Origin: Paracoccaceae bacterium
GTDB lineage: Bacteria > Pseudomonadota > Alphaproteobacteria > Rhodobacterales > Rhodobacteraceae
Direction: 5' to 3'
Length of the DNA stretch: 64,000 nucleotides
Assembly: GCA_022843025.1 (NCBI GenBank)
Contig: JALHOL010000004.1
Location: forward strand, 248,001 to 312,000
Part shown: piece after piece, positions 1 to 64,000 of the stretch
Layout: every line of letters begins with the position of its first letter
Numbering within the stretch: the first letter of the stretch is position 1
Translations under genes and position numbers: made by a program
Notes under the pieces: model-generated
What the model was told of the DNA's origin: nothing
Seen by the model: only the letters and a program-made list of their open reading frames with translations
The model's database searches: none

Positions 1-520
1 CTTCTGCAACCTCGTCCCGCCACGTCGCGCCTTTTGGAAACAGGGCGATGCCCCCTGCCCCGAGATGACTTTGCGCAAAACCAAGTAGCACAGGGAAAGA
101 CGCCAAGGCGCGGGCAGACAGGACATCTGCGTTCTGTGGGGGTGTCGATTCGATTCGATTCGCAAGAATCGTTGGGTTGACGCCAAGGTCACGGCTGGCC
201 TGACGCAGGAAGGTGGCCTTGCGTTGATCCGCCTCTATCATCGTGATGGACAGGTGGGGACGCAGATCTGCGGCTAGGCAGGCGATAGCGAGACCGGGAA
301 AGCCGCCACCGCTGCCCATATCGACCCATTGCCGGGCCGTTGCCGGAGCAAGGTTGAAAAGCTGCGCGGAATCAAGGATGTGGCGATCCCAAGTCTTTTC
401 GACAGTGGATTTTGAGACGAGGTTGATCGCTGGATTCCACTTGGCCAGCAGCGTTTCAAGCCGTTCCAACCGATCCAGCGTTTCACGTGAAACACCGTCG
501 GGCAGTGCATTGACCGTCAT
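1..520 (-). CDS. rsmG: 16S rRNA (guanine-N7)-methyltransferase RsmG (3' end cut by window edge)
   Basis: RsmG methylates G527 of 16S rRNA using S-adenosylmethionine. About 173 N-terminal codons are visible, reading leftward off the window. The N-terminal helix region (…[12 protein letters not shown]…DRHILDS) and the SAM-binding glycine motif [10 protein letters not shown] are both typical of the family. The ATG at 518-520 overlaps the mnmG stop in an ATGA arrangement, so the two genes are translationally coupled. Codons 10-14 (V-S-R-E-T) are spelled by a perfect parS palindrome. In related bacteria parA and parB follow this gene, so they are expected beyond the left edge. Confidence 0.95.
480..493. 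promoter_or_regulatory. parS centromere site 1 (inside rsmG)
   Basis: The 14-bp perfect palindrome GTTTCACGTGAAAC matches the ParB-binding parS consensus exactly. It lies inside the rsmG coding sequence near its 5' end and in frame encodes V-S-R-E-T. ParB loads here and spreads to organise origin segregation. Location about 5 kb from the proposed origin is usual for chromosomal parS. Confidence 0.93.
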
Positions 521-2382
521 GCGCTGGCCTTGTTGCGCTGCGCCTTGCGCAGATGGGCGAGGATAAGCGTCAGTGCGGCTGGCGTCATTCCCTCGATCCG
601 GCCAGCATGGGCGAGTGAGGGCGGGCGTTGGCGGGCGAGTTTGACGCCAAGTTCGTGAGAGAGCCCAGGCATTGCCGCGTAATCCAGATCGTCCGGGAGG
701 ACTGTTTCCTCCTCGCGCTGAAGAAGACGTGCGTCCTGTTCCTGACGGTGGAGGTATTGCGCATAAAGCGCGTCGATGGCGGTTTGTTCGCGGATCGACG
801 CGGGCATAGCGGCAAAGTCGGGAAAAAGCAGATCTACAGCGGGACGCGCTTCTTCACCAAAGGCAAGAAGATCATAGCCGCTGCGCCGCGCGCCATCCTG
901 GCTTACGGTGATTGCCGAACCCGCAAGATCCTTGGATGAGAGGCGCCGCGAATCGAGGATTGTGCGCGCTTGAGCGAGCAGCGCGGTCTTTTGTTCAAAG
1001 GCGCGCGCCCGGGGATCGCGCACGCAGCCAAGGGCAATGCCCATCGGCGTGAGGCGTTGATCGGCGTTGTCGGCGCGCAAAGCGAGGCGGAATTCCGCGC
1101 GGGACGTGAACATCCGATAGGGTTCGGTCACGCCCCGGCTAAGGAGATCGTCGATCATCACACCGATGTAACTGTCGGTCCGGGACAATGTGATCGGATC
1201 GCGATCCAATGCCCGTGCTGCCGCATTCAAACCGGCAACAAGGCCCTGTGCGGCTGCCTCTTCATAGCCAGTTGTCCCATTGATCTGGCCCGCGAAGTAC
1301 AAGCCGGGGCAATCGCGCAGTTCAAGCGTATGTCGCAAACAGCGAGGATCGAAATAGTCGTATTCGATCGCGTAACCGGGCTGGAGAATTGTAACGTTTT
1401 CAAGCCCCTGAATAGACCGGACATAGTCTTGCTGCACCTGAGCAGGGAGAGAGGTTGAGATACCATTGGGATAGACGGTGTCGTCGTCGAGCCCTTCAGG
1501 TTCAAGGAAAACCTGATGCGAGGTCTTGTCGGAAAAGCGCACGACCTTGTCTTCAATCGACGGGCAGTAGCGAGGACCTACGCCTTCGATATGGCCGCCA
1601 TACATTGCGGAGCGGTCAAGATTGGCGCGGACGATGTCATGCGTTTGTTCGTTCGTATGCGTGATGCCGCAGCTGATCTGGCGGGCTTCGGGTGCCGTGC
1701 TGAGGAAGGAAAACAGAACCGGGTCTTCATCGCCGGGCTGCATTTCCAGCCTGTCCCAGTCGATCGTCTTGCCCGACAGTCGCGGTGGTGTGCCGGTTTT
1801 CAGGCGCCCGCGCGGCAGGTCCATCTCAGCCAGCCGCATGGCAAGGGGAACCGCCGGGCGATCGCCCATCCGGCCACCGGGCTGTTGTTGATCGCCGATA
1901 TGGATCAAGCCGTTCAGGAATGTGCCCGCTGTCAGGATGACCGCCGCCGCATCAATCCGGCTGCCATCCTGAAGAATGACGCCCGTCACTTGCCCGGTGC
2001 TGCGGATCAGATCGATGACTTCCCCTTCGACAACTTGGAGCAGCGGTTCTGCGGACAGTAGGCGCTGCATGGCTTGCCGATAACGCTTGCGGTCGGCTTG
2101 TGCGCGGGGGCCCTGCACTGCGGGGCCTTTCCGGCGGTTCAGCAGCCGGAACTGGATGCCCGCGCTATCTGCCGCGCGCGCCATGACACCATCCAATGCA
2201 TCAATCTCACGCACCAGATGGCCTTTACCCAAGCCACCAATCGCAGGGTTGCAGGACATGACCCCGATCGCATCCGCGCGCAGCGTGACCAGGGCGGTCC
2301 GTGCCCCCATGCGCGCGGCCGCAGCGGCCGCTTCCGATCCGGCATGGCCGCCGCCGATGACGATGACATCAAACTGTTTCAC
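517..2382 (-). CDS. mnmG: tRNA uridine-5-carboxymethylaminomethyl modification enzyme MnmG (GidA)
   Basis: MnmG is the FAD-dependent partner of MnmE, installing (carboxymethyl)aminomethyl groups on U34 of certain tRNAs. The 621-residue length is normal. The FAD Rossmann motif G-G-G-H-A-G lies at residues 10-15, the conserved cysteine of SCNPAIGG at residue 44, and the second FAD-site motif [14 protein letters not shown] further on. The start is GTG at 2380-2382, which falls inside a parS palindrome. It sits 11 bp downstream of mnmE and overlaps rsmG by 4 bp, so mnmE-mnmG-rsmG form one operon. Confidence 0.97.
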
Positions 2383-2389
2383 GTGAAAC
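2376..2389. promoter_or_regulatory. parS centromere site 2 (over the mnmG start codon)
   Basis: A second exact GTTTCACGTGAAAC palindrome spans the 11-bp mnmE-mnmG gap and the GTG start codon of mnmG. It matches the ParB consensus at every position. Together with the copy in rsmG it forms a parS pair 1.9 kb apart on the left side of the proposed origin. Confidence 0.93.
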
Positions 2390-2393
2390 GTCC

Positions 2394-3668
2394 TTACTTT
2401 CCGATACAGAAGCTGGAGAAAATCTCATCCAGCAGATTTTCCACATCCACCCTGCCGACCAGAGCTTCGAGGGCGCGGATGGCGATGCGCAGGTCCGCAG
2501 CCGCAAGCTCTGCCCGCGCTGCGCCCTTCTCTATCTCAACCCGCGCCGATTCCATAGCCCCGATCGCCCGTTCAATGGCCAGTCGATGCCGCTCACGCGT
2601 AACAAGCCCGGCACCGGCGCTGCGGGCCAGAAGCCGTTCACCGATGGCTGCAATCAGTTCCGGCACGCCCTGCCCCGTCTTGCCGGACACGCCCTTGCCC
2701 GTGACATCTGCCTTGCCAGGCAGCGTAATGTCGTCGGGCATCGGCATGATCCCCGGAACATCCTCACCGCTTTCCAGAAAGACCCGCAGGTCCGCGGACT
2801 TTGCCCGCTCCAGCGCGCGTTCGATGCCGATCTGTTCAACAGGGTCTGCCGTTTTGCGCAGTCCGGCCGTGTCCAGCAAGGTAACGGCTAGCCCCCCGAT
2901 ATCCATGCGCACTTCGATGACATCGCGCGTGGTTCCGGCGAATTCTGACGTGATCGCCGCATCGCGACCAGCCAAAGCATTTAAAAGCGTCGATTTCCCC
3001 GCATTTGGCGCACCCACGATCGCAACTTCGAACCCGTCACGAATCCGCTCTGCCGCATGTGACCCGGCAACTTCGCGCCGGAGATCCACCAGCACATCAT
3101 GTGTCAGGTCCATGACTTCAGGTGTTACATCCACCGGCACATCTTCATCGGCGAAATCGATTGTCGCTTCGATCAGCGCGGCTGCACGGATCAGCTTTCT
3201 GCGCCATTCCTCTGCCCGCCGGCCAATGGCTCCGGACAGAACCCGCAGCGCCTGCCGCCGCTGCGCCTCTGTCTCGGCGTCGATAAGGTCTGCCAGACCC
3301 TCGACCTGCGCCAGATCCAGCCGCCCGTTTTCCAGCGCCCGCCGGGTAAACTCACCCTGTTCAGCCAAGCGCAACCCGGGTATACCGGACAGGACGCGCA
3401 TCACCGATTGCACCACAGCAAGCGACCCGTGCAGGTGCAGTTCTACCGATGGCTCACCCGTAAAACTTTCCCCGTGCGGAAAGACGACAACAAGGGCCTG
3501 ATCCAGCTCTACCCCGTTCCAGACAAGCCGCCGCAAGGAGGCGCGCCGCGCCGGGGGAAGGTCACCGCACAGCATCACCGCCGCGTCATGCGCCGCCGGG
3601 CCGGACAGGCGCAACACCGCCACCCCGGCCTTGCCGCGCGCGCTGGCCAAGGCATAGATCGTATCCAT
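2394..3668 (-). CDS. mnmE: tRNA modification GTPase MnmE (TrmE)
   Basis: MnmE is the GTPase half of the MnmE-MnmG tRNA U34 modification complex. The 424-residue chain has the folate-binding N-terminal domain, the helical domain, an inserted G domain with P-loop GAPNAGKST (219-227) and G3 motif DTAGLRKT, and the invariant C-terminal tail C-I-G-K with the catalytic cysteine at 421. It is shorter than the roughly 450 residues of gamma-proteobacterial MnmE. The G4 motif, normally N/T-K-x-D, appears to read G-K-A-D. The gene lies 28 bp downstream of rho on the same strand. Confidence 0.96.
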
Positions 3669-3696
3669 TAGGATATAACCCTTTGATTCAGAACAC

Positions 3697-4968
3697 TTAT
3701 GTGTTCATGGAATCGAAGAACTCCGAATTCGACTTTGTCTGTTTCAGCTTGGTCAGCAGGAATTCGATCGCGTCCGTCGTGCCCATCGGGTTCAGGATGC
3801 GGCGCAGGACATAGGTCTTTTGCAGATCGACCTTGTCGACCAAAAGATCCTCTTTCCGCGTGCCGGATTTCAGAATGTCGATGGCCGGGAACACGCGCTT
3901 GTCGGCGACCTTGCGGTCCAGCACGATTTCCGAGTTGCCGGTGCCCTTGAATTCTTCGAAAATCACTTCGTCCATCCGGCTGCCGGTATCGATCAGCGCG
4001 GTGGCGATGATGGTCAACGACCCGCCTTCTTCGATGTTCCGGGCCGCGCCAAAGAACCGCTTGGGTCTTTGCAGGGCGTTCGCATCCACACCACCGGTCA
4101 ACACTTTGCCCGAGGACGGAACGACGGTGTTGAACGCCCGGCCAAGGCGGGTGATAGAGTCGAGCAGGATCACGACGTCGCGCTTGTGTTCCACAAGCCG
4201 CTTGGCCTTTTCGATCACCATTTCGGCCACGGCCACATGGCGCGTTGCCGGTTCGTCAAAGGTTGACGACACGACCTCGCCCTTCACCGATCTTTGCATA
4301 TCTGTCACTTCTTCCGGGCGTTCGTCGATCAGCAGGACGATCAGGTAAATCTCTGGGTGGTTCGTCGCGATGCTGTGGGCGATGTTCTGCAACAAAACCG
4401 TCTTACCCGTCCGCGGCGGGGCAACGATCAGCGCCCGCTGGCCTTTGCCGATGGGGCAGACCAGATCGATGATCCGGGCCGAGCGGTCTTTGATCGTTGG
4501 ATCCTCAATCTCCATCTTCAGCCGCTCATCGGGGTACAGCGGCGTCAGGTTGTCGAAATGCACCTTATGACGGGCGCGTTCGGGATCATCGAAGTTGATC
4601 TTGGTGGCCTTCACCAGGCTGAAATACCGCTCATTCTCACGCGGGGCCTGGATCACGCCTTCGATGGAATCCCCTGTCCGCAGCGAAAACTGGCGGATCA
4701 TTTCGGGGCTGACATAGATATCATCCGGACCGGGCAGATAGTTGGCCGAAGGGCTGCGCAAGAAGCCGAAACCATCTTGCAGCACTTCCAGAACGCCATC
4801 GCCGCCGATCTCGAACCCTTCTTCGGCATGTTCCTTCAGGATCTGGAACATCATCTCGCCCTTCCGCATGGAGGGGGCGTTTTCTATTTCCCACTCCTCG
4901 GCCATGGCCAGAAGATCGGCAGGTGTCTTGGCCTTGAGGTCGGAAAGGTTCAGGCGTTCGGTCGTCAT
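3697..4968 (-). CDS. rho: Transcription termination factor Rho
   Basis: Rho is the hexameric RNA-dependent ATPase that terminates transcription. The chosen ATG at 4968 gives 423 residues starting [11 protein letters not shown], the usual length; an in-frame extension to 5088 has no family resemblance. Visible parts are the N-terminal Rho domain, RNA-binding motif DGFGFLR (65-71), Walker A APPRTGKT (183-190), Walker B with [13 protein letters not shown], and the C-terminal FFDSMNT. The leader contains a perfect 16-bp palindrome, which may matter because rho genes are commonly autoregulated. It probably heads the rho-mnmE-mnmG-rsmG transcript. Confidence 0.97.
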
Positions 4969-4989
4969 GTGCGGATATGTCCTGAGGCG

Positions 4990-5005
4990 CCGTGCAGCTG
5001 CACGG
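4990..5005. promoter_or_regulatory. 16-bp palindrome in the rho leader
   Basis: CCGTGCAGCTGCACGG is a perfect palindrome centred 29 bp upstream of the rho start codon. It can fold as a hairpin with a 5-bp GC-rich stem and 6-nt loop in the mRNA, or act as a dimeric protein operator. No function is known to me; it is recorded because of its symmetry and position. Confidence 0.4.
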
Positions 5006-5119
5006 GTTCGCCAGTATGGAAACGGGAAATGCGGTGGGCCGGACGGCCCTGCACCGTCGCACTTAAGCGGCGATGGCCTGAAAGTCAATCTTGCAGCAAG
5101 AACAGGTCCTGCTTGGCGG

Positions 5120-5569
5120 TCAGAACTTCACGATCACCGAAAAGACGATCACCAGCATCAGCAACGTCGGAACCTCGTTCATCATGCGGTACTGCCGCCC
5201 GGTCACGGTGTTTACACCTGCGATGAAATCCTTTCGGCGCAGTCCAAGCCACATGTGAAACCATGTCATTCCTAGAACGGAAACCGCCTTCAGCCAGGGC
5301 CAGATTTCTGACCACGCTACGATGCCCGGTGTGAATACCAGCGCCAGGCCGAAGATCCAGGTGGCGATCATCGCCGGGTTCATGATCGCTTTCAAAAGCC
5401 GCCGTTCCATCGTCTGGAACAGCGTATCCGTCGGGTTGCCCGATCCCACAACCTCGACATGATAGACGAACAGACGTGGCAAGTAGAACAGCCCGGCCAT
5501 CCAGGCGATCACCGAAACCACATGCAACGATTTGATCCAAGGATACCAGTTCGCCAGAAAATCGCCCAT
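5120..5569 (-). CDS. hemJ: Protoporphyrinogen IX oxidase HemJ
   Basis: HemJ is the membrane-bound protoporphyrinogen IX oxidase used by many alphaproteobacteria instead of HemG/HemY-type oxidases, feeding heme and, where present, bacteriochlorophyll synthesis. Starting at ATG 5569 gives 149 residues (MGDFLANWY…), the normal size. Four hydrophobic segments and the conserved histidine and arginine of [19 protein letters not shown] and FVYHVE are visible, plus [13 protein letters not shown]. It is the first gene left of the putative origin, a slot occupied by hemE in Caulobacter and rhizobia. Confidence 0.92.
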
Positions 5570-6000
5570 CGTTTCACCCGTGCTTCGGTCTTTACCTCTT
5601 CTTCTTATCAATAAGGAATCTAAGAGAGAATGATGATGCAGGCCCTGTGGACAACGGAATTCACGCTGTCATCCCTGCTTTCTTCCACAGGGCGCAGGCT
5701 GTGGATGGATCAGGGAAAACGCTTCATTCAGAACGGCGATTTGAAATAAATTGAATATAAACAATAAATTATGAAAAATCTCCTTGCTGAATTGTCCACA
5801 GGCGGTTGGTCGGCATTGCACCGCTTTCCCGCCCATCCCCAGCCTTTGGAAATTCAAACCCACAGGTGGACAAATCGCCCCATCTGCCCGAACTATCCCC
5901 CGGCGTGATGTGGCCGGGCGTTCGTGTCGAAACTGGCCACAATCGCGCAGCCGGAACAAAAAGAGACTGTCCACAGCTTCACCCCCAAGGACCGATCATC
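5570..6000. other. Putative chromosomal replication origin (oriC)
   Basis: This 431-bp non-coding gap separates divergent gene sets. DnaA-box-like 9-mers occur at 5646-5654 (TGTGGACAA), 5792-5800 (TTGTCCACA), 5865-5873 (GGTGGACAA) and 5967-5975 (CTGTCCACA), with weaker ones at 5681-5689 and 5700-5708. An A+T-rich tract at about 5738-5782 stands out sharply from the GC-rich surroundings and would serve as the unwinding element. Flanking genes run away from it on both sides, and two parS sites lie within 5.5 kb. In several alphaproteobacteria the mapped origin lies beside hem and maf-type genes near parAB. Function is inferred, not proven. Confidence 0.82.
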
Positions 6001-6597
6001 ATGCCCCGACTGATCCTGGCCTCTGCCTCGCCCATCCGCCGCCAGCTTTTGGCACAGGCCGGGGTGCAGGCAGAGGCGATACCCGCGCGGATCGACGAAG
6101 ATCAGGTCCGCGCCGCGCTGGAGGCGGAGGGGGCGAAGCCGCGCGATGTGGCGGATGCGCTGGCCGAGATGAAAGCCCGCAAGCTGGCCGAACGTCATCT
6201 TGATGCAGTGGTGATCGGCTGCGATCAGGTGTTGGAGTTCGAAGGTCAGGTTTGGGGCAAGGCGGGAACGCCTGATGCAGCGCGGGCACAGTTGATGGCG
6301 CTGCGTGGCAAAAGTCACAGGCTGATCTCGGCGGTCGTGTTATATGAGCAGGCAAAGCCCGTCTGGCGGCATGTGGGGGAGGTCAGGCTGACGATGCGTG
6401 TGTTTTCGGACGAGTATCTTGAAGGGTATCTGGAGCGAAACTGGGACGAGGTCCGCCATTCGGTGGGCTGCTACCAACTGGAAGCGGAAGGTCTGCGCCT
6501 TTTCTCCGATGTGCAGGGCGATTATTTCACCGTTCTTGGCCTGCCGCTTCTTCCGCTTTTGAACCATCTTGGACAGCGGGGTTTCATTCCGGCATGA
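6001..6597 (+). CDS. maf: Maf-family nucleotide pyrophosphatase
   Basis: Maf proteins are house-cleaning nucleoside triphosphate pyrophosphatases acting on dTTP/UTP or modified nucleotides. The start at ATG 6001, with AAGGA about 10 nt upstream, gives 198 residues beginning [17 protein letters not shown], the canonical Maf N-terminus with S-A-S-x-x-R. The family motif with the catalytic aspartate is seen as [13 protein letters not shown] longer in-frame reading back to 5806 would run through the origin region and is rejected. The stop overlaps the aroE start (ATGA), and the gene opens a rightward operon maf-aroE-coaE-dnaQ. Confidence 0.9.
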
Positions 6598-7433
6598 CCG
6601 ACCATCCCCGCATCCCGCTTGCCGCTGTCATCGGATCGCCCATAGCGCATAGCCGGTCACCTGCCCTGCATGGCTATTGGCTGAAACGCTATGGAATCAA
6701 GGGATTCTATATCCCGATGGATGTGGCGCAGGCCGATCTTGCCACAGTGCTGCGCACGCTGCCCAAAATGGGGTTTGTCGGCGCGAATGTGACGATCCCG
6801 CACAAGGAGGCGATCCTTCAGATTGCGGATGTGATCTCGGATCGTGCCGCGCTGATCGGGGCGGCGAATACGCTGATCTTTCGCAAGGACGGGAAGATTC
6901 AGGCCGACAATACGGATGGTGCGGGGTTCATCGCCAATCTGCGCCAGAACGCGCCACACTGGGTGCCGTCCAGCGGCCCGGCGGCCGTGTTCGGTGCGGG
7001 CGGTGCCGCGCGCGCAGTGATCGCGGCACTGATCGAAGTGGGCGTGCCGGAAATTCGCCTTGCCAACCGGACCCGTGCCCGTGCGGATGCGCTGCGGTCG
7101 GATTTCGGGGCCAAGGTGCATGTGCAGGAATGGGTGCAGGCCGACGCCATGATCGACGGCGCGGCCACGGTTGTGAACACCACATCGCTGGGCATGACGG
7201 GCAAACCCGATCTGGTTTTGCCATTGGGGTCGCTGTCGCCGCAGGCTTTGGTGACCGATCTGGTCTATACCCCGCTGAAGACCCAGTTCCTGATCGAAGC
7301 TGAGGAGCGCGGCGCCACGGTGGTGGATGGTCTGGGTATGTTGCTGCATCAGGCCGCGCCCGGATTTGAACGCTGGTTCGGCCAGCGCCCCGAGGTGGAT
7401 GAGGCGACGCGCGCCGCGGTGATGGCGGCATGA
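6594..7433 (+). CDS. aroE: Shikimate dehydrogenase AroE
   Basis: AroE reduces 3-dehydroshikimate to shikimate with NADPH in aromatic amino acid biosynthesis. The 279-residue protein shows the shikimate-binding serines of SRSPALH (20, 22), the catalytic lysine of TIPHK (71), N92 and D108 of NTDGAGF, and the nucleotide-binding GAGGAARAV loop. It overlaps maf by 4 bp at its start and coaE by 4 bp at its end, so translation of the three is probably coupled. Confidence 0.95.
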
Positions 7434-8023
7434 GGCCGTTTCGTCTTGGCCTGACCGGGTCTATCGGCATGGGCAAATCGACCACCGCAGCGATGTTCTT
7501 GGAAGAAGGCATTCCCGTCTGGGATGCAGATGCCGCGGTACATCGGCTCTATGCGCCCGGCGGGGCGGCGGTCGCGCCTTTGGCGGCACTTTGCCCGGCG
7601 GCACTGCGCGACGGCGGGATCGACCGTGCTGCGCTGAAGGACTGGATCGCCACCGACGCATCTGCGCTGGCGCGGATCGAGGCAGTGGTGCATCCCCTGG
7701 TGGCGGCGGACAGGGCGGTGTTTCTGGACGGGACCAGTTCAGACATCGTGGTGCTGGATATTCCCCTGCTGTTTGAGAAGGGATCCGAGGCCGAGATGGA
7801 CGCAACCCTGCTGGTCACCGCCCCGCCCGAGGTGCAGCGCGCCCGGGTGATGGCCCGCCCCGGCATGACCGAGGCGCAGTTCGCCACAATTCTCGCCCGA
7901 CAGATGCCCGATGCTGACAAACGCGCGCGGGCGACGCATATCATTGAAACCCTAAGCGTCGATGCGGCCCGCGCCGCTGTGCGCGCGTTGATTGCCCATA
8001 TACGGAAAACCCACCATGCGTGA
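7430..8023 (+). CDS. coaE: Dephospho-CoA kinase CoaE
   Basis: CoaE phosphorylates dephospho-CoA, the last step of coenzyme A synthesis. The 197-residue length fits. The P-loop GSIGMGKST lies at residues 10-18, and the conserved segments [19 protein letters not shown] and the R-x-x-x-R lid region ([10 protein letters not shown]) are present. Its 3' end overlaps dnaQ by 8 bp. The order maf-aroE-coaE-dnaQ is conserved next to the origin across alphaproteobacteria. Confidence 0.94.
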
Positions 8024-8720
8024 GATCGTTCTGGACACCGAAACCACCGGTTTTGAACCGACCGAGGGCCACCGCATCGTGGAGATCGGGGCGGTGGAGT
8101 TGTTCAATCACCTGCCCACGGGTCGCACCTATCACCAATACATCAACCCCGAACGCGGCATGCCGAAAGAAGCGTTTGAGGTGCATGGTCTGGGCGATGA
8201 TTTCCTGCGTGACAAACCGGTGTTCAAGGCGGTGGGTCAGGCGTTTCTTGATTTCATCGGCGATGCGAAACTGGTCATCCACAACGCCGCCTTTGACATG
8301 AAGTTTCTGAATGCCGAACTGGAATGGGCGGGCCTGCCCGGCCTGCCCAATGACCGTGCGGTGGATACGCTGATGATCGCGCGCAAGCGGTTTCCGGGAT
8401 CGCCCGCCTCGCTTGATGCGCTGTGCCGCCGGTTCGGGGTGGATAATTCGGCGCGGGAAAAGCACGGGGCGCTGCTGGACAGCGAAATTCTGGCCGAGGT
8501 CTATCTTGAACTGGTGGGCGGGCGGCAGCCGGATTTTGGGCTGTCGGCAGCATCCAACAATCAGCCAGCCGGCCAGCAACGGACCGGCGCAGATGATGTG
8601 TGGCGTCCCCGCCCTCGCCCTGCCCCATTGCCGCCCCGGATCAGTGAAGACGAGGCCGCCCGACATGCGGCTTTTGTCGCCAAGCTGGGCGATGGGGCGA
8701 TATGGAAAAAGCGCGCCTGA
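8016..8720 (+). CDS. dnaQ: DNA polymerase III epsilon subunit (proofreading exonuclease)
   Basis: DnaQ supplies 3'-5' proofreading to the replicative polymerase. From ATG 8016 the protein has 234 residues beginning [12 protein letters not shown]. ExoI acidic residues are D7 and E9, ExoII is seen as [14 protein letters not shown], and ExoIII as the H-x4-D of HGALLD, the DEDDh arrangement. The C-terminal tail after about residue 180 is the expected alpha-subunit-binding linker. A start 24 nt upstream is possible but extends without family similarity. A strong bidirectional terminator follows. Confidence 0.94.
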
Positions 8721-8733
8721 GGGGCGCGCTTTT
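8707..8733. terminator. Bidirectional Rho-independent terminator between dnaQ and secB
   Basis: A perfect 11-bp stem (AAAAGCGCGCC / GGCGCGCTTTT) with a 5-nt loop overlaps the dnaQ stop codon. Its A tract on one side and T tract on the other let it work for both convergent genes. Confidence 0.88.
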
Positions 8734-8753
8734 CCGGACAATTCAGGATCAGA

Positions 8754-9281
8754 TCAGTTGATCGGAGTGGCCGATGCCTGTGCGGCCTGCGCTGCCTGAG
8801 CGCGGCGAGCAAGCTCTTGCCGGTAGAGCGTCACGAAATCGACCGTGTCGATGTTCAGCGGCGGGAAGCCACCATCGCGCGTCACGTCGGAAATGATGCG
8901 GCGCACAAAGGGGAACACCAGACGCGGGCATTCGATCAGCAGGAAGGGGTGAAGCTGTTCTTCCGGCACACCTTCAACATGGAAGATCGCGCCATATTCG
9001 ACTTCAAGCAGGAACAGGGTTTCGCCGTTCGTCTTGTTCTTTGACGTGCAGCGATATTTCGAGATCACGTCATACTGGTGGTCGGCCGGGCGCTTGCGGG
9101 CGTCCAGGCTGACGGCGACCTGGATATCGGGCTGCACATCGGCGCCCGAGATGCCCTTTTTGGCCACCATGTTTTCAAACGACATGTCGCGGATGAACTG
9201 CGCCAGAACCTGCATCCGGACTTGCGGCTGTGCGGCGTCAGTCGCGGCTTCGGGTTTCGGGGCGGTGGTTTCGTCGGCCAT
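8754..9281 (-). CDS. secB: Protein-export chaperone SecB
   Basis: SecB is the tetrameric cytosolic chaperone that keeps preproteins unfolded and hands them to SecA. The ATG at 9281 has GAGGAG 8 nt upstream and gives 175 residues (MADETTAPKPEA…); a GTG 9 nt earlier lacks room for that ribosome site. The conserved core includes VLAQFIRDMSFEN, VEYGAIFHVEG and LLIECPRLVFPFVR, followed by the GGFPPL strand. It is convergent with dnaQ. Confidence 0.95.
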   Translation of the reverse strand: MADETTAPKPEAATDAAQPQVRMQVLAQFIRDMSFENMVAKKGISGADVQPDIQVAVSLDARKRPADHQYDVISKYRCTSKNKTNGETLFLLEVEYGAIFHVEGVPEEQLHPFLLIECPRLVFPFVRRIISDVTRDGGFPPLNIDTVDFVTLYRQELARRAQAAQAAQASATPIN

Positions 9282-9366
9282 TCCTGTCACTCCTCGTCAA
9301 TCCTTGGGGGCGTCCTGGGGTTGGCCCCGGGGTTGACGGCGTTCCTAGCAGGAAGGTGGCGCTGCC

Positions 9367-9840
9367 TCAATGCCTCGTCCAGCCGGACGGTTGGGTGGGC
9401 GGGCGGTTGGGATCGGGTTCGATTTCGACAAACTCGCCGTCGATCACGATGCCGTCACTGCGGCGGGCGGGTTGGTCAGACCGCATAGACGCAACGCTGA
9501 AACGCCGCGCCATCTGCGCGATCAAAAGATGGCGAAACGGGGGGATCAGCAGCAGCGCGCCGAGGAAATCTGTCAGGAAGCCGGGCAAAATCAACAGGAT
9601 CGCCGCGAGGGCAAGCAGTGCCCCGTCCCCCGCCGCCCCCAGCGGATCGCGCATCTGATCCATCTGCCGGCGCAGACGTTCGGCGCTGCGCAGGCCCTGC
9701 CGTTGCAACAGGGTGATGCCAAGGAAACCTGTGCCGATGACCACCAGAAGCGTCAGCCAAAGCCCGATCGCCCCGCCGATGGTGACGAAAAGCGCGATTT
9801 CGATCAGCGGCCAGGCCAGAAGAAGGGCGAAAACGGGCAT
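9367..9840 (-). CDS. fxsA: FxsA-family cytoplasmic membrane protein
   Basis: FxsA proteins are small inner-membrane proteins; E. coli FxsA relieves phage T7 exclusion by the F plasmid, but the general role is unknown. ATG 9840, with AAGGA 8 nt upstream, gives 157 residues. Hydrophobic helices span about residues 3-45 and 70-105, with the typical LTLLVVIGTGFLG and ILPGFLTDFLGALLLIPP signatures. The tail is charged and cytoplasmic. It lies divergent from the Tim44-domain gene, as commonly seen in this family of bacteria. Confidence 0.88.
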   Translation of the reverse strand: MPVFALLLAWPLIEIALFVTIGGAIGLWLTLLVVIGTGFLGITLLQRQGLRSAERLRRQMDQMRDPLGAAGDGALLALAAILLILPGFLTDFLGALLLIPPFRHLLIAQMARRFSVASMRSDQPARRSDGIVIDGEFVEIEPDPNRPPTQPSGWTRH

Positions 9841-9998
9841 CGGAGCGGTCCTTGAAGGCAAATCAGGGGGCGTGCCGTAGACAGGGGCGGCCATGAACCC
9901 TACATAAGGGCGCAGCATGGCAGATACCAACCCCTGCCGCCAAGACATGTTGAAACACAGCCCCTGCCAAAGCGTGGCATCGCACATTCGAGGTACCA

Positions 9999-10664
9999 AT
10001 GAGCTCTTCCCTGATCCAGCTGCTTGTTCTGGCCGGGATCGCCGTTTTCCTGATTCTGAAGCTGCGTTCCGTGTTGGGAACACGGGAAGGATTTGAAAAA
10101 CCGCCAATCCCGCTGGACGACGTTCGTCCCGCCGCCAAGCCGCGCCGGGATTTCGAGGTGATTGAAGGCGGGCCGGACCGCGACATCACCGATCACGTTG
10201 CAGACGGCACGGATGCGGCCAAGGCACTGGGGTCAATGAAGCTGGCCGAGCCGGGCTTCAACGTATCGGAATTCCTGTCCGGCGCGCGCGGTGCCTATGA
10301 GATGATCCTCATGGCCTATGAAAAGGGTGAGGTGGACAAGGTCCGATCGTTCCTGTCGCCGGAAGTGGCCGCCACCTTTGATGAGGCGATCCGCCTGCGC
10401 GTGGAACAGGGCCTGACGGTTGAAGCGACGTTCGTTGGCCTGCGCGAACTGGCGCTGCATGACGCGACCTTTGACCGCGACACGCGTGAGGCCGAGGTTT
10501 CGGTGCGTTTCGTGGGCGAGCTGACCTCGGTGGTCAAGGATGCCAACGGCGTGGTGATCGAAGGCAGCCCGAACGAGATCAAGCGGCAGCGTGATGTCTG
10601 GACCTTTGCCCGCAAGATGGGATCGAACGATCCCAACTGGCAACTTGTCGCCACCGGAGACTGA
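9999..10664 (+). CDS. Tim44-like domain membrane protein
   Basis: The 221-residue protein has one N-terminal membrane helix (residues about 5-21) followed by a short linker and a C-terminal Tim44-like domain (about 70-220; AYEMILMAYEKGEVDKVRSFLSP is diagnostic). Mitochondrial Tim44 recruits Hsp70 to the inner-membrane import channel; the bacterial relative (TimA in Caulobacter) is membrane-bound with an unclear role. GAGG precedes the ATG. Its stop overlaps the mltA start by one base. The gene stands beside fxsA and secB. Confidence 0.86.
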   Translation: MSSSLIQLLVLAGIAVFLILKLRSVLGTREGFEKPPIPLDDVRPAAKPRRDFEVIEGGPDRDITDHVADGTDAAKALGSMKLAEPGFNVSEFLSGARGAYEMILMAYEKGEVDKVRSFLSPEVAATFDEAIRLRVEQGLTVEATFVGLRELALHDATFDRDTREAEVSVRFVGELTSVVKDANGVVIEGSPNEIKRQRDVWTFARKMGSNDPNWQLVATGD

Positions 10665-11683
10665 TGCGTTCGGCCCTGGCAGCGGCTATGATGGCGGTCG
10701 CGATGATGACCGTGCCCAGCCATGCCGAAATTCTGCGATTTGCCGATCTGGAGGGATGGGCGGCCGATGACCATCGGGCAGCCCTTTCGTCTTTCCGGGA
10801 AACTTGCGGCTTGTTGGACGAATCTGATTGGGTGCCGCTGTGCAGGCTGGCGGAAGATGCGGGTGATAGCGCCGAAGGGGCTCGGCAGTTCTTCGAGCTG
10901 TTCTTTCGCCCTGTCGTGATCGGCGCGCCGCCCGCGCTGTTCACCGGGTATTTTGAGCCAGAGCTGGAAGGGTCGCCGGTGCGCACGCCGCGCTTTGCCT
11001 GGCCCATCTATCGCCGTCCGCCGGAACTGCGCGATGGGCAGGTGTTTCACACGCGGGCCGAGATCGAGCGCGGCATCCTGCGCGGTCGGGGGCTGGAACT
11101 GGCCTGGCTGGATGATCCGGTGGATGTGTATTTCCTTCAGGTGCAGGGGTCGGGGCGTATCCGCATGCCCGATGGCGCGGTGGTGCGCGTGGGATACGCT
11201 GGGCGCAATGGCCATGCCTATCGGTCGGTCGGGCAGGAAATGGTGCGCCGCGGCACGCACAGCATGGATCAGGTTTCCGCGCAGGAGATTGCGGCCCATG
11301 TTCGCAATCAGGCCGGGGCGGAACTTTTGAACATCAACCCGTCTTATGTGTTCTTTCGCACGGTGAATGAGGTGCCGGCGGAAAAGGGCCCGATTGGGGC
11401 GATGGGGCGGTCGATCACGGCGTTCCGGTCCGTGGCGATTGATCCGGCCTATACGCCGTTGGGTGCGCCGGTCTGGGTGGAAAAGGATGGGGCCAAGCCG
11501 ATCCGCAGCCTGATGGTGGCGCAGGACACTGGCGGTGCGATCAAGGGGCCGCAGCGGGCGGATATCTTTTATGGCACCGGCCCCCTAGCGGGGGATGCAG
11601 CGGGCACGGTGAAGGATGGGGGGCGCATGGTGGTTTTGCTGCCCATTGACCGCGCCTATGCGATGTTGCCGGACGGCATGTGA
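10664..11683 (+). CDS. mltA: Membrane-bound lytic murein transglycosylase A (MltA)
   Basis: MltA cleaves peptidoglycan between N-acetylmuramic acid and N-acetylglucosamine, forming 1,6-anhydromuramic products that feed recycling (amgK/murU lie downstream in this window). The 339-residue protein has a cleavable signal peptide (residues 1-21, PSHA cleavage) without an obvious lipobox cysteine, unlike the E. coli lipoprotein. The MltA domain (FTGYFEPELEGS, LQVQGSGRI) is followed by the 3D domain with catalytic aspartate in VAQDTGGAI and the DIFYGTG motif. It is coupled to the upstream Tim44 gene and the downstream smr gene through TGATG overlaps. Confidence 0.93.
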   Translation: MRSALAAAMMAVAMMTVPSHAEILRFADLEGWAADDHRAALSSFRETCGLLDESDWVPLCRLAEDAGDSAEGARQFFELFFRPVVIGAPPALFTGYFEPELEGSPVRTPRFAWPIYRRPPELRDGQVFHTRAEIERGILRGRGLELAWLDDPVDVYFLQVQGSGRIRMPDGAVVRVGYAGRNGHAYRSVGQEMVRRGTHSMDQVSAQEIAAHVRNQAGAELLNINPSYVFFRTVNEVPAEKGPIGAMGRSITAFRSVAIDPAYTPLGAPVWVEKDGAKPIRSLMVAQDTGGAIKGPQRADIFYGTGPLAGDAAGTVKDGGRMVVLLPIDRAYAMLPDGM

Positions 11684-12297
11684 TGAGCCGCCGCCGCACG
11701 CTGCGCCCCGAGGAAGAAGAACTGTGGCAGGCCGTGGCACGCACGGCGCGGCCGATGCATCCCCGCGCAAAGGCCGCCGTGAACCGGATCGAGGGCGCAG
11801 TTCATCCGCATCCCTTGACCGAAGCGAAACCCGCGCGTGAGGCGGAGATCCCGAAAAGCTGGCTGGAGCCGTTCCGGTTGGGCCAGAAGGCGCGCGTGGC
11901 CAAAACGCATGATCTGGCCCCGTCGCTGGGCGAGGCGTTGCGGGATGCGCCCTTGCAGATGGATGCCAAGCAGCATGGTCGCATGGTGCGCGGCAAGCTG
12001 GCGCCCGAGGCGCGGATCGATCTGCACGGCATGACATTGGCCGAGGCGCATCCCGAACTGATCCGCTTTATCCTGAACGCGCAGTCGGCCGGGTTGCGGC
12101 TGGTGCTGGTGATCACCGGCAAGGGCAAGCGGGGTGAGGATTGGGGGCCGATCCCGCAACGGATGGGCGCGCTGCGCCATCAGGTGCCGCAATGGCTGCG
12201 GATGCCGCCCTTGGGGCCTGCGGTTTTGCAGGTGACCGAGGCGCATCTGAAACACGGCGGCGCGGGGGCCTATTACGTGTATCTGCGCCGCCGCTAG
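11683..12297 (+). CDS. Smr domain protein
   Basis: This 204-residue protein carries a C-terminal Smr (small MutS-related) domain, a predicted nicking endonuclease or RNA-binding module. The signature IDLHGMTLAEA is at about residues 109-119 and VITGKGKRG follows, then the H-x-x-P-x-W segment. The N-terminal 80 residues are basic and lack recognised domains. ATG 11683 overlaps the mltA stop; a GTG three bases earlier is an alternative. It ends tail-to-tail with the MFS gene, their stop codons sharing CTAG. Confidence 0.87.
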   Translation: MSRRRTLRPEEEELWQAVARTARPMHPRAKAAVNRIEGAVHPHPLTEAKPAREAEIPKSWLEPFRLGQKARVAKTHDLAPSLGEALRDAPLQMDAKQHGRMVRGKLAPEARIDLHGMTLAEAHPELIRFILNAQSAGLRLVLVITGKGKRGEDWGPIPQRMGALRHQVPQWLRMPPLGPAVLQVTEAHLKHGGAGAYYVYLRRR

Positions 12298-13517
12298 GCG
12301 CGGGCGGGCAGCGCGGAACGGTCGCTGCGGATGCGCCAGAACAGCAGGGTTGAGGCCATCAGGAACCACGCAGCGTAAAGCGGCATCTGCGCGGTGAGCG
12401 GATAGCCCTTGTCGATCAGCAGCCCGGAAAGTGCGGGACCGATCGCCGTGGCCAGCACCATGGCGGATGCGACCGCCGCACGGATCGCGCCAAGGTGGCG
12501 GGTGCCGTAAAATTCCGCCCAGAAAGCCATGGAGACGGTCAGTTGCGCGCCACCGGTCAGGCCCATGATCGCCATCGCCAGCGCCGCAAAGGGCAGGGTG
12601 TCGATCAGCGGGAAGATGGCAAAGAACAGGCCCAGCGGCAGGACATAAACCGGCATCAGTCGCGCGGTTCCCCAACGATCCAGCGCCCAGCCCCCTGCAA
12701 ACATGGCGGTGACGGAGGCGGCAGTATAGGCGGGGAAAGTGGCGACAAGGCCAAGATGGGACCACCCCTTCACCTCGGCCAGATGGACCTGCTGAAAGAA
12801 GAAGGCAGTGATGAAACATGGCGGCCCGATTAGCGCGGGCAGAACACACCAGAACAGCGGATGGCGCAGCATATCGCCGCGCGTCCAGTGGCGGTTGCCC
12901 ATGCCGGGGGCATCATTCTCAGCAGCGATGGATTGCGGGGTGCGTTCCAACCGCAAAAGCCGCCAGATCACCGGCAGGCTGATCGCGATGACCACCGCGG
13001 CCACCAGCCACAGGCTTTGCCAGTGCAGGAACGATTTCAGCCAGACAAAGCCAAGCGGCATCACCACCTCGCCCAACGAAAAGCCAAGGGCGGCCACGGC
13101 CAGCGCCCGCCCGCGCGAGGCGACGAACCAGCGCGACATGGCGACGCCTGCGGTTTGGACCACCATCCCCTGCCCGAACAGGCGAAGGGCAAAGATGGCC
13201 ACAGGCAGAAGCCACCCGGTCGGGCCGGTGGCCATGAGAAGGCAGGCCAGTGTGAGAAGCGCCAGAACAGCAGTGCCAAGGTGGCGAACGCGGAACCTGT
13301 CGGTCAGGGCGCCGGACCACAGCATGACAAAGGCCGATGCCATGGTGCAGGCGGCATAAAGCGCGCCCCAATCGCCGTGCCCTAGCCCGTTGGTTTCGCG
13401 GATTTCGGCGGCGAAGACCGAGATGAAATAGGTCTGCCCAAAGCCCGACAGGAAGGACAGCAGGAAACCTGCGAAAAGAAAGGGTGCGTTGGCACGCAGA
13501 AAGGGAAGAAAGCGCAT
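12294..13517 (-). CDS. MFS transporter
   Basis: The 407-residue protein has about twelve hydrophobic helices in two halves of six, the Major Facilitator layout, with the loop 2-3 motif seen as GALTDRFRVRHLG. The chosen start MRFLPFLRANAPF begins with a short basic segment before helix 1; a start 36 nt upstream adds residues without hydrophobicity. Substrate cannot be read from the sequence. It is isolated on the minus strand and not obviously in an operon with its neighbour, whose stop is convergent. Confidence 0.85.
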   Translation of the reverse strand: MRFLPFLRANAPFLFAGFLLSFLSGFGQTYFISVFAAEIRETNGLGHGDWGALYAACTMASAFVMLWSGALTDRFRVRHLGTAVLALLTLACLLMATGPTGWLLPVAIFALRLFGQGMVVQTAGVAMSRWFVASRGRALAVAALGFSLGEVVMPLGFVWLKSFLHWQSLWLVAAVVIAISLPVIWRLLRLERTPQSIAAENDAPGMGNRHWTRGDMLRHPLFWCVLPALIGPPCFITAFFFQQVHLAEVKGWSHLGLVATFPAYTAASVTAMFAGGWALDRWGTARLMPVYVLPLGLFFAIFPLIDTLPFAALAMAIMGLTGGAQLTVSMAFWAEFYGTRHLGAIRAAVASAMVLATAIGPALSGLLIDKGYPLTAQMPLYAAWFLMASTLLFWRIRSDRSALPARA

Positions 13518-13569
13518 GCCCCTTTCATCGCATCCCCTGCCGGGAATGCCCATCCTGTTTGCGACAGGG

Positions 13570-14670
13570 TTAGTTCAGCGTGTTGCCTGTGATCTCTGCC
13601 ACCGGGGCCAGGATCACACGCGTTGCGCTGCGCGCGGTCAGGATAACGCCGGGCAACAGGCCAGGGCGGCCCGCGGCATCGTTGCCAAAGGCCTGATCCA
13701 CATCGTCGATGCGACCCAGAAGCTGAATCAGCGCGGGCGAGGTTCCGGGGACGAAGTGACCGGATCCTTGTGAGAAGGCACCGACATCGAGATAGGTCAC
13801 CTCAAGATCGGAAAGCTGCTCGACAGAGTCGAGCGAGCCGAGACGCCCGCTTTGCCCGGTAATCAAGGCTGAAAGGCGCAACACGCGGTCACGATCCGAG
13901 CCGAAGATCAGGAAAGGTTGCGGTAGGGTGCCGATGTCCTTGGCCTGCATGCGGAACACCTCGACATCAATATCGGGCGAGATCAGGACCACGCCGCGGA
14001 TTTGCGGCATGACGCGCCCGTCGCGAAGGGCGATGTCGCGCAACACCTCCATCGACAGGAAGCTGCCCATGGAATGGGCGACAAGGGTGATACGGGTGGC
14101 CCCGGCGGCAACGGTTTCGCGGATCAGGTCTTCCAACCCGTCGCGCGCGAAAACGACGGAATCGCGATCATAGACATAGCCCAAAGGTTCCGCAGCCGAG
14201 GGCCAGGAGTAATGCAGCGCAACGCCCGGAATTTGCAGATCATGGCGCAGTTGGGCGATGCGGTAGAGGCCTTCTGTGAAAGTGTTGTTGAAGCCGTGGA
14301 CGAAGATGATCGCCTCGCGCCCATTTGCGGCGAGTGCCGTGTTCAGATCGGATTTGAAATCGGCATCGGCGGCATAGATGCGCTGACCGGTGGTCAGGAA
14401 ATCGGTGGACACACTGGCATTGCGGGGCTTGGCATATTTGATTTCGCCCGCCTGTCGCTGCGGCGGGATGGCCACGTCATAGCGGGCAAAGCGCATTTCT
14501 TCGGACCGACCGCTCCCAAAGACGCCAGTGCCTTCCAGCCCGCGGGTGGTGCCGACAAAAACGGTGGAAATCGGCCCCTCGGCCGTTTCAGGGGGAACCA
14601 CCACCATGGTTCCACGCGGCGTGCAGGCGGTGATCGCCAACACCAGACACAGCAAAGCGATGGGGCGCAA
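13570..14670 (-). CDS. Alpha/beta hydrolase lipoprotein (DUF900-type esterase)
   Basis: The 366-residue protein starts with a lipoprotein signal ending L-A-I-T-A-C, so it is probably anchored by a lipidated cysteine at 16. The hydrolase domain has the oxyanion strand IIFVHGFNNTF and the nucleophile elbow AHSMGS, typical of DUF900 proteins (esterase/lipase-like). The FVGTTRG and MRFARYDVAIPP segments match that family. The substrate is unknown. It sits 52 bp upstream of the MFS gene on the same strand. Confidence 0.86.
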   Translation of the reverse strand: MRPIALLCLVLAITACTPRGTMVVVPPETAEGPISTVFVGTTRGLEGTGVFGSGRSEEMRFARYDVAIPPQRQAGEIKYAKPRNASVSTDFLTTGQRIYAADADFKSDLNTALAANGREAIIFVHGFNNTFTEGLYRIAQLRHDLQIPGVALHYSWPSAAEPLGYVYDRDSVVFARDGLEDLIRETVAAGATRITLVAHSMGSFLSMEVLRDIALRDGRVMPQIRGVVLISPDIDVEVFRMQAKDIGTLPQPFLIFGSDRDRVLRLSALITGQSGRLGSLDSVEQLSDLEVTYLDVGAFSQGSGHFVPGTSPALIQLLGRIDDVDQAFGNDAAGRPGLLPGVILTARSATRVILAPVAEITGNTLN

Positions 14671-14741
14671 CGGATTGGTCCTTCAAATCGTTGCATCAGT
14701 GATCGGGTGACACGACGCTCCGGTCAAGCCCGCGCGTGGTG

Positions 14742-16040
14742 TCACAGGACGTAGCGGGAAATATCCGCCGAACGTGCCAGTTTACCCACGTTGGTTTCCA
14801 CAAACCCCGCATCGACCGTCACTCGGTCACCCGATCTGTCGGGTGCGGTGAAGGAAAGTTCTTCGAATACACGTTCCATGATGGTGTAAAGCCGCCGCGC
14901 GCCGATGTTTTCGACGCTGCCATTCACCTCGGCTGCGATGCGGGCAAGGGCGGCGATGCCGTCTTCCGTGAAGGTGACGGTCACCTCTTCCGTGGCCATC
15001 AGGGCAGAGTACTGCCGCGTCAGCGCATTGTCGGTTTCCGTCAGGATGCGAACGAAATCGCCTTCGGTCAGGGGTTGGAGTTCCACGCGGATGGGCAGGC
15101 GGCCCTGAAGTTCGGGCAGCAGGTCAGACGGTTTGGCGATGTGGAACGCGCCGGAGGCGATGAACAGGATATGGTCAGTCTTGACCGGGCCGTATTTGGT
15201 GGAAACGGTGGTGCCTTCGATCAGGGGCAACAGATCGCGCTGCACGCCTTCGCGGCTGACATCGGCGCCGCGCGCGTCAGACCGGGCGCAGATCTTGTCG
15301 ATCTCATCCAGAAAGACGATGCCGTTTTCCTGCACGGCTTCCAGAGCGGCGGCCTTGACCGCCTCATCATCCAAAAGCTTGTCAGCCTCTTGCCCGATAA
15401 GGATGTCATAGCTTTCAGCCACGGTCATCTTCTTGCGGGTGGCGCGGCCGCCAAAGGCCTTGAACAGGTCTTGCAAGCCCTGCATCTGCAATTCCATCCC
15501 GTTGCCGCCGGGGAACATGCCCATGGGGGTGGCGGTGTCCTGGATTTCCAGTTCGATCACCGTCTGATCCAGCTCGCCGCGTTTCAGCTTGCCACGGAAC
15601 ATCTCGCGCGTTTGTTCGCGCGCGTCTTTGCCGGCCAGTGCTTCGATCACGCGTTCCTCGGCGGCCTTTTGCGCGCGGGCCTTGACGTCGTCACGCATGC
15701 GGGTGCGGGTATCGACCATGGCGGCATCCACCAGATCGCGGATGATGCTGTCGACATCGCGGCCGACATAGCCCACTTCGGTGAACTTGGTGGCCTCGAC
15801 CTTGAGGAAGGGCGCGCGGGCGAGTTTGGCCAAGCGGCGGCTGATTTCGGTTTTGCCCACGCCGGTGGGGCCGATCATCAGGATGTTCTTGGGATACACC
15901 TCATCACGCAGGTCATCGCCCAGTTGCTTGCGCCGCCAACGGTTGCGCAGGGCCACGGCCACGGCCCGCTTTGCATCACGTTGGCCGATGATGAAACGGT
16001 CAAGTTCCGAGACGATCTCGCGCGGGGTGAGGTTGGTCAT
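14742..16040 (-). CDS. hslU: ATP-dependent protease ATPase subunit HslU
   Basis: HslU is the hexameric AAA+ unfoldase that feeds the HslV peptidase (HslUV/ClpYQ). The 432-residue protein has Walker [10 protein letters not shown] near residue 57, the I domain (about 105-240), Walker B FLDEIDKI, the sensor regions and a C-terminal YVL tail that docks into HslV. The start at 16040 overlaps the upstream membrane protein stop by 4 bp. Normally hslV directly precedes hslU; here a membrane protein gene lies between them. Confidence 0.97.
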
Positions 16041-17116
16041 TCTGTGCTCTCATAAGGCGGGAGGCGGGATTTGCCGGGGAAATCGGGCAGGATGCGCATG
16101 ATGGCGGCGCGGAGTTGGATCCACCAGGTGCCGATGGCGACGATGAAGGAGCCGAGGACAAGCAGGACAAGGATCGGGGTGATGCCGCGTCCCTCGCCCA
16201 TCATCCAGCTTATGACGATGGCGAAATAGATGATCGCTGCGGTCAGAAAGCTGCGACGGTCTATCACGAGCGCGAGAAGGGTGACAAAGACCAGCGCCAC
16301 GGCAAGAAGCCACGTCCCGGCGCCGTTCATCAGCGTGATTGCGACGGTATTAACCAACGCAGGGGCGGCGAGGAGGTGGCACCAGAAGGCCGTGGCCGAG
16401 TGGCGGCCCAAACGATAGGGATCGCGGGTGTCGAACCACATGCCAACCAGAAACGCCCCGACCCCGAACAGCAGTGTGGCGGTGGCAAAAACCGGGCTTT
16501 CGGCCAAATCGAAAAAGGATTCGATACCGGTATCCCCAAACATGCCGTTGGCGACCACCCCCGCCATATTTTCGGCCGTCGCGGTGACGGAGTAAATCAG
16601 GCCTAGCGCCGAGAACCCGGTCAGAAAGGCGGCAAAGGGCAATCGGAAGCGAAGATACCAGCCGATCATACCCAAGGTGGCCAGGCCGAACCCAAGGATC
16701 GCCACCACCCGCCTGTCTGCAAACTCTGGGGCCAAGAGCGTGAAGACGCATGACAGCAGACCAACGCCAAAGGCCGTGGCCAGCAGCATGGACGGCAGCG
16801 TCATGCGGCGCCGGAGTGTGAAATAGCCAGCAAGCCACCAAGCGACGATCGCTGTTAGCAAGGGGATGGCAGAAAGCAGGATGCCCGAGCCAATGAACAT
16901 CATCAGGAAGACGATGCTCACAAGAAGGATGAAAAGCCCGATGGAAATGAAGATCTCGGAAAAGCCGCGAAAGAATTCGAACGGTTCATCCTCGGCCGGG
17001 AGGCCCGCGCGTTTGCCGGCGCGGTCGTTGGCAAGCGCGGTGACGGAAGCAGCCTGCGCTTCGCTTAGAATACCAGCCGCAACAGCGGCGCGCAGGTCTT
17101 CAACGGAAAAGCTCAT
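16037..17116 (-). CDS. Polytopic membrane protein of unknown function between hslV and hslU (DUF2157-like)
   Basis: The 359-residue protein begins with a short soluble segment ([18 protein letters not shown], residues 4-22) resembling the N-terminus of DUF2157 membrane proteins, then a polar stretch and about nine to ten hydrophobic helices from residue 50 on. It ends in a short basic/proline-rich tail. Its start overlaps the hslV stop and its stop overlaps the hslU start, each as ATGA, so it is translated as part of the hslV-hslU operon. The family link is tentative and the function is unknown. Confidence 0.8.
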
Positions 17117-17670
17117 GCACTGATCCGTTCCACCGTCAGGTTACCGTTGGTGTAGACGCAGATATCCGCGGCAATCGCCATCGCCTTGCGGGCGATGTCT
17201 TCGGCGGAAAGGTCGGCGTGCATCAACCCGCGCGCGGCGGCGAGGGCAAAGTTGCCGCCTGATCCGATGGCGGCGACGTCATGTTCGGGTTCCAGCACGT
17301 CACCCGCGCCGGTGATGACAAACAGATCGCGCCCGTCGGTGACGATCAGCATGGCCTCAAGGTTACGGAGGTACTTGTCCATCCGCCAATCCTTGGCCAG
17401 ATCGACGCAGGCGCGGGCGAGTTGGCCGGGGGCGGCCTCAAGCTTTTTCTCAAGCCGTTCCAGCAGGGTGAAGGCATCGGCGGTGGAGCCTGCAAAACCG
17501 CAGACGACATCACGCCCACCGGGGGAAAGGCGGCGCACCTTGCGGGCGGTGCCTTTGATCACGGTGTTGCCAAGGCTGACCTGACCGTCGCCCGCGACGA
17601 CCACTTCGCCACCTTTGCGCACCGCAAGGATGGTGGTGCCGTGCCAGCCGGGGAATTTGTCGTCGGACAT
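17113..17670 (-). CDS. hslV: ATP-dependent protease peptidase subunit HslV
   Basis: HslV is the N-terminal-nucleophile threonine peptidase of HslUV. From ATG 17670, preceded by AGGAGG, it has 185 residues. The propeptide ends at H-G and Thr12 becomes the catalytic N-terminus ([12 protein letters not shown]). The conserved [14 protein letters not shown] and [14 protein letters not shown] segments are present. It is the first gene of the hslV-membrane protein-hslU operon and lies just after the trxA terminator. Confidence 0.96.
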
Positions 17671-17717
17671 CGGGGCCTCCTGTCTTTGTCTCATATGGGC
17701 ATGAGAGCGGGAAAAGG

Positions 17718-17747
17718 AAAAGGGCGGCCGAAAAGGGCCGCCCTTTT
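17718..17747 (-). terminator. Rho-independent terminator after trxA
   Basis: A perfect 12-bp stem (AAAAGGGCGGCC / GGCCGCCCTTTT) with a 6-nt loop lies 20 bp past the trxA stop and ends in a T-rich run when read leftward. It separates the addBA-trxA genes from hslV. Confidence 0.9.
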
Positions 17748-17766
17748 GAAGCATGACGCAAAGAAA

Positions 17767-18093
17767 TCAGATTGCCGACTGGATCCACGTTGCCAGCGCG
17801 GCCTTGGGTGCTGCGCCGACCTTGTTGGAAACGACCTGACCGTCCTTGAACAGGAACAGGGCCGGGATACCGCGAACGCCAAGCTGGGCCGGGCTGTCGG
17901 GGTTTTCGTCGACATTGACCTTCACGATCTTGACCTTGCCGGCATATTCGACGGCAAGCTCTTCAAGCGCGGGGCCGATCTGGCGGCACGGGCCGCACCA
18001 TTCGGCCCAGAAATCGACGACGACGGGGACGTCCGACTTGCGGACCTCGGCGTCGAAGGTGGCATCGGTGACGGCGACGGTCGCAACGCCCAT
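17767..18093 (-). CDS. trxA: Thioredoxin
   Basis: TrxA is the small cytosolic disulfide reductase. The 108-residue protein has the active site W-C-G-P-C with cysteines 33 and 36, the buried aspartate D27, and the cis-proline loop [13 protein letters not shown] lies 8 nt before the ATG. It is 59 bp downstream of addA on the same strand and followed by a strong terminator; addA-trxA adjacency is usual in alphaproteobacteria. Confidence 0.97.
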
Positions 18094-18152
18094 CTGTCAT
18101 ATCTCCTGAATGGAATGTCGGCTGCCGAAGCTATGGAGCCTTGGGGCAATCG

Positions 18153-21100
18153 TCAAGGGATCGTGGTGCGCGCCAGGGCTGCACTCACGATATCGGGATC
18201 AAGGGGCATCAGTTGGGCGTGGCGCGTCCAGAGAATGGCAGTGTCGATCCGGCGGTCGGGGTAGATCTGGGCCAGAGCGGCGGCATAGGCCCCCATCTGA
18301 CGCAGAATGCCATCGGGTGTCTGGTCCGGCGTGGCGGGCAGGGCACGGTTGGATTTGTAATCTATGGCAAGAATACGGGTGGGTTCGACGATCAACCGGT
18401 CGACTGTGCCGAGCATCGGTTGGCCGAGGAGGGTGGCGGTAATCTCTACCTCGGTCAGTGCGGTGGCGGTGAAAAGGGTGGGGTGAGCGGCGATGACGGC
18501 CAGCGCCTCGGCCAGCAGTTCGGCGCGCAGGGCGCTGTCGGGGATCAGCGCAGCGGCCAGTGCCGGGTGATCGGCGGGATCGGTGCCGGGCAGATGTTGC
18601 AGCAGCAGATGCAGCGCGGTGCCGCGTGCCTTGGCGGTTTCTTCATCCAGCCCTTCCCCCGGCAGGGCCTTGGCCCCGCCAAGGGCAGAGGGCGAAAGCG
18701 GTTGTGCGGGGCGGCCGACGGTGGCCGCTGGAACAGTTGCCCAAGAAGGCGGGTCAGGCAGCGGCGGCGTGACCGATGTTTGCGGGCGCGGATCGGGCCA
18801 GATGCCAAAGGCATGGCGCAGGCGGCCACCGGGCAGGGGTTCGGCCCCGGCGGCCTGCATTCCGTTGGCGACCATGCGATACCACGCCTGATCCTGATTT
18901 GCTTCGCCCGCGCCGCAGACGATCAGCCACGACCGTGCGCGGGTGAGCGCGACGTAAAGCAGGCGCAGGCGTTCTTCGCCATCACGTTCTTTGCGGTGGG
19001 CGCGGGCGGCGGCGATGGCGGGCGGGCTTTCATCGGCGGGGGTGCGCCAGACGGGGGTGGAGTCGACCTCGACCACTTCATCCCGTTCGCGGGGGCTGAT
19101 GTCGCAGGTGTCGGGCAGGATCACGATAGGCGCTTCAAGGCCCTTTGCGCCATGGACCGTCATCACCCGGATGCGATGACCTTCGCTGTCCATCTGGCGT
19201 TTCACCTCAACCTCATCGGTCGAGAGCCAGACGAGGAAACCGGTCAAGCTGGGCACATCGGTGCGTTCATAGGCCAGCGCCTGCGAGAGCAGTTCGTCAA
19301 TCCCGTCTTCGGCCTCTGGTCCCAGCCGTTGCAGCAGGCGGCGGCGGCCATCGTGGCGGGTGAGCAGGCGTTCGATCAGATCATAGGGACGCAGGAAATC
19401 GGCCTGATCGCGGAGATCGTTCAAAAGCGAATATGTGTTCGTAAACTCTGCCTCGCGTTCGCGCAGAGCTTCCCAAAGATAGCCTTTGCGTGGCTGGGCG
19501 AGGGCGTAAAGTTCTGCCTCTGTCCAGCCGCAGAGAGGCGAGCGAAGGACGGCAGCAAGTGACAGATCATCTTCGGGTGTGGCGAGGAAGGCGAGCAGCG
19601 CCGAGATATCCTTGACCGCCAGTTCCGCGCCGAGCTTGAGCCGGTCCGCCCCGGCGATGGGCAGGTTGCGGGCTTTGCAGGCGCGGATGATTTCGGCAAA
19701 CAGATCAGACCGGCGCTGCACGAGGATCAAGAAATCACCCGCATGAACGGGGCGGGACGATCCGTTTTCCGGAATGGCAACGCCGGAGCGGATCATCAGC
19801 GCAATCTCATCCGCGATTTGCGCTGCAAGGCGGGCGGCGTGATGTTCCTCAGTAATAAGGTCGACGGGATTGCGCCAGTCATCCTCATCCTTGCCATCGG
19901 CTTTTTCGATCAGCGGCCAAAGGTCCACCCGGCCGGGCATCGCATCCCAGAAGGCGATATGGCTGGACCGCCCGCCCAGCGCGGCGGGGAAGCGGTCACC
20001 GAACGTGTCATCCACCACGCGCAGGATGGCGGGGGAGGAACGGAAGGAGTGTTCCAGTTCCAGCGATTGAAAGCTGCGTTCCACCGCGCGGAAACGGGCG
20101 CCAAAGCTGTTCTGTTTTTCATCGAAGGCCGCAACGTCGGCGCCTTGGAAGGAATAGATCGACTGCTTCTTGTCGCCCACGACGAACAGGGTGCGATCCA
20201 CATCCCGTGCGCCAGAGCCAGCGGTGAATTCTGCGGCGAGGCTTTCGATCACGCGCCATTGTTCGGGGCTGGTATCTTGCGCCTCATCGACCAGAATATG
20301 GTCGATCCCGCCATCCAGCCGGAACAGAACCCAGGCGGCGACGGCAGGATCTGTCAGAAGGGTTGAGGCGCGGGTGATCAGGTCATCGAAATCCAGCCAG
20401 CCACGCTGGGCCTTGCGCTGTTCATAAAGGGGAAGGAAGGCGGTAGCGAAGCGGTGCAGCGTGAGCGCGCGATCCATCGCATGCAGCGCGATACGGGTGC
20501 TGCGCGCAGATTCGACACGCCGCATAAGGTTTTCAAGGCGGTCCAAAAGCGGGCCAAGGGCGGCGCGGGTATCCTTTGTCGGGAAGGTGCCGATCTTGGC
20601 GGTGAAGGGTTCCTTGGCCTTTGGTCCGGAAAGAAACACATCCTCCAGTCCGGAAAGTGTCGCAAGGCTGGGCATCGAGAGGTTTAGGGGTTCAAGTTTT
20701 GCTGCCGCCTTCCCATCGTTGCCGCCTCTTGCGTGAAGCGCGGCGATGACCGCTGGCATCCATGCCGCCTCATCCCCCAGAAACACATCGGCCAGAAGCG
20801 TTTCAGCGCTTTCTCCCTGTTTCAGGCCGAACAGGCGGCGGGCATCTTCAGACGAAAGGGGGTTGGCGAATTTCGTGCGGTGGCCGGTGATCTGCTGAAT
20901 CAGGGTTGCGAAATCTTCGCCCGTCCAGGCGCGGGCCACCTCGGCTATCACATCGGGGGCAAGGGTTTCGGCCAGTTCTTCGATGATGTCATCGCGAAGC
21001 AGGCTGGCGGTGCGGTCATCCAGTTCCACGAATTGTGGGGATACCCCAGCCTCAAGTGGGAAGCGGCGCAGGAGGCTGGCGCAGAAGGAGTGAATGGTCT

Positions 21101-21458
21101 GGATGCGCAGGCCGCCGGGCGTTTCGATGGCACGGGCAAACAGACGGCGGGCCTGTGCCAGCGTGTCGGCATCCAGCCGCGCGCCTTCGCCCAGCTTGGC
21201 CAATTCCTCACGCAGGGCAGCGTCGGGTTTCATCGCCCATGTGCCGAGACGTTTGAACAGGCGGTTCTGCATCTCGGTCGCTGCCGCCTTGGTGTAGGTG
21301 AGGCAGAGGATATGCTGCGGTTCCACCCCGCCTAGCAACAAGCGGGCCACGCGGTTTGTCAGCACGCTGGTCTTGCCCGATCCGGCATTGGCGGACAGCC
21401 AGGTTGAGGCGGTTGGGCTTGCGGCCTGCACCTGCCGTTCAGAGGCAGCGTTGGTCAT
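18153..21458 (-). CDS. addA: Double-strand break repair helicase-nuclease AddA
   Basis: AddA is the UvrD-like helicase and nuclease subunit of AddAB, which processes double-strand ends for RecA. ATG 21458 overlaps the addB stop by 4 bp and gives 1101 residues. Walker A ANAGSGKTS is near residue 24, motif II is LVDEAQDTSPEQW, motif VI lies in LLYVALTRAR, and the C-terminal RecB-type nuclease core reads GTVDRL…ILAIDYKSNR. The protein is of normal family length. It is the last repair gene of the addB-addA pair. Confidence 0.96.
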   Translation of the reverse strand: MTNAASERQVQAASPTASTWLSANAGSGKTSVLTNRVARLLLGGVEPQHILCLTYTKAAATEMQNRLFKRLGTWAMKPDAALREELAKLGEGARLDADTLAQARRLFARAIETPGGLRIQTIHSFCASLLRRFPLEAGVSPQFVELDDRTASLLRDDIIEELAETLAPDVIAEVARAWTGEDFATLIQQITGHRTKFANPLSSEDARRLFGLKQGESAETLLADVFLGDEAAWMPAVIAALHARGGNDGKAAAKLEPLNLSMPSLATLSGLEDVFLSGPKAKEPFTAKIGTFPTKDTRAALGPLLDRLENLMRRVESARSTRIALHAMDRALTLHRFATAFLPLYEQRKAQRGWLDFDDLITRASTLLTDPAVAAWVLFRLDGGIDHILVDEAQDTSPEQWRVIESLAAEFTAGSGARDVDRTLFVVGDKKQSIYSFQGADVAAFDEKQNSFGARFRAVERSFQSLELEHSFRSSPAILRVVDDTFGDRFPAALGGRSSHIAFWDAMPGRVDLWPLIEKADGKDEDDWRNPVDLITEEHHAARLAAQIADEIALMIRSGVAIPENGSSRPVHAGDFLILVQRRSDLFAEIIRACKARNLPIAGADRLKLGAELAVKDISALLAFLATPEDDLSLAAVLRSPLCGWTEAELYALAQPRKGYLWEALREREAEFTNTYSLLNDLRDQADFLRPYDLIERLLTRHDGRRRLLQRLGPEAEDGIDELLSQALAYERTDVPSLTGFLVWLSTDEVEVKRQMDSEGHRIRVMTVHGAKGLEAPIVILPDTCDISPRERDEVVEVDSTPVWRTPADESPPAIAAARAHRKERDGEERLRLLYVALTRARSWLIVCGAGEANQDQAWYRMVANGMQAAGAEPLPGGRLRHAFGIWPDPRPQTSVTPPLPDPPSWATVPAATVGRPAQPLSPSALGGAKALPGEGLDEETAKARGTALHLLLQHLPGTDPADHPALAAALIPDSALRAELLAEALAVIAAHPTLFTATALTEVEITATLLGQPMLGTVDRLIVEPTRILAIDYKSNRALPATPDQTPDGILRQMGAYAAALAQIYPDRRIDTAILWTRHAQLMPLDPDIVSAALARTTIP

Positions 21459-24445
21459 GGTTCCTCTCCCACGGATTCGGAAGCGGGAGGGGCGGTGGTG
21501 TCCCATTCGCCATGGCGCGAAAGGTGGTCATAATCGCCCGTGAACCGTTCCTTCTGCACCGCGCGGCGGGCAGTATAGCCTGCGCCGTAGTGCGCATAGT
21601 GGGCGATCAGGGCGTGCAGCCCTTCCCACACCTCGGCGGTGATCTGGGGGGTGATCTCTGTCTCTTCGACCTTGGGGTTGGTGCCAAGGCCGACATAGGT
21701 GATCTTCGCCACTTCGGACGCTTCCAGCCCTTTGAACGCATCGCGTTCGGCCATGGCGGCAGCGAGGAGGAGTTGCTTGTCGAATGCCTTTTGCATGGCC
21801 TGTGTCGGGGGGGTTCCCGTCTTGTAGTCGATGATGTGCAGCCGCCCGTCTGGCAGCCGGTCGATCCGGTCCGGCGTCCCGGTGAGGCGGAAGTTCTGCG
21901 GAGTGAGGGTGACGCCACCCTTGCCTTCCAGCGCGACGGGGATGCCGCCATCGCGGCTGTCGACGGTCAGGAAGAAATCGGCGGCACGGGCGAGGCGGGC
22001 CAGCCAGAGCGCGCGGGCGGCAGGCCATGGCACCTGTTCGGCAAGGATACGGGTTGCAGTGTCCATCAGCCGTGCCTTGGCCTGAACGGGGGTTTCCGCA
22101 GACGGGCGATCTTTGACGAACGCCTCAAGGATCAGGTGCAGGATCTGCCCGCGCAGGGCGGCATGCGGTTCATGCCGCAGCGGATCGAGCCGATGCAGGC
22201 GCAGGATGTAGCGGCAGTAGATGGCATAGGGATCGCGGATCAGCAGGCCGATGCGGGTAAGGGACAGCTCCTTTGGCCGGGTGGCAACGGGCGGCCGTGG
22301 CGAGGGACGGCGCGCGGGCTTAAGCCGCGGATCGGCCTGCATGGCGGGCGTGGGCTGTTCCAGTGCGGCGGTCAGGGCAAGCCAGTGGCGGCCCCGGTCG
22401 CGCATGGCGGCCAGCGCCTGCGGGCCATGCTTTTCGGGCAGCCCCTCCATAAGGTTCATCAGGCGGTTGATCCAGCGGGACGGAACGGTTTCCGCCTCGG
22501 CATCCCGCAGGGCGCGGGTCAGCACCACGCGGGGGGCGGCCATGGCGATCTGGTAATCATGGGCAGACAGGCCCACCTGCCGTTCGGGCAGAAGCAGCCC
22601 CGCCTCCTTGCGCATCTTGCGGTTCAGCCAAGGGTCGGGTTCGGGCAGGCGCGGCCACGCGCCATCATTCAGCCCGCCAAGGATGACAAGCTCCGCCCCC
22701 TGTTCGCGCGCCTCGCGCGGGCCAAGGATCAGCAGGCCGGGATGTGCGGTGATGGTTTCGCGGACCTCGCCCCGCGCGATGACGGCATCGAACAGGTCGC
22801 GGTATTCGGCGGGCGACAGGATGCCGCCTGCATCAGCCTCTGTCGCAAGGGTGGCCATAAGCTTTAGCGCCTCTTCCCCTGCCTCTTTCTCCCACAGGGT
22901 GCCCGTTCCAACCGGGGCGCTGCCACGGGCGACGGCTTCGGTCAGGGCGCGGTGGGCTGTGACATGGTCGGCAAGGGGGGCGTCGGTGATGGTTGCGGCC
23001 GCATCGATGATGCGGGCGATGGTGTGAATCCAGGGAAGCAGGCCATCATCCTCTTGCCCCTTTTCGCTGCGCTTCTTCGTGTGGTCTTCGGCCCAGGCGA
23101 TAAGGCCTGCGCCTGTCGGGTAGGCGGGGCCTTCGCGGCGAAGCTTCATCTCAAGAAGCTCTCGCGTGCGCTTGAGGTGCGGGCCACGATCTTCACCCGA
23201 GAACGACAAGGGGTGTTTCAGCAGGACAAGCAGCGCGTCGGAGGTGAGTTTCCGGCCCATGATCCCCGCGACATGGCGCAACAGGCGACCGGGGGCAGAG
23301 AGGGCGAGCGGCCGGCCTGCGGAATCGTCTGGGATGATACCCCAACGGTCCAAAGCAGCGGCGACACGGCGGGTGAGCATCCGGTCAGGCGTGATCAGCG
23401 CGGCGGCGGTGCCCTCTTCAGCTGCCTGCCGCAGGATCAGCGCGATGGCCAGCGCCTCAGCGCGGGGGGTTTGCGCCTCGATCAGGGTGATGTCTTCGGT
23501 GGCCGCGGGTAGATCGGGCAAGGTGGCGCCCTCGGTCAGCCATTGATCGGTGACAGGCGCGGGGCGGAGCGACAGGGAAATCAGCCGGTTTCGCGCCGGG
23601 GCGGGGGCCGGGGCCTCCATCCAGGGGCGGATGGCGGTGGGTGGGATACCCAGCCGTTCCATCAGTCGACGAAAGCGGAATTGCGGGTGATCTTCGCCTG
23701 TCATTGCATCGGTCAGCCGATCCCAGACCCAAGACGGCATGTCGGCATCATAGCCCGGCAGCACCAGCGCCCCTTGCGGCAGGTTTGCGACCGCCTGCAT
23801 CAGTGCTGCCGTGGTGCCCCGCGACCCGGTGGAACCGGCGACGATCACGGGGCCTTGTGGCGGTATGGTCTGCCAAAGCGTGGCGATACGATCCACCGCC
23901 ATGCGCTGGCGGGTTTCCATATCCGGCGCCTCGGCCCCCGAAAAGAAGGGCGCGACGATGGACAGGAAGGCGCGGGTGCGCGCCCAATGGGCGGAATGGT
24001 CGGATACATCCAGCGCGGCGATCGTTTCCGGGGCCACGGCTTCGCCCTGCATTTCATCCATCAGGGTGGCAAGGCTATCGGCCAGATCATAAAGCGCGGC
24101 ACGGGGGGCAAGGTCGGGCTGGGCATCCAACAGGCGTGCGATCAGTTGCGACAGTTCCAGACGGCGGCGCAAGGGCGACACGGCAGCGGCGATGCCGGGC
24201 AGAGCCATGCCTTCGGTCAGGTCTGTCAGCACATGCAAGCGGGGCAAGAAGCCGGGGCCGGTAGCGATGAACGCCTCACGCACCCGGCGGCGCATGCGGT
24301 TGGTGTTCAGATAAAGGGTGACGCCTGCCATCGCCTCGGGCGGGGAACCATCTAGACGGGCGCGCAGACCGGCGACCAATGCCGGGGCGAAATCCACGCC
24401 GGGGGGAAGGTGAAAGACGCGGGGGCCAGGATCGGGGAACATCAT
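21455..24445 (-). CDS. addB: Double-strand break repair protein AddB
   Basis: AddB partners AddA; it carries a second nuclease and the Chi-scanning inactivated helicase fold. From ATG 24445 (overlapping the murU stop) it has 996 residues starting MMFPDPGPRVF. The P-loop-like segment of active helicases is absent, as expected for alphaproteobacterial AddB. The C-terminal nuclease motif is GTPDRIDRLPDG…HIIDYKTG (about 850-880). The cysteine cluster that holds an iron-sulfur cluster in Bacillus AddB is not seen around this domain. Confidence 0.95.
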   Translation of the reverse strand: MMFPDPGPRVFHLPPGVDFAPALVAGLRARLDGSPPEAMAGVTLYLNTNRMRRRVREAFIATGPGFLPRLHVLTDLTEGMALPGIAAAVSPLRRRLELSQLIARLLDAQPDLAPRAALYDLADSLATLMDEMQGEAVAPETIAALDVSDHSAHWARTRAFLSIVAPFFSGAEAPDMETRQRMAVDRIATLWQTIPPQGPVIVAGSTGSRGTTAALMQAVANLPQGALVLPGYDADMPSWVWDRLTDAMTGEDHPQFRFRRLMERLGIPPTAIRPWMEAPAPAPARNRLISLSLRPAPVTDQWLTEGATLPDLPAATEDITLIEAQTPRAEALAIALILRQAAEEGTAAALITPDRMLTRRVAAALDRWGIIPDDSAGRPLALSAPGRLLRHVAGIMGRKLTSDALLVLLKHPLSFSGEDRGPHLKRTRELLEMKLRREGPAYPTGAGLIAWAEDHTKKRSEKGQEDDGLLPWIHTIARIIDAAATITDAPLADHVTAHRALTEAVARGSAPVGTGTLWEKEAGEEALKLMATLATEADAGGILSPAEYRDLFDAVIARGEVRETITAHPGLLILGPREAREQGAELVILGGLNDGAWPRLPEPDPWLNRKMRKEAGLLLPERQVGLSAHDYQIAMAAPRVVLTRALRDAEAETVPSRWINRLMNLMEGLPEKHGPQALAAMRDRGRHWLALTAALEQPTPAMQADPRLKPARRPSPRPPVATRPKELSLTRIGLLIRDPYAIYCRYILRLHRLDPLRHEPHAALRGQILHLILEAFVKDRPSAETPVQAKARLMDTATRILAEQVPWPAARALWLARLARAADFFLTVDSRDGGIPVALEGKGGVTLTPQNFRLTGTPDRIDRLPDGRLHIIDYKTGTPPTQAMQKAFDKQLLLAAAMAERDAFKGLEASEVAKITYVGLGTNPKVEETEITPQITAEVWEGLHALIAHYAHYGAGYTARRAVQKERFTGDYDHLSRHGEWDTTAPPASESVGEEP

Positions 24446-25140
24446 TGGGTGAACCCCAGCAGGGATTCCGCCTGTGCGATGCCTTCGGGACGGCCCACAT
24501 CGCACCAACCGCCCTCATGGATCAGACCGAAGAGGCGGCCTTCGGCAATCATCCGATCCCAAAGCAGGTTGAGCGAAAATATCTCTTCCGGGATGTCGGC
24601 GAGTGCGTCTGTCCGCAAAATCTGCGCACCCAGATAGACCGCGCCCGCAGCGCCCTTGGCGCGGGTCAGGCGGCCATCGGCATCGATCAGGAAATCCCCG
24701 GTTCCGGTGTGGCCCGTGGCGCGGGCGGCGGGCAGAAGAAGGAGAAGGCCATCCATCCGCGCGCCATCCCATGCGGCGATCAGATTGGACAGGGGGTTGG
24801 CACCAGTCCACACCGCATCCGTGTTCAGCGTGAGAACAGGGCTGCTCCCCAACAAGGGAAGCGCGGCCTTCAGCCCGCCGCCCGTTTCAAGGATCGCCGG
24901 GGTTTCGTGGGAAAGGGTAACACCGCGCGGGGCAAGGTGGGTGGCAATCTGGTCGGGCAGGTAATGGGTGTTGGCGACGATGCGGGTGATGCCTGCCTCA
25001 TCGGCCAACGATAGCGCGTGATCAATCAGCGGCCTGCCTGCGACGGGGATCAGCGGTTTCGGTCGGGTTGCCGTCAGCGCGCCCATGCGCGTGCCAAAAC
25101 CCGCGGCGAACAGCATCAGCGGTGGGGGTGCAGGCCGCAT
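24442..25140 (-). CDS. murU: N-acetylmuramate alpha-1-phosphate uridylyltransferase (MurU-like)
   Basis: This 232-residue nucleotidyltransferase has the sugar-nucleotide signature MLFAAGFGTRMGALT…RPKPLIPV at its N-terminus, the VLTLNTDAVW metal-site segment and the C-terminal WCDVGRPEGI. Paired with the adjacent kinase it fits MurU, which makes UDP-MurNAc in the recycling route that bypasses de novo synthesis. ATG 25140 overlaps the amgK 3' end by 25 bp, with AAAGGA about 10 nt upstream; an ATG at 25116 in a TGATG overlap is an alternative but would start only two residues before the nucleotide-binding motif. Confidence 0.88.
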   Translation of the reverse strand: MRPAPPPLMLFAAGFGTRMGALTATRPKPLIPVAGRPLIDHALSLADEAGITRIVANTHYLPDQIATHLAPRGVTLSHETPAILETGGGLKAALPLLGSSPVLTLNTDAVWTGANPLSNLIAAWDGARMDGLLLLLPAARATGHTGTGDFLIDADGRLTRAKGAAGAVYLGAQILRTDALADIPEEIFSLNLLWDRMIAEGRLFGLIHEGGWCDVGRPEGIAQAESLLGFTQ

Positions 25141-26132
25141 TGCGCGCCGATCCTTTTTAGCGTGTCGGGGGTGGGTTCGGGCAGCAGATCGTGGCAGATC
25201 GCAGCCAGCGGGGCCAGAGCGGGATGGGCCAGGTTGCGCCAAAGCTGTTCCCAGACGCGGGGGATCAGGGGTAGGTAGCCCGGTTTGCCCCCCTTGAGGC
25301 AGAGGCGCGCGAAGATGCCGATGATGCGCAAGGCGCGCTGGGCGCCGAGCGTGGCATAGGATGGTGCAAATTCAGCAGGGTTCGTGCCGTTTTCGGCGCA
25401 AAATCGGGCGATCATCGCGGCCTCTGTTTCCGCCGCCACGTCTCGGCGGGCGTCTTGCAGCAGCGAGACGAGGTCATATCCAGGCTGGCCCATCTGGGCG
25501 AGTTGGAAATCCAGCAGCCCTACCCGTGCGACGCCCGCGCGTTCGGGCAGCCAGAGCAGGTTTTCGGCGTGGTAGTCGCGCAGGATCATCACGCGCGGGC
25601 CATCGGCATGGCGCTGGATCAGGTTTGCAAGAACAGTCACGAACATGGCCGGATCAGGGGATTCTCCTGTCGCTGCGAAGGCATACCAGTCCAGCGCAAA
25701 GGAGGCCGCCGCTGCCCAATCCTGCGCCGAAAGATCGGGCAGGTTGGGCGGCGCGTCATGGCGATGCAGATGGATCAGAACATCGGTCGCTGCGGCATAT
25801 AGCGGGGCTTCCAGCGCGGGATCTGCGGCAATGAGGCGGGCGAAAAGTCCGTCGCCCAGATCTTCGATCAGCAGGAAGCCGTGTTCGTAATCCTCGGCCA
25901 GGATCGCGGGGGGTGACAGGCCGAGACGGGCAAGATGGCGCGCGATGGCGGTGAAGGTGGCGGGATCGTCACCCTTGCCGGGCGGTGCATCCATCAAGAC
26001 GGCGGTACCCCCGCCCAGCGTCAACCTGTCATAGCTGCGGTCTGACGCATCTCCGGCCAGAAAGCGCCGTTCTGCCGCGCCCCATCCGGCGCGGGCAAGA
26101 AACGTCTCTGACAAGGCGTGACGGTCTGTCAT
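25116..26132 (-). CDS. amgK: Anomeric MurNAc/GlcNAc kinase (AmgK-like aminoglycoside phosphotransferase family)
   Basis: The 338-residue protein belongs to the aminoglycoside phosphotransferase fold: catalytic loop ILRDYHAENLLW (H-x-x-N-L) and metal-binding LLDFQLAQ, with FLLIEDLGDGLF in the N-lobe. Together with the overlapping murU it fits AmgK, which phosphorylates recycled MurNAc at C1. ATG 26132 overlaps the tsaE stop (ATGA). Substrate is inferred from context; other small-molecule kinases have the same fold. Confidence 0.87.
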   Translation of the reverse strand: MTDRHALSETFLARAGWGAAERRFLAGDASDRSYDRLTLGGGTAVLMDAPPGKGDDPATFTAIARHLARLGLSPPAILAEDYEHGFLLIEDLGDGLFARLIAADPALEAPLYAAATDVLIHLHRHDAPPNLPDLSAQDWAAAASFALDWYAFAATGESPDPAMFVTVLANLIQRHADGPRVMILRDYHAENLLWLPERAGVARVGLLDFQLAQMGQPGYDLVSLLQDARRDVAAETEAAMIARFCAENGTNPAEFAPSYATLGAQRALRIIGIFARLCLKGGKPGYLPLIPRVWEQLWRNLAHPALAPLAAICHDLLPEPTPDTLKRIGAQCGLHPHR

Positions 26133-26605
26133 TTGCCAGATGCCAGCAAGGCCGCCAGCAGGCCCGGACGTCCGCCGTAAAGATGCGCCATCCTGCCATC
26201 GCCCTGTGCTGTCAGGCGCAGGCGCAGCGCATCGTGGGGAATATGGGACCCCAACCGATCCGGCCATTCCACAAGGCAGATCGCTGTGGCGAAGGCGTCT
26301 TCCAGACCAAGCTCCAACACCTCATCCGGGTGGGACAGGCGATAAAGATCGGCGTGCCAGATTTCCACGCCTTCGGCATCATAGGTTTGCACGAGGGTGA
26401 AGCTGGGCGAGGGAACATCCTCCATCCGGCCCAGCCGCGCGCGGATCAGAGCACGGGCGAGGTGGGATTTCCCCGCCCCGATCGGCCCTTCCAGCAGGAC
26501 GGTGTCCCCCGCCATCAGCAACCCGGCCAGCCGTTCGCCCAATGCGGCGGTGGCATCCTCATCGGCAAGGAAGAGTGTTCGTTCAACGGGGGGCGCGGCG
26601 GTCAT
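26129..26605 (-). CDS. tsaE: tRNA threonylcarbamoyladenosine biosynthesis ATPase TsaE
   Basis: TsaE is the small ATPase needed with TsaB, TsaC and TsaD for t6A at position 37 of ANN-decoding tRNAs. From ATG 26605 it has 158 residues. Walker A EGPIGAGKSHLARAL, the switch segment VPSPSFTLVQTY, and the HADLYRLSHPDEV motif are clear. tsaD is elsewhere in the window (37.7-38.8 kb). This gene is first in the tsaE-amgK-murU-addB-addA chain, every junction of which overlaps. Confidence 0.95.
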   Translation of the reverse strand: MTAAPPVERTLFLADEDATAALGERLAGLLMAGDTVLLEGPIGAGKSHLARALIRARLGRMEDVPSPSFTLVQTYDAEGVEIWHADLYRLSHPDEVLELGLEDAFATAICLVEWPDRLGSHIPHDALRLRLTAQGDGRMAHLYGGRPGLLAALLASGK

Positions 26606-26649
26606 GGCGGCAGTTTTACCGCCCTGCCCGACCACCGCAAGCAGAACGC

Positions 26650-27804
26650 TCAGGCGCCGACGCGGGTGGCTGTCAACGCGCGGGGGGCCGACTCGGCCAG
26701 CACCGAGCAGAAGCCCACAAGCGTGGCGCCATCCGACAAGGGGACAAAGCGGCAGGCGATCAGCCGCCCATCCAGCAAACGCGCCTCGGCCTGCCAAGGG
26801 GCGCGGTCATCGAGGCGGGCGGAAAATTCCTCGGCTTCGGTCCAGAGGGTGGAAGGGGCCGACAGGGCGCGCCATTGCGCGGCCATCCGTGCGAAGCCCA
26901 TCGGGGCAAGCTGTTCGCCCGGATCATGGCCCCAAAGCGCCGCATAGGCCGTATTCGACATCACAAGCTGGCCGGTTGAGGCGAAGACGGCGATCCCTTC
27001 TTCCAACGTGTCGACGACGCGCTGGCACAGTTCCAGATCGGCGCGGTAGCGGCGGCTGCGGATGATTTCGGTCGATATGTCGTCGATCATAAGCGCCAGC
27101 CCGCCATTCAGGTGCCGCCGCCCGGTGATACGGTAGGTCTGCCCGCCGGGCAGGGCCCAGGTGTCCTCGAACTGGCCGCTGGCGGCGGCGCGTTCCATAT
27201 CGGCAAGCTGGTGGCGCCAGCCTTTCCAATCCTTGGGTTCCGGGATCATGTTTCGGTCGCGCATCCCGTCGAGCATGGCGATCAGGGATGGTCGGCGCGA
27301 CAGGAATTCGGGGGATAGACCGGTCAGGTCGGCCAAGGCCGGGTTGAAACTTTGCAGATGCCGGCTGTGATCAAAGACGGCCAATCCGGTGGGAAGCTGG
27401 GCAAAGGTCTTGGCCATCGCCTGCACCATGTCGCGCAGGCTGGATTCGGCGCGGACCAGATCATCGACAGGCCGGGCATGGCCGATGTCTGACCGGATCA
27501 CGATGTCAAACCACTGCGCGTTGTCACAGGTATCCAGGCTGATGCGGCCTTCGACCAGTGCAAGAGCCTTGCGACCGTCGCCCCTTAACAGTGCCTTGTA
27601 GGCGGCGTTGGACCAGACGACATTGCCCGTGGCATCCGTGTGCCAGAGCGGCATCGAAAGCCGTTCTGCGGCCCGGGCGGCATAGTGCGAAGACACCGCC
27701 TCTGCCTGCGATGCAGGGCGGGGGATGATGGACAAAGCCACAACGCTCAGCGCTGCGCCCAGCACGGCAAGAGCCAGGAATTCCAGCCAGATCAAGGGTA
27801 TCAC
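26650..27804 (-). CDS. Membrane-anchored PAS-domain protein lacking a kinase domain
   Basis: The 384-residue protein has an N-terminal membrane helix (about 5-27) and three PAS-like segments (about 45-100, 125-240 and 255-370; for example FAQLPTGLAVFDHSRHLQSFNPAL and EEGIAVFASTGQLVMSNTAYAALWG). It ends after the last PAS domain; no HisKA, HATPase, GGDEF or EAL domain follows, and the next gene on that strand is tsaE. It is probably a signal-sensing accessory protein. The neighbouring regB gene is on the same strand 110 bp upstream. A CtrA-type TTAA-N7-TTAA site lies 47-61 bp before its start codon. Confidence 0.82.
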   Translation of the reverse strand: MIPLIWLEFLALAVLGAALSVVALSIIPRPASQAEAVSSHYAARAAERLSMPLWHTDATGNVVWSNAAYKALLRGDGRKALALVEGRISLDTCDNAQWFDIVIRSDIGHARPVDDLVRAESSLRDMVQAMAKTFAQLPTGLAVFDHSRHLQSFNPALADLTGLSPEFLSRRPSLIAMLDGMRDRNMIPEPKDWKGWRHQLADMERAAASGQFEDTWALPGGQTYRITGRRHLNGGLALMIDDISTEIIRSRRYRADLELCQRVVDTLEEGIAVFASTGQLVMSNTAYAALWGHDPGEQLAPMGFARMAAQWRALSAPSTLWTEAEEFSARLDDRAPWQAEARLLDGRLIACRFVPLSDGATLVGFCSVLAESAPRALTATRVGA

Positions 27805-27850
27805 GGGGTGTCCGCCAGATTGGTGCGACTCAACCCTTGCGCGAGTAACC

Positions 27851-27865
27851 TTAACAATTGGTTAA
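27851..27865 (-). promoter_or_regulatory. CtrA-type binding site upstream of the PAS protein gene
   Basis: TTAA-CAATTGG-TTAA matches the full CtrA consensus TTAA-N7-TTAA exactly; on the minus strand it reads TTAACCAATTGTTAA. It lies in the 110-bp gap between regB and the PAS-protein gene, 47 bp from the PAS start codon, where a promoter is expected. Confidence 0.6.
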
Positions 27866-27914
27866 TGCGGCGGTGGGCCAGCAAGGCGGCGGACCGCGCC
27901 ATTCCTTCCCGGCG

Positions 27915-29339
27915 TCAGGCTTCGAAGCGCCGGTTATCGCCCAGTTGGGTTGTTTCCGGGGCCACCAGATCGGTGGCTTTCCAGACCAGTTCCACAATCG
28001 CGCCGCAGCGTTCGGGGCGTTCATCCGGGGTCAGAAACGGATCCGACGCATTGGCAAAGGACAGTTCCGCCCCGGTCCTTTCCAGCAGGGTTTTTGCGAT
28101 GAACAGGCCAAGACCCATGCCTTCGTATTCCGGCCGACGGTGAAGATCCTGCGCAGATCGGCGGGACCGTACAAAGGGATCACCGATCCGTCCGATCACC
28201 TGCGAGGGATAGCCTTCGCCATCATCGACGATGCGGATGGTGACGCTGCGATCGGTCCATTCCCCATCCACCCAGACGGTGCTGCGGGCAAAATCCACCG
28301 CGTTCTGGATCAGGTTGCGCAGGCCGTGGATCACCTCGGGGCGGCGCAGGATGGTGGGCTGGCGTTCGTTGCCGCCCGCACCCGGCAACAGGGTAAATTC
28401 GACATGCTTGCCCCGGCCGATATGCGGCTCGGCCGCTTCGCGCAGGACAGAGCCGAGCGGGGCCTGCCGCAGGTGCAGGTCATCCTTTCCGGCGCGGCCC
28501 ATCCCACGCAGGATATCGCGGCAGCGGTCGGCCTGATCGCGGATCAGTTTGGCATCTTCCAGAAGCTGGGGATGATCCTTCAACTCTTCCATCATCTCGG
28601 TGCTGACCAGCTTGATCGTGGCCAGCGGCGTGCCCAGTTCATGCGCCGCAGCCGCCACAACGCCGCCAAGATCTGTCAGCTTTTGTTCGCGGGCCAGCGC
28701 CATCTGTGTGGCCAGCAGCGCATCCGACATGGATCGGATTTCCGTCGCGATACGCCGGGAATAAAGGCCAAGGAAAACGATACCGATGACGATGGCCAGC
28801 CAGTAGCCGAATTCAAAGACCAGCGGCACAGCCAGCCTTTGCCCATCGGCAAAGAACAGGGGCACATTGACGAAGGCGATAACAGAGGTGAACAGGATCG
28901 CCAGCGCACCCAGCAGGATTGTCGTCCGCAGTTCCAGCGCCGAAGCGGAAATGGTGACGGGCGCAAGGATCAGCAGGGCAAAGGGGTTGGTCAGCCCGCC
29001 AGTCAGGTAAAGCAGGAAGGACAGCTGCGACAGATCGAACAGCAGAGTCAGCATCGCCTCGAATTCCGAAAGACGCTTGTTTTCGGGATAGACGAAGCTG
29101 GAAATCAGGTTGGCGATGATCGACGCGCCCACCGCCATGTAGCAAAGGCCGAGCGGGAGCTGGATGCCATATACCCGGTCGGCGACGGTGATGGCGGCAA
29201 GCTGTCCGGTGATCGCCATCCAGCGCAGCAGGATCAGCGTCCGCAGGCGGACCCAATCGCTGCGCGTGTCGCGGGAAAGAAGGCCAAAGCCCGAATCCAT
29301 CATCTTGGGAAAAGCGTCCTGCGTGACCAAGTTTCGCAT
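27915..29339 (-). CDS. regB: Redox sensor histidine kinase RegB (PrrB)
   Basis: RegB is the membrane kinase of the global redox system RegBA, which senses quinone pool and oxygen state and controls photosynthesis, respiration, carbon and nitrogen fixation genes. With ATG 29339 it has 474 residues: six membrane helices (about 33-195), the quinone-binding redox box GGLTNPF (114-120), H-box AAAHELGTPLA with His233, the redox-active cysteine C273 in DRCRDILRG, and the ATPase N and G boxes (NLIQNAVDFA, GMGLGLFIAKTLL). No strong ribosome site marks the start; an ATG 18 nt upstream is possible. It is divergent from senC. Confidence 0.96.
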   Translation of the reverse strand: MRNLVTQDAFPKMMDSGFGLLSRDTRSDWVRLRTLILLRWMAITGQLAAITVADRVYGIQLPLGLCYMAVGASIIANLISSFVYPENKRLSEFEAMLTLLFDLSQLSFLLYLTGGLTNPFALLILAPVTISASALELRTTILLGALAILFTSVIAFVNVPLFFADGQRLAVPLVFEFGYWLAIVIGIVFLGLYSRRIATEIRSMSDALLATQMALAREQKLTDLGGVVAAAAHELGTPLATIKLVSTEMMEELKDHPQLLEDAKLIRDQADRCRDILRGMGRAGKDDLHLRQAPLGSVLREAAEPHIGRGKHVEFTLLPGAGGNERQPTILRRPEVIHGLRNLIQNAVDFARSTVWVDGEWTDRSVTIRIVDDGEGYPSQVIGRIGDPFVRSRRSAQDLHRRPEYEGMGLGLFIAKTLLERTGAELSFANASDPFLTPDERPERCGAIVELVWKATDLVAPETTQLGDNRRFEA

Positions 29340-29395
29340 TGTTAAGCGCCGAACCATCCGCGATCAATGACGCCGCGAAAGAGAGGGTTTTTGAC

Positions 29396-30007
29396 ATGAG
29401 CAAACTTTATGCAGGTCTGGCCGCTGCCGCTGTTGTGGGCATGGTGGGTGGGCTGTTTGCCTATGGGCAGTTGGCAAAACCGGACGACCAGTTCGCTCAA
29501 TGCCGTGGCGGTGTGGTGGGCGGGGATATTGGCGGGCCATTCACCCTGCAGAATGCGGCAGGGGCCGTGGTGACCGAAAAGGATGTGATCACCAAGCCAA
29601 GCCTTGTGTATTTCGGCTATACATTTTGTCCTGATGTCTGCCCGCTGGACAATGCCCGCAATGCCGAGGCGATTGATATTCTGGAAGAGCGCGGCTTTGA
29701 CGTGAACCCGGTTTTCATTACTGTCGATCCGGCGCGCGACACGCCCGAAGTGGTGGGAGATTTCGCCGCAAACCTGCATCCAAAGATGATCGGGCTGACC
29801 GGAACGGAAGAACAGGTCAAGGCGGCATCGCAAGCCTATAAGACCTTTTATCGCAAGCAGGATGGCGATGATCCGGACTATTATCTGGTGGACCATTCCA
29901 CCTTTACCTATCTGGTCCTGCCCGAAACCGGGTTTGTCGATTTCTTCAAGCGAGATGAGACGGCCGAACAGATCGCCGATCGGACGGCGTGTTTTCTGTC
30001 GCAATGA
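29396..30007 (+). CDS. senC: SCO1/SenC (PrrC) copper chaperone
   Basis: SenC/PrrC delivers copper to cytochrome c oxidase and influences RegBA signalling. From ATG 29396 (GAGAGGG 7 nt upstream) it has 203 residues: an N-terminal membrane anchor (about 5-24), the copper-binding F-C-P-D-V-C motif with cysteines 78 and 82, and the third ligand His167 in VDHSTFTYL. It faces regB across a 56-bp gap and precedes regA by 71 bp, the classical reg locus order. Confidence 0.95.
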   Translation: MSKLYAGLAAAAVVGMVGGLFAYGQLAKPDDQFAQCRGGVVGGDIGGPFTLQNAAGAVVTEKDVITKPSLVYFGYTFCPDVCPLDNARNAEAIDILEERGFDVNPVFITVDPARDTPEVVGDFAANLHPKMIGLTGTEEQVKAASQAYKTFYRKQDGDDPDYYLVDHSTFTYLVLPETGFVDFFKRDETAEQIADRTACFLSQ

Positions 30008-30078
30008 GGGCTGATAAATTTGACCATACCCCGTAAGCCGCCTACTTGTTAGGCAAGAACATAACGAAGGGGAACCCG

Positions 30079-30633
30079 ATGGCTGACGACCTGATTGCCG
30101 ATCTTGGCGCGGACCGGACGCTGCTGCTTGTCGATGATGACGAACCCTTTGTGAAACGGCTGGCAAAGGCGATGGAAAAACGCGGGTTTCTGCCGGAAAC
30201 GGCGGAAAGCGTGGCCGCAGGGCGGGCAATCGCCATGGCGCGGCCCCCGGCCTATGCCGTGGTGGACCTGCGGCTGGAGGATGGCAACGGGCTGGACGTG
30301 GTGGAAACCCTGCGCGAGCGTCGGCCGGATTGCCGGATCGTGGTGCTGACGGGGTATGGTGCGATTGCCACGGCAGTGGCCGCGGTGAAGATCGGGGCCA
30401 CGGATTACCTGTCAAAACCCGCAGATGCCAATGATGTGATGAATGCCCTTTTGTCGCGGACAGAAACCCTTCCGGGGCCGCCGGAAAACCCGATGTCGGC
30501 GGATCGCGTGCGCTGGGAACATATCCAGCGGGTCTATGAGATGTGCGACAGAAACGTATCCGAAACCGCGCGTCGGTTAAGTATGCATCGCCGCACCTTG
30601 CAGCGCATTCTGGCGAAAAGAAGCCCAAAATAA
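30079..30633 (+). CDS. regA: Redox response regulator RegA (PrrA)
   Basis: RegA is the DNA-binding partner of RegB. From ATG 30079 (AAGGGG upstream) it has 184 residues. The receiver domain has the phosphoacceptor D63 in VVDLRLEDGNGL and the conserved TGYGAIATAV and lysine of DYLSKP; a proline-containing linker leads to a C-terminal Fis-type helix-turn-helix (NVSETARRLSMHRRTLQRIL). The position of D63 is identical to that in Rhodobacter capsulatus RegA. An H-NS-type gene follows, as in R. capsulatus. Confidence 0.97.
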   Translation: MADDLIADLGADRTLLLVDDDEPFVKRLAKAMEKRGFLPETAESVAAGRAIAMARPPAYAVVDLRLEDGNGLDVVETLRERRPDCRIVVLTGYGAIATAVAAVKIGATDYLSKPADANDVMNALLSRTETLPGPPENPMSADRVRWEHIQRVYEMCDRNVSETARRLSMHRRTLQRILAKRSPK

Positions 30634-30702
30634 TCGGGTTATTGAATTAGTTCGGCTTATTCCGTAAAAGGGCTGCAATCCCGGCTTATGGAGAATGCAG
30701 GA

Positions 30703-31017
30703 ATGAGCGTCGACCTTAATTCAATGTCGCTGAAAGAACTGAAAGACCTTCAGGGTCAGGTAGCCAAGGCGATTGCAAACTTTGAAGATCGCAAGAAAAA
30801 AGCGGCTCTTGCCGAACTTGAAGAAAAGGCCCGCGCGATGGGCTTTTCGCTGGCCGAATTGACTGGCACCGCAGCGCCGCGCAAACGCGCACCCGCAACG
30901 GCAAAATACGCCAATCCGGCCAATGCATCGGATACCTGGTCGGGCCGTGGCCGCAAGCCGCGTTGGTTTGCCGAAGCACTGGCCAAGGGCAAGAAGCCCG
31001 AGGATATGTCGATCTGA
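30703..31017 (+). CDS. hvrA: H-NS-family nucleoid regulator HvrA-like
   Basis: The 104-residue protein has the N-terminal coiled-coil dimerisation region (about 8-50, MSLKELKDLQGQVAKAI) and the C-terminal H-NS DNA-binding motif TWSGRGRKPRWF. HvrA in Rhodobacter capsulatus is a light- and nitrogen-responsive regulator encoded right after regA, and this position matches. ATG 30703 is preceded by GGAG 9 nt upstream; an ATG 15 nt earlier lacks a ribosome site. It ends directly against the convergent LysR gene. Confidence 0.9.
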   Translation: MSVDLNSMSLKELKDLQGQVAKAIANFEDRKKKAALAELEEKARAMGFSLAELTGTAAPRKRAPATAKYANPANASDTWSGRGRKPRWFAEALAKGKKPEDMSI

Positions 31018-31893
31018 TCAGGCGGCGGATTCGAGCCATTTGACAAAGGCGCGCGTGGCCGCGCGTTGCGGCCCCGGGGCCGTGACGATGAAATAAGCGG
31101 GAAGCTGATCCTGGCTGTCATACAGCAGGATCAGCCGCCCCTCTTCAAGATCATCCTCCATCAACGCGATGCTTTCCACCACCAGCCCCAGCCCCTGCCG
31201 GGCGGCGGCGAGGGACAGTTCTTCATTCACGAAATCCGTACGGCTGAGCGTTTCGGGGTTCAGGCCCAGGCTTTTGATGTAGTTTTCCTGTTCCGGCCAA
31301 TCGCGGGCGAGGATCCATTCCATATCCTGCATTTCCGCGATGCTGAGCGCGGTGCGCCCGTGCAGAACATCGGGCGCGGCGGCCACGGCCATCCGCGCCG
31401 GGGCGAGAAAGCGCGATGAAACGCCCGGCCAATCCCCGGTGCCATAGCGGATGCCCAGATCCATGCCATCGCGCCTTAAATCCAGCACGCGCGCATCGGG
31501 ATGCAGCGACAGGGCGATGTCGGGGTGATGGTCCCAGAAATCCTTGAGCCGGGGCATCAGCCATTGGGTGGCAAAGCTGGCGGTCAGGGTGATGCGGACC
31601 GGGCGATCCGACCCGCCAGCCTTGAGCGCCGCCACCCCTGTGGCAATGGTGCCGAACCCATCTGAAAGCGCCTGAGCAAGCTGCTGGCCTTCGGCGGTGA
31701 GCGCCATGCCGCGCCCGTCACGGGCGACGAGGGGGGTATCAAGCAATCCTTCCAGCGCGCGCACCTGTTGGGCCACTGCGGCATGGGTCACGTTCAGGGC
31801 GCGGGCGGCCTGCGAAAACCCGCCAAGCTCCGCCACCGCCGCAAAAGCGCGGAGCGAGGAGAGCGGAGGAAGGCTGCGCCAATCGGTTGCCAT
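31018..31893 (-). CDS. LysR-type transcriptional regulator (GcvA-like)
   Basis: The 291-residue protein has the N-terminal LysR helix-turn-helix (SSLRAFAAVAELGGFSQAARAL, about 11-32, followed by VTHAAVAQQV) and the periplasmic-binding-like effector domain (RPVRITLTASFATQWLMP…). The N-terminus LPPLSSLRAF is typical of the GcvA/AmpR-like branch. ATG 31893 is chosen because the upstream 66 codons have no LysR similarity and overlap the control region. A divergent 50-codon ORF starts 98 bp away and may be its target. The effector is unknown. Confidence 0.9.
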   Translation of the reverse strand: MATDWRSLPPLSSLRAFAAVAELGGFSQAARALNVTHAAVAQQVRALEGLLDTPLVARDGRGMALTAEGQQLAQALSDGFGTIATGVAALKAGGSDRPVRITLTASFATQWLMPRLKDFWDHHPDIALSLHPDARVLDLRRDGMDLGIRYGTGDWPGVSSRFLAPARMAVAAAPDVLHGRTALSIAEMQDMEWILARDWPEQENYIKSLGLNPETLSRTDFVNEELSLAAARQGLGLVVESIALMEDDLEEGRLILLYDSQDQLPAYFIVTAPGPQRAATRAFVKWLESAA

Positions 31894-31991
31894 ATGGTAG
31901 CTAAACTTACATGTTTGAAAGTTTTCTGACTCGGAAACATCAGCAGAAACGGCTAGAAAAGCCAAGTCCAAGCCAAGGAAAGGGACAGAAA

Positions 31992-32144
31992 ATGTTACAG
32001 ATATTCGCCGAAGCGCTGTTGCTGGCCACGGGTCAGCGGTTGGATGGGCAGACGAACCAGAAGCGCCGCCCTGCCCCGCATGATGGCACACGGGGTGCAG
32101 AACGCCCCGGCCCGTTCACACCGCCCAATCAGCTGGGTGGTTGA
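31992..32144 (+). CDS. Possible small protein divergent from the LysR gene
   Basis: A 50-codon ORF (MLQIFAEALLLATGQRLDG…) begins at ATG 31992 with a good AGGAAAGGGA ribosome site 6-10 nt upstream. The N-terminal 15 residues are hydrophobic/amphipathic and the rest is basic and proline-rich. It starts 98 bp from the oppositely oriented LysR gene and overlaps the 3' end of the HD hydrolase gene by 16 bp. It resembles nothing I recognise. Its support is the ribosome site and divergent placement; chance is not excluded. Confidence 0.45.
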   Translation: MLQIFAEALLLATGQRLDGQTNQKRRPAPHDGTRGAERPGPFTPPNQLGG

Positions 32145-32749
32145 ATCGTGCAGGCTGCCAGCAAATGTTCATGTCGTGATACATAGTCCGCCCGCACCAC
32201 CGCGGGCGGGCGCAATCTGATTTCCAGACCGCGCAGGATCAGCGCATCGGGTTTGCCGAAGAAACGATCCGCCTCTGCCGTGGAAAAACCGGCGATATGC
32301 ACCGCCTCCATCCATGCAGAGATTTTGTCGGCGGATTTGATTGCCTTCTTGATGGCCACCGGCAAAATGATGGGCAGGCCAAAGCGCAGATGCACCGCCG
32401 CCGTCAACCGTTCATCCAGCGCGCCATAGGCCGGGCCAACCGCCGCCTTCACCGGGCTGATCATATCGCCGATCACATATTCCGGCGCGTCATGCAGCAG
32501 CGCGGCCAATTGCCACCGCGCCGCGATACCCGGATTGGTTCGGGTAAAGATCTGTTCCACCAGCAGCGAATGTTCGGCCACCGAATAGGGCCAATCCCCC
32601 CGCGTTTGCCCGTTCCAGCGGGCGACAAAGGCAAGGCCGTGGGCGATATCCTCGATCTCGATATCGACAGGGGTTGGATCGAGCAGGTCCAGCCGGCGTC
32701 CGGACAGCATGCGTTGCCAGGCGCGGGGTTGTTTCACGGGCTGTTTCAT
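32129..32749 (-). CDS. HD-domain hydrolase (YfbR/5'-nucleotidase-like)
   Basis: The 206-residue protein has the HD metal ligands H37 (DIAHGLA), H60 (SVAEHS) and H86-D87 (LLHDAPEYVIGD), spacing typical of YfbR-type deoxynucleoside 5'-monophosphatases. The last part (AIKSADKISAWMEA) supplies the distal aspartate. ATG 32749 is chosen; the 37 preceding codons enter the ahcY promoter gap. Its activity is inferred from the fold. It is divergent from ahcY with a 109-bp gap. Confidence 0.85.
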   Translation of the reverse strand: MKQPVKQPRAWQRMLSGRRLDLLDPTPVDIEIEDIAHGLAFVARWNGQTRGDWPYSVAEHSLLVEQIFTRTNPGIAARWQLAALLHDAPEYVIGDMISPVKAAVGPAYGALDERLTAAVHLRFGLPIILPVAIKKAIKSADKISAWMEAVHIAGFSTAEADRFFGKPDALILRGLEIRLRPPAVVRADYVSRHEHLLAACTIQPPS

Positions 32750-32858
32750 GGATGGGCGGCCCCCTACATTGAAATCAAGCTTAACCACCGTTCCATTGTC
32801 GTAGACGGTTCTGCGTGCTATCTCGCGCCCCAAATGAAGGTTCAAGGAGCAACGGCAC

Positions 32859-34247
32859 ATGCCGCAGGATTACATCGTCAAGGATATCGCTCTGGCCGAG
32901 TTCGGCCGCAAGGAGCTTACCATCGCAGAAACCGAAATGCCGGGCCTGATGGCCTGCCGCGAAGAGTTCGGCCCGTCGCAGCCGCTTAAGGGCGCGCGGA
33001 TCGTGGGTTCGCTGCACATGACGATTCAGACGGCTGTTCTGATCGAAACGCTGACGGCGCTGGGCGCGGATGTGCGCTGGGCTTCGTGCAACATCTTCTC
33101 AACCCAGGATCACGCGGCGGCGGCCATCGCTGCAGGCGGCACGCCGGTATTTGCGGTCAAGGGCCAGACCCTGACCGAACATTGGGATTATCTCGACAAA
33201 TCCTTCATGTTCCCCGAGGGCGCGAACATGATCCTGGACGATGGCGGTGACGCCACGCTGTATGTTCTGCTGGGCGCGCGCGCCGAAGCGGGCGAGGATA
33301 TCCTCCCTGTCCCGCAGTCTGAGGAAGAAGAAGTCATCAAGCTGCAAATCCACAAGCGGATGAAGGAAAGCCCCGGCTGGTTCACCAAGACCAAGGCCGC
33401 GATCAAGGGCGTGTCGGAAGAAACGACGACGGGCGTGCATCGCCTGTATGAACTGCACAAGAACGGCGCGCTGCCCTTCCCGGCGATCAACGTGAACGAT
33501 TCCGTGACCAAGTCGAAGTTCGACAACAAGTATGGCTGCAAGGAATCGCTGGTCGACGGGATCCGCCGCGCGACCGATACGATGATGGCCGGCAAGGTCG
33601 CCGTGGTCTGTGGCTATGGCGATGTGGGCAAGGGTTCCGCCGCATCGCTGCGCGGCGCAGGCGCACGCGTGAAGGTGACCGAAGTTGATCCGATCTGTGC
33701 GCTTCAGGCCGCGATGGACGGGTATGAGGTGACGCTTCTGGAAGACGAAGTCGCCACCGCCGACATCTTCATCACCACCACCGGCAACAAGGACGTGATC
33801 CGCATCGATCATATCCGCGAGATGAAGGATATGGCGATCGTCGGCAATATCGGCCACTTCGACAACGAGATTCAGGTTGCCGCCCTGCGCAACCACAAGT
33901 GGACCAACATCAAGGAACAGGTGGACATGATCGAGATGCCGTCCGGCAATCGCATCATCCTGTTGTCCGAAGGCCGCCTGCTGAACCTTGGCAACGCAAC
34001 GGGTCACCCGTCCTTTGTGATGTCTGCATCCTTTACCAATCAGGTGCTGGCGCAGATCGAACTGTGGACCAAGGGCCAGGATTATACGCCGGGCGTCTAT
34101 ATCCTGCCCAAGGCGTTGGATGAAAAAGTGGCGCGCCTGCATCTGAAAAAGATCGGCGTGAAGCTGACCGAACTGAAGCCCGATCAGGCCGCCTATATTG
34201 GCGTAAAGGCCGAAGGCCCGTTCAAGCCGGATCATTACCGCTACTGA
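32859..34247 (+). CDS. ahcY: S-adenosylhomocysteine hydrolase
   Basis: AhcY cleaves S-adenosylhomocysteine to adenosine and homocysteine, relieving product inhibition of methyltransferases. The 462-residue length is that of bacterial enzymes with the extra insert. The NAD-binding loop [13 protein letters not shown] (about 248-260), the catalytic segment [16 protein letters not shown] and C-terminal KPDHYRY are all present. AAGGAG lies upstream of the ATG. Its place after the reg/hvrA block matches R. capsulatus, where ahcY follows hvrA. No SAH riboswitch motif was recognised in the 109-bp leader. A terminator follows. Confidence 0.97.
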
Positions 34248-34276
34248 TCGATCCGCCGATCCCTGATCGCAAGGAT

Positions 34277-34308
34277 AACCCCGCCTGCCACCCGGCCGGC
34301 GGGGTTTT
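34277..34308 (+). terminator. Rho-independent terminator after ahcY
   Basis: A perfect 9-bp stem (AACCCCGCC / GGCGGGGTT) with a 12-nt loop that can extend the pairing, followed by TTTT, lies 30 bp past the ahcY stop. Confidence 0.88.
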
Positions 34309-35255
34309 CAATTCTGGGCCAACCGTGTGGACAGCGCCGCGCGATTGACGCCTTCGATCAGGGCAATTGCCGCGCCGGGCTGCGCGGTGCCGCGAATTTC
34401 GACCACGGCGCGGGGATGCAGGGCAACGGTCAGATCCAGCGGTGCCACGGCGGTGCGCTGTGCCGCACCAACCTGACCTTGCGGCGCGCGGTTGAACACG
34501 GTCAGCCCGCCAAGATCAAAGGTTTCCACCGTATCGCCCAGCTGGGTGGCATTCGTCACCTCGGCGCGCAGGGCATCGGCCCAGCTGGCCGGGTCCTCTG
34601 TGGTGCCAAGCGTTTCGCCCGCGCTCCGGAACTGAAGGCGAAGCGAAAGCATCTGCCCTTCTGGCCCCAGATACAGCGCGCGGGTTCGCGTTGCCGACAG
34701 CAGGCGCTGTTCCGCATCCGGGCTGTCATAGACCCGAACGAACTCTGCCAGATCGTCATAGCCGGGATGCGCATTGATGGGTTGGTCAGGTGCGGGCCAA
34801 CGGGTGGCAAGCTGGGCCAGAGCATCAGGCTGCTGCGCATCTGCGGTGGTCACGCGAAGCCAGCCCGCCGGGGCTTCGGGCAGATAGGCAATCGGGTCAC
34901 CTTCGGTTTCGCCCGCCAACCTCGTACCAAACAGGCTGTCCACCAGCCCGGCGAGAGCCATTTGCGGCCCGCCTTGCGCAACGTCAGCCGACAGATTGGC
35001 CACAATGCCATCGCCGTTCGGAACGGGGGCGGTCAGCCCAAGCCGTGCCGTGACGATCGGCGCAGCAAAGATCAGTGCGCCCAGGGTCAGCAGGCCTGCG
35101 ACACCCAACTTGATCGCCCGCCCGCCCTTGCGCCGGGGTTTGCCGGGAAGTTGCCAATCTGATGTAGGGCCATGCCCGGGAACCGGGTCAAAGGTGACAC
35201 CGCGCGACTGTTGAATCCGTTTCACCCGCGCTTCGAAATCATCCTTGGACGTCAT
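34308..35255 (-). CDS. Single-pass membrane protein of unknown function
   Basis: The 315-residue protein has a basic cytoplasmic N-terminus (about 1-47), one membrane helix (about 49-67, IKLGVAGLLTLGALIFAAPIV) and a large extracytoplasmic C-terminal part. The outer part has no motif or cysteine cluster that I recognise. The gene is convergent with ahcY and shares a 195-bp divergent promoter region with the DUF2853 gene. Each side of that region carries one copy of a 10-bp inverted repeat. Confidence 0.75.
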   Translation of the reverse strand: MTSKDDFEARVKRIQQSRGVTFDPVPGHGPTSDWQLPGKPRRKGGRAIKLGVAGLLTLGALIFAAPIVTARLGLTAPVPNGDGIVANLSADVAQGGPQMALAGLVDSLFGTRLAGETEGDPIAYLPEAPAGWLRVTTADAQQPDALAQLATRWPAPDQPINAHPGYDDLAEFVRVYDSPDAEQRLLSATRTRALYLGPEGQMLSLRLQFRSAGETLGTTEDPASWADALRAEVTNATQLGDTVETFDLGGLTVFNRAPQGQVGAAQRTAVAPLDLTVALHPRAVVEIRGTAQPGAAIALIEGVNRAALSTRLAQN

Positions 35256-35273
35256 GCCCTGCCCCCGTTCACC

Positions 35274-35398
35274 ATCGTTAAGGCCACGTTGACACCCAAA
35301 TCCGGCAACCGCAGGGTGAAAAGTCGAAGATTTGTCGGCAGTGGCCCCGACAACGATGCAGAAAATCTGTTGCAGCGTTGTTTTTCGTCCTTAACGAT
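35274..35398. promoter_or_regulatory. Inverted 10-bp repeat pair in a divergent promoter region
   Basis: ATCGTTAAGG at 35274-35283 and its exact reverse complement CCTTAACGAT at 35389-35398 bracket the 195-bp gap. Each copy is near one gene: 18 bp from the start at 35255 and 52 bp from the start at 35451. This is the layout of paired operators for a regulator acting on both genes. The TTAA core also resembles a CtrA half-site. Confidence 0.4.
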
Positions 35399-35450
35399 AT
35401 GCCCCAAGGCGGACAGGAAATCGCCGAACCTCAGGGAGAGATCGAAGACC

Positions 35451-35792
35451 ATGAGCAAAAGAGCCGAACTGATCGCGAAATATGCCGAGGATCTAAAGAC
35501 CAAATGCAAGATGACGCCCGACATGGCGCTTCTGGAAAAGGTCACCATTGGCTGCGGCCCCGCCATCTATAGCGCAGACAGCGAAACCGTTGCCGGGTCT
35601 GATGCGACCGAGCTTGAGACGGTGAAGAAGAACTTTCTGATAAAAAAGCTGGGCTTGCCAGATTCGCCCAAGCTGATGGAAGCGATCAACGCAGTGATCG
35701 AAACCTATGGCCGGTCCGAGCGGAACAAGTATCGCCCGGTCGTCTATTACATGCTGGTCAAGCATTTCGGGAAGGAAAAGGTCTACGGCTGA
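35451..35792 (+). CDS. DUF2853 family protein
   Basis: This 113-residue small soluble protein matches the DUF2853 family: MSKRAELIAKYAEDLK at the start, TIGCGPAIYSADSETV (about 32-47) in the middle, and KYRPVVYYMLVKHFGKE at the C-terminus. The function of the family is unknown to me. GGGAGAG lies upstream of ATG 35451. A terminator hairpin follows 20 bp after the stop. Confidence 0.88.
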   Translation: MSKRAELIAKYAEDLKTKCKMTPDMALLEKVTIGCGPAIYSADSETVAGSDATELETVKKNFLIKKLGLPDSPKLMEAINAVIETYGRSERNKYRPVVYYMLVKHFGKEKVYG

Positions 35793-35812
35793 TGCCGGAG
35801 GGGCCGCAAAGC

Positions 35813-35845
35813 GCCACCTGCCCGAACCATCGGGCGGGTGGCTTT
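35813..35845 (+). terminator. Rho-independent terminator after the DUF2853 gene
   Basis: A 13-bp stem (GCCACCTGCCCGA / TCGGGCGGGTGGC, one G-T pair) with a 4-nt loop is followed by TTT, 20 bp after the stop codon. Confidence 0.85.
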
Positions 35846-36010
35846 GAATAAAATGCCGGACGCTTCGGATTTGGCGAATCGGCGGTGCTGTGGCAGTTTT
35901 TGCCTTGGGCAGTAGGTCCGGAACCCTTTTTCAGGTCACGTGCGGTGCTAGGGGAGCGCGTGGGGTGGATGGAGGGTTCCGTAGGGGTGCGGGGCCCTCC
36001 ATTTCCTGCG

Positions 36011-36430
36011 TCATTCAGACAAGCCGCCCATGCCGCAGATGATGCGCCATTCCGCCTCTGTCACCGGCTGCACCGAGAGGCGGGTATTGTTCACCAGAAC
36101 CATGCTTTCCAACCCTGGCTGCACTTTGCAGGTATCCAGGTTGACGGGATTTGGCAGCGCCTGAACCGCCTTGACCATCACGCAATCCCAGCGGGGATCG
36201 TCGGTCGTGCTGTCGGGCGCGCTTTCGCGGATCACCTCGACGATGCCCACGATCTCTTTCCCGATGTTGGAATGGTAAAAGAACCCCAGATCGCCGACCT
36301 TCATCGCCCGCATGTTGTTGCGGGCCTGATAGTTGCGAACGCCGGTCCATTCCTCACCGGCGTCTCCCTTGGCCAATTGGTGCGGCCAGCCAAAGACATC
36401 GGGCTCTGATTTGAACAGCCAATAGGCCAT
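36011..36430 (-). CDS. EVE-domain protein
   Basis: The 139-residue EVE (PUA-like) protein starts MAYWLFKSEPDVFGW, with WTGVRNYQARNNMR and FFYHSNIGKEIVGIVEV further on, all canonical. EVE domains bind modified bases in DNA or RNA. ATG 36430 overlaps the yciI stop as TGATG, so the pair is coupled. Order tsaD-gpsA-yciI-EVE is conserved in alphaproteobacteria. Confidence 0.92.
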   Translation of the reverse strand: MAYWLFKSEPDVFGWPHQLAKGDAGEEWTGVRNYQARNNMRAMKVGDLGFFYHSNIGKEIVGIVEVIRESAPDSTTDDPRWDCVMVKAVQALPNPVNLDTCKVQPGLESMVLVNNTRLSVQPVTEAEWRIICGMGGLSE

Positions 36431-36702
36431 CAGCCGATCACCTTCTTCCATTCGCGGATATCGACCGATTGGAACAGCCCCGCCTTGGCATAGGGGTCAT
36501 TCGCCGCCCAATCCCGTGCCTGATCCAGCGTGTCGACGGAAAGGATCACCAGTGATCCCGCCATTTCACCGGCTTCCGTCAGGAACGGACCCGCCATTTC
36601 AACGATGCCAGAGGATTGGATATGGTCCAGATGGGCCGGGCGGTTTTCTTGGCGGATGTGCAGGTGGCCGGGCTTGTCGATGCAGATCAACGCAACGCGC
36701 AT
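36430..36702 (-). CDS. YciI-family protein
   Basis: The 90-residue ferredoxin-like YciI protein has the family signature histidine/aspartate in RPAHLDHI and the NDPYAKAGLF segment near the C-terminus. YciI proteins are small putative enzymes of uncertain activity. The gene lies 3 bp after gpsA and overlaps the EVE gene. Confidence 0.9.
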   Translation of the reverse strand: MRVALICIDKPGHLHIRQENRPAHLDHIQSSGIVEMAGPFLTEAGEMAGSLVILSVDTLDQARDWAANDPYAKAGLFQSVDIREWKKVIG

Positions 36703-36705
36703 GGG

Positions 36706-37668
36706 TCATTCCTTTTTCAGCGGTCTGGAAAGCAGGGTCTGGATGGCAAGGGAAAGGTCAACCCTCCCGTCGATCAGGGCGGCGACCATGGTGGTGATCG
36801 GCAGGTCAATATTGCGGATTTGGGCAAGGTTAGAGACTGCTTTCGCCGTGGCGGCACCTTCGACCGTGATGCCGGGATCGATGGGGTTGCCCCCGCCAAG
36901 CCCCTGACCGAACCGAAAGTTGCGCGACTGGGCCGAAGTGCAGGTCAGCACCAGATCACCGAAGCCTGACAGGCCAGACAGCGTTTCCGCCTTTGCCCCC
37001 AACATCAGGGCAAGGCGGACCATCTCGGCATAGCCGCGCGTCATCAGGGCGGCGCGGGCGCTGTCGCCAAGGCCTGCGCCGATGACCACCCCAGCCGCGA
37101 TGGCAATGACATTCTTCAACGCACCCCCCAGCTCGGCCCCGATGACATCATCGCTGCGATAGAGCCGCAGCACTGGCGTGGCGAGCAGGTGCTGCAACGC
37201 CTCGCCCAACCGGTGATCAGAACAGGCAAGCGTCAGGGCCGTGGGCAGGCCGCGGGCAATATCGGCGGCAAAACTGGGCCCGGTCAGCACGGCTATGGGG
37301 GAGCGTGGGCATTCGGCCCGGATGATTTCGGACGGGCCGGTCAGTGTGGACAGGTCGATCCCCTTGCAGCAGGCGACAAGCGGGATGCCGTCCAGCGTGG
37401 CATGATGGGCGGAAAGAAAAGCCCGTAAGGATTGCATGGGGAGGGAAAGCAGAACCGCGTCCGAGCCAGACAGATCAGACATTTTGGCAGTAATAGTGAC
37501 GTTTTCTGGCAGATCAACGCCCGGCAGGCGGGCGGCATTGCGCCGCGTTGCGACCATGGCCGCCACCTGCTCCGCATCGCGCGCCCAGAGTGTGACCGCC
37601 TGCCCATTCCGCGCCAAAGCGACGGCGAGCGCAGTACCAAAGGCGCCCGCGCCTATGACTGCGATCAT
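36706..37668 (-). CDS. gpsA: NAD(P)H-dependent glycerol-3-phosphate dehydrogenase
   Basis: GpsA reduces dihydroxyacetone phosphate to sn-glycerol-3-phosphate for phospholipid synthesis. The 320-residue protein has the dinucleotide loop [10 protein letters not shown] (5-14), the catalytic lysine in [13 protein letters not shown], and [12 protein letters not shown] near the C-terminal domain. It overlaps the tsaD stop by 4 bp (ATGA). Confidence 0.96.
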
Positions 37669-38759
37669 GCCTTAGCCCCCTTCTTGCCCGATCCGATCAT
37701 CGGCGCCGCGCGGGGATCCAGCGGCCAGCGGGGGCGGGCGATCAAATCTGCCGCCTCGCCCAATCCGGCGCGAAAGCGTTCGATCCCTGCCCAGGCGATC
37801 ATGGCGGCATTGTCGGTGCAAAGGCGCAGCGGGGGTGCGATGAAACCCACCTGAAGATCCGTACAAACAGTCTCTAACATGGCCCGAATACGAGCATTCG
37901 CTGCCACACCCCCCGCCACGGCAAGTGCCGGATGGGCGGGTGCGGAGCCCAGATACACCGCCAGCGCGCGGCGGGTTTTCTCGGCCAGCACCGCCGCCAC
38001 TGCGGCCTGAAACCCGGTGCAAAGGTCGCGCCGATCTTGCACAGTGATCCCGCCCTTTTCCGCCACCAGCGCATCCCGCGCCCGCAGCAGCGCGGTCTTC
38101 AGCCCAGAAAAGCTCAGATCGCATCCCGGACGGTCCAGCAACGGGCGGGGAAAGGGGAAACGGGCAGGATCGCCAAGCGCCGCCTCGGCCTCGACCGCCG
38201 GACCGCCGGGCTGGGGTAAGCCCAGCAGCTTGGCCGTTTTGTCGAACGCCTCGCCCGGGGCATCGTCGATGGTGCCACCTAGCCGCTGAAAGCGATCGAC
38301 ATCTTCCACAATCAGGAACTGGCAATGCCCACCCGAAACCAGCAGCATCAGATAGGGAAAGGCCAATCCATCCGTCAGGCGGGGCGTGAGCGCGTGGCCA
38401 GCCAGATGATTGACGCCCAGCAAGGGCTTGCCCGACCCGGCGGCGATCCCTTTGGCCAGCATGACGCCGGACAGAACGCCACCAATCAGACCGGGACCAG
38501 AGGTCACCGCGATGCCATCCAGATCGGAAAGGGCCACACCCGCCTGTGCCAGAGCCTGATCAACACAGCCATCCAGCCGTTCGGCATGCGCGCGCGCGGC
38601 GATTTCCGGCACGACACCGCCAAAGGCCGCGTGCAGCGCCGTCTGTCCCTGTACCACCGAGGCCATCACCTCGGGCGGGGCTCCATCGCGATGGCGCACC
38701 ACGGCGGCGGCGCTGTCGTCGCAGCTTGATTCGATGCCAAGGAAGGTGAGCGTTGCCAT
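37665..38759 (-). CDS. tsaD: tRNA N6-adenosine threonylcarbamoyltransferase TsaD
   Basis: TsaD transfers the threonylcarbamoyl group onto A37 of tRNA, working with TsaE, which is also encoded in this window. The 364-residue ASKHA protein has [14 protein letters not shown] at the N-terminus, [16 protein letters not shown], the metal-binding H-x3-H of [14 protein letters not shown], and the C-terminal aspartate ligand in [10 protein letters not shown]. It is first in the tsaD-gpsA-yciI-EVE operon and divergent from hemD with a 42-bp gap. Confidence 0.96.
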
Positions 38760-38801
38760 ATCCGTTGCCCGCAGGGTTCAAGCCGGGGTAACACCCTGCG
38801 C

Positions 38802-39533
38802 ATGGCCCCGCAACACCACGCCCATCCCGTTCTGCTGACCCGCCCCGCCCCGCAGGCGGAGCGGTTCGCTGCCGAGATGGCCAACCGCTTTGGCGCAGCG
38901 CTGCAACCGATCATCAGCCCGCTGATGGTGCCCGAGTTTTTGAACCCCGAATGGCCCGATCTGCCCTATTCGACCCTGATCCTGACATCCGAAACCGGGG
39001 CAGAGGCTGCGGCGCGGCTGCGTGACCTTGGGCGCGCGATGCCGGAAAAGGCGATCTGTGTGGGGGACCGGACGGCAGAGATTGCCGGCAGTTTGGGTTT
39101 TGATGCCCGGTCCGCCAAAGGCGATGCCGAGGCCTTGATCGCGCTGATCCTCGAATCCGGTGATCCGGGCCCTTTCCTGCACCTGCGTGGGCGTGAGGCG
39201 CGGGGCGAAATCGCGCCGCGGCTGGCAGCAAAGGGCCGCCCCGCCCAAGCGGCCGTCGTCTATGCTCAGGGGGCGCAGCCATTGACGGCAGAGGCAAAAA
39301 CCCTGCTGTCGGGGCATGATCCCGTGATCATTCCGCTGTTTTCACCGCGCAGCGCGGCGTTATTGGCGGATTTCGGCCCATTTACCGCGCCGTTGCTGTT
39401 GGCGGCCATCAGCCCGGCAGCGGCTGAAAAAGCCGCAATACTGGGCCCCGAACGGCTCGTGGTTGCAGACAGCCCGAATGCGGTGGGCGTGTTGGCGGCA
39501 ATTGCCATGTTGATAGCTGATCCCGGTTCTTGA
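38802..39533 (+). CDS. hemD: Uroporphyrinogen-III synthase HemD
   Basis: HemD closes and isomerises hydroxymethylbilane to uroporphyrinogen III. The 243-residue protein has the two-domain layout with VLLTRPAPQAERFA at the start, LILTSETGAEAAARL, CVGDRTAE, and the second-domain HLRGREARGEIA and LFSPRSAALL, which are typical though the family is poorly conserved. It is followed 69 bp later by the mitofilin gene and then hemY, a common alphaproteobacterial grouping. Confidence 0.9.
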   Translation: MAPQHHAHPVLLTRPAPQAERFAAEMANRFGAALQPIISPLMVPEFLNPEWPDLPYSTLILTSETGAEAAARLRDLGRAMPEKAICVGDRTAEIAGSLGFDARSAKGDAEALIALILESGDPGPFLHLRGREARGEIAPRLAAKGRPAQAAVVYAQGAQPLTAEAKTLLSGHDPVIIPLFSPRSAALLADFGPFTAPLLLAAISPAAAEKAAILGPERLVVADSPNAVGVLAAIAMLIADPGS

Positions 39534-39602
39534 ACCTGCAACCTTCCGGGGATTAGGGTAAGTTCAACACCCGCCCCATTCGGCGGACGGAAGGAGCCGA
39601 CC

Positions 39603-40757
39603 ATGGCCAAAGGCAAGACCGACGAATCCCCCTCGGCGGAGGGCAACGATCTGATGGCCGTGGTAGAGGCGACCGATCCTTCATTGATGGCGCCGCCCGA
39701 ACCACCCCCGGCAGAGGCGGCACCGGACAAGATGACAGAGGCACCCGTTGCCCCACCGCCGCCCCCTGCCCCCGCAGGTCGCAGCGGGGCCGGCGCGTTC
39801 CTTGGCATGGTTCTGGGTGGTGTTCTTGCGGCTGGCGCGGGTTTCGGGCTGGCGCGGTTCATGCCGGATATGCTGCCGATCGGGGGTGATGATGCCCTCT
39901 CGGCCACCGTCGCCGCACAGGCAGATGAAATCGCCGCCCTGCGCGCCGAGCTTGCGGCCCTGCCCGCCCCCGACCCCCAGATTGACGCGCGCCTTTCGGC
40001 GCTGGAGGCGGCACCCGTCGATGGCGCAGGGCGCGATGATCGTCTTGCCGCGCTGGAGGCAGAGATTACCGATCTGCGGGCACGGCCAACCACCGGCGGA
40101 GCGGCGGCTTCGCCCGAGATGCTGGCCGAGCTTGCAGCGCTGAAGGAACAGGTCGCGGCGCTGGGCTCTGGTGGGAGCGTGCCTGCCGATGTGATCGCCG
40201 CCGCTGATGCCGCCGAAGCCCGTCTGAAGGCTGCAGAGGCAAGCGCCACAGCCATGGCCGAACAGGCAGAGGCCGCCGCCGCCGCCGCCCGCCGTGGGGC
40301 CGCGCTGGACCGGGTTACCGCTGCGCTGGACAGTGGCGCGCCCTATGCCTCGGCCCTGCCGGAACTGGGCGGGGCGGATTTGCCGCCGGTTCTGTTGGAC
40401 AATGCGGCGGTGGGCCTGCCCACCGTGGCCGATCTTGCCGAAAGCTTTCCCGAAGCCGCGCGCACGGCGCTTGAGGCGGCGCTGCGTGCCAATATGGGGG
40501 AAAGCTGGACCGACCGGGTGTCCAGCTTCCTGCGCAGCCAGACCGGCCTGCGGTCGCTCACCCCGCGCGAAGGCAATGATCCCGATGCCGTGTTGTCGCG
40601 GGCAGAGGCGGCGCTGGCGCAGGGGCGGGTGGCCGATGCGATCACCGAACTGGCCGCGATGCCGGAAGCGGGCAAACCGGCGTTGGCCGATTGGTTGGCG
40701 CAGGCGCAGACGCGCGTAGATGCCGAGGCGGCCGTTGCCGCCTTGGCCGCGAACTGA
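39603..40757 (+). CDS. Mitofilin/Mic60-family membrane protein
   Basis: This 384-residue protein matches alphaproteobacterial Mic60: a proline/acid-rich N-terminal tail (1-60), a membrane helix (about 63-83), a long coiled coil (about 100-225) and the C-terminal mitofilin signature (SWTDRVSSFLRSQTGLRSL followed by a helical region). Mic60 bends membranes and shapes cristae in mitochondria and intracytoplasmic membranes in photosynthetic bacteria. GGAAGGAG precedes the ATG. Its position between hemD and hemY is the diagnostic alphaproteobacterial context. Confidence 0.88.
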   Translation: MAKGKTDESPSAEGNDLMAVVEATDPSLMAPPEPPPAEAAPDKMTEAPVAPPPPPAPAGRSGAGAFLGMVLGGVLAAGAGFGLARFMPDMLPIGGDDALSATVAAQADEIAALRAELAALPAPDPQIDARLSALEAAPVDGAGRDDRLAALEAEITDLRARPTTGGAAASPEMLAELAALKEQVAALGSGGSVPADVIAAADAAEARLKAAEASATAMAEQAEAAAAAARRGAALDRVTAALDSGAPYASALPELGGADLPPVLLDNAAVGLPTVADLAESFPEAARTALEAALRANMGESWTDRVSSFLRSQTGLRSLTPREGNDPDAVLSRAEAALAQGRVADAITELAAMPEAGKPALADWLAQAQTRVDAEAAVAALAAN

Positions 40758-40769
40758 CGGGGGCGCGGG

Positions 40770-42254
40770 ATGATCTGGTCGCTCGCCAAAGTTTTGCTGT
40801 TTCTGCTGATCGTCGCCACGCTGACGATGGGCGCGGGCATCCTGATGGATACCGGGGGTGGTATCCGCATCAACGTGGCCAATTACGAATTCACCCTTGG
40901 CCCTTTGCAGGCTCTGATCACCTTTTTGGTGATGGTGGTATTGGTCTGGCTGCTGATGCGGCTGGTCGGGCTTCTGGTGGCTGTGCTGCGCTTTCTGAAC
41001 GGGGACGAAACGGCGATCAGCCGCTATTTCGACCGCAACCGCGAACGCAAAGGGTATCATGCGCTGTCCGAGGGCCTTCTCGCCCTGGCTGCGGGTGAGG
41101 GGCGTCTAGCGCTGAACCGGGCGATCAAGGCCGAAAAGTATCTGGCTGATCCGCATCTGACCACGCTGTTGGTGGCACAAGCGGCCGAGGCGGCGGGCGA
41201 TACCCGCCGCGCGACCGAGGCGTATAAGGAACTGCTGTCCTCAGATACCACGCGCTTTGTCGCGATCCGGGGCCTGCTGAAGCAGAAGCTGGCCGAAGGT
41301 GACGTGGAAACTGCGCAGAAGCTGGCGGCCAAAGCGCTGGAACTCAAGCCACGGCATCTGGAAACGCAGGACATCCTTTTGAAGTTGCAGGCCGAAAGCC
41401 GGGATTGGAAAGGCGCGCGGTCCACGCTTGGGGCAAAGCTCAAGGCGGGTACATTGCCCCGCGATGTCTATCGCCGCCGCGATGCGGTGCTGGCCCTGCA
41501 ACAGGCGCAGGGCGTGCTGGCCGAAGGCGCCAGCATCGAGGCGCGCGAAGCCGCGATCGAGGCGAACCGCCAGTCACCCGATCTGATCCCCGCTGCTGCC
41601 ATGGCCGCCCGCGCGCTGGCCGATAAGGGCGACAAGAAGGGAGCAACGCGGGTTCTGAAAAAGGCCTGGGATGCCAAGCCGCATCCCGACCTGGCCGCAG
41701 CCTTTGCCGATATCGAACCGGCCGAGACGCCCGCGCAGCGGCTGAAACGGTTTCGCACGTTGGTGGCCAACCACCCCCAGCATGAAGAAACCCGTCTTCT
41801 GATGGCGGAACTGAACATCGCCGCCGAGGATTTCCCCGAGGCGCGGCGCACGCTGGGCGATATCGTCGACACCCATCCCACACAGCGCGCGCTGGCGATC
41901 ATGGCGGCCATCGAACGGGGCGAAGGCGCGGATGAGGCGGTGGTGCGCGGCTGGTTGGCGCGCGCCGTCACTGCGCCGCGCGGGCCGCAATGGTGCTGCG
42001 ACAAATGCCAGGCAGTGCACGCGATGTGGGATCCGATCTGCGACAATTGCGGCGGGTTTGATACCCTGTCCTGGCGCGAACCGCCCGAACGCAGCGGACC
42101 TTCCGCCACCGGGGCCGAGCTTTTGCCGTTGATGGTATCGCCCCCGAAGCCCACGCCAGAGCCAGAGGTGGAAACGCCCGAGCCACCCGCCCCCGCAGCG
42201 CCGCCCGCGCCGGAAGTTATCGATCTGGAGGCGATCGTCCGTCGCGGCGGCTGA
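40770..42254 (+). CDS. hemY: HemY-type tetratricopeptide membrane protein
   Basis: This is the HemY-N/TPR protein named from the hem cluster, not the protoporphyrinogen oxidase of the same symbol. The 494-residue protein has two membrane helices (about 5-30 and 42-70), TPR-like helices (about 90-380) and a C-terminal zinc-ribbon-like segment with two CxxC pairs (CDKC…CDNC, about 409-430), then a proline-rich tail. It probably works at the membrane in porphyrin supply or membrane organisation with Mic60. It follows the mic60 gene by 12 bp. Confidence 0.88.
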   Translation: MIWSLAKVLLFLLIVATLTMGAGILMDTGGGIRINVANYEFTLGPLQALITFLVMVVLVWLLMRLVGLLVAVLRFLNGDETAISRYFDRNRERKGYHALSEGLLALAAGEGRLALNRAIKAEKYLADPHLTTLLVAQAAEAAGDTRRATEAYKELLSSDTTRFVAIRGLLKQKLAEGDVETAQKLAAKALELKPRHLETQDILLKLQAESRDWKGARSTLGAKLKAGTLPRDVYRRRDAVLALQQAQGVLAEGASIEAREAAIEANRQSPDLIPAAAMAARALADKGDKKGATRVLKKAWDAKPHPDLAAAFADIEPAETPAQRLKRFRTLVANHPQHEETRLLMAELNIAAEDFPEARRTLGDIVDTHPTQRALAIMAAIERGEGADEAVVRGWLARAVTAPRGPQWCCDKCQAVHAMWDPICDNCGGFDTLSWREPPERSGPSATGAELLPLMVSPPKPTPEPEVETPEPPAPAAPPAPEVIDLEAIVRRGG

Positions 42255-42561
42255 TGCCGAGGCGGGGCCAAGTGCCCCGCTTTATCCTGAAAATGATGCA
42301 GCTCAGGGCGCAATTCGCCCCTGCTACAGGCACCTTTTTGCATCATCACGGCCCTGTCAGCGCGGCCGTGCCCGTATGCGGTCTGACCGCCTAAACTGTC
42401 AGCAAACAAGGATTTTTTGGTCCGATGAAAAGCCTTTAATCATCGTTAAGAGGTCCAAGTTTTGCCGTTATTCTTGGGCAGATTCATTGGTGAGCGTAAC
42501 AAGAATGACGTGGGCCCTTCCGTGAGGAGGCTCGGCGTGACCAAACTATAGGACGTAGAAC
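42255..42561. other. Non-coding gap between hemY and the phosphorelay cluster
   Basis: The first 30 bp hold the hemY terminator. At 42436-42449 lies TTAA-TCATCG-TTAA, a CtrA-like inverted half-site pair with 6-bp instead of 7-bp spacing, 113 bp upstream of the response regulator start. AGGA at about 42551 is the regulator ribosome site. No ORF with a plausible start was seen. Confidence 0.6.
42262..42284 (+). terminator. Rho-independent terminator after hemY
   Basis: A 7-bp stem GCGGGGC / GCCCCGC with a 5-nt loop, followed by TTTAT, lies 8 bp after the hemY stop. Confidence 0.8.
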
Positions 42562-43515
42562 ATGAGAATACTGGCGATCGACGACGATCCTGTGTTTCTC
42601 GAACTGTTGGCCGGCATGCTGAAGATGATCGGCTACGGACAGGTCACGACCATGCCCTCTGGCGAAGAGGCGCTGCACGAGCTTGATTTCTCGGGAATGC
42701 TGTACGACTGCATCCTGTCGGACATGCAGATGCCGGACATGAATGGTGCCGTCCTGACAGCCGCGATCCGGCAACGCACGGCCTATCGGCAGACGCCGGT
42801 TCTGATGATTACCGCGATGTCGGGCAAGAACACGGTGGATGATGCATTCGCGGCGGGGGCCACGGATTACATCACCAAACCGCTGGATATTATCGAACTG
42901 CGCGCGCGCATCGGGATGGTGGATCGCCTGCTGGCAGAACGCCGCCGCCTGGCCGAGTTTGCCCGACTGGTCGGCCAGCGCGCCGCCGCAGCCGAGATCA
43001 AGGCCGAGTTCGAAACCCCCATCCTGATCCCCGGCTTTGAGCGCGGGATCGAGTTTCTGGCGATGGAGAACTATCTGCTGACGCTGGGCGTGAAGCGGAT
43101 GTATTCCACATCGGCCTTTGCGATTCATATCAAGAACGCGGGTATCATCTTCAACAAGGCATCCGGCGCAACCTATGTGCAGATGCTGGGCGATGTTGGT
43201 GCGCAGATCGTGGATGCGCTGAAAACAGAAGATGTGATGATCTCCTATGCCGGCAGCGGCACCTTTGTCTGCATGGTCGAACGCGACCCCGGACAATCGC
43301 CCGACGATCTGGAAATTCTGATCAATATCGGGCTGATGGATTTCGAAACGATCTATGCGGCAGACCGTCTGCCGGTACCGCAGGTGCGCGTGGGCGAGGC
43401 GGCGCGCAGCGCGTTCCTGTCGCCGACCAAGCCGACCCGTATTCTGGAACGTGCGATCCAATCCGCTATCACGCCGCCCGAAAAGCGGACGAAGAACGGT
43501 CAGATGGTCGCATGA
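42562..43515 (+). CDS. Response regulator with degenerate GGDEF-like output domain
   Basis: The 317-residue protein has an N-terminal receiver (about 1-125) with acidic pocket I-D-D-D (6-9), phosphoacceptor D54 in LSDMQMPDMNG, the threonine of MITAMSG and lysine of YITKPLD. After a coiled linker, residues about 165-285 follow the order of a GGDEF domain (FAIHIKNAGIIFNKASGA… then a helix … ISYAGSGTFVCMVE), but the catalytic G-G-D-E-F position reads A-G-S-G-T-F (230-235), so it should not make c-di-GMP. It overlaps the HPt gene by 4 bp. The GGDEF relation is my inference. Confidence 0.82.
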   Translation: MRILAIDDDPVFLELLAGMLKMIGYGQVTTMPSGEEALHELDFSGMLYDCILSDMQMPDMNGAVLTAAIRQRTAYRQTPVLMITAMSGKNTVDDAFAAGATDYITKPLDIIELRARIGMVDRLLAERRRLAEFARLVGQRAAAAEIKAEFETPILIPGFERGIEFLAMENYLLTLGVKRMYSTSAFAIHIKNAGIIFNKASGATYVQMLGDVGAQIVDALKTEDVMISYAGSGTFVCMVERDPGQSPDDLEILINIGLMDFETIYAADRLPVPQVRVGEAARSAFLSPTKPTRILERAIQSAITPPEKRTKNGQMVA

Positions 43516-43844
43516 CAACGGTGGATATCTGGGCCGGTCGGCGCGCCGATCACCCGCTGGCCGGGGCAGAACGGCTGTTTCGTACCATGGCGGTCGAGCG
43601 GCTGGATACGCTTAGCTCTGCCTGGGTTCGGCTCGACAGTGGGCAGAACATCCGCGAGGCGCTGGATGATATCCGCATGGTCGCGCATAAGATTGCCGGA
43701 ACGGCGGCATCGTTGGGCCATGGCAACCTGGGCAATCAGGCGGCCGAGGTTGAACGGCTGTCCATCGAAGGCGCGGGCCGCACTGCCCTGCTCAAGGCGC
43801 TTCGCCCGCTGATTGCGGGGCTTGCCGAACTGCTGGACGACTAA
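43512..43844 (+). CDS. Histidine phosphotransfer (HPt) protein
   Basis: This 110-residue all-helical protein has the HPt phosphohistidine H59 in VAHKIAGTAASLGHGNLG, with the glycine/alanine pattern typical of the four-helix bundle. HPt proteins shuttle phosphate between hybrid-kinase receivers and downstream regulators. It is co-translated with the upstream response regulator (4-bp overlap) and convergent with the first hybrid kinase, the stop codons overlapping within CTAA. It is therefore the natural relay for the nearby hybrid kinases. Confidence 0.88.
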   Translation: MTTVDIWAGRRADHPLAGAERLFRTMAVERLDTLSSAWVRLDSGQNIREALDDIRMVAHKIAGTAASLGHGNLGNQAAEVERLSIEGAGRTALLKALRPLIAGLAELLDD

Positions 43845-45913
43845 GCCTTCGGCAGCATCGCACGGATGGCCTTGGTAACATCGCTCATGGTCAGCGGTTT
43901 GGAAACGCAGCTGTCGAATCCCCAGATCAGGTATTCCACGATCTGATGCGACATGGCATTTGCCGTCACTGCAATGATCGGCACCCGGCCCGAACCGGTG
44001 GCCGCCTCCATCGCGCGGATGGCTTCCAGCGCGCCCTTTCCATCCATCACCGGCATCGCGATATCCAGAAGCACGGCATCAAACTTGCCGGGCTCCCACG
44101 CATTCACGGCCTGGAGCCCGTCATCGACCGTGGTCACCTGTGCGCCACAGCGGGTGAGCATCAGCTCCAGCACAGAACGGTTGGTCCCGTTGTCATCGGC
44201 GGCAAGGATGCGCAGCCCGTCCAGCCGCCCCTGATCAGCCGCGACAGGTGCCGGCCCTTTCACTTCGGGTGCGGCTTCGGTCACAGGCAGCGGCAGGGTC
44301 ACGCGCACTGTCGTTCCCTTGCCGGGGGCGGATTGCACCGAAATCTCGCCGCCCATGCGGTGCACCAGTGTGCGGGTGATCGCCATGCCAAGCCCGGTTC
44401 CCCCGAAACGGCGGGTGACCGAACTGTCAGCCTGACGGAACTCTTCATGCAGGCGTTCGATTTCCTGCTGGCTCATCCCGATGCCGGTATCGCGCACCTC
44501 AAGCGTCAGTGGTCTGCCGGGCCGGCCCGACACTTCGACGGTCACTTCGCCACGGTCGGTAAACTTGATCGCGTTGGATACCAGATTGTGCAGGATCTGC
44601 TGCACGCGGAACGGGTCACCCTTGCGGCGCGTCTCGGCCCCGGTCGACACCAGAACCTCGAAATCCAGACCTTTTTCTTCGGCCATCAGGCGGTGCAGGT
44701 CTTCGACCCGCTCGGCCAGATCGACGGGGCTGAACGGCACATCTTCCAGTTCCATCTTGCCCGCCTCGATCTTCGACATGTCGAGAATATCGTTCAGGAT
44801 ATTCAGCAGTGTTTCGCCGGATTTCCGGATCGTGCCGATCATGCGCTTGTGTTCAGGATCCGTCAGCGCGGCTTCCAGCACCTCGGCCATGCCGAGAACG
44901 CCGTTCATCGGGGTGCGGATTTCGTGGCTCATGTTCGCCAGGAACATGGATTTCGTTCGGCTCGCCTCTTCGGCGCGGGCCTTGGCGAGGTAAAGCTCGG
45001 TCACATCCGACCCAACGCCGCGATACCCAAGAAAGACCCCGGCCTGATCGAACACCGGCTGTCCCGAAATGCGGAACCAGCGTTCAACACCATCAGGGGC
45101 ATTCGGGGCGAGATAAACGAAATTACGAAAGGGCAGGCGGTCGCGCTGGGCGTTCAGCACGATGTCCCAATCGGCGCTGTTGCGCACCTCGGGGTAAGCG
45201 GACAGCCATTCTTCGCGCGTCTTGCCGATCACGCTGCCGCCGGTCAGCCCAAGCTGTTCCACATGGTTGGTGCCCGACAGATAGGAAAAATGCAGATCCT
45301 GATCCTGTTCCCACAGCCAGCCATCGGTCACGGCGGCAATGTCGGAAAACCGCTGTTCGGCGCTGGCGCGCTGGGCAAGGGCCTTTTCCAGTTCGGCCTT
45401 GGCGCGGATCAGCGCCGCCTCGCGCGATTTCAGTTCGGAGATCTCGATCTGGATGCCCGCCATCACCTTGGGCGATCCGTCGGCCTTGCGCCGCACCACG
45501 CGGGCGCGGTCCAGAACCCAGATCCAGTGCCCGTTGCGGTGGCGCATCCGGTATTCGGCCTCATACCCTTCATCCAGACCGCTTGTGCAGCGGCGCAATT
45601 CATCTTCGACCCATTCCTTGTCATCGGGGTGGATGATGGTGCTCCACGTATCATAGGTGATCGTGGACATTTCCTGCAGGTCATAGCCCAGCATCGCGGC
45701 CCAGACGTCATTGACGATCTGGCCGACCGTGTCGAAATCCCAAGTCCAGGTGCCCACCTGCGCGCCGTCGATCACGTCGCGCAGCCGGCGTTCCGCCAGA
45801 AGCAGCGCTTCGGGCGTTACCACCGCAGAGCCGGGTTCGGCCCCATCGCGGATGTCCATGTCACGCTGCTGCTTCATCTGTCCTTTTCCAGACCGGTCGT
45901 CGGCCCCGGTCAT
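43841..45913 (-). CDS. PAS-containing hybrid histidine kinase (PAS-PAS-HisKA-HATPase-REC)
   Basis: The 690-residue protein has no membrane helix. Two PAS/PAC units lie at about 40-165 and 190-310, the HisKA H-box at H330 (ANMSHEIRTPMNG), the HATPase N box NLVSNAIKFT and G box GGTGLGMAI, and a C-terminal receiver with phosphoacceptor D617 (LLDIAMPVMDG). Phosphate should pass H330 to D617 and on to the HPt. The start overlaps the small receiver gene stop (ATGA). Its catalytic core and receiver resemble those of the second hybrid kinase in the cluster. Confidence 0.93.
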   Translation of the reverse strand: MTGADDRSGKGQMKQQRDMDIRDGAEPGSAVVTPEALLLAERRLRDVIDGAQVGTWTWDFDTVGQIVNDVWAAMLGYDLQEMSTITYDTWSTIIHPDDKEWVEDELRRCTSGLDEGYEAEYRMRHRNGHWIWVLDRARVVRRKADGSPKVMAGIQIEISELKSREAALIRAKAELEKALAQRASAEQRFSDIAAVTDGWLWEQDQDLHFSYLSGTNHVEQLGLTGGSVIGKTREEWLSAYPEVRNSADWDIVLNAQRDRLPFRNFVYLAPNAPDGVERWFRISGQPVFDQAGVFLGYRGVGSDVTELYLAKARAEEASRTKSMFLANMSHEIRTPMNGVLGMAEVLEAALTDPEHKRMIGTIRKSGETLLNILNDILDMSKIEAGKMELEDVPFSPVDLAERVEDLHRLMAEEKGLDFEVLVSTGAETRRKGDPFRVQQILHNLVSNAIKFTDRGEVTVEVSGRPGRPLTLEVRDTGIGMSQQEIERLHEEFRQADSSVTRRFGGTGLGMAITRTLVHRMGGEISVQSAPGKGTTVRVTLPLPVTEAAPEVKGPAPVAADQGRLDGLRILAADDNGTNRSVLELMLTRCGAQVTTVDDGLQAVNAWEPGKFDAVLLDIAMPVMDGKGALEAIRAMEAATGSGRVPIIAVTANAMSHQIVEYLIWGFDSCVSKPLTMSDVTKAIRAMLPKA

Positions 45914-46305
45914 CCGCGTTGCAGGATGGTTTCGATGGTGGACAGAAAGGTCTCTGCTGAAAGCGGTTTGGGCAGGGTTGCATCAATCAACCCGCCGACA
46001 GTGCGGATATCGGCACGGTTGGCATCAGCGGTAAAGCGGATCACGGGCGTGGTCGCGTTGCTGGAATTACCAGACCGCAGATAGCGGATCACCCGGTCGC
46101 CTGTGATGTGCGGCATGTTGTGATCGAACAGCATCAGATCGTATTTGGAACCCAGCGCCGCTTCCAGCGCGCTGCGCCCGTCGCCGACAACGGTCAGTTC
46201 GATGTTTGTCGTTCCCGAAAGGAACGCCATGACGATCTGCTGATTTACCTCGTCATCCTCGGCCAGAAGGACGCGATACTTCTGCTGTTGTGCGGTTGCG
46301 TTCAT
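45910..46305 (-). CDS. Stand-alone receiver-domain response regulator
   Basis: The 131-residue protein is a single CheY-like receiver with acidic pair E-D-D (16-18), phosphoacceptor D61 (LMLFDHNMPHITGD) and the lysine of LPKPLS. It has no output domain, so it acts as phosphate shuttle or by protein binding. It overlaps the hybrid kinase at 43.8-45.9 kb by 4 bp and is transcribed with it. A bulged hairpin sits in its leader at 46326-46364. Confidence 0.9.
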   Translation of the reverse strand: MNATAQQQKYRVLLAEDDEVNQQIVMAFLSGTTNIELTVVGDGRSALEAALGSKYDLMLFDHNMPHITGDRVIRYLRSGNSSNATTPVIRFTADANRADIRTVGGLIDATLPKPLSAETFLSTIETILQRG

Positions 46306-46325
46306 ACTTCATCCTACCTGCGATC

Positions 46326-46364
46326 TCTCGCCCGAAACCACGGGACCACAACTCGTGGGCGAGA
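46326..46364 (-). repeat. Bulged inverted repeat in the leader of the stand-alone receiver gene
   Basis: Arms TCTCGC/GCGAGA and CCACG/CGTGG pair around an 11-nt loop, with a 6-nt bulge on one side. It lies between the stop of the large hybrid kinase (46452) and the start of the receiver (46305), with no T tract, so it is not a clear terminator. It may be an mRNA leader structure. Confidence 0.4.
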
Positions 46365-46451
46365 ATGTGGTGAAAAAAGGGATAGAAACATTTACTAAAG
46401 GTGAAGCACAAAACGCACGCCAATCAAGCGTCAATTGCGGGCCACACAGAG

Positions 46452-49400
46452 TTATCCCCGCAGCAGCATTTTGAGCGCGTGAAGCAGTTCCTTTCTCTTG
46501 AAGGGCTTGGCGAGATGCGTGTCAAAGCCCCCCATGATGTAATCGGCCACCTGATGAGGCATGGCATTTGCCGTGACAGCGACAGCCGGAACAGGGCCAA
46601 GCTGCAGGTCTGATTCGCGGTCGCGGATTGTGGCCAGCGCACGCGTTCCATCCAGAACCGGCATGGTGATATCCAGCAGCAAAAGATCAAACGGAACAGC
46701 GTCCGTCCGGGCGCGTTCCCATGCGTCAATCGCCTCTTGCCCGTTCTCGACCATCGTCAGGATCACGCCGGTCTGGGCCAGCATTTCTGACAGAACAAGG
46801 CGGTTTGTCAGGTTATCGTCGGCGATCAGCAGCTTGCGCCCGGCCAGCGAAGACACGTCGAGATCCACCTCAGGTTCGGGCGGTGCCAACAGGCTGGGGT
46901 CGGCTTCGGGCAGGGGGATGATGACGCGCACATCCGTTCCGGTGCCGGGATTGCTTTGCATCGTGATCATGCCGCCCATCAGCAGCACCAGTTGCCGCAC
47001 GATGGAAAGGCCCAGCCCGGTGCCACCAAAGCGCCGCGTCATCGACCCGTCAGCCTGTTCGAAACTTTCGAACACGCGCGACAGTTGCGACTCGGTCATG
47101 CCGACGCCGGTATCACTGATATCGATCGTCACCGGCTTGCCGGGGCGGCAGGACAGCTTCAACCGGATGCGCCCGGATTCGGTAAACTTGATCGCATTAC
47201 TCAGCAGGTTGTTCAAAACCTGAGTCAACCTGTGCGGGTCTCCCATGCGGGGAAGGTCGGCCCCCGCGCTAAGCAGAACCTGCAGGTCCAGACCCTTTTC
47301 CTCGGCCTTCACGCGGTGCAACGCTTCGACCTGGGTCAGCAGCTCTGACAGGACGATCGGCACCACCTCAAGTTCCATTTTGCCGGCTTCGATCTTTGAC
47401 ATGTCGAGGATCGAGTTCAGCACCGTCAGCAAGGTTTCGCCCGACTGGCGGATCGTAGAGACCATGCGAAGCTTTTCTGGTGTCTTCACCAGGCCGTGCA
47501 GGATTTCCGCCATCCCCAACACGCCGTTCAGGGGGGTGCGGATCTCATGGCTCATGTTGGCTAGGAAGATGGATTTTGCCCGGCTCATCTCTTCTGCCTT
47601 GGCGCGCGCCTCTTCCAGCCGCGCGGTCGAGGCCAGTTCATCGGTGATGTCAGAGAAGGACACCACGACATGCTGTTCGCCATCAGCCTGGGTCAGCGGC
47701 ACGGCATTGGCCGAAAGCACGCGGCGCTGGCCGTCGCTCAGATGCACGGCAAAGCGGATGTCGCGCACGATGCCGCCTTTGGCCAAAGCCTGTCGGAAGG
47801 GCAGTTCCTCTTCGCGCAGCGGATTCCCATCCACGCATTGCAGCTTCCAGCTTGGGTCGTTGTAGCGCAGTCCACGCAAAAGCGACCGTTCCAGCCGCAG
47901 GATGCGTTCGGCCTCTTGGTTGGCATAGGTGATCTCGCCGCGTTCGTTCATCACCGTCAGCGCAGCGATGGAGGTATCCATCACTTCTGACAGATAGGCA
48001 CGGCCTGCTTGCAACTGGCGTTCCAGCCGCTTGCGTTCCGAAAGGTCAAGATGCACGCCCGCCATCACCATGGGTTCGCCATTCGGCCCCCATTCGGTGA
48101 CGCGCGACCGCGACAGGATCCAGATGTAATGGCCGTCATCATGCCGCATCCGGAATTCAAGCTGGCTGAATCCATCGCCGACATCGGCGTATTGCCGCTT
48201 GGGATCGGGCAGCTTTGTCAGATCGTCGGGATGCACAAGTTCCAGAAAATCGGAAAACGCGAAATCGGCGGGTGCGTCTGCATCCCGGCCCAGCATCTCG
48301 GCCCATTTGCCACCGACATGCAGGGTGTTGGATTTCATGTTCCATTCCCAGATGCCGACATCCGCACCTTCCATGATGCCGCGCAGATGCCGCTCGGCGC
48401 GGTCACGTTCGGCCAGCGCTGCGGAAAGCTCGCGGTTTGCCGCGTCCAGCGCCTCGATCTGGTTACGCCGTGCGGTGACGTCGATGCCCACCGCCACGAT
48501 GCCCCCATCCGACGTGCGCGTGTGGATGCGCCGTACCCAACGCCCCGACGGATGCTTTACCTCATCCGCGGCACTTGGCTTGCGGAAGGTCCGAAGGCGG
48601 TTCTCAACCCATTCCTCCGCGCTGATCGATGGGTCATCGGGCCCGTACAGGCCCAGTTCCACGCCCTTGGCAAGGATGGCACCCAGCTTCACGCCCGGCT
48701 GCACATGGGGAACAAGCTGGGGGAACATGTTGAAATAGGCCGGGTTGGCGATCACCAGACGCTCATCTTCGTCCAGGATCATCACGCCATCGGGCAGGGC
48801 AAACACCGCATTCTTCAGCCGCTCGCGCGCTTCTGTCGCGCTTTCGGCAAGCTGGGCCATCGCGGCCTCTTGCGCCTTGATCTGGGTTACCACTGTTTCG
48901 ATCGTGGCAAAGCCTGCCAGTTCACCGGCAGAATCATGCAGCGGGATCACGTTGAAATCGATCCAGTAGCGGTTTCCGTCCCGGTCCTGATTGACGGTCT
49001 GGCCCGTATAAGGCTGGCGCCGACGGATCGCCTCGGCAACGGCAGAGGCATTGCTGCGGTCTTCGCCCGCGACTCGGACGACATCACCCAGATATTTTCC
49101 GCGAATCTCGTCCAGCCGCCACTTTGTCTGCTTCTCAAAGGCCGCGTTGCACCAGACGATGTTTTCATCCAGATCGGTGATGCAGACGAGGTTCGACATC
49201 GTCTCGACGATCTTGCCCAGCTGGACCAGCTCATCGCGCATCCGCGTGTCGGCGGTCACGTCGCGCACAAGGAAGATGACATTCGACCGTTGGCCTGGCC
49301 CATCCGCCGGTTTCAGCGCGCCGGTCAGTTCAAACCAATGCGGCCCGTCCGGAAGATCCAGCCGATAGCGCACACCTTCAACCCGGCCCTTTTCCAGCGC

Positions 49401-50162
49401 GGTGTCCAGCGCCCGCTGCACCACGCGGGTGACATCGGGGGGCAGCAAGGTCCCGAAATGGCGCCCGCGCAGGTTTTCCGGGGGGGCGGCCATCAACTGG
49501 GGCGGGCCGGCGGCGAATTCTGCAAAGTGACCATCAGACGTCACTTCGAACAACAGGTCGGGGAGCGCGGCGAGCGTCGCCTCAAGCCGCCGGGCGGTGT
49601 TGAGATGCGCGCGTTCCACCTCGCGCCGTGCAATGACGGTTTCCAGTACCTCGGCGGCGGCTTTCATCCGGTCAAGCAGAACAGGTTCAAGACTCTGCAG
49701 CGGTTCGGGGAAGGCAAAGGCCAGCACGCCGATCAGGGTGGCATCCCCGTTGATGGGCAGCGCAAGGATCGACTTTGCCCAAGCTTGCGCGCGAAGGGGC
49801 GAATCCGCGGGTAGGACAGCAAGATCGGCAATCAAAAGCGGCTGGTTCTTCTCCAGCACGGCCCGCCCCGCGCCAAGCATATAGGCTGGCGGGCAGGACA
49901 AAGATGGCAACCCGGGTGCGGCATAGGCATGTGTCGCCGTCAGATACGCGCCATCAAGACGAAACAAAGACCCCCAGCCGGCACCGACATGCGTGCAAAG
50001 CTGGCCAATGGCCTGCGACACCGCCTTGTCCAGATCGGCGAGTGGTGTCCGCACAAGCTCGTTGAGCATGCGAACGAGAGAGATTTCGTCGGGCAAACAT
50101 GACCTCCCGAATCGCGGACAAGGAACATCCCCCGCCGCTTCACCCCCGTGGCTCTTATTCAT
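46452..50162 (-). CDS. Multi-PAS hybrid histidine kinase (GAF-PAS array-HisKA-HATPase-REC)
   Basis: The 1236-residue soluble protein starts with a GAF domain (about 30-185), followed by about five PAS units to residue 845 (for example MSNLVCITDLDENIVWCNAAF and GADVGIWEWNMKSNTLHVG). Next come the H-box with H872 (ANMSHEIRTPLNG), N box NLLSNAIKFT, G box GGTGLGLSI and a receiver with D1164 (LLDITMPVLDG). ATG 50162 is chosen; a GTG 18 nt upstream is possible and neither has a strong ribosome site. It is divergent from the metal ATPase gene across 100 bp. Confidence 0.92.
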   Translation of the reverse strand: MNKSHGGEAAGDVPCPRFGRSCLPDEISLVRMLNELVRTPLADLDKAVSQAIGQLCTHVGAGWGSLFRLDGAYLTATHAYAAPGLPSLSCPPAYMLGAGRAVLEKNQPLLIADLAVLPADSPLRAQAWAKSILALPINGDATLIGVLAFAFPEPLQSLEPVLLDRMKAAAEVLETVIARREVERAHLNTARRLEATLAALPDLLFEVTSDGHFAEFAAGPPQLMAAPPENLRGRHFGTLLPPDVTRVVQRALDTALEKGRVEGVRYRLDLPDGPHWFELTGALKPADGPGQRSNVIFLVRDVTADTRMRDELVQLGKIVETMSNLVCITDLDENIVWCNAAFEKQTKWRLDEIRGKYLGDVVRVAGEDRSNASAVAEAIRRRQPYTGQTVNQDRDGNRYWIDFNVIPLHDSAGELAGFATIETVVTQIKAQEAAMAQLAESATEARERLKNAVFALPDGVMILDEDERLVIANPAYFNMFPQLVPHVQPGVKLGAILAKGVELGLYGPDDPSISAEEWVENRLRTFRKPSAADEVKHPSGRWVRRIHTRTSDGGIVAVGIDVTARRNQIEALDAANRELSAALAERDRAERHLRGIMEGADVGIWEWNMKSNTLHVGGKWAEMLGRDADAPADFAFSDFLELVHPDDLTKLPDPKRQYADVGDGFSQLEFRMRHDDGHYIWILSRSRVTEWGPNGEPMVMAGVHLDLSERKRLERQLQAGRAYLSEVMDTSIAALTVMNERGEITYANQEAERILRLERSLLRGLRYNDPSWKLQCVDGNPLREEELPFRQALAKGGIVRDIRFAVHLSDGQRRVLSANAVPLTQADGEQHVVVSFSDITDELASTARLEEARAKAEEMSRAKSIFLANMSHEIRTPLNGVLGMAEILHGLVKTPEKLRMVSTIRQSGETLLTVLNSILDMSKIEAGKMELEVVPIVLSELLTQVEALHRVKAEEKGLDLQVLLSAGADLPRMGDPHRLTQVLNNLLSNAIKFTESGRIRLKLSCRPGKPVTIDISDTGVGMTESQLSRVFESFEQADGSMTRRFGGTGLGLSIVRQLVLLMGGMITMQSNPGTGTDVRVIIPLPEADPSLLAPPEPEVDLDVSSLAGRKLLIADDNLTNRLVLSEMLAQTGVILTMVENGQEAIDAWERARTDAVPFDLLLLDITMPVLDGTRALATIRDRESDLQLGPVPAVAVTANAMPHQVADYIMGGFDTHLAKPFKRKELLHALKMLLRG

Positions 50163-50262
50163 TAACAAAGGGAAAAGCACAATATCCCCAAGGTTGTATA
50201 TGACGATACGTAGCAGGGCAGAGCATTCTTGCCGCAGGCAGCAATCGGCGTAAGGTCACCCT

Positions 50263-52164
50263 ATGAATAAAGACAGTCTGCATGATCGCCTGGGTTCGCT
50301 GCTGACAGCACTCACCCTTGTCGGGATGGCATTCGCGCTTTTCGATGCATTCATTGCGCCGTTGCCGCCCACTGTCGCGCAGGGCGCGCTGTGGGTTGTG
50401 TATCTGGCGGGCGGATTGCCGGCGGCGATTTCGGCGCTGCGTGAACTTTGGAAAGACCGCATCCTCGATATTGATCTTCTGATGGTTGTGGCGGCCCTGG
50501 CCGCAGCATCGGTCGGTGCGGCGCTGGAAGGGGCGGTGCTGCTGACGCTCTTTTCGCTTTCCTCCACGCTGGAACATCGCGCGATGGGCAAGGCGCGCCG
50601 CGCGGTTGAGGCGCTGATGGCGCTGCGCCCGGAAAGTGCCATCCTGCGCCACCCGGATGGGCGCACCGAAGAGGTGGCCGTTGCAACGCTGGTTCCCGGC
50701 GATGTGGTGATCCTGCGTCCCGGCGCACGGGTGCCGGTCGATGGCACGCTGATCGAAGGTGACGGCGCGGTGGATGAATCGTCGATCACCGGCGAATCCG
50801 TTCCGGTTCACAAGATCCCGGGTGCAAGGCTCAGCGAGGCAACGGTCAACCTGAATGCCGTTCTTGCGCTCCGCGTCGAACGTGGCGTGGCTGAATCGAC
50901 CGTCGCCCGGATGATTACGCTGGTCACCGCGGCGCAGGCGATGAAGGCTCCGTCCGAGCGGTTTTCCGAATGGTTCGGCCAGCGCTATACCGTGGCAGTT
51001 CTGGTTGGATCGACGTTGCTTTTCCTGCTGTTCATCCGGCTTGGCTGGTCCATCGACACGGCGCTTTATCGCGCGGCGACGATCCTTGTCGCGGCCAGCC
51101 CCTGCGCAGTGGTGATCTCCGTTCCTGCGGCGATCCTGTCCGCCCTTTCCGCCGCCGCACGGGGTGGTGTGCTGTTCAAGGGTGGGGCGGCGCTGGAAAC
51201 CCTTGCTGATGTGCGCACCTTTGCCTTTGACAAGACCGGCACCCTGACCATGGGCAAGGCCGAGGTGACCCGCGTCCTTCCGTTGCAGGGGGATGAAGAT
51301 GCCCTTCTTTCCCTTGCTGCGGGAATCGAGTCGCAGTCCGAACACCCCATTGCCGCCGCCATCCGCCGTGCGGCCGAGGCGCGCGGTCTTTTGGTGCAGC
51401 CGCCCCGCGATGTGACTTCCAGCCCCAGCGAAGGCATTGTCGGCACCGATGATGGCGGTCAGGTCTGGGCCGGGAATCCCCGCATGGCCGCGCGGATGGG
51501 CGCGGATATCGCACAGGGCGCCTTGGCGGAAATGCAGGACGGGGCCGAAACCGTGGTCTATCTCGGGCGCGGACCGCAGCTTTTGGGCGCGATCACCGTG
51601 GCAGATCAGGCGCGCGAAACATCCCGCGCCGGGCTGGAGGCGCTGCAGAAGGCGGGGATTTCCCGCATCCTGATGATGACGGGCGACCGCCGCCCGGTTG
51701 CGCTCGCCATTGGCACGAAGCTGGGGTTCCAGCCGCAGGATATTCACGCCGACCTGTTGCCCGGCGACAAGGTCAAACTGGTAGATGCCTTGGCCAAGGA
51801 GGGACGCGTCGCCTTTGTAGGCGATGGCGTGAATGACGCGGCCGCCTTGGCGCGGGCCGATGTGGGCATCGCGATGGGTGCCGCAGGAAGCGAGGTCGCG
51901 CTTCAGGCCGCCGAAGTGGCCCTGCTGTCGGACAATATGGAACGGCTGGCCGCCGCGCATCGGCTTGCACGCCGCACGGCGCGGATCATCCGGCAGAACC
52001 TGTTCTTCGCGCTGGGCGCGATGCTGGTGCTTGTAATCGGTGGTGCCTTTTTCAACCTGCCGCTGCCGCTTGCCGTTGTCGGGCATGAAGGCGGCACCCT
52101 GCTGGTCGTCCTGAACGGGCTGCGCCTGCTGTTTGACCCGATCCGCAGCGACCGCCGCGCCTGA
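50263..52164 (+). CDS. P1B-4-type heavy-metal-translocating ATPase
   Basis: The 633-residue P-type ATPase has the phosphorylation site D323 in FDKTGTLT, the TGES actuator motif and the hinge GDGVNDAAAL. The membrane metal-site motif is S-P-C (279-281) instead of CPC, and H-E-G-G-T occurs in the last helices (608-612); these two mark the P1B-4 group (CoaT/CtpD), which exports cobalt or ferrous iron and related ions. There is no N-terminal metal-binding domain, as usual for the group. No metal regulator gene is adjacent. Confidence 0.9.
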   Translation: MNKDSLHDRLGSLLTALTLVGMAFALFDAFIAPLPPTVAQGALWVVYLAGGLPAAISALRELWKDRILDIDLLMVVAALAAASVGAALEGAVLLTLFSLSSTLEHRAMGKARRAVEALMALRPESAILRHPDGRTEEVAVATLVPGDVVILRPGARVPVDGTLIEGDGAVDESSITGESVPVHKIPGARLSEATVNLNAVLALRVERGVAESTVARMITLVTAAQAMKAPSERFSEWFGQRYTVAVLVGSTLLFLLFIRLGWSIDTALYRAATILVAASPCAVVISVPAAILSALSAAARGGVLFKGGAALETLADVRTFAFDKTGTLTMGKAEVTRVLPLQGDEDALLSLAAGIESQSEHPIAAAIRRAAEARGLLVQPPRDVTSSPSEGIVGTDDGGQVWAGNPRMAARMGADIAQGALAEMQDGAETVVYLGRGPQLLGAITVADQARETSRAGLEALQKAGISRILMMTGDRRPVALAIGTKLGFQPQDIHADLLPGDKVKLVDALAKEGRVAFVGDGVNDAAALARADVGIAMGAAGSEVALQAAEVALLSDNMERLAAAHRLARRTARIIRQNLFFALGAMLVLVIGGAFFNLPLPLAVVGHEGGTLLVVLNGLRLLFDPIRSDRRA

Positions 52165-52337
52165 CCGCACGCACCCGCAAACCCGCGCGATCCCACGCTT
52201 CCCAGCCTGATCGTGACAGGCCCCGCGGCAAGCCAAAACGCGGTTTGCCCAAAAATGCCCATCTTCGGCCCCATCCCGAACACCAGTGGCGGTTCTTCTC
52301 TGTCGAAATCTGAATGCCTGATCTTTGGGGGAACAGG

Positions 52338-52973
52338 ATGAAAGACGACAGAGTCTGCCACAAGAACAGGCTTGCGCGCCGCCTTGGCATCGCATGGCTC
52401 GCGCTTGTCACTGGTCTCAGCGCGACGACGCCCGCGCTGTCGATCGACGCGCGCCGCCCGGATGCGGGCCTTATTCCGATCAGGGCCGCTGCCAGCGCCC
52501 CGTCGGGGGCCGCGCATCTTTGTGCCACCTATGATTGGGCCTGCGCCCGCACGGGGCAAAGGATCGTGATCGGGGAAAGAGCGCTGGAAGCCATCCGCGC
52601 GATCAATCTGCGCGCCAACCGATCAATCCGGTCGATCAGCGACATGCAGCAATATCGCGTGGCCGAACGCTGGGCCCTGCCCACGGCGCGGGGTGGCGAT
52701 TGCGAAGACTATGCGATCTACAAGAAGGCCGCGCTTATCAAGGCCGGTTTCCCGCCGGATCAGCTGCTGATCGCAACCGTTCTGGACCGCAAGCGCCAAT
52801 CCCACGCGGTTCTGGTGGTGCGCACCGGGACCCAGGATCTGGTTCTGGATAACCTGTCGAACCGTATCGTCACATGGGACAAGACTGGCTACACCTTCCT
52901 GCGTCTGCAAGACCCGCGCGATCCGTCGCGCTGGGTGTCGGTCATGGCCGGCGGGATCATGCCCACCAGCTGA
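52338..52973 (+). CDS. Transglutaminase-like cysteine proteinase (BTLCP/LapG-like)
   Basis: The 211-residue protein has a signal peptide (about 1-35, WLALVTGLSATTPALS) and a bacterial transglutaminase-like cysteine protease domain with the triad C122 (GGDCEDYA), H156 (SHAVLVV) and D171 (LVLDNL). LapG of this family clips surface adhesins in the periplasm under control of the c-di-GMP receptor LapD. No LapD-type or adhesin gene is adjacent here. ATG 52338 follows GGGGGAACAGG; an earlier in-frame ATG at 52314 is less likely. Confidence 0.88.
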   Translation: MKDDRVCHKNRLARRLGIAWLALVTGLSATTPALSIDARRPDAGLIPIRAAASAPSGAAHLCATYDWACARTGQRIVIGERALEAIRAINLRANRSIRSISDMQQYRVAERWALPTARGGDCEDYAIYKKAALIKAGFPPDQLLIATVLDRKRQSHAVLVVRTGTQDLVLDNLSNRIVTWDKTGYTFLRLQDPRDPSRWVSVMAGGIMPTS

Positions 52974-53091
52974 AGCTGGCTTCGGTCCGCAACAACCCGC
53001 CAGTGCTGCGCTGGCGGTGTTCACCTCTGTTGACGTCACGGGGCAGAGCGCGATCTATGCCTGCCACTGGCACAACAGACGGAACCCACCC

Positions 53092-54489
53092 GTGACCACG
53101 CGACAGCAGGCCCTCGAAGACAAAGTTGAAGACGCGCAAGAGGCCGTTGATGAAGGTCGCTTTGAACTCGCCCTGGCCCTGTGTGACGATATCCTGCGCG
53201 CCGACCGCAGCCTGAACGGTGCATGGAAAACCCGGACCCAAGCCCTGATCGGGCTGGAGCGTCTGGATCAGGCCTATGACAACGCGGCAGACGCGGCCCG
53301 CCTTTTCCCCAATGCCATCACCCATCGGCTGATGCAGGCGCGTATCCACGTCATGGCGCGCCGTTGGGAGCAGGCCACCGCCGCCTATCACGCCATCCTG
53401 CGCGACTATCCCCTTCACCTCAATTCGATCCGTGAGGTGCTGGATTTCACCACCATTCGCCCGGATGACGATATCTGCCGCCAGTTGCACGCCGCCTCAT
53501 CCGACCTGTCGATGAAACCCTATGACCGCGCCTCGACCTGGTTCCTGCAAGGCCAGATCTACATGAATGCCGGGCGCGATGATGAGGCCTTTGCCTTCTT
53601 TGACGAAGGCAATCGTCAGATGCGCGACGTGCACAACAACCAGCGGCTGGAGTATTCCTTTAGCCGCCTGCTGCCCCAACTCGATGCCGCCTTTCAGCGC
53701 CGCCATGCGCCGGTGCAGGCCCCTGAACCCTGTCCGCTTCTGCTGATCGCGGGTCTGCCACGATCGGGCAAGACGTTGATGGAACGGCTTCTCGCCTCGC
53801 AACCGAGATTGCTGGGCGCGGGGGAAACCTCGTCCATCTACAACCTGTTTCTGGACGTAGATCGGTCGGGTGGGGCGGATGCGACCATGGCGATCCTGCG
53901 CAACTTGCCGGGGCAGCCGATCCGCGGCCATTTTGCAGGGCGCATCAAGTATGGCCCCAAAAAGCAGGCGACCCGCTGTGTAGAAACCACGCCCGGTAAT
54001 CTGGAACAGCTGGGCCTGCTTGGCCCGCTTCATCCGGATGTGCCCATCGTGTTCGTCCGCCGCGATCCGCGCGATCTGGCGGCATCGCTTTACTTCAAAC
54101 AGTTCAACAAGGCGCATCGCTACACCTATGATCTGGCCTGCGCCGCCCGCGCCATTGCCCGCACCGAATATCTGGCCCGCCTCTGGCAGGACACGATGCC
54201 TAACCCGATGATCGAGGTCACGTATGAAGAGATGGTCGCCGATCCTGTTGGCGTCGCGTCCCGCGTTCTGGGCTATTTTGGCATACCGGTTGACGCCACC
54301 GCGTTGCGGCAGGCGGCAGGCGACGATGGCAAGGCGCTGAACCTTGCGCCGGGACGGTCACTGGATGGGGTTGGCGCGATCCGGTCTGATCTGATCGGTT
54401 TCTCGGATCGGTTCGAACGGCACTTGGCCGCCGTCGGACCGGCTTATGAACTGGAAACGCGCAGCCTTGATGCTGCGCAGCGGCTTTGA
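53092..54489 (+). CDS. TPR-sulfotransferase family protein
   Basis: The protein joins N-terminal TPR-like helices (about 5-150, ALEDKVEDAQEAVDEGRFELAL…) to a C-terminal sulfotransferase domain with PAPS loop L-P-R-S-G-K-T (222-228) and the 3'-phosphate-binding segment FVRRDPRDLAASLYF. Bacterial members modify unknown acceptors. The start is uncertain: GTG 53092 gives 465 residues beginning at the TPR; a GTG at 53017 adds 25 residues with no coding character. It lies 118 bp after the LapG-like gene and is followed by a terminator. Confidence 0.85.
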   Translation: MTTRQQALEDKVEDAQEAVDEGRFELALALCDDILRADRSLNGAWKTRTQALIGLERLDQAYDNAADAARLFPNAITHRLMQARIHVMARRWEQATAAYHAILRDYPLHLNSIREVLDFTTIRPDDDICRQLHAASSDLSMKPYDRASTWFLQGQIYMNAGRDDEAFAFFDEGNRQMRDVHNNQRLEYSFSRLLPQLDAAFQRRHAPVQAPEPCPLLLIAGLPRSGKTLMERLLASQPRLLGAGETSSIYNLFLDVDRSGGADATMAILRNLPGQPIRGHFAGRIKYGPKKQATRCVETTPGNLEQLGLLGPLHPDVPIVFVRRDPRDLAASLYFKQFNKAHRYTYDLACAARAIARTEYLARLWQDTMPNPMIEVTYEEMVADPVGVASRVLGYFGIPVDATALRQAAGDDGKALNLAPGRSLDGVGAIRSDLIGFSDRFERHLAAVGPAYELETRSLDAAQRL

Positions 54490-54496
54490 AACGACA

Positions 54497-54524
54497 CAGC
54501 CCGCACCTGAGTGCGGGCTGTTTG
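54497..54524 (+). terminator. Rho-independent terminator after the sulfotransferase gene
   Basis: A perfect 10-bp stem (CAGCCCGCAC / GTGCGGGCTG) with a CTGA loop is followed by TTTGTTT, 8 bp after the stop codon. Confidence 0.9.
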
Positions 54525-54591
54525 TTTGTAACGTGCTGCGTCGCTTATTCACCGTGACGCAGTCGCGTCAGACCTAGTCAGATCCGCGCGG

Positions 54592-55059
54592 TCATGCAGG
54601 CGCGTCGAACACCTCAAGTTCAGTGTCCGGGAAGGTCGGTTCTTCACCGTCGCCTTCGTCATCGCCCGGGCCTTCCCCTTCGTCATCACCCGGACCGTCA
54701 CCGCCATCACCGGGAACAACGAAACCATTGTCACCTTCGGGCGACGTGCCGCCGCCACCCGGTGCTCCGGCGATAGATCCGGTCGGGCCGATCAGCAAAC
54801 CACCCAGTTCGCCACAGGTGTTTTCGACATAGCTCAGAATGCGCGCGAAATCGGCGCGGTCACGGATCTGCTGCACGATCCGTTCATTCAGCGGATCTTC
54901 ACGCAGCACTGTGCACATGTCTTCGGGCAGGCGGATCGTACGAACTTCGGCGTTCGCTGTCTGCGGAAGGATGAAGAGGGTTCCCATAACGACGAAAGCG
55001 GAACCGAAACCGCTTAGCATCCACTTGCTGGGAATGTGACGCGAACGACGTGATTTCAT
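54592..55059 (-). CDS. Secreted acidic protein with Gly/Asp-rich C-terminal tail
   Basis: The 155-residue protein has a clear signal peptide (1-37, cleavage after TANA) and a compact domain of about 55 residues with two cysteines (49 and 82) that could pair. The tail (about 92-150) is low-complexity, rich in Gly, Asp, Glu and Pro, with the unit GPGDDEG repeated. AGGAG lies 7 nt before ATG 55059. I do not recognise the family; the tail looks suited to calcium or other cation binding or to surface display. It is alone on the minus strand. Confidence 0.72.
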   Translation of the reverse strand: MKSRRSRHIPSKWMLSGFGSAFVVMGTLFILPQTANAEVRTIRLPEDMCTVLREDPLNERIVQQIRDRADFARILSYVENTCGELGGLLIGPTGSIAGAPGGGGTSPEGDNGFVVPGDGGDGPGDDEGEGPGDDEGDGEEPTFPDTELEVFDAPA

Positions 55060-55760
55060 GACCGTACTCCTGGATCGATGCACCCCAGAGAGTGGGGCGT
55101 CATTAATCTTCGTTAACGCATTTGCGCAGGAGCGGTCAAATTTCTGCCTTTTTTACGTCTTCTTCCTATCCGGTTTACGCCACACTTCACGCCCTAGGGT
55201 ATTGTCCGGTAAAATGTTACACGCCCAGGTTGCATGTTGTTGACACCAGAGGAACAGTCAAAAACTTTTCCAAAACGAATCGTTTGAGATGGAACCAGAT
55301 TTTGGGGTCAGACAGCGCCTCAACCCGATTTTGCATGATGAAACCGGAGTTTAGACCGAAACTTTTGCGCCTCGTGTCCTCATTAAGTCAACTTTGTGGC
55401 GCATTGAACACAATGTGGCGGCACCATGGCGGTGGTCTTGCCTGAAGACAGACCAATCCACCCGCCCGACCAAACCTTGGTCAACCGTCTGATCCGAACC
55501 AAACCCTATAGATCGAAGGCCACACCCAAGCGGCTTGCAGCCCCAGCCCCGATCTCGCGGCTTAACGCAACCACGGATTGCACCTTGTCTCACCGCTTTA
55601 AATCACCAGTTATGAAAGCAACAATGCAGATTCTGCCTTGGCTGCACGCAAAAGCCCTTCTCGGCCAGTGCAGGAAGGAAAAGTTCGCCAGATTCATCTT
55701 GACGGATCGCTGCGCCGCAGTATGTGTGAATGAACGTTCATTCTCAGAAAATACACTCCC
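55060..55760. other. 700-bp divergent intergenic region
   Basis: This gap separates the secreted acidic protein from the tetR gene. It is less GC-rich than the flanks. It contains TTAA-TCTTCG-TTAA at 55103-55116 (43 bp from the secreted protein start), a near-palindrome AAACGA-A-TCGTTT at 55273-55285, and the TetR-type operator at 55728-55743. Short ORFs exist, but none has a convincing ribosome site or recognisable product. A small RNA or decayed gene cannot be excluded. Confidence 0.55.
55728..55743. promoter_or_regulatory. TetR-type operator upstream of the RND efflux operon
   Basis: GAATGAACGTTCATTC is a perfect 16-bp palindrome 17 bp before the tetR start codon. Its length, symmetry and position fit an autoregulatory operator for the adjacent TetR protein. 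Confidence 0.82.
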
Positions 55761-56381
55761 GTGAATCAACCTGACCGCACTCCCCCGCAGGCAGAGCATC
55801 GCGCCGTCGAAATTCTCGAAGGCGTGCGCATGGCCTTTGCCGAAAAGGGGTTTGACGGCGCCTCGATGCAAGACCTCGCCCGCACCTGCGGCATGAGCGT
55901 TGGAAACTTCTATCGCTACTTCCCGTCCAAAGCGGCCATCGTTGCCGCGCTGGTCACCCGTGATCTGGCCGAGGTCGAACAGGAGTTCAGCCAGATCATC
56001 AAAAGCCCTGACCCGATGGGTGCCCTGCGCGCCGCGCTGAGCCACCGGATCGAGGTTGATCAATGCGCTACCGACGGCCAGCTCTGGGCCGAAATGACGG
56101 CAGCCTCGCTGCGCAAGCCCGAGATTGCCGAAATCACCCGTCAGATGGAAACCGAAGTCACACGCTATCTGACCATCGTTTTTGCCCGTGTCCGCGGCAT
56201 CGCTGCCGAAGTGGCCCGGGAACGCTATGCCCCGCATGCCAGCCTGCTTGTGATGATGATCAAGGCCAGCGCCATGCACACCGACCAAACCCCCGAAGAA
56301 CGCAACCGGCTGTCGGCGCTTGTCGTGCGGACGATGAACCGCGTTCTGGATGAAATAGTCGCCGACGGTCTGAAAGGTTAG
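55761..56381 (+). CDS. TetR-family transcriptional regulator of RND efflux
   Basis: The 206-residue protein has the TetR helix-turn-helix (MQDLARTCGMSVGNFYRYFPSKAAIVAAL, about 36-64) and a divergent ligand-binding domain. The GTG start at 55761 is required to keep the first helix (AVEILEGVRMAFAEKGF); no Shine-Dalgarno sequence precedes it. It should repress the following efflux genes and itself through the palindrome 17 bp upstream, the usual AcrR-type arrangement. It is separated by 3 bp from the membrane-fusion gene. Confidence 0.9.
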   Translation: MNQPDRTPPQAEHRAVEILEGVRMAFAEKGFDGASMQDLARTCGMSVGNFYRYFPSKAAIVAALVTRDLAEVEQEFSQIIKSPDPMGALRAALSHRIEVDQCATDGQLWAEMTAASLRKPEIAEITRQMETEVTRYLTIVFARVRGIAAEVARERYAPHASLLVMMIKASAMHTDQTPEERNRLSALVVRTMNRVLDEIVADGLKG

Positions 56382-56384
56382 TCC

Positions 56385-57551
56385 ATGCGTTCCGCGCTTA
56401 TCCGTCCCGCCCTGCTTGCCCTTTTCCTTGCGGCCCCGCTTCACGCGCAAGAGGCCGAAACCGCCCCTGCCGCGCCCACCCTGCCCGCCATTACCGTTTC
56501 CACGGCAGAGATGCGTTTGCTGCGCGACCGGGTGATCGTGTCGGGTTTGGTGAACCCGGTGGAAGCGGTTCAGGTCGCCCCGCTGATCGAAGGTCAGCCC
56601 ATCGAAACGCTTCTGGCCGATGTCGGTGACATGGTCGAAGCCGGGCAGGTTCTGGCCACCTTGTCCAAGACCACGCTGGAATTGCAACGCAGCCAATACG
56701 TAGCCTCGCTCGCTTCGGCGCGCGCGACCATTGCGCAGGCCGAAGCGCAGCTTCTTGAGGCGCAGGCCGCCGCGGATGAGGCCGCACGCGTGAATGAACG
56801 CACCGCCGCGCTGCGCGAACAGGGCACGGCATCGCAAGCCGCCGCCGATCAGGCCAGCGCCAATGCCATCGGCAGCACCGCCCGCGTGACCGTCGCGCGC
56901 CAGTCGCTTGAGGCCGCCCGCGCGCAGGTCGAACTGGTCGAGGCGCAGTTGGCCAATCTGGACCTGCAACTGTCCCGGACCGAGGTGAAAGCCCCAGTTG
57001 CCGGTGAAATCACCCATCGCAACGCGGTTGTGGGCTCTGTCGCCTCGGCCGCCGGGCAGCCCATGTTCACCATGAACCGGGACGGTGCTTTGGAACTGTC
57101 GGCCGATGTGGCCGAGATTGATCTGATGCGCCTTGCCCCCGGACAGGGTGTCAGCATGATCGCTGTTGGCGCGCCTGAACGACTGTCCGGGTCCATCCGC
57201 CTTGTTGAACCGACCATCGACACGACCACCCGCCTTGGCCGCGCCCGTGTGACCATCGACACGCCCGCCGGGGTGCGGGCAGGCATGTTCATGGATGCCG
57301 AAATTCTGGTGGCGGAACGCGAAACCGTTGCAGTGCCTGTTACCGCCGTTGGATCGTCGCCCGCAGGCAGCACGGTGATGACTGTGGCCGATGGTCTGGT
57401 CAGCCGCACGCTGGTGAAGACCGGCATCCGTGATGGCGGGTGGGTTGAAATCGTCGAAGGCATCAGCGCGGGTGATACCGTGGTCACAAAGGCTGGTGCC
57501 TTTGTTCGCGACGGTGACCGCATCAACCCTGTCGCCGCTGCGACGAACTGA
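56385..57551 (+). CDS. RND efflux periplasmic adaptor (membrane fusion protein)
   Basis: The 388-residue protein has a signal peptide (about 1-21, LHAQ cleavage), a biotinyl-lipoyl-like domain, a long alpha-hairpin coiled coil (about 95-195, rich in alanine, QAEAQLLEAQAAADEAARV), and the beta-barrel and membrane-proximal domains (LSRTEVKAPVAGEI, VRAGMFMDAEILV). It links the inner-membrane pump to an outer-membrane channel. AAAGG lies 8 nt upstream. It forms an operon with tetR and the pump gene; no outer-membrane channel gene is present nearby. Confidence 0.92.
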   Translation: MRSALIRPALLALFLAAPLHAQEAETAPAAPTLPAITVSTAEMRLLRDRVIVSGLVNPVEAVQVAPLIEGQPIETLLADVGDMVEAGQVLATLSKTTLELQRSQYVASLASARATIAQAEAQLLEAQAAADEAARVNERTAALREQGTASQAAADQASANAIGSTARVTVARQSLEAARAQVELVEAQLANLDLQLSRTEVKAPVAGEITHRNAVVGSVASAAGQPMFTMNRDGALELSADVAEIDLMRLAPGQGVSMIAVGAPERLSGSIRLVEPTIDTTTRLGRARVTIDTPAGVRAGMFMDAEILVAERETVAVPVTAVGSSPAGSTVMTVADGLVSRTLVKTGIRDGGWVEIVEGISAGDTVVTKAGAFVRDGDRINPVAAATN

Positions 57552-57565
57552 AAAGGGGCCGCGCC

Positions 57566-60500
57566 ATGAACTTTTCCGCCTGGTCCATCCGAAACCCCGT
57601 CGCGCCGCTTCTGGCCTTTGTGCTGTTGATGGTGCTGGGTTGGCAAAGCTTCAACAGCCTGCCGATCACCCGTTTCCCGAATATCGACGTGCCCCTCGTC
57701 GCCGTCAGCGTAAGCCAATCCGGCGCCGCCCCGGCCGAGATGGAAACCCAGATCACCAAGGAAATCGAAGACGCCGTTGCCGGGATCACCGGGGTAAAGA
57801 ACGTCGTGTCGTCGGTCACCGATGGCAATTCGACCACGGTTGTCGAATTCCGCATGGAAGTGCCCACCGACAAAGCAGTGCAGGATACCAAAGACGCCAT
57901 CGACCAGATCCGTGGTGACCTGCCCGGTTCGATCGAAGCGCCGGTGGTCAGCCGGATCGACGTGGAAGGTCAGGCGATCATGACCTTTGCGGTCAGCGCG
58001 CCCGACATGACAATCGAGGAACTGTCTTGGTTCGTCGATGATACCGTCATCCGTGGCCTGCAAGGCCGCCCCGGCATTGGCCGGGTAGATCGTTACGGCG
58101 GGGCTGACCGCGAAATCCGCATCGAACTCGATCCCGTCAAGCTGGACAGTTATGGCATCACCGCCAGTGCGGTGAATGCGCAGCTGCGCGCCACCAACGC
58201 CAACCTCGGCTCTGGCCGCTCAGAACTGGGCGCGGGCGAGCAAGCGATCCGCACGCTGGGCGATGCCAAGACGGTGGAGAACCTTGCCAACACCACCATT
58301 GCCCTGCCCTCCGGCCGTCACGTACGGCTGTCCGAGCTTGGGCAGGTGAATGACACCTACGAAGAACTTCGCTCCTTCTCGCGCCTGAATGACGAACAGG
58401 TGGTCACCTTTGCGGTGTTCCGCGCCAAGGGCGCATCCGAAGTGTCGGTCGCCGAGGTGGTGAACGCCCAACTCGACACTCTGCGCGCGGATCATCCCGA
58501 AGTGCAGATCAAGCTGGTCGACGAAACTGTCTTCTACACCTATGGCAACTATGAATCCGCCCTGCACACCCTGATCGAAGGGGCCATCTTGGCCGTTCTG
58601 GTGGTTCTGGCCTTTCTGAAAAACTGGCGCGCGACGTTGATTTCCGCCGTGGCGCTTCCCTTGTCGGCGGTGCCCACCTTCTTTGTCATGGATCTGCTGG
58701 GATTCTCGCTGAACCTTGTCAGCTTCCTCGCCATCACGCTGGCAACCGGTATTCTGGTGGATGACGCGATCGTTGAGGTTGAGAATATCGCCCGACACAT
58801 CCGGATGGGCAAAACCCCCTACCGCGCCGCCATCGAGGCGGCGGATGAAATCGGCCTTGCCGTGATCGCGACCTCCTTCACCATCGTCGCGGTCTTTGTA
58901 CCGGTGTCCTTCATGCCCGGCATTCCGGGGCAGTATTTCCGACAATTCGGCCTGACCGTTGCGATTGCCGTGATCTTTTCGTTGATCGTGGCGCGATTGA
59001 TCACGCCCATGATGGCCGCCTATCTGATGCGCGCCAAGGACGCGCATGAGGAGCACACCGAAGACGGCCCGCTGATGAAGGGCTATCTCAAGGTGGTCAG
59101 CGCCACCACGACGGGCCATTTCCTGAAAATCCCGGCGCGGTATCTTACGCTGCTTGGGGCCATCGCTGTTCTGGCCGTATCGGTCCATTTCATGCTCAAG
59201 GTGCCCGGCAGTTTCATTCCGCCGGAAGATGTCAGCCGTATCCCGATCTCGGTGGAACTTCCCCCCGGCACGACGCTGGAGGAAACGGATCGCACCACGC
59301 AGGCCATGGTGGCCGCCATCCGTGAGGTGGAATGGGTCGATAACGTCTTTGTCCTTGGCGGGTCGTCGCCCACGGGCGACCGCGATATTCGGCGTGCATC
59401 GGTAACCGTGCTGCTGACGCGGCTGGATCACTCGTTGCTGCTGAAGCTTTCGCAGATCGTGAACAACGTTCCCGTTCTGGGCGCGATCATTCCCGATGTC
59501 GAAAACACCGGGCGAACTGTCCCGCAGAACGTGATCGAGGCGCAGATCTTTGAAAAGCTGGCCTTGATCCCCGATATCCGTGCATTCAAGCTGAATGACC
59601 GGGGCGAACGTGACCTGTCCTTCTCGATCCTGGCCGACAATGAGGCGGATCTGAATACCGCCGTCGCCCGTCTGGAAGAGGCGCTGTCGGGTGATCCGCT
59701 TTTGGCCAACGTCGCGTCTGAGGGTGCGCTGCCGCGCCCGGAAATTCAGATCACCCCTCGCGCCAATGAAGCCGCACGTCTGGGCATCACCACATCGCAG
59801 ATTGCCGAAGTCGTCCGCGTGGCGACCATCGGCGATGTCGATGCCCTGTTGGCGAAACTGTCCATCGACAACCGCCTGATCCCGGTCCGCGTGCGGCTGA
59901 ACAATGCCAGCCGCGAAGACCTCAGCCGGATCAGCGCGCTGAAGCTGACCACCGCTACTGGGGCAACCGTGCCGCTGTCGGCGGTGGCCGATATCGCGAT
60001 TGCCGAAGGCCCGTCGATGGTGGATCGCCTGAACCGCGAACGCCGCGCGACGATTGGCGCGAACCTTCCGGTGGGCGTGGCCCTTGGCACCGCCGCCGCC
60101 CGGTTCAACGAAGTGATCGCCAGCGTTGAACTTCCCCCCGGTGTGCGCGTGCAAGAGGCCGGCGATGCCGAAGTGCAGCAGGAACTGATGGCGGCCTTTG
60201 GCAATGCCATGATCATGGGCCTGATGCTGGTGCTGACCGTGCTCATCCTGCTGTTCAAATCGGTGATTCAGCCGTTCACGATCCTCTTCTCCCTTCCCCT
60301 CGCCATTGGCGGGGTGGCGGCGGCGCTGATCCTGACGAACTCGGCGCTGTCCATGCCGGTGCTGATCGGCATCCTGATGCTGATGGGGATCGTGACAAAG
60401 AACGCCATCCTGCTGATCGATTTCGCCATCGAGATGCGCAATCAGGGCATGTCGCGCGCCGCTGCGGTGATCGAGGCCGGGCATAAACGCGCCCGCCCCA

Positions 60501-60838
60501 TCGTGATGACCTCTATCGCCATGTCCGCCGGGATGTTGCCTTCGGCGCTGGGCGTGGGTGAGGGCGGATCGTTCCGCGCCCCCATGGCCACAGCGGTGAT
60601 CGGCGGGATCATCGTCTCCACCGTGTTGTCGCTGGTGATCGTCCCGGCCTTCTTCCTGATCATGGATGATCTGTCGCGGTTGCTGGCGCGCTTCTTCGCC
60701 ACCTTCATCGGCCCGAAAGAGGCAGAGCCTGACGAACCCGCCGCAAGCGTTCTGGCCGAACGCATTGATGCGCTGGAAGCCCGGATTGACGGCAGACCGC
60801 CCCAAAGGGGCGCACCGACCCTGCACGTTGCCGAATAA
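57566..60838 (+). CDS. RND-family efflux permease (HAE1-type)
   Basis: The 1090-residue pump has the RND architecture: helix 1 near the N-terminus (PVAPLLAFVLLMVLG), a large periplasmic porter loop (about 40-330), helices 2-6 including the proton-relay motif LATGILVDDAIVEVENI, a second porter loop (about 560-860), and the final helix bundle. It exports drugs or lipophilic compounds by proton antiport; the substrate cannot be told. AAGGGG lies 8 nt upstream of ATG, 14 bp after the adaptor gene. A bidirectional terminator follows. Confidence 0.94.
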   Translation: MNFSAWSIRNPVAPLLAFVLLMVLGWQSFNSLPITRFPNIDVPLVAVSVSQSGAAPAEMETQITKEIEDAVAGITGVKNVVSSVTDGNSTTVVEFRMEVPTDKAVQDTKDAIDQIRGDLPGSIEAPVVSRIDVEGQAIMTFAVSAPDMTIEELSWFVDDTVIRGLQGRPGIGRVDRYGGADREIRIELDPVKLDSYGITASAVNAQLRATNANLGSGRSELGAGEQAIRTLGDAKTVENLANTTIALPSGRHVRLSELGQVNDTYEELRSFSRLNDEQVVTFAVFRAKGASEVSVAEVVNAQLDTLRADHPEVQIKLVDETVFYTYGNYESALHTLIEGAILAVLVVLAFLKNWRATLISAVALPLSAVPTFFVMDLLGFSLNLVSFLAITLATGILVDDAIVEVENIARHIRMGKTPYRAAIEAADEIGLAVIATSFTIVAVFVPVSFMPGIPGQYFRQFGLTVAIAVIFSLIVARLITPMMAAYLMRAKDAHEEHTEDGPLMKGYLKVVSATTTGHFLKIPARYLTLLGAIAVLAVSVHFMLKVPGSFIPPEDVSRIPISVELPPGTTLEETDRTTQAMVAAIREVEWVDNVFVLGGSSPTGDRDIRRASVTVLLTRLDHSLLLKLSQIVNNVPVLGAIIPDVENTGRTVPQNVIEAQIFEKLALIPDIRAFKLNDRGERDLSFSILADNEADLNTAVARLEEALSGDPLLANVASEGALPRPEIQITPRANEAARLGITTSQIAEVVRVATIGDVDALLAKLSIDNRLIPVRVRLNNASREDLSRISALKLTTATGATVPLSAVADIAIAEGPSMVDRLNRERRATIGANLPVGVALGTAAARFNEVIASVELPPGVRVQEAGDAEVQQELMAAFGNAMIMGLMLVLTVLILLFKSVIQPFTILFSLPLAIGGVAAALILTNSALSMPVLIGILMLMGIVTKNAILLIDFAIEMRNQGMSRAAAVIEAGHKRARPIVMTSIAMSAGMLPSALGVGEGGSFRAPMATAVIGGIIVSTVLSLVIVPAFFLIMDDLSRLLARFFATFIGPKEAEPDEPAASVLAERIDALEARIDGRPPQRGAPTLHVAE

Positions 60839-60840
60839 AG

Positions 60841-60869
60841 AAAAGGCCCGGTTCACCACCGGGCCTTTT
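60841..60869. terminator. Bidirectional Rho-independent terminator between the RND pump and ureohydrolase genes
   Basis: A perfect 11-bp stem (AAAAGGCCCGG / CCGGGCCTTTT) with a 7-nt loop lies immediately after the pump stop and 26 bp from the convergent ureohydrolase stop. The A and T tracts on the two sides serve both directions. Confidence 0.92.
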
Positions 60870-60894
60870 CAATTCGAGACGCCGTGCGCCTTTC

Positions 60895-61869
60895 CTAGAA
60901 GGTCAGCCCCGAAAACCGCGATGGGTTCTGTGGCACACCCGGCAACACGCAGAGCATCTCATACAGCAGGTTCGCCCCGATCAGCGCAGTATTGCCAGAC
61001 GGATCATAGGGCGGCGACACCTCTACCAGATCGCCCCCCACGATGTTCAGCCCCGCGCAGCCCCGGATGATCTCCAGCGCCTGCCAAGTGGACAACCCGC
61101 CCGGCTCTACCGTGCCTGTCCCCGGCGCAAAGGCGGGATCCAGATTGTCGATGTCATAGCTGATATAGACCGGCGCATCGCCGACCGTTGCGCGCACGAT
61201 TTCCATCAGCCGCACCAGCGACTTGCCCCAGCATTCCTCGGCCTGCACGACCGTCCAGCCCTGCCCCCGCGCCCAATCGAAATCATCCGCTGCATAGCCT
61301 GTGCCGCGCAGGCCGATCTGGAACACCTTGTCATTGATCAGACATTCGTCTTCCCATGCGCGGCGGAACGGGCAGCCATGCGCGACGGTTTCACCGAACA
61401 TGTGTTCGTTAATATCTGCATGGGCATCGATATGGATCAGCGCGACAGGCCCGTGCCTTTCCTTCATCGCCCGCAGGATCGGCCATGTCAGCGTATGGTC
61501 CCCCCCAAGCGTGAGCGGGATCGCCCCGGTGGCCAACACCCCGCGATAGTAATCGGTGATGATGTCCACGGTCTTTTTCAGATCAAAGGTGTTGATCGGC
61601 ACGTCCCCGATATCGGCCACCTGAAGGTGATCGAACGGCGCCGCCCCCGTCGCCATGTTATAGGGGCGCAGCATCCGGGATTCGTCGCGTATCTGGCGCG
61701 GCCCCAGCCGCGTGCCGGACCGGTTCGATGTGCCATGATCCATCGGAATGCCGATGAAAGCGACATCCAGCCCCTCTGCACTGGTCGCCGCAGGCAGGCG
61801 CATCATCGTGGCGGGTCCGCCGAACCGCGCCATCGTGTTCCCGCCCAGCGGTTGGTTGAACCCTGTCAT
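60895..61869 (-). CDS. speB: Agmatinase-family ureohydrolase (agmatinase or guanidinobutyrase)
   Basis: The 324-residue enzyme has all the binuclear manganese ligands of the family: H125 (GGDHTL), D148/H150/D152 (DAHAD) and D239/D241 (DIDNLDP). These enzymes cleave a guanidino group to urea; agmatinase makes putrescine from agmatine, and close relatives use guanidinobutyrate or other guanidino acids. ATG 61869 overlaps the upstream hydrolase stop (ATGA). Being last in an operon with a polyamine-type ABC transporter supports an imported guanidino or polyamine substrate. Confidence 0.88.
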   Translation of the reverse strand: MTGFNQPLGGNTMARFGGPATMMRLPAATSAEGLDVAFIGIPMDHGTSNRSGTRLGPRQIRDESRMLRPYNMATGAAPFDHLQVADIGDVPINTFDLKKTVDIITDYYRGVLATGAIPLTLGGDHTLTWPILRAMKERHGPVALIHIDAHADINEHMFGETVAHGCPFRRAWEDECLINDKVFQIGLRGTGYAADDFDWARGQGWTVVQAEECWGKSLVRLMEIVRATVGDAPVYISYDIDNLDPAFAPGTGTVEPGGLSTWQALEIIRGCAGLNIVGGDLVEVSPPYDPSGNTALIGANLLYEMLCVLPGVPQNPSRFSGLTF

Positions 61870-62594
61870 CTGCCTTTTCCTTCCAGCCAATCCCGGATGA
61901 TCGTCTTGTGCCTTTCCCCCGAATAGCTGGGGAAATGCCCGCCATGCACAACGCGCACGGGCAGGGCCAGCAACCGTTCCATCGACCGGATATATTGCGC
62001 CTGTTCCTGCGCGCTTGTCCCTTCGATCAACTCGCCATCATAGACGATGTCGCCCGAAAACAGGATCCCGCTCGCCGCTTCCCACAGGGCAATCCCGCCG
62101 GGGGAATGGCCGGGCGTATGGATCACCTCGAACCGCCGATCGCCCAGATCGACCATATCCCCATCCCACAAGAGCCGGGTCGCAGGTGCGGCCTGCACGG
62201 CGTAGGTGGATGATTGATAGGGTTCCGGCGGCAGCGCGGTGAAGATCTCATCCGTCACATATTTGTCGGCAAAGGTGTTTTCCCGCGTGGGCGCGCGCAG
62301 CAGATGCGCCTCGGCCCCGTGGCAGGATCGGGAGGGAAACTCAAAGTGGCAGCCGACATGGTCGAAATGCGTGTGGCTCGCCACCGCCTCCAGTGGCCGT
62401 TCCGTCACCATTGGCACCCATTTGCGCAGGCTGACAACGCCCATCCCGCTATCCACCAGCATGTCGCGGTCACGTCCCCGCACGTGCCAGACGTTGCAGC
62501 GATAGAATTCGCGCACATGCGGCTCGTCGATCCAGGTGACACCGTCACCCATATCGCGCACGCGCCACCAATCGCCCGGCCCCATCCGTTCCAT
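61866..62594 (-). CDS. Metallo-beta-lactamase-fold hydrolase
   Basis: The 242-residue protein has the metal-binding motif HTHFDH (74-79: H74, H76, D78, H79), the later histidine in VIHTPGHSPGG and the aspartate of FSGDIVYDG, ending with VVHGGHFPSYSGERH. The substrate cannot be read. ATG 62594 overlaps the ABC ATPase stop as TGATG, and its own stop overlaps the ureohydrolase start, so all three are one transcriptional and translational unit. It could act on the transported compound or its product. Confidence 0.87.
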   Translation of the reverse strand: MERMGPGDWWRVRDMGDGVTWIDEPHVREFYRCNVWHVRGRDRDMLVDSGMGVVSLRKWVPMVTERPLEAVASHTHFDHVGCHFEFPSRSCHGAEAHLLRAPTRENTFADKYVTDEIFTALPPEPYQSSTYAVQAAPATRLLWDGDMVDLGDRRFEVIHTPGHSPGGIALWEAASGILFSGDIVYDGELIEGTSAQEQAQYIRSMERLLALPVRVVHGGHFPSYSGERHKTIIRDWLEGKGR

Positions 62595-63592
62595 CACGCC
62601 TCCAGCACCACGAAATCCTGCGCCCCCAGATCCATCACCGCCCCCACCGCTGGCGCGGCCCCTTGCGCAAGATGCACCACCAGCCGCAGGTCTGGCGCAG
62701 CCAAGGGCGACACATGGGCGCGCAGATAGGTGCCAAAGAACGTCGTCTCCTCCACCCGGCAGGGGCCAAGGTGCAAAGCCCCACCTTCGGAAATCGCCTC
62801 GGGCCGGATGCACAGTACCCCATCCGGCACCGCCAATGGCCCCAACGCGGATTGCCCACCCGTCACGGAAATCTTGTTCACCTCGCCCATGAAGCCAGCG
62901 GAAAACAGGCTCTTGGGCCGCAGATACACGTCGCGCGGCGGGCCGATATCGGCAATCTTGCCGCCGTTCATCACCACGATCCGGTCGGCAATCGCCATCG
63001 CCTCTTCCTGATCATGGGTCACATGAACAAAGGTCGTTCCCACCCGCCGCTGAATGGCCTTCAGCTCATCCTGCATCGCGCGGCGCAGCTTCAAATCCAG
63101 CGCCCCCAGCGGTTCATCCAGCAAGAGCACATCTGGTTCCACCGCCAGCGCACGCGCCAGTGCCACCCGCTGCCGCTGCCCACCACTCAGCTCATGCGGT
63201 CGCCGCGTCCCGCGCCCCTCAAGGCCCACCAGCGCCAGCATCTCGGCGGCCTTGGCATCGCGCGCCGCGCGCGACACCCCCCGCATCCGCAGCCCGAACC
63301 CCACATTCTCGGCCAGCGTCATATGCGGGAACAGCGCGTAATCCTGAAAGACCGTCGTCGTGGGCCGATCCTTCGCCGCCACCCCTGCCATGTCCTTCCC
63401 GCCGATCAGCACCGCGCCCGCCGTGGGTTCGGCAAACCCGCCGATGATGTTCAACAGCGTGGTCTTGCCGCATCCCGAAGGCCCCAGCAGCACGACAAAC
63501 TCGCCCGCCGCGATTTCCAGATCTACGGCATCCAGCGCCAGCGCGCTGCCATACCGCTGGCTCACCGCGCGGATGGATACACCGGCTGTCAT
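62594..63592 (-). CDS. ABC transporter ATP-binding protein (PotA-like, spermidine/putrescine type)
   Basis: The 332-residue protein has Walker A GPSGCGKTT (37-45), the Q loop (FQDYALFPHM), signature LSGGQRQRVALARAL, Walker B LLLDEPLGALD and H loop VTHDQEEAM, plus a C-terminal TOBE domain (LCIRPEAI). It matches the CUT1/PotA class that energises polyamine, iron or opine-type uptake. The upstream permease overlaps it by 4 bp. Substrate is inferred from the neighbouring ureohydrolase. Confidence 0.92.
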   Translation of the reverse strand: MTAGVSIRAVSQRYGSALALDAVDLEIAAGEFVVLLGPSGCGKTTLLNIIGGFAEPTAGAVLIGGKDMAGVAAKDRPTTTVFQDYALFPHMTLAENVGFGLRMRGVSRAARDAKAAEMLALVGLEGRGTRRPHELSGGQRQRVALARALAVEPDVLLLDEPLGALDLKLRRAMQDELKAIQRRVGTTFVHVTHDQEEAMAIADRIVVMNGGKIADIGPPRDVYLRPKSLFSAGFMGEVNKISVTGGQSALGPLAVPDGVLCIRPEAISEGGALHLGPCRVEETTFFGTYLRAHVSPLAAPDLRLVVHLAQGAAPAVGAVMDLGAQDFVVLEA

Positions 63593-64000
63593 GTCTTCAC
63601 CCTCCGAAACACGAACACCTCCAGCACCACGACCAGCGTGACGGAAACCAGAAACACCAGCGACCCGACCGCATTTGTCGCAGGCGAAATCCCCGACCGC
63701 AGCATCGACCAGATCTCCACCGGCAGCGTCACATCGAACCGCGTCAGCAGGAACGCGATGATGAACTCATCCCAACTGAAGGTGACAGACAGGAAGAAAG
63801 CCGCCGCCAAAGGCGCCGCCAGCATCGGCGCAGATACCAGCAGCAGCACCTTCCATTCCGGCGCGCCCAGATCGCGCGCCGCGCGTTCGGCGTTCTTCTG
63901 GTGATCGCCCATCGCGGCATAGGTGATGGCAAAGCACAGCGGAAGGTTGATCACCACATGGCCGATGCCCGCCGTCCACAGCGACAACCGCACCCCTGTC
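63589..64000 (-). CDS. ABC transporter permease (PotC-like; 5' end beyond the window)
   Basis: About 137 C-terminal codons are visible. They hold the inner-membrane ATPase-docking EAA-like loop (NAERAARDLGAPEWKVLLLVSAPML), membrane helices on each side of it (VVINLPLCFAITYAAM, LAAPLAAAFFLSVTFS) and a final helix ending in FVFRRVKT, as in PotC/PotI permeases. The FSWDEFIIAFLLT segment is characteristic of that family. The reading frame is open through the right edge. It overlaps the ATPase gene by 4 bp. Confidence 0.9.
   Translation of the reverse strand, partial: TGVRLSLWTAGIGHVVINLPLCFAITYAAMGDHQKNAERAARDLGAPEWKVLLLVSAPMLAAPLAAAFFLSVTFSWDEFIIAFLLTRFDVTLPVEIWSMLRSGISPATNAVGSLVFLVSVTLVVVLEVFVFRRVKT

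What the first reader, a model, noticed from the sequence alone, without database searches (positions are those of the whole stretch)
5570..6000. Putative chromosomal replication origin in the hemJ-maf gap
The gap combines four good and two weaker DnaA-box-like 9-mers (TGTGGACAA, TTGTCCACA, GGTGGACAA, CTGTCCACA and relatives), a roughly 45-bp A+T-rich tract in a GC-rich chromosome, outward gene orientation on both sides, and parS sites 3-5 kb away. hemJ occupies the place of hemE beside the origin of Caulobacter and rhizobia. Most boxes have G where the classical TTATCCACA has A, a possible lineage-specific DnaA box.
Basis: partly seen in the sequence, partly recalled or inferred. Interest (0 to 1): 0.72.

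Follow-up and report, generated by a model that had tools for sequence, protein, structure and literature searches.

The report
Chromosome replication origin beside maf
The short gap between the genes hemJ and maf is very probably where this bacterium starts copying its chromosome; it is an ordinary origin at a place already known for its family, but the usual base-composition signal does not point to it in this genus.

Summary
The 431-bp hemJ-maf gap (5570-6000) holds two exact and two one-mismatch TTRTCCACA boxes (0 of 5000 shuffles reach either count) and the two least stable 46-bp stretches of the 64-kb window. The six named boxes recur at aligned places, with at most two mismatches, in 13 to 17 of 17 genus gaps. 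79 of 80 fetched loci keep a divergent hemJ/maf gap of 367-503 bp, with TTRTCCACA about 500 times denser than in the flanks. parAB and two parS-like sites lie within 8 kb. Eleven segments inverted across the gap between species mirror about a centre 12 kb from it (4 of 100,000 permutations as tight). In a Maritimibacter chromosome, KOPS polarity switches at the gap.

Against: sampled GC skew has no chromosome-scale minimum here in this species or four congeners. I read this as the result of rearrangement.

Verdict: a DnaA-dependent oriC at the maf-adjacent site that a paper citing DoriC calls conserved in Rhodobacteraceae (PMC4793288). The G-type boxes are not lineage-specific. Ordinary, apart from the decoupled skew.

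The parts
5570..6000 (.). oriC candidate: hemJ-maf intergenic gap, 431 bp
5646..5654 (-). DnaA box 1, TTGTCCACA, facing the hemJ-side A+T tract
   Evidence: exact TTRTCCACA; at most 2 mismatches at the aligned place in 17 of 17 genus gaps; a hemJ-side minus-strand box with at most 2 mismatches in 79 of 80 gaps
5681..5689 (+). weak DnaA box 2, TCTTCCACA
   Evidence: 2 mismatches; at most 2 mismatches in 15 of 17
5700..5708 (-). weak DnaA box 3, CCATCCACA
   Evidence: 2 mismatches; at most 2 mismatches in 16 of 17
5792..5800 (+). DnaA box 4, TTGTCCACA
   Evidence: exact; at most 2 mismatches in 13 of 17, the least conserved of the six
5865..5873 (-). DnaA box 5, TTGTCCACC (top strand GGTGGACAA)
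   Evidence: 1 mismatch; at most 2 mismatches in 17 of 17, at most 1 in 15
5967..5975 (+). DnaA box 6, CTGTCCACA, by the maf start
   Evidence: 1 mismatch; at most 2 mismatches in 17 of 17, seven invariant columns
5589..5634 (.). candidate unwinding element on the hemJ side, second least stable 46 bp of the window
   Evidence: A-rich majority letters beside box 1 in the alignment of 80 gaps
5626..5637 (+). DnaA-trio-like run: four NAN triplets, 8-bp spacer from box 1
   Evidence: enrichment over shuffles is modest
5739..5784 (.). A+T-rich tract, least stable 46 bp of the window, second candidate unwinding element
5120..5569 (-). hemJ
   Evidence: TIGR00701, 134.7 bits, just under its cut-off of 138.05
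6001..6597 (+). maf (nucleotide pyrophosphatase family)
   Evidence: TIGR00172 above cut-off
479..494 (+). parS-like site
   Evidence: 1 mismatch to a recalled consensus
2375..2390 (+). parS-like site
   Evidence: 1 mismatch to a recalled consensus
517..4965 (-). mnmG, mnmE, rho (neighbouring cluster)
6594..8720 (+). aroE, coaE, dnaQ (neighbouring cluster)
8754..9290 (-). secB

Best explanation
The gap is the chromosomal replication origin (oriC) of this Rhodobacteraceae chromosome. DnaA binds the conserved boxes; from the hemJ-side box (5646-5654) it is likely to extend onto the adjacent A-rich tract (about 5589-5637) and open the duplex. The central A+T tract (5739-5784) is the alternative or additional opening site. 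Helicase loading then sets up two forks, running towards rho/parAB on one side and maf/dnaQ on the other. ParB bound at the nearby parS sites then moves the duplicated origins apart. Shown here: the sequence elements, their conservation, the gene neighbourhood, and the mirror symmetry of inversions about the site. Inferred: DnaA binding, strand opening, helicase loading, ParB binding and initiation itself.
For: 0 of 5000 shuffles match the box counts; the two weakest 46-bp stretches of 64 kb are both in the gap. Best box cluster (TTRTNCACA scoring) of about 919 kb scanned: the own contig C4 plus 515 kb of the same-species chromosome G011, partly the same sequence. Only close pair of TTRTCCACA among 29 in the own genome. 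Every one of 17 genus gaps has 2 to 7 boxes with at most one mismatch. TTRTCCACA 69 in 32.9 kb of gaps against 6 in 1463 kb of flanks over 79 loci; 74 of 79 gaps have at least two boxes with at most one mismatch, all 79 at least one. Neighbourhood parB-parA-rsmG-mnmG-mnmE-rho-hemJ | maf-aroE-coaE-dnaQ. Mirror segments between this species and G018/G002: 11 segments, median centre -12 kb from the gap, 4 of 100,000 permutations as tight. Maritimibacter G020: KOPS-type octamers 5 plus / 62 minus in 17 stretches on the lower-coordinate (maf-side) arm and 46 plus / 10 minus in 13 stretches on the other (hemJ-side) arm; the switch lies between the 1.77-1.78 and 1.81-1.82 Mb stretches around the gap at 1.793 Mb, and skew turns from mostly negative to mostly positive. 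Literature: oriC beside maf stated to be conserved in Rhodobacteraceae (passage of PMC4793288).
Against: GC skew, strong and strand-wise at four-fold sites, has no chromosome-scale minimum at the gap in C4 or in the sampled G011. It is positive on both sides out to about +38 kb, with ori-like changes (minus to plus) near 4.14 Mb and 0.46-0.54 Mb of G011, about 420 kb left and 125-205 kb right of the gap. In window orientation the samples of G002, G007 and G018 are negative or near zero on both sides of the gap; G004 is positive on the left like G011. G019 is flat. KOPS-type polarity near the gap is weak on C4: GGGNAGGG left 26 plus / 44 minus, right 23 / 31; GGGCAGGG left 14 / 38, right 21 / 21; cumulative minima 55 and 105 kb to the right. 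No exact IHF or CtrA consensus in the gap. A dif pattern was found in 0 of 3 genomes, so the terminus rests on KOPS alone. 33 of the 79 gaps have no exact TTRTCCACA.
Confidence: 0.92

Rival explanations
1. The real origin lies at a GC-skew minimum elsewhere: about 125-205 kb to the maf side (G011 0.46-0.54 Mb) or about 420 kb to the hemJ side (G011 4.14 Mb). The gap is then a relic or a secondary DnaA-binding site.
For: Skew signs in G011, G000 and G004, and in the samples of G002, G007 and G018 out to +105..+157 kb. With the terminus near 2.52-2.60 Mb, arms would be more even for an origin near 0.47 Mb than for the gap. On C4 the cumulative KOPS minima lie 55 and 105 kb to the maf side.
Against: Mirror symmetry is centred near the gap: correlation of distances 0.93 at 0, 0.84 at +50, 0.70 at +75 and 0.22 at +150 kb (the median mismatch is no lower at 0 than at plus or minus 25 kb, so it resolves tens of kb, not the gap itself). 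No box cluster as strong in the stretches scanned: best scores 3.2 (0.40-0.62 Mb) and 4.0 (4.04-4.14 Mb) against 5.2, the 4.0 one in GC-rich sequence that looks coding. In G011, octamers in the sampled stretches between 4.15 and 0.32 Mb are 27 plus / 54 minus, the wrong way for an origin at 4.14 Mb. In G002 the skew change falls between two samples that are not neighbours in this species, i.e. at a synteny break. The boxes of the gap are kept across the genus.
Confidence: 0.05
2. The gap is a DnaA-titration or DnaA-regulated divergent promoter region for hemJ and maf, not an origin.
For: Divergent genes share the gap; DnaA boxes also occur at regulated promoters (recalled knowledge).
Against: Several boxes with two weak-duplex tracts, par next door, and inversions mirrored about the spot are not expected of a promoter. 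The switch of KOPS polarity around the gap in G020 speaks for an origin.
Confidence: 0.03

Closest known systems
Predicted oriC of Rhodobacteraceae (DoriC/Ori-Finder), e.g. Ketogulonicigenium vulgare Hbe602, beside maf (PMC4793288)
   Same: Position next to maf, DnaA boxes, intergenic; by that paper conserved in the family
   Different: In this genus the GC skew does not mark the site; the stronger boxes here are TTG-type
Caulobacter crescentus Cori (hemE-COG1806), as described in PMC1914354
   Same: Intergenic DnaA-box cluster with an A+T-rich stretch
   Different: Flanks differ (hemJ/maf; hemE on another contig, no COG1806 found); no exact CtrA or IHF consensus in the gap
Basal unwinding system (DnaA box, spacer, DnaA-trios), PMC8287927
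   Same: Box 1, 8-bp spacer and four NAN triplets fit the published search pattern
   Different: Triplets read 3'-TAG/TAG/TAA/GAG rather than 3'-GAT, and the pattern is loose: at least 4 trios in 24 of 79 gaps against 16% of shuffles

Membership tests
DnaA-dependent bacterial oriC, maf-adjacent Rhodobacteraceae type | Cluster of DnaA boxes above chance | tested here: met
DnaA-dependent bacterial oriC, maf-adjacent Rhodobacteraceae type | Easily melted A+T-rich stretch beside the boxes | tested here: met
   two weakest 46-bp stretches of the window; melting itself not tested
DnaA-dependent bacterial oriC, maf-adjacent Rhodobacteraceae type | Place next to maf, with parAB near | tested here: met
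   literature passages
DnaA-dependent bacterial oriC, maf-adjacent Rhodobacteraceae type | GC-skew minimum at the site (a usual correlate, not a defining feature) | tested here: not met
   own species and genus; roughly met in the family member G020
DnaA-dependent bacterial oriC, maf-adjacent Rhodobacteraceae type | Rearrangements mirrored about the site (a correlate) | tested here: met
   resolution tens of kb
DnaA-dependent bacterial oriC, maf-adjacent Rhodobacteraceae type | Initiation of replication at the site | not testable with these tools
   needs marker frequency or a plasmid assay
Caulobacter-type Cori | hemE and COG1806 as boundary genes | tested here: not met
   hemE at C5:379353, PF03618 not found
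Caulobacter-type Cori | CtrA and IHF sites | tested here: not met
   no exact match to recalled consensus patterns; degenerate sites not excluded
Basal unwinding system (DnaA-trios) | DnaA box, spacer of 0-16 bp, at least three NAN triplets | tested here: inconclusive
   pattern present, but at least 3 trios occur in 41% of shuffles

The most novel reading that the evidence does not exclude
In this genus, replication starts not only, or not mainly, at the gap. A second or relocated initiation site at one of the nearby skew minima (about 125-205 kb or about 420 kb away) would explain why strong, replication-type GC skew has the wrong sign in blocks around a conserved oriC.
Probability: 0.05. 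Interest if true: 0.6.

Novelty: new member of a known kind. Interest (0 to 1): 0.22.

Why it matters
It places the origin of a chromosome, and probably of its genus, where the standard GC-skew method points elsewhere. It shows that conserved boxes, the par neighbourhood and mirror-symmetric inversions can give the answer when skew fails. As a biological entity it is ordinary. The separation of skew from origin in a genus with strong skew is the part worth a marker-frequency experiment.

Tried and rejected
GC skew as locator: failed in the own species and genus. KOPS-type octamers as fine locator: too sparse near the origin; one search lists only the first 100 plus-strand places, so it was not used for counts. 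G-rich words learned from the arms only restate the skew. dif search with a recalled E. coli-type 26-mer, up to 3 mismatches: 0 of 3 genomes. The idea that the reversed skew comes from gene orientation was rejected: four-fold sites of plus and minus genes give opposite sense skews in the strongly skewed stretches. Lineage-specific G-type box rejected. DnaA-trios left open. A pair of exact TTRTNCACA boxes at G011 4,043,631 was rejected as a rival: GC-rich sequence that looks coding. The intergenic ranking used crude gene calls that cut the gap short (253089-253805) and is given no weight beyond rank. The average skew profile over the 79 loci, negative just left of the gap and slightly positive just right of it, and the local dip were not used, as gene direction changes there.

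Papers: PMC1914354, PMC8116508, PMC7901474, PMC6699656, PMC6315104, PMC3794950, PMC8287927 and PMC4793288 were seen as passages only; all others as search listings. The Brassinga papers were seen only as references inside PMC1914354; one was asked for and is not held.

Full report
WHERE IT IS. The window is bases 248001-312000 of contig C4 (403,647 bp) of a draft genome of 3.90 Mb in 22 contigs. A contig of a genome in the same genus (G005:C56) has the same length and hemJ coordinates as AYNO01000056.1, titled Rhodobacter sp. CACIA14H1, so the genus belongs to the Rhodobacteraceae (inference). A one-contig chromosome of the same species, G011 (4,225,158 bp), carries the region at 334492-335992 with 98% identity. 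The only match to the DnaA family in the own genome is 68 kb to the left of the gap.

Between hemJ (5120-5569, -) and maf (6001-6597, +) lie two exact and two one-mismatch TTRTCCACA boxes and several weaker ones. None of 5000 dinucleotide shuffles reaches the exact count or the one-mismatch count. The two least stable 46-bp stretches of the whole window (5739-5784 and 5589-5634) are both in the gap. In the own genome 29 TTRTCCACA occur, against 15 of the reversed control; the only pair closer than 1 kb is this one. A scan with TTRTNCACA of C4 plus 515 kb of G011 (about 919 kb, partly the same sequence) ranks the gap first, 5.2 against 4.0 for the next; the runner-up is GC-rich and looks coding.

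CONSERVATION. I aligned 17 genus gaps: the window and 16 others. Of 19 genomes searched, 18 had a match; G010 had none, and G008's was only a 29-base hit, so neither was aligned. Mean column identity is 56%. Of these 80, 79 have a divergent maf next to hemJ with a gap of 367-503 bp; in the other one hemJ begins 207 bp from the end of the locus and no maf was found. TTRTCCACA occurs 69 times in 32.9 kb of gaps and 6 times in 1463 kb of flanks. 33 of the 79 gaps have no exact TTRTCCACA, but 74 have at least two boxes with at most one mismatch and all have at least one. Box types are TTA 43, TTT 33, TTG 26 and TTC 12, so the G of the window is one of several variants. In the alignment of 80 gaps the majority letters beside the hemJ-side box are an A-rich run and GATGATGATG; exact GATGATG is there in 38 of 80, and in 14 of 17 genus gaps. 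A hemJ-side box of that orientation (at most two mismatches) is present in 79 of 80.

NEIGHBOURHOOD. Reading left to right: parB, parA, rsmG (left of the window, C4:246184-248520), mnmG, mnmE, rho, hemJ, the gap, maf, aroE, coaE, dnaQ, secB (the ParA and ParB assignments rest on family hits, ParB above the cut-off of the ParB domain model, ParA below the cut-offs of its models). Two parS-like 16-mers with one mismatch lie 5.1 and 3.2 kb from the gap. In passages seen, parAB is suggested as an anchor for curating alphaproteobacterial origins (PMC8116508). Rhodobacteraceae origins were curated by Ori-Finder plus GC-disparity minimum and parAB (PMC6699656), and oriC beside maf is stated to be conserved in the family according to DoriC (PMC4793288).

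THE RESULT AGAINST IT. Cumulative GC skew has no minimum at the gap beyond a local dip of a few kb. On C4 most 8-kb bins from 24 to 280 kb are positive (64-72 kb is negative, and the bin holding the gap is near zero) and those from 296 to 392 kb are negative; the cumulative maximum is at 291,777, 38 kb right of the gap. In the G011 samples skew is negative from 2.7 to 4.14 Mb, mostly positive from 4.15 Mb through 0.30-0.32 Mb, negative from 0.40 to 0.46 Mb, mixed to 0.54 Mb, then mostly positive to 1.8 Mb with some reversed stretches. It is not an effect of gene direction: four-fold sites in plus and minus genes give opposite sense skews in the strongly skewed stretches. In window orientation the samples of G002, G007 and G018 are negative or near zero on both sides of the gap and stay so to +105, +147 and +157 kb on the maf side; G004 resembles G011 on the left and turns negative between about +12 and +42 kb.

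WHY I STILL PLACE THE ORIGIN IN THE GAP. First, rearrangements. Of 240 tiles of about 2.5 kb from G018, G002, G004 and G007, 180 match the reference stretches and 67 lie on the other side of the gap. The 32 of these that are also inverted imply a centre at -12.5 kb (10-90%: -19 to +6 kb); agreement of distances between species is best with the centre at the gap (correlation 0.93, against 0.22 at +150 kb), although the median mismatch is slightly smaller at plus or minus 25 kb than at 0. Grouped by hand into 11 segments (8 from G018, 3 from G002), the mirror fit was reached in 4 of 100,000 permutations. Inversions mirrored about the origin are the known pattern (recalled). The other 35 cross tiles (21 in G018 and G002, 14 in G007) moved without inversion and do not test the centre; such moves would leave blocks of wrong skew sign. 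Coordinates were taken relative to the gap, which helps a centre near zero in the correlation test but not in the permutation. Second, polarity. In the G011 samples the octamer GGGNAGGG is mostly minus from 2.6 to 4.14 Mb and mostly plus from 0.6 to 2.52 Mb; in samples between 4.15 and 0.32 Mb it is 27 plus / 54 minus (P = 0.004), and from 0.40 to 0.62 Mb 42 / 29 (P = 0.15). This puts the origin roughly in 0.2-0.5 Mb and the terminus between 2.52 and 2.60 Mb. On C4 alone the signal is weak and its minima lie 55 and 105 kb right of the gap. Third, a relative. In Maritimibacter ih11 (G020), where hemJ lies on the higher-coordinate side of the gap, 30 sampled stretches give 5 plus / 62 minus on the lower-coordinate arm (17 stretches, counting the two beyond the apparent terminus between 3.82 and 4.10 Mb) and 46 / 10 on the other arm (13). 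The switch lies between stretches at 1.77-1.78 and 1.81-1.82 Mb, around its gap at 1.793 Mb. The GC skew, though weak, is negative in 11 of the 15 stretches below the gap and positive in 12 of the 13 between the gap and 3.82 Mb. In QY30 (G019) the skew is flat and tells nothing. A passage of PMC1914354 also says that skew was insufficient to find the origin in several alphaproteobacteria.

MECHANISM. DnaA on the boxes opens the duplex. Box 1 (5646-5654) points at the hemJ-side A-rich tract with an 8-bp spacer and four NAN triplets (5626-5637), which fits the published search pattern of the basal unwinding system (PMC8287927). But at least four triplets occur in 24 of 79 gaps against 16% of shuffles, so this is suggestive only. 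The central tract 5739-5784 is the weaker duplex of the two and could be the opening site instead. No exact IHF or CtrA consensus is present. The Caulobacter boundary genes do not apply: hemE is on contig C5 and no COG1806 domain was found. Binding, opening and initiation are inferred.

NOVELTY. The kind and the place are known; this is a new member. What a specialist might want to follow is the mismatch between strong skew and origin position in this genus.

Noticed in passing
window 1-64000 (C4:24000-384000) and G011 4.14-0.54 Mb: Strong replication-type GC skew with the wrong sign in blocks around the origin, while KOPS-type octamers mostly keep their expected polarity along the arms; similar reversed samples in the right arm of G011 at 1.5, 1.9, 2.1, 2.3 and 2.4 Mb.
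   Followed up: partly
G011 4.13-4.15 Mb and G018 C1 2.29-2.34 Mb: The same gene locus carries a skew sign change in both species although it lies on opposite sides of the gap in them.
   Followed up: partly
window 5967-5987 region in relatives (maf side): The majority letters of the 80-gap alignment next to maf read TTATCCACAGAGTTATCCACA, a tandem pair of boxes; in the window only the first is recognisable, with one mismatch.
   Followed up: no
G002 C1, C2, C3: Five equally scoring weak DnaA-domain matches (278-aa frames, below cut-off) on three contigs, perhaps the ATPase helper of an insertion sequence (guess).
   Followed up: no
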